A DNA stretch of 35,637 nt, taken from Candidatus Moranbacteria bacterium CG10_big_fil_rev_8_21_14_0_10_35_21. Lineage in GTDB: Bacteria > Patescibacteriota > Minisyncoccia > Moranbacterales > UBA2206. Location: contig PFCG01000001.1 in the NCBI GenBank assembly GCA_002773095.1, positions 1 through 35,637 of the forward strand, given 5' to 3'. The translations under genes and the position numbers were made by a program. The notes beneath the pieces were generated by a model. The model had not been told where the DNA came from and did not search any database. It saw nothing but the letters and a program-made list of their open reading frames with translations. Of this stretch, positions 1 through 35,637 are shown one piece after another. Within the stretch, counting starts at the first letter, position 1. Every line of letters starts with the position of its first letter.

Positions 1-48
1 TTATTATACCAGAAAACGTTTCCAAGCTATTGGGCTATTACGCTAGTA

Positions 49-77
49 TTGACTTTTTCATTTAGATGGTGTATAAT
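49..77 (+). promoter_or_regulatory. sigma70-type promoter TTGACT-N17-TATAAT for the 50-aa micro-ORF
   Basis: TTGACT at 49-54, TATAAT at 72-77, exact 17-bp spacer, read directly. Confidence 0.8.
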
Positions 78-91
78 GGATATACAGTAAT

Positions 92-120
92 AAGAGCGGG
101 TGAACCGCTTTTTATTTTTT
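92..120 (+). other. leader hairpin plus T-rich tract just downstream of the predicted transcription start
   Basis: aagagcgg gtgaa ccgcttttt: AGCGG/CCGCT core stem, followed by tttatttttt. Confidence 0.55.
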
Positions 121-139
121 AATAATTAAAACAAAAACT

Positions 140-292
140 ATGGAGGAAGTAAAATGCCAGGGTCCGGAATGTCCGGATTGTCAAAAGAGGAACGAGGAAA
201 CACGTCAATCAGAGGAGTTAGGATTGGCGATTCTAGTGGCTTTAATGCCATTATTGTCCATCACTTTTTTTGGCAATATAGGCTTATTGTAA
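140..292 (+). CDS. 50-aa small protein, CX4CX2C N-terminal motif plus C-terminal TM helix; absent from the supplied ORF track
   Basis: ATG140..TAA292: MEEVKCQGPECPDCQKRNEETRQSEELGLAILVALMPLLSITFFGNIGLL. Sits between a consensus promoter (49-77) and a terminator hairpin (343-376). Start context aaaacaaaaactATG resembles the manC start (aaaaaactATG). Confidence 0.6.
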   Translation: MEEVKCQGPECPDCQKRNEETRQSEELGLAILVALMPLLSITFFGNIGLL

Positions 293-342
293 AATATTAA
301 AAAAATGAAAACTTGATCAATCTTTGATTTAGCTAAAATTTT

Positions 343-376
343 AAAAAATCCCTTGATGAATCAGGGGATTTTTTTG
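343..376. terminator. bidirectional intrinsic terminator between the micro-ORF (+) and efp (-)
   Basis: aaaatcccttga-tgaa-tcaggggatttt stem (12 bp with one G-U type pair), T-run on both strands. Confidence 0.85.
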
Positions 377-377
377 T

Positions 378-935
378 TTAAGCTCGGGAAACATATTCTC
401 CTCTTTCGGTATTGACTATAACTTGGTCGCCTTCATTGACGAAGAGAGGAGTGGATATTTTCAGTCCGGTTTCTAGCGTGACTAGTTTGGTTCCGGAAGA
501 AACGGTGTTTCCTTTGATACCCGGTGGAGCCTCAGTTACTTTCAAAGTAATTTTGACTGGTAGTTCAATATTAATAGCGTGGTCGTTAAAATTAATTACT
601 TGCACTTCTGTTTCTTCAATTAAATAATTTATAGTCTCACCCAAAACTTCTTTAGAAAGAGAAAACTGTTCGTAGTTTTTCATATCCATAAAAGCATAGT
701 TATCTTTTTCTCTATAGAGAAATTGAGCTTTAGATTTGGCAATGTCAGCTTCTTCTATTTGCTCTGCTCCTTGGAAAGTTTTTTCTAGAACGGTTCCCGT
801 TAGAAGATTTTTGAGACGGGTTCGGAGGACTGAACCAGCTCGACCGGTTTTGGAATGTTCATGATAAAGAACGGCGAAAGGTTCGCCGTTTAAAACAATA
901 TTTTTTCCGGATTTAATTTCATTGATACCCAGCAT
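378..935 (-). CDS. efp: elongation factor P
   Basis: 185 aa; NEIKSGKNIVLNGEPFAVLYHEHSKTGRAGSVLRTRLKNL...VNTERGEYVSRA typical of EF-P. Confidence 0.96.
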   Translation of the reverse strand: MLGINEIKSGKNIVLNGEPFAVLYHEHSKTGRAGSVLRTRLKNLLTGTVLEKTFQGAEQIEEADIAKSKAQFLYREKDNYAFMDMKNYEQFSLSKEVLGETINYLIEETEVQVINFNDHAINIELPVKITLKVTEAPPGIKGNTVSSGTKLVTLETGLKISTPLFVNEGDQVIVNTERGEYVSRA

Positions 936-939
936 TTTT

Positions 940-1179
940 TTATTTAACTACAAAAGGGACCAAAGCCATAACGCGGGCTTTTTTGATAGCGTTAGAAAGA
1001 GTTCTTTGATGACGAGCACAAACCCCGTGTCTTTTTGGCGGATAAATCTTGCCTTGAGAATTCATAAAATAACGCAAGAGATAAGCGTCTTTGTAGTCAA
1101 TTTTGTCCATCTTTTTTTCGCAAAAAGAACAGACCTTTTTTTCTCCTCGAGGAGCTTCTTTTCGATTATAATTTTGCAT
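940..1179 (-). CDS. rpsR: 30S ribosomal protein S18
   Basis: 79 aa; CxxC then DYKDAYLLRYFMNSQGKIYPPKRHGVCARHQRTLSNAIKKARVMALVPF. Confidence 0.96.
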   Translation of the reverse strand: MQNYNRKEAPRGEKKVCSFCEKKMDKIDYKDAYLLRYFMNSQGKIYPPKRHGVCARHQRTLSNAIKKARVMALVPFVVK

Positions 1180-1203
1180 AGTGAATAAAATTTATTATTT
1201 GGA

Positions 1204-1671
1204 TTAAAAGGGAACGTCTTCTATTTTTACTTCATCTTGCTCGTCGTCTAGATTGATGGTGGGAATTTCTTCAGCCACTGGTGCGGCTTGTTTAGGTTGT
1301 TGATTAGGAGTTGAAGGAGTGAAGGCTCTTGGAGCGGAATTTTGGGCACGAGAACCCAATTGCATATTTTCAGCGACCACTTCTGTGTATCTTTTTTCAA
1401 TACCATCTTTGCCAGTATATTTTCTGGTTTCCATTCGTCCTTCAAAATAAGCTTCTTGTCCTTTGGTGAGATATTGTCCAACAATTTCAGCTAATCTTCC
1501 CCAAAGAACCACATTGTGATATTCAGTTTTATCCTGTTTCTGACCGTTTTTATCTTTCCAAAAACGGTTAGTGGCTAAACTGACGGAAGCCACAGTTTGT
1601 CCAGAAGAGGTATTTCTTATTTCTGGATCGCGAGTTAATCGTCCGACTAAGATGACTTTGTTGACATTCAT
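1204..1671 (-). CDS. ssb: single-stranded DNA-binding protein
   Basis: MNVNKVILVGRLTRDPEIR...OB fold and acidic C-terminal tail ending in DVPF. Confidence 0.97.
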   Translation of the reverse strand: MNVNKVILVGRLTRDPEIRNTSSGQTVASVSLATNRFWKDKNGQKQDKTEYHNVVLWGRLAEIVGQYLTKGQEAYFEGRMETRKYTGKDGIEKRYTEVVAENMQLGSRAQNSAPRAFTPSTPNQQPKQAAPVAEEIPTINLDDEQDEVKIEDVPF

Positions 1672-1682
1672 ATTGTTTTAAG

Positions 1683-2150
1683 TTAAATATTTAAAATTTC
1701 TTCTAATTTTTTATCGATATCTTCAGAAGAAGATTGTTCTTTTGGTTTTGAAATTTCTTCCGGAGATTTTTTAACTTCCTTTTTTTCTTTGGGTGTTTCT
1801 TTTGGTTGAATTTTAGCTTTAGCTTTTTCATCATTCTTTCGTTCTTCTCGACTCTTGAGTTCTGGAAGTTCTTCTGTTCGGCTAATCAAAAAACGAAGCA
1901 GGTTATTCATCAAATTCAATTTTTTAGTGATGGACTGGAGTTTGGAAGCATCTTCCAATTGAAAACGACGAGCCACATAAGCGCCAAAAACTTCATGGTT
2001 TATTGGGTAAGCCAACCTTCTTTTTTCAATGACTTCTTTTTCTTCAAAAGCGCCACCTTCGGAAGTGGTAATGGCTTCTACCTCACTTTTAATTTTATCA
2101 AAGTTGGCTTCTTGAGAAGATCCAATTAGATAGAATAGTTCGTATTGCAT
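1683..2150 (-). CDS. rpsF: 30S ribosomal protein S6 with charged C-terminal extension
   Basis: MQYELFYLIGSSQE...KRRLAYPINHEVFGAYVARRFQLE; followed by ssb and rpsR. Confidence 0.94.
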   Translation of the reverse strand: MQYELFYLIGSSQEANFDKIKSEVEAITTSEGGAFEEKEVIEKRRLAYPINHEVFGAYVARRFQLEDASKLQSITKKLNLMNNLLRFLISRTEELPELKSREERKNDEKAKAKIQPKETPKEKKEVKKSPEEISKPKEQSSSEDIDKKLEEILNI

Positions 2151-2197
2151 ATTTGATTTAAATTATTATTTATTAAGGGGTTGGTTTGATGCGAGGC

Positions 2198-2324
2198 ATC
2201 CGCCATAGGCGGATTAATTTTTATACCCATTCATACTGAATGGACAAAAATTAAAATCCGCCAAAGAAAGTTTTATCTGCCTATTGTTATGCTATAAGCA
2301 TTACGGGCAGGCTCCTTGCGGATT
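2198..2324 (-). promoter_or_regulatory. structured rpsF leader made of overlapping inverted repeats
   Basis: On the - strand: AATCCGC (2324-2318), GGCGGATT (2262-2255), AATCCGCC (2215-2208) and GGCGGAT (2204-2198). A 55-bp imperfect palindrome spans 2208-2262. Confidence 0.6.
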
Positions 2325-2385
2325 ATGATTCCCTTATCCCCGAGTATTTGGGGCGAGAGAATTATGGACTTTCTAGATTAAAATC

Positions 2386-2414
2386 ATTCTAGCAGATTAG
2401 AAATGGATAGTCAA
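2386..2414 (-). promoter_or_regulatory. promoter of the rpsF-ssb-rpsR-efp operon
   Basis: - strand TTGACT-N17-TAGAAT with TGC directly before the -10 (extended -10). Confidence 0.75.
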
Positions 2415-2435
2415 ATTAAATTTTAAACTCTATAA

Positions 2436-2478
2436 CCCCGATAGCAATCCGTTGCGACGGATACTACGGGGCAGGCAT
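2436..2478. repeat. nested palindromic repeat, intergenic copy (element B)
   Basis: CCCCG atagca ATCCG ttgcga CGGAT acta CGGGG CAGGCAT. Confidence 0.7.
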
Positions 2479-2494
2479 CTCCGTCTTTAATATT

Positions 2495-3583
2495 CTATAT
2501 TTTAAATTCAATAACATCGCCATCTTGGACGATATATTCTTTACCTTCTAGTCGTAATGTTCCTAATTCTTTAGCCTTGCTCCAAGACCCAGCTTCCAGT
2601 AATTTATCCCATTGGATAACTTCAGCGCGGACAAACTTTTCCTTAAAGTCGTTGTGGATAGCTGTGCCAGCCATTGGAGCGGTCCAGCCCTTTTTGATGG
2701 TCCAGGCGCGAGTTTCATCTTCTCCAGTGGTGAAATAGGTCATTAATCCTAATAATTTGTAGGCCTCAACAATCAGCGTATCAATGGCAGAGGTGATGCC
2801 AAGTTCTTTGGCTTCTTCGCATGACATTTCAATTAGTTCTTCTTCTATTTTAATATCCAGAATTACAAAGTTATTTTTCTCGGTTAATTTTTTAGGAATC
2901 TTATAGGAAACCCCGTTAAATAGCTCCGCACCGACTTCGTCGGATTTAACGGGGCAAGCATTATAAACAAACAAAAAAGGTTTCATAGTGAGCAGGGATA
3001 ATTCACGAACAATAATTTTAGTATTTTCATCTTCCAAATCCAATTGGGTTTCATTAGCTAATACTCCAGCTTCCAAATTTTCTTTTATTTTATTTAAAAT
3101 CGCTAATTGTTCTTCGGCACCTTTAACTTTTCCGCGATTATCCTTCTCTAATCTTATTTTTACTTTATAGATAGTCTCCAAATCTGCCAGAATTAATTCA
3201 GTATTAATAATTTCTATATCATGTTCGGGATCAATTTTATTATGTACGTGAGTAATTTTTTCATTTTGAAAAACTCGAACTACTTGAGCGATAGCGTCCA
3301 CTTCTCGGATGTTGGATAAGAATTTATTACCCAAACCTTCACCTTCCGAAGCGCCCTTGACGATGCCAGCAATATCCACAAATTCTACTACGGCTGGAAT
3401 TATTTTAGCTGATTTTGACATTTTAGCTAGCTTATCAAAACGAGCGTCTGGCACCTTCACAATGCCGACATTGGGTTCAATAGTACAAAAGGGATAATTA
3501 CTAATATCCACCTGAACTTTTGTCAGGGCTTTAAATAAGGTTGATTTTCCAACATTAGGGAGGCCGACAATACCAATTTTCAT
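2495..3583 (-). CDS. ychF: redox-regulated/ribosome-binding ATPase YchF (OBG family)
   Basis: 362 aa; [22 protein letters not shown]...[32 protein letters not shown]-terminal TGS-like domain. Confidence 0.96.
2911..2960. repeat. palindromic repeat inside the ychF reading frame (element A)
   Basis: CCCCGTTAAAT (2911-2921) pairs with ATTTAACGGGG (2944-2954), inner CCGACttcGTCGG, tail caagcat similar to element B tail caggcat. Confidence 0.75.
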
Positions 3584-3613
3584 GATTTTCTAAAAATTAT
3601 TACGAATATACGA

Positions 3614-3642
3614 AGTTTATAAGAATAAGCTCATTAAATCAA
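3614..3642 (-). promoter_or_regulatory. candidate ychF promoter
   Basis: - strand TTGATT-N17-TAAACT. Confidence 0.45.
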
Positions 3643-3646
3643 TAGC

Positions 3647-3675
3647 TTGAGCAAGAAAAGGTTAAATGATAAAAT
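3647..3675 (+). promoter_or_regulatory. candidate promoter of the phosphomannomutase gene
   Basis: TTGAGC-N17-TAAAAT with TGA directly before the -10; divergent to the ychF promoter. Confidence 0.55.
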
Positions 3676-3704
3676 AAAGGTAGTAAATAATTATCAAGAA
3701 AAAT

Positions 3705-5126
3705 ATGAAAGTTAATTCACGAATGTTTCGGGGTTATGATTTGCGCGGGATAGTAGGAGAGGATTTAAATTTGGAAATTGTGGAACATATTGGGAAAGCT
3801 TACGGCACCTATATGAAAAGGCAGGGGATAAACAAGGCCGTCGTGGGTTTTGATTGTCGGGCTACTAGTCAAGAATATAGCGAAGCTATGATCCGTGGAT
3901 TTTCTTGGGCTGGAGTGGATACGATTGATATTGGAATGAATTTAGTAGGTATCTTTTATTGGGCGCAGTATTATTTGGATTGCCAAGGAGGAGTCTTTGT
4001 GACGGCTTCTCATAACTCAGCTGAATATAATGGATTTAAATTTGCCAATGGATTTTCAGAAACTTTAGTGAGTGAAGGTATTCAAGAATTGAAAAAAATG
4101 ATTGAGTCGGAGGATTATGAAAAAGCTGAAACTCCTGGAAAAGTTGAAAAGAAGGAAGTGAGAGCAACATATTTTAATGATTTGGAGAAAAGATTGTCAG
4201 TAACAAAAAAATTCAAAGTGGTTGTTGATCCTGGGAATTCCACAGCCGGAGTTATTGTGCCTGAAATGCTAGAAAAAATTGGATGTGAAGTGGTTCGAAG
4301 CAATTGCCAAATTAATCCAACTTTTCCGTTAGGCACACCAGACCCCACTGAATCTGTGGTGGCAGAAAGATTGAGGAAAAAAGTGTTGGAAGAAAAAGCT
4401 GATGTGGGATTTTCTTATGATGCCGATGGAGATCGAATTGGGATTGTGGATAATCAAGGTGAAATAATTTGGAATGATGTTTTGGTAGCTATTTTTGCCT
4501 CCGATGTTTTGCGCGAGCATAAGGGATCTAAAATAATGTATAACACTCTTTGCTCTAAGATAGTGGAGGACACGATCATAGCTAAGGGTGGAGTGCCTTT
4601 TATGTGGCGCACCGGACATTCATTTTTGAAAAAGAAAAACCAGGAAATAAAAGCTGCTTTCATTGGGGAACTTTCTGGTCACTTTTTCTTCTCAGCGGAT
4701 TTCTATAATCATGATGACGGAATATATTCTACTTTCAGATTGTTGCGTTATTTATCCGAAACCGGACAAACTCTTGCTGAAATAGTAGCCAGCTTGCCGA
4801 AATATATTTCCAGTCCTGAAATTAAATTGGGATGTGCGGATGATCAGAAAGTAAAACTGATAGAAAAAATAAGTGAGGTTTTGCGTCATGATTTTCCTGA
4901 AGCAGAAGTGATTGATGACGAGCGAGCAGGGGACGGTGTGCGATTGAATATGAGTGATGCTATGTTAGTGATTAGATATTCCCAAAACGGACCTTATATT
5001 ACCCTAAAATTTGAAGCACAAGCCGAAGGCAAATATAACGAATTAAAAGCCTATTTGAATAATTTGCTCCATAATTATGAGGAGATAAGTTGGGAAGAAG
5101 GTGTAAATATTGAAAGTTTGGCTTAG
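3705..5126 (+). CDS. phosphomannomutase/phosphoglucomutase
   Basis: 473 aa; FRGYDLRGIVGEDL..., GVFVTASHNSAEYNGFK (catalytic Ser loop), YDADGDRIGIVD metal loop, GELSGHFFF sugar loop. Confidence 0.95.
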   Translation: MKVNSRMFRGYDLRGIVGEDLNLEIVEHIGKAYGTYMKRQGINKAVVGFDCRATSQEYSEAMIRGFSWAGVDTIDIGMNLVGIFYWAQYYLDCQGGVFVTASHNSAEYNGFKFANGFSETLVSEGIQELKKMIESEDYEKAETPGKVEKKEVRATYFNDLEKRLSVTKKFKVVVDPGNSTAGVIVPEMLEKIGCEVVRSNCQINPTFPLGTPDPTESVVAERLRKKVLEEKADVGFSYDADGDRIGIVDNQGEIIWNDVLVAIFASDVLREHKGSKIMYNTLCSKIVEDTIIAKGGVPFMWRTGHSFLKKKNQEIKAAFIGELSGHFFFSADFYNHDDGIYSTFRLLRYLSETGQTLAEIVASLPKYISSPEIKLGCADDQKVKLIEKISEVLRHDFPEAEVIDDERAGDGVRLNMSDAMLVIRYSQNGPYITLKFEAQAEGKYNELKAYLNNLLHNYEEISWEEGVNIESLA

Positions 5127-5152
5127 TAGATTATATTAATTAGGAGAAAATA

Positions 5153-5180
5153 AAAAATACGTATTTAAATACGTATTTTT
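5153..5180. terminator. bidirectional terminator, perfect 28-bp palindrome
   Basis: aaaaatacgtattt|aaatacgtattttt between convergent phosphomannomutase and trpS genes. Confidence 0.8.
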
Positions 5181-5200
5181 ATATTCAGAATTTTTTTAAG

Positions 5201-6178
5201 TTAGTTTAGAAAACCCACTTTTTCTTTCACTTCTTTCATTTTCTTTTCCGCTATCGGACGAACTTTTTCAGCTCCTGCTTTCAAAATGGCCAATACTTTT
5301 TCGTCAGATAAATCTTTCATTTTTTTTTGCAATGGTTTTAGAAAATTTACTACTATATCGGCTAGTCCAGTTTTAAATTCGGAATAATTCTTGCCTTGAT
5401 ACATCGCCACAATTTCATCTGTGGATTTGTCGGAAAATAAAGAATAAATATTAATCAAATTTTTAAGGGCCGGCTTGTCATCGGAATAAACAATTTCGCT
5501 GCCGGAATCCGTCACTGCTTTCTGGATTTTTTTTCTGACAATTTCTTCTGTGTCAGTGAGAGAAATATAATTATATTCCGACGCTGCGGATTTCGACATT
5601 TTTTTAGTCGGGTCGTCCAATCCCATAATATTTTCGCTGGCTTGCGTAGTATATGGCTTAGGAATTAAAAATGTTTCACCAAATCTCTTATTAAATCTTT
5701 CTGCTAATTTTCTAGTAAGTTCGATATGCTGTACCTGGTCTTTTCCGACCGGAACTAACTCTGTATCATATAACAAAATATCAGAAGCCATAAGGACAGG
5801 ATAATCAAAAAGTCCCATACCAACTCCTTCTTTATTTTTAGTCTTGTCTTTATATTGCGTCATTCTTTCTAGTTCAGAAACTTTAGCAATCGTATTCAAA
5901 ATCCAAGTCAATTCCGAATGCTGCGAAATATGTGATTGAACAAAGATAGAACATTTTTCAGGATCAATACCAGAGGCTAAATAAACTTTGGCTACCTCAA
6001 GAGTGCGTTTGCGCAATTCTTCGGGATCTTGCGGAACGGTGATGGCGTGCAAGTCTACCACGCAAAAAATAGAGTCGTATTCATTTTGAAGTTTGACCCA
6101 GTTTTTAATGGCTCCTAAATAATTGCCGATATGTAAGTTTCCACTCGGCTGTATGCCGGAAAAAATTCTTTTGTTCAT
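5201..6178 (-). CDS. trpS: tryptophanyl-tRNA synthetase
   Basis: RIFSGIQPSGNLHIGNYLGAI, KKMSKS motif. Confidence 0.97.
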   Translation of the reverse strand: MNKRIFSGIQPSGNLHIGNYLGAIKNWVKLQNEYDSIFCVVDLHAITVPQDPEELRKRTLEVAKVYLASGIDPEKCSIFVQSHISQHSELTWILNTIAKVSELERMTQYKDKTKNKEGVGMGLFDYPVLMASDILLYDTELVPVGKDQVQHIELTRKLAERFNKRFGETFLIPKPYTTQASENIMGLDDPTKKMSKSAASEYNYISLTDTEEIVRKKIQKAVTDSGSEIVYSDDKPALKNLINIYSLFSDKSTDEIVAMYQGKNYSEFKTGLADIVVNFLKPLQKKMKDLSDEKVLAILKAGAEKVRPIAEKKMKEVKEKVGFLN

Positions 6179-6199
6179 ATAGGTTAATTCTATAATATT

Positions 6200-8041
6200 T
6201 TAAACCTCAATGACAACTGGTAAAACCATTGGTCGTCTTTCGGTCTTCGTGTAGAGATATTGACCAACCACTTCGCGGATATTGTTTTTAATATAATTCC
6301 AATCTACTGGCTGATTAGGAACAGTTTTGGAAGCCACAATTTCTTCCACTTTTCTCTTGGTGGCATTAACTAAATCAAAATTTTCTTTGACGAAAATAAA
6401 GCCTCGGGAAGTGACTTGTGGTTTTCCAATTATTTTTTTGGTTTTGCTGTCAATAATAACAATAATAGTAAACATTCCGTCAGCCGAAAGCACTTGCCGA
6501 TCACGCAAGACTACTTGTCCGATATCACCCACGCCCAAGCCGTCTACGAAAACATAACTGGTAGCTACTTTTTTAGGTAGAATTTTTCCTTTGCCTTTTT
6601 GAAATTCTATGACACTTCCGTTATCTGGAACAATAATATTTTCTTTAGGAAATCCAATGCCGATAGCCAACTTAGCCGCTTCTTTGAGGAAGTAATGGTT
6701 AGCATAAACCGGTATAAAAAAGTCTGGGTTAACTTGTTTAATGACTTCTTTGATAGCCAAGGCATCGCTGTGTCCGCTGATGTGCACATCCATTATATCG
6801 CTATGAATAACATTATCGCACTTGCGGTAAAGATTATCTTTCAATCTTTGAATACTGCGCTCATTGCCTGGAATGACAGACGAAGAAAAAATAATGGTGT
6901 CATTTTTTCTGATTTTGATGAAGCGATGATTTTCATTGATGATTCTAGTTAGAACTGCATTGCCCTCTCCTTGAGCACCGGTGCAGATAACTACAATTTT
7001 ATTTTCTGGATATTTATGAATATCGTTAACGGTTATCAAAGTATCTTTATGAGCTTTGATATAACCTAATTGTTTGGCAATTTCAATATTCATTTTCATA
7101 CTATAGCCATCTAGGGCTACCTTCTTTCCGATTTTTTCTGAGTATTCAATTAATTCTCCAATTCTTCTAACTTGAGAAGAAAAAGTTCCAATAATAACTT
7201 TACCAGTAGCTTCACTGATTAATTTTTCCAAATTGTTATACATTTCTTTTTCGGAAACAGCGACTGGTCGGACATCGGTAGAGCCCAAACTTTCTAACAT
7301 TAAAATTTTTGGTCCCGGAACTTGAGATAGTTTTTCATAAGTAAGAGGTGATCGTCCAATCGGATCTTTATCCAATGTCCAATCTCCAGGATGAATAACT
7401 GTCGCTCCTGGAACATGAATGATGGCTCCGATAGCATCCATAATGGAATGTTCTACTGGAAAAAATCCAATTTCAAACTGGCCTAGTTTTATTTTTTCAT
7501 CTACCGACTTGACCAAAATTGTTTTCAGGCGAGAAGCTGAATTTTTTTGGTGATCTTCTAATCTTTTTTTGATCAATGCCAAAGTTAGGTCGCGTCCGAT
7601 AATGAGAGGATAGCCTAATTTTTCCAAAAGAATAGGTGCGGCTCCAATATGATCCAGATGACCATGACTAAAAATTACTCCGCGGATATTTTTTTCTTTG
7701 CCTTTCAGATAACTAATGTTAGGGATAATGTAATCAATGCCCGGCATATCTTCTTCGGGAAATTGAATACCCATATCCAAAATAACGATGTCTTGTCCAT
7801 ATTCAAACACAGTCATATTACGACCTACTTCTTCCATACCGCCCAAAGGAATAATCTTTAAGGACAGTTCTTTTTCCGAAGAAGTGGGTTTATTTTCAGT
7901 TTTAGGGCTAGCCACAAAGTTCTTATTGTAAGGTCTTTGAGGTCTTCTTGGTGCAAAAGACGGGCGTTTTTTTTGGACGCCAGTCCCAGTAGATGGTCTT
8001 GCATAGACTATACCATCTATGGTTTTGATTTTTTTTATCAT
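6200..8041 (-). CDS. rnj: ribonuclease J
   Basis: 613 aa; FSHGHLDHIGAAP metallo-beta-lactamase motif, beta-CASP region and C-terminal VADGLGVGDIGQVVLRDRQVLSADG-like segment. Confidence 0.95.
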   Translation of the reverse strand: MIKKIKTIDGIVYARPSTGTGVQKKRPSFAPRRPQRPYNKNFVASPKTENKPTSSEKELSLKIIPLGGMEEVGRNMTVFEYGQDIVILDMGIQFPEEDMPGIDYIIPNISYLKGKEKNIRGVIFSHGHLDHIGAAPILLEKLGYPLIIGRDLTLALIKKRLEDHQKNSASRLKTILVKSVDEKIKLGQFEIGFFPVEHSIMDAIGAIIHVPGATVIHPGDWTLDKDPIGRSPLTYEKLSQVPGPKILMLESLGSTDVRPVAVSEKEMYNNLEKLISEATGKVIIGTFSSQVRRIGELIEYSEKIGKKVALDGYSMKMNIEIAKQLGYIKAHKDTLITVNDIHKYPENKIVVICTGAQGEGNAVLTRIINENHRFIKIRKNDTIIFSSSVIPGNERSIQRLKDNLYRKCDNVIHSDIMDVHISGHSDALAIKEVIKQVNPDFFIPVYANHYFLKEAAKLAIGIGFPKENIIVPDNGSVIEFQKGKGKILPKKVATSYVFVDGLGVGDIGQVVLRDRQVLSADGMFTIIVIIDSKTKKIIGKPQVTSRGFIFVKENFDLVNATKRKVEEIVASKTVPNQPVDWNYIKNNIREVVGQYLYTKTERRPMVLPVVIEV

Positions 8042-8050
8042 TTTATAAAG

Positions 8051-9067
8051 TTAAGTTAATTGCTGTTTAAGATTTTCAACCATAGCTACTGGAGTCGGAT
8101 CTTGTCCGTATTCCAAAGCTAAATAGTAGGAAACCCAATCTCCCAAAAGAAGAGTGGAAAAAATTGAATCTAAAATATTGGAACTGTTCATTTCAATTCG
8201 AGTATTTTGAATGTTTTTTTTGGCTAAAATTTCGGAAGTGATATTTATTCTTTTTAAGGTTTGAGGGTGGTCAGTTTGGTTAGTCAGATTGATTAAATGA
8301 AATTTTCCTTGAGGAAGAGTAAATCCTACCATCTCATTATGATTGAGTTCCGGATAACTATTATAGAAAGCCGGAGTTTTGGCATTTTCATTTATTTTTA
8401 TTTTCCAAATCATAGCTAAAGCACGGAATTTTTCGGAAGCGTAGATAATCGGAATTTTTTCAAATAATTTTTTGGCGATTTCTGCTCCTTGTTTTTCCAA
8501 ATCAGAAATTTGTTCGGATAATTTTTTCTGAGCTTGGGCTATGTTTTCGGATGGGTTCTCTATTTTTTCAGCCTTGGCTAAAATTCCCAGAATAGCTGAA
8601 AAGAAATAACCACTGGCGCATCTTGGTTGAATGCCAGCTGGCAAAGAGACGAGAGGAATATTATTTTTCTGACAAATTTCGGCTAGCTTTCCTCCCGAAG
8701 AAATTCCAATGGCTGGCAATTTAGCCTTGAGAGCTTCTTCTAAAGAAGATAGAGTTTCTTCGGTATTTCCAGAATAAGAAGCAAAAATATTGAGACTATT
8801 TTTGTAAGCTTCCGCAGGGAGAGCGTAGGTTCTGTTTTGAAGAACGGTTAAATGAGAATTTTGGTCGGAATTTTTTTGGAATAAATCATCCAAATAAATT
8901 TTCAAAATATCTCCGGGCAAAGCCGATCCGCCCATTCCAGAAATAACGATGGAGTTAAAATTACTAGGAATTTTTATGTCTTTGGCTAAGGCCAAACCTT
9001 GGGTTAATTGGCTGGGAGAATCAAGGATGACTTGTCTCATATTCTCCTGATCTATTTTTTGGTCCAT
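8051..9067 (-). CDS. bifunctional phosphoglucose/phosphomannose isomerase (SIS domains)
   Basis: SGMGGSALPGDIL..., SYSGNTEETLSSLEEAL, SYPELNHNEMVGF. Confidence 0.9.
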   Translation of the reverse strand: MDQKIDQENMRQVILDSPSQLTQGLALAKDIKIPSNFNSIVISGMGGSALPGDILKIYLDDLFQKNSDQNSHLTVLQNRTYALPAEAYKNSLNIFASYSGNTEETLSSLEEALKAKLPAIGISSGGKLAEICQKNNIPLVSLPAGIQPRCASGYFFSAILGILAKAEKIENPSENIAQAQKKLSEQISDLEKQGAEIAKKLFEKIPIIYASEKFRALAMIWKIKINENAKTPAFYNSYPELNHNEMVGFTLPQGKFHLINLTNQTDHPQTLKRINITSEILAKKNIQNTRIEMNSSNILDSIFSTLLLGDWVSYYLALEYGQDPTPVAMVENLKQQLT

Positions 9068-9087
9068 ATTTTTATTTATCTAATTAA

Positions 9088-9161
9088 CCCCGTTAAATTT
9101 ACGCGAAGCGGAACTTATTTAATTGGGTTAAATTTCGCCATAGGCGAAGAATTTAATGGGG
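9088..9161. repeat. large intergenic inverted repeat with inner hairpin
   Basis: CCCCGTTAAAT (9088-9098) pairs with ATTTAATGGGG (9151-9161, one G-T); inner TTCGCCataGGCGAA. Confidence 0.65.
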
Positions 9162-9166
9162 ATTTT

Positions 9167-10828
9167 TTATTTCCAAATTCTTTTAGTTTTCAAATACCAA
9201 TGATTAATATTGGCAAAGCGACGAGCAGGGGAAACCAAATTTTGAATTTCTATACCACGCACCTTTTTGTTGATAGGGTAAATGTAGTTTGGGCTGTAAA
9301 GAAAAATAGCGGGAATTTCCTGAATTAATTTATCTTGAAATTCCTTATAAATCTCAGCTCTTTTATTTAAATCAAACTCGGTTCGGACGGAATCAATCAA
9401 TTTGTCAGTATCTCCGTCTCCAAAAAGAGAAAGATTAAGACCGGGATCTTTTTTCTGAGTGGAATGCCAGAAAGAATAAGGATCGGAATCTCCACCTAAA
9501 ACTTGTCCAAAAAGAAGAGCGTCGTATTCTCTAGGGCGAATATAATTTTGCTGAATATCAGAAATAGAAAAGGTGTTGACTTCTACTTTAACTCCAATTT
9601 TTTCCCATTGTCGTTTCAAAATTTCGGCTGTTTCAGCGAGTTCCGGCCAATCAGTAGTGACTAATGAAATTTGTAGGATATCTCCATCTTTGGCGCGAAA
9701 GCCATCTTCACCTTTAGGCCAACCCTTTTCATCCAAAATACGGTTAGCTTTTTCTGGGTCAAAATCCATTTTATTTATTTCTTCTGTATAGCCAGTCATA
9801 CCCTTAAGAAAAGGAGAGGAAACTGGATAACCATTACCACCCAAAACTTCTGAAATTATTTCATTTCTATCGGTGGCGTAGGCTATAGCTTCCCTGACTT
9901 CATCATAAGCCAAAGGCAAACTTTGAGTTTGATTCAAAAAAACAGCAAAATAACGAGGGACATTAAATTTATGAGTAGCAGTACTTTGTTGAAGTTTTAG
10001 ATCGCCAATTTTTCCTGAAGAAAGGCTACTAATACCCATAATCTCTTTCTTATTGTAGGCGTTTATAATTTCCTCATCGTCAGCATAAAAATTGAAAGTT
10101 AGTTTAGCTATATTTGGTTTTCCTTCAAAATAGTTTGGATTAGCCACCAATTTATAACTCAAAATATTTCCGTTAGAATCTTTTTGAAAGGAAGTATATT
10201 TATAAGGTCCAGTTCCGATGGGTTCCAGATTAAGGTTAGTCAGAGCGAATTTTTCTGGATTAACCGATTCCCAAATGTGTTTGGGTAAAATTCCGAAAGT
10301 CAGATTATTTAAAAAGCCAACGTAAGGAGTCTTTATTTTGAAAACGATAGTATGATCATCTTCTGATGTTACTTCTACTCCTTGCCAATTCAAGCGAAGG
10401 GGGCTTTTATAGGCTGGGTCAGTAATCAAATTAAGAGTAAAAACCACATCTTTGGCCGAAAAAGTTTTTTTATCATGCCAGAAAACATCTTTTTTTAGAC
10501 GAACAGTGTATTGGGTTTTATCTTCGGAAATTTCGTAGCTTTCAGCTAAATCATTTTTTAATTGTCCGTCATTTTCATAGCGCAAAAGTCCACTATAAGT
10601 CATTTGCACCAAATCTTCGTCAGCATTATTAGATTGAGAAAGGATGGGATTAATATGTAGAGGCTGACCAACGATACCTTCTATGTATTCTCCTCCATAT
10701 TTAGGCACGGCTTCAGTTCGGGAAAGATAAGACATCACGCCCCAGCCGACAATAGAGCCAATCAAAATAATAACCAAAGAATAGAGAAATATTTTTTCCT
10801 TAATATTAAGAAAAGAAACCACCCCCAT
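9167..10828 (-). CDS. ABC transporter substrate-binding protein, family 5 (peptide-binding), N-terminal TM anchor
   Basis: 553 aa; YSGLLRYENDGQLKNDLAESYEISEDKTQYTVRLKKDVFWHDKKTFSAKDVVFTL. Confidence 0.92.
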   Translation of the reverse strand: MGVVSFLNIKEKIFLYSLVIILIGSIVGWGVMSYLSRTEAVPKYGGEYIEGIVGQPLHINPILSQSNNADEDLVQMTYSGLLRYENDGQLKNDLAESYEISEDKTQYTVRLKKDVFWHDKKTFSAKDVVFTLNLITDPAYKSPLRLNWQGVEVTSEDDHTIVFKIKTPYVGFLNNLTFGILPKHIWESVNPEKFALTNLNLEPIGTGPYKYTSFQKDSNGNILSYKLVANPNYFEGKPNIAKLTFNFYADDEEIINAYNKKEIMGISSLSSGKIGDLKLQQSTATHKFNVPRYFAVFLNQTQSLPLAYDEVREAIAYATDRNEIISEVLGGNGYPVSSPFLKGMTGYTEEINKMDFDPEKANRILDEKGWPKGEDGFRAKDGDILQISLVTTDWPELAETAEILKRQWEKIGVKVEVNTFSISDIQQNYIRPREYDALLFGQVLGGDSDPYSFWHSTQKKDPGLNLSLFGDGDTDKLIDSVRTEFDLNKRAEIYKEFQDKLIQEIPAIFLYSPNYIYPINKKVRGIEIQNLVSPARRFANINHWYLKTKRIWK

Positions 10829-10889
10829 CCATTTTTTGAGAAAAGAAATATTCGGTTTTGGGAAAATACTTATATGATTAATTTAATGG

Positions 10890-11120
10890 TTAAGAAAATT
10901 TATTAGCCATCACCAAATTGGCAATAGCTAGAAGTATAAAAAGAGTGGCTAATAAAACAGTAAATTGCATAAGGAATTTTTCTAAACCTCGCTTACTATA
11001 ATAACCTCCAAAATCTCCTCCAAAAGAGGAAGAGAGTCCAGCGCCACGGTTTTGCATCAAAATAGAGCCAATTAATAAAATGGCCACTACTATTTCTGCT
11101 ATGTTGATTATTTGAAGCAT
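10890..11120 (-). CDS. secG: preprotein translocase subunit SecG
   Basis: 76 aa, two TM segments; VAILLIGSILMQNRGAGLSSSFGG. Confidence 0.92.
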   Translation of the reverse strand: MLQIINIAEIVVAILLIGSILMQNRGAGLSSSFGGDFGGYYSKRGLEKFLMQFTVLLATLFILLAIANLVMANKFS

Positions 11121-11191
11121 AGTTGTTTTTGAAGAGGTTTCTTTTTGGGCTTACCCAATGGGTAGCCAGAAGATTCTACAAAGCTTTTATT

Positions 11192-11220
11192 ATCCTATCA
11201 TAAAGGAAGACCGGTGTCAA
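11192..11220 (-). promoter_or_regulatory. promoter upstream of secG and the leftward operon
   Basis: - strand TTGACA-N17-TAGGAT. Confidence 0.75.
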
Positions 11221-11222
11221 TA

Positions 11223-11444
11223 TCAAGATTTTTTAGGTCTATTAATTAGGGCTTTAAGTTGAAAAACACTTTTGCCAGAAACTCGCACTTTTTCCTTTCT
11301 TTTTTTGCTGTCCCCGCCTGCAAAGTTATGTTTATAAACTGACAAAATTTCATCCGAGTCCATCTCAGTTAATAATTTCTTTCCATCGTCAATATGAAGT
11401 GCATTGCGGGCAGGTCTTTTTTCCGCTTTGATTTTTCTTTTCAT
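11223..11444 (-). CDS. hypothetical small basic protein
   Basis: 73 aa, Lys/Arg-rich; intact ORF in the gap between divergent units. The only gene here ending in TGA. Confidence 0.6.
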   Translation of the reverse strand: MKRKIKAEKRPARNALHIDDGKKLLTEMDSDEILSVYKHNFAGGDSKKRKEKVRVSGKSVFQLKALINRPKKS

Positions 11445-11489
11445 TGTGCTTTAATTATATCATAAAAACAGAATAACATTTAAAAAACT

Positions 11490-12590
11490 ATGTCAGAAAA
11501 AAATCAAGATTTCTATATGGTCATTATGGCTGGAGGAGTAGGCACCAGACTTTGGCCAGTCAGTCGAGAAAAGATGCCTAAACAATTCCAGAAGTTCACT
11601 TCTTCCAAAACCATGATTCAAGAAACCTACAGCCGAGTCGCCAGGGTTGTTCCCAAAGAAAATATTTTTGTTTCCACTTCGTTGGTTTATAAAAAATTGG
11701 TTCAACAACAACTTCCAGGAATAAAAAATAGCCAATTAATTATTGAACCAGTAGCGCGAGGCACTGCGCCAGCCATTGCTTTGGTGGCTAAATATATGTA
11801 TAAAATCAACCCGAAGGCGGTAGTGGCTACTATTGCTTCTGATCACGCCATTAAAAATGTGGATGAATTCGTTTCGGCTTTGTCGGTTGCTCTGCAAGTC
11901 TCTTCGGAAAAAAGAGATAATTTAATTACGATTGGAGTTAAGCCTACCTTTGCTGAAACCGGGTTTGGCTACATCAAAATGGGGGCAGAGCTTTTTTCAG
12001 TCGGTAAGAAAAAAATATTTGGAGTAAAAGAATTTTTAGAAAAACCAGACAAAAAAACGGCTGAAAAATTTTTGAATAATCGGAAATATCTTTGGAATGC
12101 CGGCTATTTTATTTTTTCTGCTCAAGATTTTTTAGGTTGGGTCAAAAAATTATCTCCCAAGATCAATCAAGCCTTGAATAAGATCGAAAAAGAATGGGGC
12201 AAAAAAAACCCCAACAACAAGCAAATAGAAAAAATATATTCAGCTTTGAAAAATCAGCCAGTAGAACCAGTGATTGTGGAAAAATTACCCAAGAAAAATC
12301 TCTTGGTGGTGCCTTCTAAAATGCACTGGAGCGACGTAGGTAGTTGGGGAGCTCTTTTTGACTTTTTCAAAGAAAAGGTAAAATCATCTATGATTGTGAA
12401 AGGTAAGCACGTGGATGTTAACAGTCAGGATTGCTTGGTTTATGCCAAAGAAAAATTAATTGCCACGGTGGGATTGAAAAACATTATTATTGTAGAAACC
12501 GAGGATGCTATTTTAGTAGCCGATAGAAACAAGACGGGAGAGATAAAGAAAATTATTGAAAAACTGAAAAAGAAAGGGAAACATTTGTAA
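11490..12590 (+). CDS. manC: mannose-1-phosphate guanylyltransferase
   Basis: MAGGVGTRLWPVSREKMPKQF, FVEKP-like FLEKPDKKTA, WNAGYFIF, WSDVGSWGALFD. Confidence 0.95.
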   Translation: MSEKNQDFYMVIMAGGVGTRLWPVSREKMPKQFQKFTSSKTMIQETYSRVARVVPKENIFVSTSLVYKKLVQQQLPGIKNSQLIIEPVARGTAPAIALVAKYMYKINPKAVVATIASDHAIKNVDEFVSALSVALQVSSEKRDNLITIGVKPTFAETGFGYIKMGAELFSVGKKKIFGVKEFLEKPDKKTAEKFLNNRKYLWNAGYFIFSAQDFLGWVKKLSPKINQALNKIEKEWGKKNPNNKQIEKIYSALKNQPVEPVIVEKLPKKNLLVVPSKMHWSDVGSWGALFDFFKEKVKSSMIVKGKHVDVNSQDCLVYAKEKLIATVGLKNIIIVETEDAILVADRNKTGEIKKIIEKLKKKGKHL

Positions 12591-12680
12591 AAATCTAAGA
12601 ATATACAAAAAACATTGTTTTTGATAGGAATATATAATGTCAAAATAGTAATCTTAACAATTTATAATAAGGAGGATGGG

Positions 12681-12818
12681 ATGAATAAATTTGATCAGCC
12701 GGATAATCCAAAAGATTCATTAACAATGTTTATGTTTGCTTTTATGATGGTTGTATCTGTTGTTTCTCCATTACTTTTGTATATAATCGTCAAAAAGATA
12801 TACTCGTCCTTTTTTTAA
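12681..12818 (+). CDS. 45-aa single-TM small protein
   Basis: AAGGAGG SD then ATG12681: MNKFDQPDNPKDSLTMFMFAFMMVVSVVSPLLLYIIVKKIYSSFF. The track start at 12615 is upstream of the SD and unlikely. Possible -10 TATAAT at 12633-12638. Confidence 0.7.
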   Translation: MNKFDQPDNPKDSLTMFMFAFMMVVSVVSPLLLYIIVKKIYSSFF

Positions 12819-12836
12819 ATGAAATGGAGGGGTAGT

Positions 12837-12940
12837 GTGGTAAATATTTTTTACCGGTAACATTGGGAACTGCTGGGCTTTGGGCGGTTATCTGCTATTT
12901 TTTTCTTAAATTTTTCAAGAGTATAGTTAAAAAAAATTAA
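12837..12940 (+). pseudogene. possible second TM mini-ORF disrupted by, or decoded through, a -1 shift at T6
   Basis: GGAGGGG SD then GTG12837 gives VVNIFYR* only. A -1 shift at T47-52 gives VVNIFLPVTLGTAGLWAVICYFFLKFFKSIVKKN* ending at 12940. Confidence 0.4.
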
Positions 12941-12966
12941 GAGTAGTGAATGTAAATATTTTATAG

Positions 12967-12997
12967 ACCCGACTATTAAGTTTAGTTGGGGTTTTTG
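12967..12997 (+). terminator. intrinsic terminator of the micro-ORF unit
   Basis: cccgacta..tagttgggg stem followed by gtttttgttt. Confidence 0.65.
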
Positions 12998-13155
12998 TTT
13001 GGATGAGAAAAAAGAGGCTTCTATAGAGGCCTCTAAAATTTTCCTAAAAAGCAGTTGCTTATCCAATAAATCGTTTCTATTATCAAAGACTTTACAAGTC
13101 TTATAAAATACTATATACTCCATCACTAGCAGTTAACTTTTTCTTTTTCTCAAAA

Positions 13156-16008
13156 ATGGATAAAAAAATTTCTACTTTGCGAGACAAAATTATTATCCGG
13201 GGTGCCCGGGTAAATAATTTGAAAAATATAGATATAGACATACCGAGGGATAAAGTGGTGGTTATTACCGGACTTTCAGGTTCGGGAAAATCTTCCTTGG
13301 CCTTTGATGTTATTTATGCTGAAGGTAACCGGCGCTATTTGGAGGGCATGTCTTCTTTTGCTAGACAATTTTTGGATATTGGGGCCAAGCCGGATGTAGA
13401 TAAAATAGAAAATCTCAGCCCAACTATTTCTATTGATCAAAAAAGTATTGGTCGCAGTCCACGTTCTACAGTGGGAACGCTAACGGATATTTATGATTAT
13501 TTAAGAGTGCTTTTTGCCAAAACGGGTCTGGTTTATTGTCCGGATTGCGGAGCGCCTATGTCTCGCAAAAGCAATCAGGAAATTTTGGACGATATTTTAA
13601 GTTTTCCAGAAAATTCTCAGGTGGCTATTTTGGCCGAAAAAAAAGAAACGGGAAAAACTACCAAGGAAATTTTACGGGGAATTTCCCAATTGGGTTTTGC
13701 GAGAGTGAGATTCAACGGAAAAATAATGACGGTCTCGGAGGCGCTGATGATTGCTAGTGAAAAAATTTCTAGTCCCATAGAGATAGTGGTTGATCGCATT
13801 TCTTTGAAAAAAAGCTCTTCGGACAAAGAAAGAATGTTGGATTCCATAGAAACAGCTTTGAAGATAGGGTTGGGATCAATGATGGTAGCGACAGCCGGAG
13901 AAGCGGATCGGTTTTATAATAAAGATTTTATTTGTCGAGATTGTCAGGTGCGAATTGATGAAATATCTCCCCGCCATTTTTCTTTTAATAATCCGGCCGG
14001 AGCCTGTGAAAATTGTTCTGGGTTAGGCATTACTAAGGAAGTAGACGAAGAATTAATTGTACCCAACAAAAAACTCACTTTATCAGAGGGAGCTATTTTG
14101 CCATGGAGCAAATCCAACGGAAGACTAAATGGCCAAAAAAGTTATCCCAATATTTTAAAAGCTTTGGGAAAAAAATATGGATTTTCAACCGAAGTTCCAG
14201 TTAAAAAAGTGACTCAAGAAAATTGGAAAATAATTTTCTATGGAACTGGGCAAGAAGAAATTTTAATTAAACAAAGAGATTTGATGGGCGGACTCAAGGA
14301 GATGCAATTTCCTTTTGAGGGTGTGATCCCTATGCTGAAAAGAAAATATATGGAAGCAGCCTCTGACTATGCTAGAAGTGATTTGGAAAAGTATATGTTG
14401 GAAAAAGTTTGTCCTGTTTGCGAAGGGAAAAGATTAAAAAAAGCTTACTTGGCCGTTTTGGTAGGAGAAAAATCCATTGATGAGGTAGTCAATTTGGATA
14501 TCGCTAAATTTAAGGATTACCTAAAAAATTTGAATAATTTCCTGGATGAAAGTGGCAAAAAATTAATTGCTGCACCATTGGTTAAAGAAATGTTGGATAA
14601 AGCAGAGGCTCTGGCTGACGTAGGCTTGGAATATCTTTCTTTGGCAAGAAGTTCGGAATCAATTTCTGGAGGAGAAGCGCAAAGAATTCGATTAGCTACT
14701 CAAATTGGTTCGGAATTAATGGGAGTAGGTTACGTTTTGGACGAACCATCTATTGGTCTGCATGATCGAGATACGGAAAGATTGATAAAAACCATTCGGG
14801 CGTTAAAAAAATCTGGTAATTCTGTGGTAGTAGTGGAGCATGATGAAAATATAATTAGAAGTGCCGATTGGATAATTGATATGGGCCCAGGCGCTGGAGA
14901 AGAAGGAGGGCGAATTATTTTTCAAGGCGATTTTTCAGCTTTAATGAAGTCAAAAACTTCTACGGCAGACTATATTTCTGGGAGAAAAAAAGTTTCTAGC
15001 AAAAAGGTTTTTCGCAAGGCTAAAGGAAAAAATTTGGAAATTATTGGAGCCACTGAACATAATTTGAAAAACATAGATGTGAAAATTCCGTTGGGTAAAT
15101 TTGTTTCCATCACGGGTGTTTCTGGTTCGGGAAAATCTACTTTAGTGAATGATATTTTGGCTAAAGCTTTGTCTAAGTATTTTTTTAAAGCCAAAAGTCT
15201 TCCAGGACAGCACAAAAAAATAAAAGGGCTGGAGCATATTAATAAAGTAATTAATATTGATCAATCTCCGATTGGAAGAACTCCTCGTTCCAATGCCGCC
15301 ACTTATACTGGAGCTTTTTCTCTGATTCGAGATATTTTTGTGGCTACTGAAGAAGCGAAAAATCGTGGTTATTCAGCTAGCCGGTTTAGTTTTAATATGA
15401 AAGGTGGAAGATGTGAAGTTTGCCAAGGAGACGGAACTAAAAAAATAGAGATGCATTTGCTCCCAGATGTGTATGTGAAATGTGAAGCTTGTGGGGGAAC
15501 TCGCTATAATCAAAGAACCTTGGATATTGAATTTCAAGGCGTGAATATTTCTCAAGTTTTGGAAATGAGTGTATCCTATGCGCTATTGTTTTTTAAAAAA
15601 TTTCCCCTTATTGTAGAAAAAATGAGAACTTTGGAAAATGTCGGTCTGGGCTATTTAAAACTGGGCCAAAGCGCTACTAATCTTTCCGGCGGAGAAGCTC
15701 AAAGAATAAAACTGGCGACTGAACTTTCTCGCAAATCCACTGGAAAAACTTTGTATATCTTAGATGAGCCAACTATCGGACTTCATTTTGAAGATGTTAA
15801 AAAATTGCTGGGAGTTTTAGATGCGTTGGTGGAAAAAGGCAACTCGGTTTTGGTGGTAGAACATAACGCTGATGTCATCAAAAATTCTGATTGGGTTATT
15901 GATCTCGGTCCGGATGGAGGCGATAAGGGAGGGTATATTGTTTATAGCGGAACTCCGGATAAATTGAAAAAAATAAAAAAAAGTTGGACTGGTAAATATT
16001 TGCAGTAA
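13156..16008 (+). CDS. uvrA: excinuclease ABC subunit A
   Basis: 950 aa; two Walker A sites ([23 protein letters not shown]), zinc-finger CxxC pairs, two SGGEAQRI signatures. Confidence 0.98.
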
Positions 16009-16010
16009 AT

Positions 16011-16943
16011 ATGGATAATCACCTAGTGAAACAAATCCTTTCCACGGTAGCCTATTATGATGTCATGGATTATCCTATGACAAATTTCGAAATATGGAAA
16101 TATCTCGTTAGAATTAATAATGCTGAAAAAATTAATCTTATTTCTTTCTGGGAAGTGACTATGGCTCTGGAAAACGAAGCTCTTAAAAAAATCATAACTG
16201 AAAAAAATGGCTTTCACTTTTTGAAGGGGAGAGAAAAATTGGTGGAGCTACGCATCAAAAGAAACAAAATTTCGGTTAGGAAAATAAAAAAACTTTGTCC
16301 TTATTCTCGCTGGATAGCCCTGGTTCCTTTCGTTAGGGGGATTGCAGCTAGTGGTAGATTGGCTATGAAAAATGCCGAAGAAGGGAGTGATTGGGATTTA
16401 AAAATTATTATTAAAAAAGGAAAAATTTTTACGGGCAGATTTTTGGTAACTATTTTGGTTCATTTTTTGGGTAAAAGGCGCCATGGGAAAAAAATAAAAG
16501 ACAGAGTGTGCTTGAACCATTTTATTGCCCAAGGGTCAGAAGTGGCTATGAAAGATATTTATTCAGCTCACGAATATTCTTTTCTATTACCGTTATTTGG
16601 GAGCGAAGAAATTTCACGTTTTCAGGAAGCTAACGCTTGGATTAGTGATTTTAAGGTAAATTATTTTGGGGAGCAGGCAAGTAATTTTATTTCCGAACCA
16701 AGCCATACTGCCATTTTTTTCAAAAAAATATTAGAAGCGATCTTTTCTTTTAATGGAATCGAATATATTCTAAAGAAAATTCAAACTTACAAGATTCAAC
16801 ATAATCCTAAAACAGCTCAAAAAGGAGGAGCGGTCATTTATACTGATGAAGAGCTAGCCTTTTGGCCTAATTTTGAAAATCAGGGTCCAAAAATCTTTTC
16901 CCAATTTCAAGAAAATCTGGAAGAGTTGGTTTATAAAAAATAA
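16011..16943 (+). CDS. predicted nucleotidyltransferase-like protein with N-terminal helical domain
   Basis: 310 aa; ASGRLAMKNAEEGSDWDLKIII resembles the GS...DxD signature. Start lies 2 bp after the uvrA stop. Confidence 0.6.
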   Translation: MDNHLVKQILSTVAYYDVMDYPMTNFEIWKYLVRINNAEKINLISFWEVTMALENEALKKIITEKNGFHFLKGREKLVELRIKRNKISVRKIKKLCPYSRWIALVPFVRGIAASGRLAMKNAEEGSDWDLKIIIKKGKIFTGRFLVTILVHFLGKRRHGKKIKDRVCLNHFIAQGSEVAMKDIYSAHEYSFLLPLFGSEEISRFQEANAWISDFKVNYFGEQASNFISEPSHTAIFFKKILEAIFSFNGIEYILKKIQTYKIQHNPKTAQKGGAVIYTDEELAFWPNFENQGPKIFSQFQENLEELVYKK

Positions 16944-16984
16944 AAGGCCAATTTTTGAGCTAACTTTTTTTAAAGGGGTTTTTG

Positions 16985-16993
16985 TGATATAAT
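16985..16993 (+). promoter_or_regulatory. extended -10 promoter for the histidine kinase/pilus set 1 unit
   Basis: TGATATAAT (16985-16993), about 30 bp upstream of the HK start. Confidence 0.55.
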
Positions 16994-17020
16994 TTATCCT
17001 GAAGTAAGGATTTAAAAAAA

Positions 17021-17956
17021 GTGGAAATGTTCAATGATTTGAATATAAAAAGACAAGCCGAAGAGCTTGGTGTTTCTGTTTGGCGGGCGCCTAGCTTTTT
17101 GTTTCTGGTCATGGGGGTAATTATAATTTTTGCCATGACAGCTATCTACTATTTTTCCAAAAAGTATGATTCTCCTGAGGTGGTAGTTATTGCCGAAAGT
17201 CTAGTGGTTTCCATAATCTTTATTATTGGAAATTCCATTATTAAATTAATGGATCAGATGGCTAAGCTGAATAAAATGAAAACAGAATTTATTTCAGTGG
17301 CTTCCCATCAACTGCGCACACCCTTAACGGCTATCAAATGGGAAACAGAGTTATTACTTTCAAAATCTAAAGATCTTCCGGCCAAGCCACGAGGGGGAAT
17401 AGAAAATATTAATATTCTCAGCACTAGGATGAATGATTTGGTCAATGATTTGCTAAATGTCGCTAGAATAGATCAAAAAATTTTAATTTTGGAAAAAGAA
17501 ACGGTTGATTTGGGCAAGATTACGGAAAACTCCATAAAAAACTTCCTTTTTTTGGCGGGGAAAAAAGGGATCGAAATTGAATTTCAAAAAAATCCAAGTT
17601 TGCCGGAATTTATTAGTGATCGCGAAAAATTAAAAACCATTGTGGAAAATCTTTTAAGTAATTCTTTAAAATATACTCCAGACAAAGGAAAGATAGTTAT
17701 TAAAATAGAAAATGATGAGCAAGAAATTATTTTTTCGATTCGAGATAATGGTGTAGGCATCCCAAGTAATCAGCAGGCTCAAATTTTTACTAAATTTTTT
17801 AGAAGTGATAATGCGGTTAAATATCAAACTGGTGGAACCGGACTGGGATTGTTTATTGCCAAAGAAATAATCAATAAAATGAATGGAAAAATTTGGTTTG
17901 AATCAGAAGAAAACAAGGGAACAATATTTACTTTTTCTTTGCCAATAACTAATTAA
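17021..17956 (+). CDS. sensor histidine kinase with two TM segments and no evident extracytoplasmic sensor
   Basis: SVASHQLRTPLTAIKWETELL H-box; NLLSNSLKYTP N-box; DNGVGIP, GGTGLGLFI G-boxes. Confidence 0.95.
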   Translation: MEMFNDLNIKRQAEELGVSVWRAPSFLFLVMGVIIIFAMTAIYYFSKKYDSPEVVVIAESLVVSIIFIIGNSIIKLMDQMAKLNKMKTEFISVASHQLRTPLTAIKWETELLLSKSKDLPAKPRGGIENINILSTRMNDLVNDLLNVARIDQKILILEKETVDLGKITENSIKNFLFLAGKKGIEIEFQKNPSLPEFISDREKLKTIVENLLSNSLKYTPDKGKIVIKIENDEQEIIFSIRDNGVGIPSNQQAQIFTKFFRSDNAVKYQTGGTGLGLFIAKEIINKMNGKIWFESEENKGTIFTFSLPITN

Positions 17957-17974
17957 ATAATTAATTAAAAATTT

Positions 17975-18349
17975 ATGAGTAAAAAAATATTAGTCATTGA
18001 AGATGAAATTTATCTCCAAAATACTTTGTCGGAGTTTTTGGAAAATGAAAAATTTGTGGTGGCTAAGGCTTTAGATGGAGAAAAAGGTTTGGAAATGGCT
18101 AAATCGGAAAAACCAGATTTAATTCTTCTGGACATAGTCCTTCCTAAAAAAAATGGCTATGAGGTTTTGGATGAAATAAAAAAAGACGAGAAAACCAAGA
18201 ATATCCCAGTAATTTTGCTGACTAATTTAGAAAGTCCAGAAGATATTGAAAAAGCTTTTGAAAAAGGAGCGAGTACCTATTTGGTAAAATCCAATTATAA
18301 ATTGGAGGATATTGTGGAAAAAATAAAAGAAACTCTAAAGGACAAATAA
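17975..18349 (+). CDS. stand-alone CheY-like response regulator receiver
   Basis: KKILVIEDEIYL...PDLILLDIVLPKKNG...VILLTNL...; no output domain. Confidence 0.95.
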   Translation: MSKKILVIEDEIYLQNTLSEFLENEKFVVAKALDGEKGLEMAKSEKPDLILLDIVLPKKNGYEVLDEIKKDEKTKNIPVILLTNLESPEDIEKAFEKGASTYLVKSNYKLEDIVEKIKETLKDK

Positions 18350-18385
18350 AAATAGAGCCAAAGCAACAAAAAAAGAAAAATAAAA

Positions 18386-20134
18386 ATGAGAATAGGCAAC
18401 GATCAATTAAAAAAATTTATTAAAGACTCCGAGCTGATACCAGACAAACAGTTGGAAGAAGTATTTCAAGAGGCAGAAAAAGATAAGAAAAAGCTGGGAG
18501 ATTTGTTAGTGGGAAAAAAATTAATTGACGAAATACAGATGAGAAAATTATATGCTTATATTTTAGGAGTGCCTTTTTTGGATTTAACCAAGGAAATTAT
18601 CAGTCAGGAAGTTTTGCAAATTATTCCTGAGCCGATTGCTAAAAAATATAAAATAGTGGCTTTTGAAAAAAAAGGGGGAGAGTTGAAAGTAGCTATGCTT
18701 AATCCGGAAGATATTCAAACCATTGACTTCATTCGGAAGAAAACTGGATTGAAAATTACTATCTGTCTCACTTCAAGCGAAAGCATTGAGGAGGTTCTCA
18801 AACAGTATGAGAGAAGTTTGAAGGCCGAGTTTGGGGATATAATCAATAAAAATTCAGGACAAGTTTCCACGGAAGAATCGCCGGAAGATTTGGAAAAAAT
18901 TGCTCAAGATTTACCGATAATTAAAATAGTAGATACTTTAATTAAGCATGCCATTTTGCAGGAGGCTAGCGATATTCATATTGAACCGGAAGAAAAAGAA
19001 GTACGAGTGAGATATCGAATAGATGGAATTCTACATGATGCTATGACATTGCCTAAGCAGGTTTCCCAAGGAATAATTGCTCGGATTAAAGTGTTGGCTA
19101 ATTTAAAATTAGACGAACATCGGGTTCCTCAAGATGGCAGATTTAAATTGGATAAAGAAGGTAATAAAATGTCCTTTCGTGTCAGTATTTTGCCTATTTT
19201 TGACGGTGAAAAAATAGTGATGCGTCTTTTGGACGAAAGTTCTAAAGGATTAACTTTGGAGAGTATGGGCTTGCATGGAGCAGGTTTGGAAATTATTCAT
19301 CAGCAGATTAAAAAGCCTAATGGTATGATTTTAGTGACTGGTCCAACTGGCTCGGGAAAAACTACTACTCTTTATACCATTATGGATATTCTCAATACCC
19401 CAGGAGTCAATATCAGCACAGTGGAAGATCCCATAGAATATCGAATGCCGAAAATTAATCAAACACAAATTAATCCTAAAGTAGGATTAACTTTTGCCAA
19501 TGGATTAAGGGCTCTTCTACGTCAAGATCCGGATATCATTATGGTGGGAGAAATTAGAGATTCGGAAACTATGGAAATGGCTATCCACTCGGCCATGACC
19601 GGACATCTAGTGCTTTCTACTCTGCACACTAATTCTGCAGCCGGAACCCTGCCTCGCTTGATTGATATGGGCGCGGAACCATTTTTGATTGCTTCAACTT
19701 TAAGTGCCATAGTGGCACAAAGATTAGTGAGAAAACTTTGCGAAGATTGTAAGATTGAATATAAATTAAGCGAAAAAGAACTAAAAATTTTTGAAGAAAG
19801 TTTTGATCTGAAAACTATATTGGAAAGATTAAAAAAAGATCCTTCCCTTAAAGGTTTAATAAAAGAAAAAGGAGATTGGAAAGACATGACTTTCTTTAAA
19901 CCGGGAAAATGCGATCAATGTGACAATGAAGGCTATCACGGTAGAACTGGAATTTATGAAGTGTTGGAAGTTGATGAGGATATGGAAGAAATGGTTTCCC
20001 GAAAAGCCACTTCTGAAGAAATAGAAAATAAAGCCAAGGAAAAGGGTATGTTTACTATGACGGAAGATGGGATTATCAAAGCCATAAAAGGTATAACCTC
20101 TTTGGTAGAAATAATTAGGGTAACAAAAGAATAA
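18386..20134 (+). CDS. pilB: type IV pilus assembly ATPase PilB/GspE family (set 1), MshEN-like N-terminus
   Basis: GPTGSGKTTTLYTIMD, EDPIEY, LLRQDPDIIMVGEIRDSETMEMAIHSAMTGHLVLSTLHTN, two CxxC pairs. Confidence 0.96.
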   Translation: MRIGNDQLKKFIKDSELIPDKQLEEVFQEAEKDKKKLGDLLVGKKLIDEIQMRKLYAYILGVPFLDLTKEIISQEVLQIIPEPIAKKYKIVAFEKKGGELKVAMLNPEDIQTIDFIRKKTGLKITICLTSSESIEEVLKQYERSLKAEFGDIINKNSGQVSTEESPEDLEKIAQDLPIIKIVDTLIKHAILQEASDIHIEPEEKEVRVRYRIDGILHDAMTLPKQVSQGIIARIKVLANLKLDEHRVPQDGRFKLDKEGNKMSFRVSILPIFDGEKIVMRLLDESSKGLTLESMGLHGAGLEIIHQQIKKPNGMILVTGPTGSGKTTTLYTIMDILNTPGVNISTVEDPIEYRMPKINQTQINPKVGLTFANGLRALLRQDPDIIMVGEIRDSETMEMAIHSAMTGHLVLSTLHTNSAAGTLPRLIDMGAEPFLIASTLSAIVAQRLVRKLCEDCKIEYKLSEKELKIFEESFDLKTILERLKKDPSLKGLIKEKGDWKDMTFFKPGKCDQCDNEGYHGRTGIYEVLEVDEDMEEMVSRKATSEEIENKAKEKGMFTMTEDGIIKAIKGITSLVEIIRVTKE

Positions 20135-20138
20135 ATAT

Positions 20139-21359
20139 ATGAAAATATTTTATACGGCCAAAAGTTATAAAGGGCAAACAAAGAGCGGAGAAGCAAGTGT
20201 TAAAACGGAAAAAGAATTAGTGGAACAACTACGAACAGAAGGCTTTGTTTTAACTTCTTCCAAAATTTTGGATAAAGAAAAAGGTGGAAAAATGAAAGTT
20301 GATTTTCTGGATAGATTTTTCGGATTGCCTCTGAAAGAAAAAATGCTTTTTGCCAAAAATTTGAGTATTATGATTTCTTCAGGATTACCACTAGCCAAAG
20401 CAGTCAAAAACATTGCCGCTCAAACCCGGAATAAAAAATTCATTAAAATTTTGGAAAAAATCCAAGGAGATTTACAGGCTGGATCTTCTTTAGCTGATAG
20501 TTTAGCTAAATATCCAAAAGTCTTTAATGAACTTTTTGTCAATATGATTAATGTGGGAGAAGCCAGCGGAAACTTAGATGAAGTTTTAAGTATCCTTTCT
20601 CTTCAATTGGAAAAAGAAAACGAAATAATCAGAAAAGTAAAAGGCGCTATGATTTATCCAGCGGTAATTCTGGTAGCTATGATTGGGGTGGGAATACTGA
20701 TGATGATCTATGTGGTGCCTCAAATTACGGCTGTCTTTTCTGATATGGAAGTAACCCTACCGCCAACTACTCAGTTTATCATCAGCACCAGCAATTTTTT
20801 AAGAAATCATTTAATATTATTCTTTTTAATAGTGGGAGTTATTTTAGCGGGAATAAAATTTTTTATTGGTACTGAATCCGGTAAAAAATTAACCGGAATG
20901 ATGATGCTTAATGTTCCAATACTAAAGAATATTGCTATGAAACTTAATTGTGCCAGATTTTGTCGTATTTATAGCTCCCTTTTGAAAAGTGGAGTTTCAG
21001 TAGTAGAATCTTTAAAAATATTATCCCGCACCCTGACCAATTATTATTATAAGCAAGCTTTAGAGGAAGCTTCACAATCTATTCAAAAAGGAATACCCTT
21101 GAGTACGATAATTTATAAAAAAGATAAAGTTTTTCCGATTCTGGTTCCGCAAATGATTGAGGTTGGAGAAGAAACTGGAAAAACCGAGTCTATTCTGATG
21201 AATTTAGCAGAATTTTATGAAGAAGAAGTTGATCAAATAACCAAAAATCTTTCTTCGATTATTGAGCCAGTTCTGATGCTTATCATTGGAAGCGCAGTTG
21301 GGTTTTTTGCCATCTCCATCCTTCAACCGATGTATGGTGTTTTGGAAAATATAAAATAA
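20139..21359 (+). CDS. pilC: type II secretion/T4P inner-membrane platform protein PilC (set 1)
   Basis: Two GspF domains: MLFAKNLSIMISSGLPLAKAV... and ARFCRIYSSLLKSGVSVVESLKI; MIEVGEETGKTESIL. Confidence 0.95.
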   Translation: MKIFYTAKSYKGQTKSGEASVKTEKELVEQLRTEGFVLTSSKILDKEKGGKMKVDFLDRFFGLPLKEKMLFAKNLSIMISSGLPLAKAVKNIAAQTRNKKFIKILEKIQGDLQAGSSLADSLAKYPKVFNELFVNMINVGEASGNLDEVLSILSLQLEKENEIIRKVKGAMIYPAVILVAMIGVGILMMIYVVPQITAVFSDMEVTLPPTTQFIISTSNFLRNHLILFFLIVGVILAGIKFFIGTESGKKLTGMMMLNVPILKNIAMKLNCARFCRIYSSLLKSGVSVVESLKILSRTLTNYYYKQALEEASQSIQKGIPLSTIIYKKDKVFPILVPQMIEVGEETGKTESILMNLAEFYEEEVDQITKNLSSIIEPVLMLIIGSAVGFFAISILQPMYGVLENIK

Positions 21360-21361
21360 AA

Positions 21362-22711
21362 ATGATTAAAAGGAGGAATAAGCAATATCTAGCGAAAGGT
21401 TTTACGCTAATTGAAGCGTTGGTTTTATTATTTGTTTTTTCTATAACAGTGGCTACTTTTTATTCTGTTTTTACGGTTGGAATGAAAAATATTATTCAAT
21501 CCAAAAATCGTTTGGGGGCCATTGCCCTAGCCAATGAAAAGATGGAGATAATTCGCAATCTCAAATATGATGATGTTGGGATAGCGGGCGGAATTCCTTC
21601 TGGAAATCTGGTAGCCGAAGAAGATGTTGCAGAAAATTCTAAAAATTATCACGTTAAAACACTAGTTCAATTTGTAGATGATTCTTTGGATGGGGTTTTT
21701 CCGGATGATACAATGCCAACTGACTATAAGATAGTCAAAGTTAATGTTTCTTGGGATATTGATCAAAAATCAGGGGAAGTTAATTTAGTTTCCCGTTTCG
21801 TTCCTCCGGGATTGGAGATTATGTCTGGAGATGGAGTGTTGGCAATTAATGTCATCGATAATGAAGGAAATGGTATTGCTCAGACCACGGTTCATATAAT
21901 TAACAATACTGTTTCTCCGGCAGTTGACTTAGTGGTTCAAACTGATAACTCCGGCAATTTAATGTTTCCAGGAGCCAAGGAATCGATTCAAAAATACAAG
22001 CTGATTATTTCCAAAAATGAATATGAAACGATAAGCACTTTGGATCCGAATGAGGTGAGCTATGACCCTATTGATATTCATGCCTCAGTGGTATCTGGAT
22101 TACTAAACGTCAAAACAATCGTTCAAAATTTAACAGCTAATTTAAAAATAGTTACTAAAGATATTTCAGGCAATAAAATTGAGGATGTCGGTTTTGATTT
22201 GGAGGGAGGAAGAATATTGGGAACTTCTGGAACTTACGGAGAAATAAAAACTTATAATTTAGAAGGTAGTTATTCCACGGATAGTAATGGAGAAAAAGAG
22301 TTTAATAATATTAGTCCCGGTGAATTTGATATAGATAATTTAAGTAGTGTTTCTGGTTATACTCAAATAGGGACTGATCCAGCCGCGCCTTTTTTTATAG
22401 CTCCTGGAAAAACCGAAACTGTCGAAATTAAATTTGCAGACAATAGCGTTGATTCTCTTTTGGTCAGCATTAAAGGTCCAACCGTAGAAATTTCAGTAGA
22501 AGGGGCTGAAGCAAGATTGTTTAATGGGGATGGATTTGATGAAACCTTGCTTACTCTATCTGATGGTAGGGCCTTTTTTCCATCGAGCGGAACGCTTTCA
22601 GCGGGATCTTATAGTTTGGAAATAAAAGCGGCTGGGTTTCAAGATTATAGTTCATCGGTTAATATTGATAATTTGACCACCAAAGAAGTTTTATTGGAAT
22701 TATCCCCATAA
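21362..22711 (+). CDS. large prepilin with type III N-terminus and C-terminal beta-sandwich-like domains
   Basis: KGFTLIEALVLLFVFSITVATFYSVF prepilin signal with E5; the rest has carboxypeptidase-regulatory-like repeats. Confidence 0.8.
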   Translation: MIKRRNKQYLAKGFTLIEALVLLFVFSITVATFYSVFTVGMKNIIQSKNRLGAIALANEKMEIIRNLKYDDVGIAGGIPSGNLVAEEDVAENSKNYHVKTLVQFVDDSLDGVFPDDTMPTDYKIVKVNVSWDIDQKSGEVNLVSRFVPPGLEIMSGDGVLAINVIDNEGNGIAQTTVHIINNTVSPAVDLVVQTDNSGNLMFPGAKESIQKYKLIISKNEYETISTLDPNEVSYDPIDIHASVVSGLLNVKTIVQNLTANLKIVTKDISGNKIEDVGFDLEGGRILGTSGTYGEIKTYNLEGSYSTDSNGEKEFNNISPGEFDIDNLSSVSGYTQIGTDPAAPFFIAPGKTETVEIKFADNSVDSLLVSIKGPTVEISVEGAEARLFNGDGFDETLLTLSDGRAFFPSSGTLSAGSYSLEIKAAGFQDYSSSVNIDNLTTKEVLLELSP

Positions 22712-22715
22712 TTTA

Positions 22716-23345
22716 ATGAGAAAAAATAATCCAAAAGGCATAACTTTAATTGAGGTAGTGGTGGCTATCGGTATTTTTATTATATGCATAGAAGGCTTTA
22801 CTTTACTTTTTGTAAAAAGTTGGAAAAACAACAAATATGTTTTGGAAATGGGTCAATCTTCTTTGGCAGTTTCGCAAGGAGTGGGGAAAATATCCGAATA
22901 TATTAGAAAAGCTAGGCAATCGGATGCGGGAACATATCCAATTCAATCGGCCGATGATAATGATTTGATAATTTTTTCTGATTATGACAAAGACGGAGAA
23001 ACTGAAAAAGTCCATTTTTATTATTCAGATGGAAATGTTTTTATGGGAACCACTAACCCTAGCTCCGGCTTTCCAAAAACCTATGCTTCGGGAGATGAAC
23101 AAATTCAAATTATTGCGGGAAGCATTGTTAATGATCCCAGCACGCCGATATTTTATTACTTCAACAAGGATTATCCCGGAGATCAGGCTAATAATCCTAT
23201 TAGCACTCCGGTTAGTGTAGCTGATATACGATTAATAAAAGTTTTTCTAAAAACTAATATTGATCCCAATAACGCTCCGGACAATATAGAAATTCAAACT
23301 TTTGTGGAAGTTAGAAATTTAAATGATTACGATAAAATACAATAA
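22716..23345 (+). CDS. minor prepilin (PilW/GspJ-like)
   Basis: KGITLIEVVVAIGIFIICIEGFTLLFV prepilin signal; 209 aa. Confidence 0.8.
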   Translation: MRKNNPKGITLIEVVVAIGIFIICIEGFTLLFVKSWKNNKYVLEMGQSSLAVSQGVGKISEYIRKARQSDAGTYPIQSADDNDLIIFSDYDKDGETEKVHFYYSDGNVFMGTTNPSSGFPKTYASGDEQIQIIAGSIVNDPSTPIFYYFNKDYPGDQANNPISTPVSVADIRLIKVFLKTNIDPNNAPDNIEIQTFVEVRNLNDYDKIQ

Positions 23346-23350
23346 TTATT

Positions 23351-24835
23351 ATGAGCAATATAAAATCAAAATTTAAAAAAGGATCGGCATTGGCTTATGT
23401 GCTGGTGATTATGTCGGCCGTTTCTATCATTTTGGTTTCTATGATTCAATACGTCGTTTCACAAGTCAATTTTAGTTTCAATCGTCTAGAAAGAGAAAAA
23501 GCTTTTCAAACAGCAGAAGCTGGGGTTTTTTTCTATCGTTGGTATTTGGCTCATCAAGTTTCCGGAAAAACAGCTAAGCAAATAAAAGAATTTTGGGAAG
23601 ATACTTCACCCTATCCTTATGGAGTGGATAGTGATTATATTGGTGATTTTTCCGATCCGGAAGGAGGAGTGATTGGCCAATATCAAATTCAGACTGAAAA
23701 ACCAGAGCCAGGTTCTACTATTGTGACTGTGAAATCTACCGGCTGGACTCTAAAAAAACCTAATGTCAAAAGAACAGTTCAAGTAAGATTCCGTCGACCT
23801 TCCTGGAGTGAATATTCTGTTTTAGCAAATGCCTTTATGCGCTTTGGAGAGGGGACAACTGTTAATGGAAAGATTCATGTTAATCAAGGGGTTCGTTTTG
23901 ATGGAGTAGCTAATAATGTAGTTTCCAGTTCAGTTTATTGTGTTGATGATCCTGATCATTCTGGAGGAAATGAATTTGGAGTGCATACACACATTGATCC
24001 GACTGATCCATCGCCTAATTGTTCCGATCCTGATGTAGTGGCTGTTCCGGAACGAGCGGATGTTTTTAAAGCCGGACGTCAATTTCCTCTTCCGGAAGTA
24101 AGTTTTGTTGGGGTGTCTTCTGATCTGGGATTTATGAAAACAGAAGCTAAAGATAATGGCAATGGAATTTATTTTAACTCCGCTGGATATGGACGACATA
24201 TCATATTGAAAACAGATGGCACTTTTGATGTTTGCACCGTTAATTCCTATAACAGCACTACTTATGTTATTGAAAAATATAGAAAAACTAGTGGTGGTGG
24301 GACCTGTTCTTCTTGTAGCGGACAATGCTTAAATAATTATCCTATTCCTGATGATAAAATAATCTTCGTAGAAGATAATGTTTGGGTAGAAGGAAAAATA
24401 GACGATAAAAAAGTAACTATCGCGGCTGCTAACTTAGAAGGGGGTAGCCCGGCTAATATCTATATTGGAATGAACAACAGTGATGCGGAGAAAGGACATC
24501 TTCTTTATACTAATTTTAATGGCAATGACATTATAGGATTAGTGGCTCAAAACAATATTTCTGTGGTTTATAATAGCGAAAATATTTTGGAAATTGACGC
24601 CGCCCTTTTAGCTCAGTCTGGAAGAGTGGGGCGTGATTATTATTCTGGTAATTATAAAAATACCATCACGGTCAATGGATCTATCGCCACTGCTAAGCGT
24701 TATGGATTTGCTTACACTAATGGGACAGGCTATGCTAATCGAAATTTAAATTTTGATAATAATCTACTCTATTATCCTCCTCCTTATTTTCCTACCGGAA
24801 CTGAATATTCCATTGATCTTTGGGATGAGTTATAA
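23351..24835 (+). CDS. PilX/GspK-like pilus-associated protein
   Basis: KKGSALAYVLVIMSAVSIILVSMIQYVV N-terminus lacking E5, ...REKAFQTAEAGVFFYRWYLAH; 494 aa. Confidence 0.75.
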   Translation: MSNIKSKFKKGSALAYVLVIMSAVSIILVSMIQYVVSQVNFSFNRLEREKAFQTAEAGVFFYRWYLAHQVSGKTAKQIKEFWEDTSPYPYGVDSDYIGDFSDPEGGVIGQYQIQTEKPEPGSTIVTVKSTGWTLKKPNVKRTVQVRFRRPSWSEYSVLANAFMRFGEGTTVNGKIHVNQGVRFDGVANNVVSSSVYCVDDPDHSGGNEFGVHTHIDPTDPSPNCSDPDVVAVPERADVFKAGRQFPLPEVSFVGVSSDLGFMKTEAKDNGNGIYFNSAGYGRHIILKTDGTFDVCTVNSYNSTTYVIEKYRKTSGGGTCSSCSGQCLNNYPIPDDKIIFVEDNVWVEGKIDDKKVTIAAANLEGGSPANIYIGMNNSDAEKGHLLYTNFNGNDIIGLVAQNNISVVYNSENILEIDAALLAQSGRVGRDYYSGNYKNTITVNGSIATAKRYGFAYTNGTGYANRNLNFDNNLLYYPPPYFPTGTEYSIDLWDEL

Positions 24836-24857
24836 TAAAGACATTACTAAATAAAAA

Positions 24858-25973
24858 ATGAATTTACTCAAGAAAAAAATAGCCAGCTTTGAAACAAAAA
24901 TTTTCGGATTGGATCTGAGCGATCTTTCTGTTAAAGTTTTTCAATTGGAAAGAGAAAATAATTTTGATAAGATGAGAGCTTTCTATTCCATCGATATTCC
25001 ATCTGGCAACATAGATGACGGTCTGATAATTAATCAGGAAAAAGTGGCTGAAATTTTAAAAGAGGCAATCAAAAAAGCGGGTCCTCAAAAAATCAATACC
25101 AATAAAGTAATCTGTTCATTGCCTGAATCAAAAGTTTTTTTGAGAATTATTAATATTCCCAAGATGAGCCAAAAAGAAGCCAAGGAGGCGGTTAAGTGGG
25201 AAATGGAAGTCAATATTCCATTGCCCATAGAAGATGTTTATTTTGATTGGCAATTTATTGAAGGAGAAAAAGAAGAAGAGACTTTTACAAAAAAATTAGA
25301 TGGCTCCTCTCGTCAGCCGATTTTGACTGTAGCTATACCGAAAAATGTAGTGGATGGAATTATGGAAGTTTTAGAAAAGGCTGGTTTAGAGGTTTATGGA
25401 TTAGAAGTAGAATCAATTGCTAGCGCACGTAGCTTAATGGACGAAAAAAATATTGATTTTAAAAGTGCTTCGCTGATTGTTGATTTCGGAGCTCAAAGAT
25501 CCAGTTTTATTATTATGGAAGGGGATATTCCCTTTTTTACAGTGAGCGTTCCTTTTTCATCAGAAGGGATAAATGAAGCGATTACTCAAAATATGAAAGT
25601 AGACAGAAAAGAAGCTGAAAAAATAAAAGTTAATAACGGTATCGCTGGTTGGGAGGAAGACAACGCTATTTTTAGTTCAGTAAAGCCTCTTTTAGAAAAT
25701 TTAGTTAATGAAATTGAAAAAACTATTGATTTTTATTCCGGGATGAAAAAACCTTCAATGGAAGTAAAGCAAATTATTTTATGTGGAGGAGGATCAAATT
25801 TGAAAGGATTAGTAGAATACTTAAATAAAAGATTGAAAAGAGAGATAATGATTGGTAATCCTTGGGTTAATTTAAAACTAGAAAAAAATAAAAAATTTCT
25901 TAGTCAGGAGGATTCAGTACGCTATTCTACTGTAATAGGATTAGCGCTAGGAGGAATTAATTATGAAAATTAA
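24858..25973 (+). CDS. pilM: type IV pilus assembly protein PilM (set 1)
   Basis: FGLDLSDLSVKVFQLE, VICSLPESKVFLRIINIPKMSQKEAKEAVKWEMEVNIPLP, ASLIVDFGAQRSSFIIME, LCGGGSNLKGL. Confidence 0.93.
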   Translation: MNLLKKKIASFETKIFGLDLSDLSVKVFQLERENNFDKMRAFYSIDIPSGNIDDGLIINQEKVAEILKEAIKKAGPQKINTNKVICSLPESKVFLRIINIPKMSQKEAKEAVKWEMEVNIPLPIEDVYFDWQFIEGEKEEETFTKKLDGSSRQPILTVAIPKNVVDGIMEVLEKAGLEVYGLEVESIASARSLMDEKNIDFKSASLIVDFGAQRSSFIIMEGDIPFFTVSVPFSSEGINEAITQNMKVDRKEAEKIKVNNGIAGWEEDNAIFSSVKPLLENLVNEIEKTIDFYSGMKKPSMEVKQIILCGGGSNLKGLVEYLNKRLKREIMIGNPWVNLKLEKNKKFLSQEDSVRYSTVIGLALGGINYEN

Positions 25974-26523
25974 ATTAAATTTAATTCCGGACGAAAAGAA
26001 GGATGAAATAAAGAGTAAAATAAGGCTGAAAAACAGTCTAGTTTGGGAAGCTAAATTTCTGGGAATATTTTTAGTCTTTTTCCTAATTCTGATCAGTATA
26101 AACTATATTTTAAAAATAAACTTAACTGCAGTTTCTGCTGGAGAGAATTTAGGAGTAAGTCAAGAAAAAATTGAAGAGATAGCTAGATATGAAAGTGATG
26201 TCAAAAAAACAAATTCAGAGCTAGCTAATATAGATAAAATTCAAAAAAAGCAGTTTTATTGGTCAAAATTTTTCCTTAAACTTGATCAAGTTTTTGATTC
26301 CAGTATAACCTTAAGTAGCATTGTCACTCATGATTATCGCGTAGTTTTATCTGGGCAAGCGGCAGAAAGAGATAAATTAATAGAATTTAAAGAAAAATTA
26401 GTTCAAGAAGAATGTTTCCAGAAAGTTGATTTACCCCTTTCTAATCTTACCCTGAAACAAGACGTTGATTTTACTATTGAATTGGAAATAAGTGAGGAAT
26501 GTTTAAATAAAACAAATGACTAA
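25963..26523 (+). CDS. PilN-like protein (set 1)
   Basis: MKIKLNLIPDEKK N-terminus, single TM, coiled region; overlaps the 3' end of pilM. Confidence 0.8.
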   Translation: MKIKLNLIPDEKKDEIKSKIRLKNSLVWEAKFLGIFLVFFLILISINYILKINLTAVSAGENLGVSQEKIEEIARYESDVKKTNSELANIDKIQKKQFYWSKFFLKLDQVFDSSITLSSIVTHDYRVVLSGQAAERDKLIEFKEKLVQEECFQKVDLPLSNLTLKQDVDFTIELEISEECLNKTND

Positions 26524-27151
26524 TTTTTGGAATAAAAATAAATTAGGAATCTATCTGGGGAGCTCTATCTTGATTATAGTTCTGATTTTCTTTTTTTCGA
26601 CTTTTTTTGTGGTCAAAAGTATCAATATTAAATCGGAAGAAATTCAGAAGAGAGATATTGATGCAGAAATAGCCCAAATCAAAGTAGGAAAACTTTCAGC
26701 TCAAGCGGATGATTTTAATCTTTTTGAAGAATCACGAGAAGGTCTTAAGGTAGTACTTTCTTCAGAGCAAGAAGTGGATTTTATTAAAGGCATTGAAGAG
26801 TTAGCAGATAAAACGGGAAATTCAGCTACAATTAAAATTAAAGAAAGCGCTAAAAAGGTTTCAAAAAAAGAGGATGAAGCAACGCCTGCAGAAGGAATTA
26901 TGGATAAGTTGCCTTCTCAAAAATATATTTCAGCTGATATAACTCTGGAAGGAAATTATTATGAAATGCTGGATTTTTTAAAAAAGTTAGAAAATTTTCA
27001 ATATTACTTAACAATGGTTTCAATTAATTCCAAGGCAGTTGACGAGCGATTGCAAAATAGCAATAGTTATTTTTCCAACAATCAAGATAAGACTATAGCA
27101 AAAAAATTCGTGAGAACAGTTTTGGAAACAGTAGCTTATATTAAAGAATAA
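26516..27151 (+). CDS. PilO-like protein (set 1)
   Basis: Single TM plus periplasmic domain (YISADITLEGNYYEMLDFLKKLENFQYYLTMVSI); follows the pilN-like gene. Confidence 0.75.
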   Translation: MTNFWNKNKLGIYLGSSILIIVLIFFFSTFFVVKSINIKSEEIQKRDIDAEIAQIKVGKLSAQADDFNLFEESREGLKVVLSSEQEVDFIKGIEELADKTGNSATIKIKESAKKVSKKEDEATPAEGIMDKLPSQKYISADITLEGNYYEMLDFLKKLENFQYYLTMVSINSKAVDERLQNSNSYFSNNQDKTIAKKFVRTVLETVAYIKE

Positions 27152-27156
27152 AAAGT

Positions 27157-27477
27157 ATGCATTTTAATCTTCAGAAAAATAAACTCGATTTTTTAAAAAA
27201 CATTCAAGGTAAATGTAAACTTATTTGTGCGAAAAAAAGCTGGTTTTTGGCTCTTTTTGGATTGGTTTTATTTATTTTTTGCGTTTATCTATGGAATAAG
27301 TTTGTGTATAATCCGAATTTATCTGAGACTAAAAAACAAGAATACAAGGAACTCAATTACAAAGAGGTTAATTTCAACCGTAATGTTTTTTACAAAGTTT
27401 TGCAAGAAATTAATCAAAGGAAAGAAGATTATGGGAAGAAAGATGAAATTAAAAACGACGTCTTTAAAACAAACTAA
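27157..27477 (+). CDS. 106-aa single-TM protein in the position after pilO
   Basis: SWFLALFGLVLFIFCVYLWNKF TM followed by a charged domain; last gene of set 1. Confidence 0.65.
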   Translation: MHFNLQKNKLDFLKNIQGKCKLICAKKSWFLALFGLVLFIFCVYLWNKFVYNPNLSETKKQEYKELNYKEVNFNRNVFYKVLQEINQRKEDYGKKDEIKNDVFKTN

Positions 27478-28244
27478 TAGATTTTTTTGAATGATTGCCT
27501 AGCCAGAACAGCACCAAATACTTTTTTAGCACCGTTTTGTTTTAATATTCTAGCACATTCAAATAGGGTAGCTCCAGTAGTAGCTACGTCGTCGATTAAA
27601 AGAATATTTTTTCCTTTGACTTTAGAATTAGTTGTAATGGTAAAAATATTTTGAACATTCTTTTTCCTATCTTGATATTTTTTAATAGACATTTGTGGAA
27701 GAGTATGGTGCATTCTTTTCAAGATATCTGGCAAAACTGGTAAAGATAAACCAGGAGCCAAATTTTTTCCAATATATTCGGCTAATAATCCTGACTGATT
27801 AAAGCCTCGTGCCCGCAATCTTATCCTGTGCAGTGGAACTGGTAGTATAATATCCGGTAATGGCAATCGACTTTTTTCTAAAGACTTTTTTAAAATTTCT
27901 CCCAAGGGAAATTGTAAATCGGAAATAAATTTGTATTTAAACAAATGAATCAGGCGGGGTGGTAGTTTTTCCTTATAGCTAATGGCTACTATCAAAGTGT
28001 TAATTTTTGGAAAAGTTTCTTTGTTTTTGCGAGATTTTTTCAAGCAATTTTGACAAAGAGAACCAGATTCGGTAATTATTCTCTCACAATGGAAACAAAG
28101 TTGATAAGGCAAAGATGGTAGTCCTTTAAGACAAGGGTCGCAGATCCATTTTCCATATTTTCCGCACGAAACACAATTAATTGGAAAAAGGGTATCCAAA
28201 AAAGAAGCTTTTAATTTATTTAGAAAATTATTTTTTTCTAGCAT
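27474..28244 (-). CDS. comF: ComF family phosphoribosyltransferase
   Basis: Zn ribbon CVSCGKYGKWICDPCLKGLP; LPVPLHRIRLRARGFNQSGLLA; PRTase motif ILLIDDVATTGATL. Confidence 0.93.
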   Translation of the reverse strand: MLEKNNFLNKLKASFLDTLFPINCVSCGKYGKWICDPCLKGLPSLPYQLCFHCERIITESGSLCQNCLKKSRKNKETFPKINTLIVAISYKEKLPPRLIHLFKYKFISDLQFPLGEILKKSLEKSRLPLPDIILPVPLHRIRLRARGFNQSGLLAEYIGKNLAPGLSLPVLPDILKRMHHTLPQMSIKKYQDRKKNVQNIFTITTNSKVKGKNILLIDDVATTGATLFECARILKQNGAKKVFGAVLARQSFKKIY

Positions 28245-28338
28245 AGAATAATGTTATTAGTAAAATTCAGCAGAGTCAAAAAATAAGTAATATATGTCCT
28301 GTGGATAACTTTAGGAGATGGCTTTCAATAATAAAATA

Positions 28339-28347
28339 TGGTATAAT
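28339..28347 (+). promoter_or_regulatory. extended -10 promoter for pilus set 2
   Basis: TGGTATAAT (28339-28347), about 60 bp upstream of the pilM2 ATG. Confidence 0.6.
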
Positions 28348-28408
28348 TTAGGAAGTGTAAATTAACTTATTGAAGAATCAATTAGTTTACTAAAAAAACA
28401 AAAAAATA

Positions 28409-29515
28409 ATGTTTGGATTTGGAAAAAATAAATTTTTGGGAGTTGATGTTGGTGCTTCTTCTATAAAAATTGTTGAATTGGAAATTCGTAATGGTAAACC
28501 CTTTTTGGCTAATTATGCCTGGGCTGATTTTGGGGCGAAAGGACTTAACAGGGGTGTCAATAGTCTAATCTCCTCAGATGTCCTTCCTGAATATATAAAG
28601 AAAATATATAAAGAAGGAAAATTTAAAAGCAAAAACGCTTATATCTCCATACCTTCAACAGGAGGGCTAATTGTTTTGGTGGAATTTCCGGAAATGAGCG
28701 ATGAAGATTTGGCCCAAGCCATTAAGTTTGAAGCGCACAAATATGTGCCAGCTTCCTTGGATGATGTGGCCTTAAGCTGGGATGTCATTAATAAAAAAAC
28801 AAAAGAAAGAAAAATTTTTAATACTGCTTCTCCCAAGACAGTCAATGGGAAGGAAAAAGAAGAATCTTCTAAGATGCAAGTTCTTTTAATAGCTGCTCCT
28901 AAAAATAAGATTGCCAATTATGAAAAAATGGCAAAAAAATCCGCTTTAAGTCTTAAAACTATTGAAATTGAAAGTTTTTCATTAGTGCGTTCATTAGTAG
29001 GAAATGATCAGAGAAATTTAGCGGTGATGGATATTGGTTCAAAAGTTTGCAATATAATTTTAGTGGAAAAAGGGATAATCAAGGCCAGTAGAAGCATTGA
29101 GGCGGGAGGAAAAGAATTAACTGAAGCCATTGCTCATAGTATGAATATTGATGAAGCAAGGGCGGAAAAAATAAAAATATCCGGAAAAAAATTACTGAAT
29201 AACCCTGAATCTCCAATTAGCTTTCCCATTTTAGATAGAATCGTTAGTGAGGCTAGGAGGGTCTTTAGTTCTTATTATAAAGAACAAAACGAAATAAAGA
29301 TTGACCAAATTATATTAACGGGAGGATCTTCGGGTCTGATTGGGTTGATAGAATATTTTTTTCATAATTTAAACATTCCTGTTTCTTTGGGTAATCCAAT
29401 GGGAAGAGTGGAATATAATAAATCCGTAGAAGACAAACTTAATCAGATGAAAAATCGCTTTTCAGTGGCTATCGGGCTGGCTCTTTCCGGAGTGGAAGAA
29501 AAAATTAAAAAATAA
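28409..29515 (+). CDS. pilM: type IV pilus assembly protein PilM (set 2)
   Basis: FLGVDVGASSIKIVELE, YISIPSTGGLIVLVEFPEMSDEDLAQAIKFEAHKYVP, LTGGSSGLIGL. Confidence 0.95.
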   Translation: MFGFGKNKFLGVDVGASSIKIVELEIRNGKPFLANYAWADFGAKGLNRGVNSLISSDVLPEYIKKIYKEGKFKSKNAYISIPSTGGLIVLVEFPEMSDEDLAQAIKFEAHKYVPASLDDVALSWDVINKKTKERKIFNTASPKTVNGKEKEESSKMQVLLIAAPKNKIANYEKMAKKSALSLKTIEIESFSLVRSLVGNDQRNLAVMDIGSKVCNIILVEKGIIKASRSIEAGGKELTEAIAHSMNIDEARAEKIKISGKKLLNNPESPISFPILDRIVSEARRVFSSYYKEQNEIKIDQIILTGGSSGLIGLIEYFFHNLNIPVSLGNPMGRVEYNKSVEDKLNQMKNRFSVAIGLALSGVEEKIKK

Positions 29516-29532
29516 AAATTAATAAATATAAA

Positions 29533-29546
29533 TCCGCCTAAGCGGA
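29533..29546. repeat. small hairpin TCCGCctaaGCGGA in the 5' leader of the pilN2 gene
   Basis: Perfect 5-bp stem with 4-nt loop; related to TCCGCC/GGCGGA hairpins elsewhere in the window. Confidence 0.55.
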
Positions 29547-29557
29547 AAAATAAAAAT

Positions 29558-30076
29558 ATGACAAATATAAATTTATTGGCCCAAGAAGAACATGGTAGTA
29601 GTAAGTTTCCTTTTAAAAACGGAGTAGGGATGGTGGCTTCAGTTTTATTGTTGGTAGTGTTGGTTTATTTAGGAATGATTTTTTATCAGAAACGTCTGGA
29701 TGCCCAATTTAAAGTAGTCAATCAATCGTATGTTTCCGAGCACGCGGTTTTAACCAAGGGAAGTGCCGGAAATATTTTGGATTTTCAAAATCGCCTAACT
29801 AACGCTGAAGAAATGGTAAAAAAGGATGATTTGTCAGTAGAAAACTTTAGTCAGCTGGAAAAAACTATGTTGGCCGGAGATTATTTGACATCCTATAATT
29901 ATGACGCTGAAGCCAAATCAATCAGTTTGGAAGGTGTGGCGAGTAATCTAGTTGATGTAGCTAAACAAATACGTGAGTTTAAGGAAAATGAATACTTTAA
30001 TTCGGTTCAAATAGGAAATATAGGACTGAATGAGTCGGGGAACGTGGATTTTTCTATAAGCTTAAAAATTAAATAA
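29558..30076 (+). CDS. PilN-like protein (set 2)
   Basis: MTNINLLAQEEHGSSKFPFKNGVGMVASVLLLVVLVYLGMIFYQKR; 172 aa, between pilM and a pilO-like gene. Confidence 0.75.
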   Translation: MTNINLLAQEEHGSSKFPFKNGVGMVASVLLLVVLVYLGMIFYQKRLDAQFKVVNQSYVSEHAVLTKGSAGNILDFQNRLTNAEEMVKKDDLSVENFSQLEKTMLAGDYLTSYNYDAEAKSISLEGVASNLVDVAKQIREFKENEYFNSVQIGNIGLNESGNVDFSISLKIK

Positions 30077-30081
30077 AAAAT

Positions 30082-30855
30082 ATGAAAATAAAAATACTAC
30101 TAGTTCCCATCCTCCTACTGCTAATAGTTTATCTGCTTGTTTGGGTGGCTGCACCTCAGTTTTCTGCATTAAAAAATTCTTATAATTTATTAAAGGCGGA
30201 AAAAAATAAGCTTCAAGAATTAAAAAATAAAGCCGAAAACGTGAATAGTTTAGTGGCAGATTTGAGCGATAATACAGAAAAACAAAAAGTTATTTTAGCC
30301 TATCTTCCAGAAGATGAAGCAGCGGAAGAGATCATTAATGATTTGAATGCGATAGCTAATTCTTCAGGAGTATTAATTTCTGGCATTGCTATTTCTCCCT
30401 CTGAACAAAAATCAGAACCAGCACAGCAGACTATGAGTTCGGCTAAAAATGAACTTCTACGCGGAGAAGAGGATATTTTCGGAGGAATGGGAATGGGTGT
30501 GGAAATGCAAGTGGACAACATTCCTAATATTTCAGATGTCAGTGTTGATTTTCAAATCACTGGTAGTTATGCCAATGTCAAAAGCAGTTTAGAAAAACTT
30601 TCAAAATTAAAAAGATACAATAAAATAGGTTCTGTCAATATCACAAAATCGGAATCTGGATTGCTTGAAACAAGTATAGCTTCCAATTTTAGTTATCTCA
30701 ATAAAGTTGATGGTATATACAGTTTAAATAATAGTATTTTTTCTCAAACCAGATTTAACACATCGGTTATAGAAAAAATAAACGAAAAATTAACCACTGG
30801 AATAGCTGAATTATCTGCTGGAACAGCTGGTAAATCAGATCCGTTTGCTCCCTAG
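30082..30855 (+). CDS. PilO-like protein (set 2)
   Basis: N-terminal TM, coiled coil, ILAYLPEDEAAEEIINDLNAIANSSGVLISGI. Confidence 0.85.
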   Translation: MKIKILLVPILLLLIVYLLVWVAAPQFSALKNSYNLLKAEKNKLQELKNKAENVNSLVADLSDNTEKQKVILAYLPEDEAAEEIINDLNAIANSSGVLISGIAISPSEQKSEPAQQTMSSAKNELLRGEEDIFGGMGMGVEMQVDNIPNISDVSVDFQITGSYANVKSSLEKLSKLKRYNKIGSVNITKSESGLLETSIASNFSYLNKVDGIYSLNNSIFSQTRFNTSVIEKINEKLTTGIAELSAGTAGKSDPFAP

Positions 30856-30912
30856 TTTAGGAAAAGCTGGTTACGTTGTTTTTGCTTTAAGGATTGACTA
30901 ATTGAAAATAAA

Positions 30913-32562
30913 ATGCCAATTAATGTAAAAAATAAAAGTTCTGAGTTGGAAAAAAAAGCCTCTGAACTGGGGGTTAGTTATTTGGAAAAATCTCCTAAAA
31001 GTATTGAGAATAAGATTATTGATATAATTCCTCAAGAAATTGCTGAAAAAGATCAGATAGCTGTTTTTGAAAAGAATCAAGGAATTATCAAGGTGGCCAT
31101 GGTTGATCCGCAAAATATCGAAGCGCTCAATGTTTTGAGTTTTGTGGCAGAAAAAGAAAAATCCGGAGTAAAAAAATATTTGGTTTCAGAAAAAGTTTTT
31201 GATGAAATTCTAGATTTTTATTCCAGTCCCGGAGAGATGGTAGAAAAAGTGGTAGAGTCTTTCAGTGAATGGAAATTGAAGGATGAAGAAATGGATAGGG
31301 AAAAAATAGGCAAAAAACAAAAACAAGAAGTGCTTAAGGATGCACCAGTAGCCAAGTTAGTGCAAGTTATTATTGGACATGCAGTAGAAGGAAAAGCCAG
31401 TGATATTCATATAGAACCTATGGATGATGAATACCGAGTACGTTTTCGGATGGATGGTGTGTTGCATGTAAGCCTAGTTATTCCCAAGGAAATTGGTCCA
31501 GTGGTTGTTTCTCGGATCAAGATAATGGCCAATTTGAAAATTGATGAAAAAAGAAAGCCGCAAGATGGAAGATTTAGAATTGTTCACGACGGAAATGAGA
31601 TTGATTTTCGAGTATCCAGCTTACCAGTAATTGAAGGCGAAAAGATAGTTATGCGTATTTTAGATAAAGAAGGTGGCGTGGGCGATATAAAATCTCTCGG
31701 CTTAGCGGGAACAGCGGCGGAAAATATGCAAGCAGCTATTCAGGAAACCTATGGAATGGTTTTGATGACCGGGCCAACTGGATCAGGAAAGTCCACCACG
31801 CTTTATGCTCTTTTGAAAATTCTCAACAACGAAGAAAGAAATATTATAACTCTAGAGGATCCTATTGAATATGATATTGAAGGACTGAATCAAAGCCAAG
31901 TAAAACCAGAAATTGGTTATACTTTCGCCAACGGGCTAAGAACCATCTTACGTCAGGATCCAAATGTGATAATGGTGGGAGAAATTCGCGATTCGGAAAC
32001 AGCTGAATTGGCTGTTCACGCAGCTCTTACAGGGCATCTAATGTTTTCTACTTTGCATACTAATACGGCCATTGGAGCCATTCCTCGGTTAATTGATATG
32101 GGTATTGAACCTTTTCTACTTTCCTCCGCACTTCGATTGGTAGCGGCGCAGAGATTAGTCAGAAAAATTTGTGAAAGTTGCAAAGAGGAAATTACTATTT
32201 CGGAAAAAATAAAAAAATATATCTTAGGAGATATTTCGAAAATATCTCCCGAAGAAATTAAAAAATATGGGTTAGATCTTTCTGGAGGGCCTCATTTCTA
32301 CCATGGTAAAGGTTGTGATGAATGTAATGGGACCGGGTTAAAAGGGCGAGTAGCTATTTATGAAGTGGTTCCACTGAATGAAGATATGAAAACGATTATC
32401 ACGGAAAAAAATGGCAGTGAGCCTCTGATAAAAAATGAAAGAGATCGATTGGGAATTCTCACTATGAAACAAGATGGAATTTTGAAAGTGCTTTTAGGCA
32501 AGACAACCATTGAAGAACTAGAAAGGATAACAGAAGGTAACATCGACTTGGAAGATGATTAG
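30913..32562 (+). CDS. pilB: type IV pilus assembly ATPase PilB/GspE family (set 2), shortened N-terminus
   Basis: GPTGSGKSTTLYALLKIL, EDPIEYDIEGLNQSQVKPEIGYTFANGLRTILRQDPNVIMVGEIRDSETAELA; CxxC pairs. Confidence 0.96.
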   Translation: MPINVKNKSSELEKKASELGVSYLEKSPKSIENKIIDIIPQEIAEKDQIAVFEKNQGIIKVAMVDPQNIEALNVLSFVAEKEKSGVKKYLVSEKVFDEILDFYSSPGEMVEKVVESFSEWKLKDEEMDREKIGKKQKQEVLKDAPVAKLVQVIIGHAVEGKASDIHIEPMDDEYRVRFRMDGVLHVSLVIPKEIGPVVVSRIKIMANLKIDEKRKPQDGRFRIVHDGNEIDFRVSSLPVIEGEKIVMRILDKEGGVGDIKSLGLAGTAAENMQAAIQETYGMVLMTGPTGSGKSTTLYALLKILNNEERNIITLEDPIEYDIEGLNQSQVKPEIGYTFANGLRTILRQDPNVIMVGEIRDSETAELAVHAALTGHLMFSTLHTNTAIGAIPRLIDMGIEPFLLSSALRLVAAQRLVRKICESCKEEITISEKIKKYILGDISKISPEEIKKYGLDLSGGPHFYHGKGCDECNGTGLKGRVAIYEVVPLNEDMKTIITEKNGSEPLIKNERDRLGILTMKQDGILKVLLGKTTIEELERITEGNIDLEDD

Positions 32563-32586
32563 AAATAATAAAAAGAAAAATAAAAA

Positions 32587-33660
32587 ATGAGTACCATGCA
32601 TTCGGAGCAAAGAATAAAAACTCTTTTGAGAACGGTGGAACAGCAATGTGCTTCCGATTTTCACTTAACAGTTGGACGTTATCCGACTTTGCGTATTGAT
32701 GGAAAACTTCTTCCATTGGCTCAGGATAGTGTTTTAACTCCGGATGATACGCTAGCTATTAGTGATGCTCTACTTAATGAAGAACAGAAAAAGAAATTAG
32801 AAGATGAAGGACAAGTGGATTTTTCCTATAGTTTTGAAAATAAAGGAAGATTTCGAGTTAATATTTTCTATCAGCAAGGACGAATAAGTGTAGCTATGAG
32901 GCTTATTCCCATGGAAATTAGAACATTAGAACAACTTTCCATTCCAGAAAAAGTTTATGATTTTACCAAATTTTCCCAAGGACTTTTTTTGGTAGTTGGT
33001 CCAGTGGGGCACGGGAAATCCACTACTCTGGCGGCTTTAATTAATGAAATAAATCATAATCAGGAAAAGCACATTATTACCATTGAAGATCCGATAGAGT
33101 ATATTTATGAACAGGATAAGTGTATTATTAATCAAAGAGAAGTTAATCAGGACTCAAAAGATTTTCACTCGGCTTTAAAAGCAGTTTTTCGGGAAGATGC
33201 CAATGTGGTTTTGGTAGGAGAATTGAGGGATTTGGAAAGTATTTCCACTGCCATTACGGCGGCGGAAACGGGACATTTGATTTTTGCTACTCTGCACACT
33301 AATGATTCTCCTCAAACCATTGATCGTATCATAGATATTTTTCCACCTAATCAACAAAATCAGGTGAGGATGCAGTTAGCCAATTCTTTGATAGGAGTAG
33401 TTTCTCAAAGATTAATATCAAAAGTAGATGGAGGAAGAGTTCCGGCGGTAGAAATTATGATAAAAAACCATGCAGTAGAAAATCTGATTAGGGAAAATAA
33501 AGCTTATCAAATAGATAATGTGATTGATACCAGCGCGGAAGAAGGGATGATCCCGATGGATAAATCGTTGGCGGAATTAGTTAGAATGGGAACTGTAACC
33601 ATTGATGCGGCTAGAATTTATGCCAAAGATCCAAGCAATTTTGAAAATCTAATGAATTAA
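32587..33660 (+). CDS. pilT: twitching motility/pilus retraction ATPase PilT
   Basis: ASDFHLTVGRYPTLRIDGKL, GPVGHGKSTTLAALINEIN, EDPIEY, ELRDLESISTAITAAETGHLIFATLHTNDSPQTIDRIIDIFP. Confidence 0.96.
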   Translation: MSTMHSEQRIKTLLRTVEQQCASDFHLTVGRYPTLRIDGKLLPLAQDSVLTPDDTLAISDALLNEEQKKKLEDEGQVDFSYSFENKGRFRVNIFYQQGRISVAMRLIPMEIRTLEQLSIPEKVYDFTKFSQGLFLVVGPVGHGKSTTLAALINEINHNQEKHIITIEDPIEYIYEQDKCIINQREVNQDSKDFHSALKAVFREDANVVLVGELRDLESISTAITAAETGHLIFATLHTNDSPQTIDRIIDIFPPNQQNQVRMQLANSLIGVVSQRLISKVDGGRVPAVEIMIKNHAVENLIRENKAYQIDNVIDTSAEEGMIPMDKSLAELVRMGTVTIDAARIYAKDPSNFENLMN

Positions 33661-33695
33661 ATTAAAAAATAATTTCTGCGAAAGCGGATAACTAT

Positions 33696-34904
33696 ATGAA
33701 ATTTATTTTTAAAGCCAAGGACAAACAAGGGGCCGTTAAAGAAGGAAAAGTAGAAGCTTCCAGTGGTAATGTAGCAGCGGAAGTTTTGCAAAGAAATGGA
33801 CTTTTCCCTATTAGTATTAAAGAGGAAAAAACTCAAAATACCGGACTGGAAAAAATATTAAAATATTTTGACCAAGTTTCTGAAAAGGAAAAAATGATTT
33901 TTTTCCGTCAGCTAGCCATTCTAATTGAAGCCAAAGTGCCGATAGTAGCTTCTTTAGGAGCCATAAAAGACCAAAGTGAAAATCTTTATTTCAAAAGTGT
34001 TTTGGATCAAATGATGAGTGATATTCAAGAAGGTATGGCGCTTTCAGCTACTATGACTAGGCATCAGGATATTTTTTCCGGATTGCATATTAGTGTGGTT
34101 AAAACGGGAGAAGTTTCTGGAAATCTCAAGAAATCGGTAGAATACGTGGCGGACAATATTGAAAAAAACTATGCTTTGGTCAGTAAAATTCGTTCGGCGA
34201 TGATTTATCCGGTAGTGGTCTTGATTGTGTTTTTTATTATTGCCTTCATAGTAATTTCTTTTGTGGTGCCCAAGCTAACTACTATGATTAAGGAGCTTGA
34301 CGCTGAAGTGCCTTGGTATACCAACTTAGTGATTAAATCAGGTGATTTTATGGCTAGTTATTGGTGGGTGGTAGCGGTAATAATCCTAGGATTTATTGGT
34401 GGGATTATCTATTACATCAGGACTGATGATGGGAAAAAAGAATGGGATCAGGTGAAAATAAAATTACCTATTTTTGGAAAAATTTTTCAATATATTTATA
34501 TTACTCGTTTCTCAGAAAATTTAGCGGTTTTGCTTTCCGGAGGTATTCCTATTATTGATGCCCTTAAGGTAGTGAGTAAAGTAGTCAATAGTAATGTTTA
34601 TGAAAAAATCATTGTTCAGGCAGCGGAAGAAGTAAAAGTGGGTGGGGATATGAGCGATGTTTTTAAAAGATATCCGGAAATTCCGCCTATTGTTTCGCAG
34701 ATGGTGAGAATTGGAGAAGAATCTGGGCAAATTGATGTGGTGCTTCGGCATGTAGCTGATTTTTATTCTCATGAAACAGAGGAAATTACCAAAAATCTTT
34801 CTACCCTGATTGAACCACTGCTAATGGTCTTGATTGGAATCTTTGTTGGTTTTTTGGCCTTCTCCGTTATTATGCCGATATATAATTTGGCAGGGCAATT
34901 ATAG
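33696..34904 (+). CDS. pilC: type II secretion/T4P platform protein PilC (set 2)
   Basis: Two GspF domains: FFRQLAILIEAKVPIVASL..., RFSENLAVLLSGGIPIIDALKV, MVRIGEESGQIDVVL. Confidence 0.96.
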   Translation: MKFIFKAKDKQGAVKEGKVEASSGNVAAEVLQRNGLFPISIKEEKTQNTGLEKILKYFDQVSEKEKMIFFRQLAILIEAKVPIVASLGAIKDQSENLYFKSVLDQMMSDIQEGMALSATMTRHQDIFSGLHISVVKTGEVSGNLKKSVEYVADNIEKNYALVSKIRSAMIYPVVVLIVFFIIAFIVISFVVPKLTTMIKELDAEVPWYTNLVIKSGDFMASYWWVVAVIILGFIGGIIYYIRTDDGKKEWDQVKIKLPIFGKIFQYIYITRFSENLAVLLSGGIPIIDALKVVSKVVNSNVYEKIIVQAAEEVKVGGDMSDVFKRYPEIPPIVSQMVRIGEESGQIDVVLRHVADFYSHETEEITKNLSTLIEPLLMVLIGIFVGFLAFSVIMPIYNLAGQL

Positions 34905-34918
34905 AATTTTTAATTTTT

Positions 34919-35327
34919 AATTTTTAAATAATTTCTAAAAATGAAATTTTTAAATTATGAATTATGATTTAGAGGAAAGATGTGCTAAACTAGGAGAAGA
35001 AGTTATTGTGTTCTGTAAATTAATAAAGAGTAATGATATAATTAGGCCGTTGGTAGGTCAATTGGTAAGATCGGCAACCAGTGTGGGCGCGAATTATATG
35101 GAAGCAAACCAGGCGAGTTCTAAAAAGGATTTTAAAAATAAGATAAGAATATCTCAAAAAGAGGCGAATGAGTCTAAACACTGGCTCAGAATGATAGCCA
35201 TAGCTGACCAAAATAATAAAGAAAAATGCCGAAAACTTTGGAAGGAAGCGCACGAATTAACCCTGATTTTTGCTAAAATTTCAAAATCCTGCAATAAAGT
35301 TTAGAAATTAATATTTATTTAAAAATT
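34919..35327. repeat. imperfect inverted repeat bracketing the four-helix-bundle gene
   Basis: Left AATTTTTAAATAATTTCTAAA (34919-34939); right reverse complement AATTTTTAAATA[aatatta]ATTTCTAAA (35300-35327). Both arms match except for a 7-nt insertion. Confidence 0.5.
34957..35304 (+). CDS. four-helix-bundle protein (23S rRNA intervening-sequence/S23 family)
   Basis: IIRPLVGQLVRSATSVGANYMEANQASSKKDFKNKIRISQKEANESKHWLRMI. Confidence 0.92.
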   Translation: MNYDLEERCAKLGEEVIVFCKLIKSNDIIRPLVGQLVRSATSVGANYMEANQASSKKDFKNKIRISQKEANESKHWLRMIAIADQNNKEKCRKLWKEAHELTLIFAKISKSCNKV

Positions 35328-35369
35328 ATAAAATTATAAAATTAAAAATTGAAACAAAAATAAAGGAAC

Positions 35370-35397
35370 TTAACGCGTTAACTAATTAACCCGTTAA
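35370..35397. promoter_or_regulatory. two adjacent TTAAC-N2-GTTAA palindromes upstream of the pilin gene
   Basis: TTAACGCGTTAA (35370-35381) and TTAACCCGTTAA (35386-35397), 16-bp periodicity. Confidence 0.4.
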
Positions 35398-35447
35398 TGA
35401 ATTAATAGATAATATAAATATATTAAAATAGAAAGCGAGGTGAATAT

Positions 35448-35637
35448 ATGAAAAAAATAAAAAAAGGTTTTACTTTAATTGAACTTTTAATCGTTATTGC
35501 GATTATCGGTATTTTGGCTTCAATCGTTTTGGTAAGCTTAAACAGCGCGAAAACGAAAGCGAAGGATGCTTCAGTAAAAGCTTCTGTGTCTAGTACTGCA
35601 GCCGCTGCCATTATATGTGCAGACGATGAACTATTGC
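35448..35637 (+). CDS. pilA: major type IV prepilin (truncated by window end)
   Basis: gcgaggtg SD, ATG35448: [63 protein letters not shown]... Confidence 0.93.

Follow-up and report, generated by a model that had tools for sequence, protein, structure and literature searches.

The window analysed here, a 35,637-nucleotide stretch of DNA from the genome of a Candidatus Moranbacteria bacterium (G000; 753 kb in 32 contigs, 94.85% complete), contains a ychF gene interrupted in frame by a short palindromic element (Table 1). The host ORF is recognized by the NCBIfam YchF model with 411 bits, well above the cut-off of 279. On the coding strand, the order at the element is GCTTG CCCCGTTAAAT CCGACGAAGTCGG TGCGGAGCT ATTTAACGGGG TTTCC, in which the outer arms form a perfect 11-bp stem (11/11 pairs) around two inner hairpins, CCGAC-GAA-GTCGG, seen on the other strand as the inner repeat CCGAC-ttc-GTCGG, and a weaker GC-GGA-GC. 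As single-stranded DNA, the copy folds with −13.9 kcal/mol (z = −4.8), and none of 200 shuffled sequences folded as well. The palindrome that a sequence-only reading had claimed within ychF is thus present, and the 17-residue minus-strand peptide assigned to it reads as stated. A search of window positions 2300-3700 against Rfam gave no match.

Table 1. Positions in the window of the ychF gene, its insert and the copies of the palindromic element.
Feature	Position	Strand	Basis
Host gene ychF (redox-regulated ATPase YchF), 362 aa	2495..3583	-	ORF and NCBIfam
ychF element core	2911..2954	-	arms CCCCGTTAAAT / ATTTAACGGGG; covariance model R1, 52.2 bits, E = 9.5e-12
48 nt coding for 16 extra YchF residues	2912..2959	-	29-homologue alignment, DNA comparison, 1JAL alignment
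Second copy, decayed, partly doubled, non-genic	9088..9161	+	fuzzy arms; R1, 29.7 bits, E = 3.8e-5

YchF is present in most of the 55 genomes searched, and 30 sequences, including that of the window, were aligned. The insert is absent from 26 of these, which read NVSDINQKL or similar at this site, and the insert or a close variant is found in only four (G000, G002, G009, and G031), which belong to four genera. It directly follows the Asn aligned to that of NVNE in PDB 1JAL, which we take to be the G4 base-recognition motif of the YchF ATPase family. Roughly 15-17 extra residues had been foreseen at the palindrome; they do lie exactly there, but the net excess of the carriers over their homologues is 14. 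AlphaFold2 models of three carriers (the window protein, L131, and L209) had a mean pLDDT of 36.7 and were discarded. Other inserts were also noticed in the ychF genes of relatives. Within the same taxonomic family, the YchF of G001 carries the same type of element in frame at another site, and in-frame palindromes of the GTAG type occur as GTAGGGACAGGTCGCGACCTGTCCCTAC in G010 (L084) and as GTAGAGACGCAAAATTTTGCGTCTCTAC in G029 and G031 (L085 and L086). With the GTAG-type palindromes, ychF thus collects palindromic inserts of several families.

The expectation that the palindrome should recur in other parts of the genome was borne out, and many of the further copies lie in frame within genes. 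Searches with fuzzy arms and a covariance model gave about 23 sites of the family in the source genome, and arm pairs with no more than two mismatches in total numbered 14, compared to none for three control arm pairs. The copies, mostly 40-56 bp in length, have outer arms CCC(C/T/A)GTTAAAT / ATTTAAC(A/G)GGG around two abutting hairpins, an arrangement equivalent to a three-way junction. Twelve copies are located inside ten genes: rmlD, tsaD (two copies), polA, tgt (two copies), elp3, ksgA, mnmA, ychF, tpiA, and an ORF of 136 aa. The insert length is a multiple of three in all 12 genic copies versus one of the 11 non-genic copies (Fisher p = 1e-5). Although three or four frames are open in most copies, one frame is preferred in genes, and 11 of the 12 genic copies share the orientation and frame that give HPVKS...FN(R/G)V or a close variant. 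Core enzymes would gain 16-20 residues in this way; the polA insert lies just before the VLQIHDE segment of DNA polymerase I, which is conserved in relatives. Intragenic hairpins of this strength are reminiscent of bypassed segments, and by this analogy the inserts might be skipped at the level of RNA or translation, as in mitochondrial byps or the bypassing of phage T4 gene 60, to give a protein without the insert. Bypassed segments, however, need neither a length divisible by three nor an open frame, both of which are found in the genic copies, and we consider skipping extremely improbable.

Some repeats resemble the family without belonging to it. The sequence at 2436-2478, which the sequence-only reading had taken for an intergenic relative of the ychF palindrome, has neither the GTTAAAT arms nor the two-hairpin layout, is not matched by the family model, and gives no better than E = 3.7 against the ychF copy. 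This GC-rich sequence, beginning 17 nt downstream of the end of the ychF gene, is a hairpin in its own right (z = −3.6), possibly a terminator or another repeat. Long-spaced ACCCCGTTAGAAAT...ATTTCTAACGGGGT pairs were also set aside from the family. Perfect ACCCCGTTAGAAAT-like arms around AT-rich sequence are present in the source genome at C3:228-284, C6:87-149, C18:30526-30622, and C30:28521-28619, and this repeat is related but distinct and apparently intergenic. Repeats of WOR-3 / Stahlbacteria, in which the same arms enclose some 40 nt of AT-rich sequence lacking the two hairpins, were set aside as a different repeat; at L121, L122, L183, L216, and other WOR-3 / Stahlbacteria loci, the copies are about 62 nt long, multicopy, and mostly non-genic. 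Separately, the Elp3 gene of the source genome (C18:19606-21324) has two further in-frame inserts that appear to derive from repeats, SYPPTSRSGREVCRAGEIKLNRINY and SFACHPERVKRVEGSNPIRFLDCTRND, and a PARNAT...HSVAGG motif, possibly another in-frame insert family, is shared by the unrelated proteins PolA (C17:7940-10756 of the source genome) and RmlD of G025 (L349).

Covariation was examined in the 50-nt class only (14 copies) because the MAFFT alignment of copies of mixed length misplaced the hairpins. In this class, 97.7% of the cells pair, and 14 of the 22 pairs show double changes. The covariation value of 0.425 exceeds that of shuffled alignments (0.108; 0/500) and those of slid versions (0.035-0.083), and one-sided (G-U) changes are seen in two cells only. 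The letters of the hairpins vary between copies while the pairing stays, and of the 25 copies located in long ORFs, 20 contain the two inner hairpins, compared to 3.5 expected. We infer that pairing is enforced on DNA, either in a folded single strand or by one arm serving to correct the other, more than as RNA structure.

Comparison with relatives provides the empty counterparts of several filled sites. The 17 insert residues of TpiA are found in none of 29 relatives (0/29), which read KK(I/V)KLGAQN or similar where the source genome reads KKI[HPVKSPTSRGAQQSNRV]KLGAQN. None of the relatives whose alignment covers that part has the first Tgt insert, located between NGV and KLS, and the second is likewise absent from the aligned relatives. 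The comparison at the DNA level is clearest for rmlD, for which an empty and a filled site are available within one genus: G031 reads GAAGTTAAGGCAGTGGAC, whereas G023 reads GAAG[TTCACCCTGTTAAAT...AACAGGG]TTAAGGCAGTGGAC, with 54 nt inserted, and the pair is compatible both with no target-site duplication and with one of 2 nt (TT). Most copies end TTCA-CCC...GGG-TAAA, and a host TNAA adjoins the insert. The same rmlD codon is filled in G000, G002, G006, G007, G013, and G023 by five hairpin sets, one of which is shared by G006 and G013 with different immediate flanks. Five hairpin sets at one site point either to repeated insertion or to hairpins being replaced as units. Nearly the same hairpins are found in two different genes, in the second tgt copy and the tpiA copy. 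A variant of the ychF element with two mismatches lies in a glycosyltransferase gene of G046 (family f7), near-identical ychF-type sequence is also present outside long ORFs in family f7, and a close relative of the variant is found within grpE of G086.

These distributions bear on whether the element moves at all. Each gene could have received an ancient insertion that descended vertically and was lost in most lineages, while the hairpins drifted under a pairing constraint. This would account for orthologous sites filled in several genera (four for ychF and six for rmlD), and the covariation is in agreement with hairpins able to change while paired. However, a YchF tree from which the insert region was omitted requires three changes to account for the four carriers, and supported branches force at least two of these. 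Among the sequences aligned, moreover, only the source genome has the TpiA insert and the two Tgt inserts. The likeness of the second tgt and tpiA hairpins and the recurrence of the ychF variant in an unrelated gene from a different family also argue against immobility, and the ancestral codons would need to have been restored many times over by exact loss. Accordingly, purely vertical descent appears very unlikely.

The codons of the ychF element diverge little. Among the four genera, its third positions differ in 3 of 90 pairwise comparisons and its amino acids in 12 of 90, whereas third-position differences in 314 other 15-codon windows of ychF have a minimum of 30 and a median of 49. The same pattern is shown by the rmlD copies of G006 and G013, with third-position differences of 1/16 versus 152/314. 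The low divergence is most simply explained by recent insertion of circulating variants because near-identical copies exist elsewhere; in ychF, it could also stem from short-tract transfer or from a constraint acting on the nucleotides themselves. With regard to a constraint, the conserved codons of ychF and rmlD would be in line with a ychF copy that has been co-opted and kept for a nucleic-acid function, as mRNA structure or a DNA site. The presence of nearly the same sequence outside long ORFs, as well as in the glycosyltransferase gene, is nevertheless what is expected of a circulating mobile variant, and G-U cells are almost absent, unlike in typical RNA helices, so that co-option seems unlikely. 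With regard to transfer, the ychF gene of G031 is a mosaic in which the element and about 30 downstream codons resemble the alleles of G000, G002, and G009, while both sides match its own genus, and short-tract exchange may therefore add to transposition. A stronger version, similar to homing, in which the element passes from species to species mostly through homologous recombination within the gene it already occupies, together with some flank, and less by new transposition, would also fit the identical ychF site in four genera. By contrast, the several hairpin sets at the rmlD codon and the similar copies with differing flanks in G006 and G013 are better explained by repeated insertion, and the TpiA and Tgt sites need true insertion; recombination as the main route is possible, although we do not favour it.

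The family extends beyond the source genome. Copies are found in 26 of the 34 genomes of the same taxonomic family, and the arms of the element occur in several bacterial phyla. At least 131 distinct copies with exact arms were collected from public genomes and relatives, a set that serves as supporting evidence only because it includes some spurious ORFs and unrelated repeats. Among the matches listed, 25 copies lie in ORFs of 150 aa or more, and 21 of these follow the PVK...FNG frame. The exact arms were not found in IMG/VR viral contigs.

Several known systems share some of these properties. The in-frame palindromes of Rickettsia and Wolbachia are short, reside in many unrelated conserved genes, and also have intergenic copies (PMC2229807, PMC10969869). 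The proposed likeness to Rickettsia palindromic elements (RPE) holds for behaviour, as the Moranbacteria element is also inserted in frame in unrelated genes (12 copies in ten genes) with a conserved peptide in 11 of 12 copies, but it does not extend to architecture. RPE are long stem-loops of 105-146 bp (about 150 bp), whereas the element described here, mostly 40-56 bp in length, forms a three-way junction whose conserved outer stem bears two hairpins that abut and vary between copies; the arms are found across several phyla. Intragenic GTAG/CGTC REPs are known in other bacteria, for example within DNA polymerase I (PMC3733652), and REPs are described as possibly mobilised by TnpA-REP enzymes (PMC8266576). 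REPs are likewise small palindromes, some of them inside genes, but the ends TTCA-CCC...GGG-TAAA of the Moranbacteria element do not carry the GTAG/CGTC tag. The bacterial MITEs (Correia/NEMIS, ERIC, RUP, and others) are 100-200 bp long and some are fused in frame to ORFs (PMC2229807). They are similar in having terminal inverted repeats, here arms of 11 nt, but the Moranbacteria element is much shorter and its hairpins vary strongly between copies. Its filled and empty rmlD pair is explicable without a target-site duplication, although the TT duplication would fit as well. IS200/IS605-like single-strand transposition is marked by subterminal hairpins and by insertion beside a short fixed target with no target-site duplication; most copies here are flanked by TTCA and TAAA with an adjoining host TNAA, and a cognate enzyme was not found. 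In the open-access literature on palindromic or MITE-like elements in Patescibacteria, Parcubacteria, and CPR, we found no earlier description of this element. In-frame palindromes as such are already known, mainly from Rickettsia and Wolbachia, and what appears to be new here is this structurally distinct family.

The enzyme that could move the element was sought among Y1 transposases. PF01797 (Y1_Tnp) has no match in the source genome at its 94.85% completeness, and it is present in 24 of the 34 genomes of the same taxonomic family. At 12 Y1 loci of relatives, no convincing adjoining element was detected (best R1 match, E = 0.37). A Y1/RAYT link was set aside since neither presence nor adjacency supports it, and this is a further difference from REPs mobilised by RAYT.

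Collectively, we conclude, with a probability of about 0.86, that the palindrome in ychF belongs to a non-autonomous mobile element, found in Ca. Moranbacteria and in further bacteria, most of them uncultured, which behaves similarly to RPE and has a different structure. Insertion relative to empty sites, a covarying structure, a bias in reading frame, repeated occupation of one codon, and copies that are nearly identical across genes and families are observed features of this element. The conserved arms and the two hairpins would let one strand fold as an almost fully paired three-way junction, on which a trans-acting enzyme, perhaps HUH/Y1-like, might act. Insertion is clean, beside a host T(N)AA, with TTCA carried at the other end of the element. 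Genic copies are seen only where the insert is open and a multiple of three, and such an insert is probably translated, almost always in one orientation and frame, as a short tolerated loop in a host protein that presumably still works. The ychF copy is one such insertion, within the nucleotide-recognition (G4) loop of YchF. More tentatively, the copies could represent an undescribed T-shaped superfamily of mobile DNA in Patescibacteria and other phyla, which revisits the same codons of core genes and renews each of its two hairpins as a paired unit, with the arms unchanged. If this is true, cells with reduced genomes simultaneously keep loops of 16-20 residues in several core enzymes, among them tRNA-modifying ones.

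Protein-coding palindromes have so far been known mainly from Rickettsia and Wolbachia, together with some intragenic REPs, and a distinct family can now be added from uncultured bacteria with small genomes. The many empty sites in close relatives make the entry into genes, the mobilising enzyme, and the preference for frame and orientation testable. The tolerance of core enzymes to insertion likewise becomes testable at the G4 Asn of YchF, in PolA, before KLGAQN in TpiA, and at two positions each in Tgt and TsaD. For annotation, unexplained inserts of 16-20 residues in the proteins of Patescibacteria may be mobile DNA.
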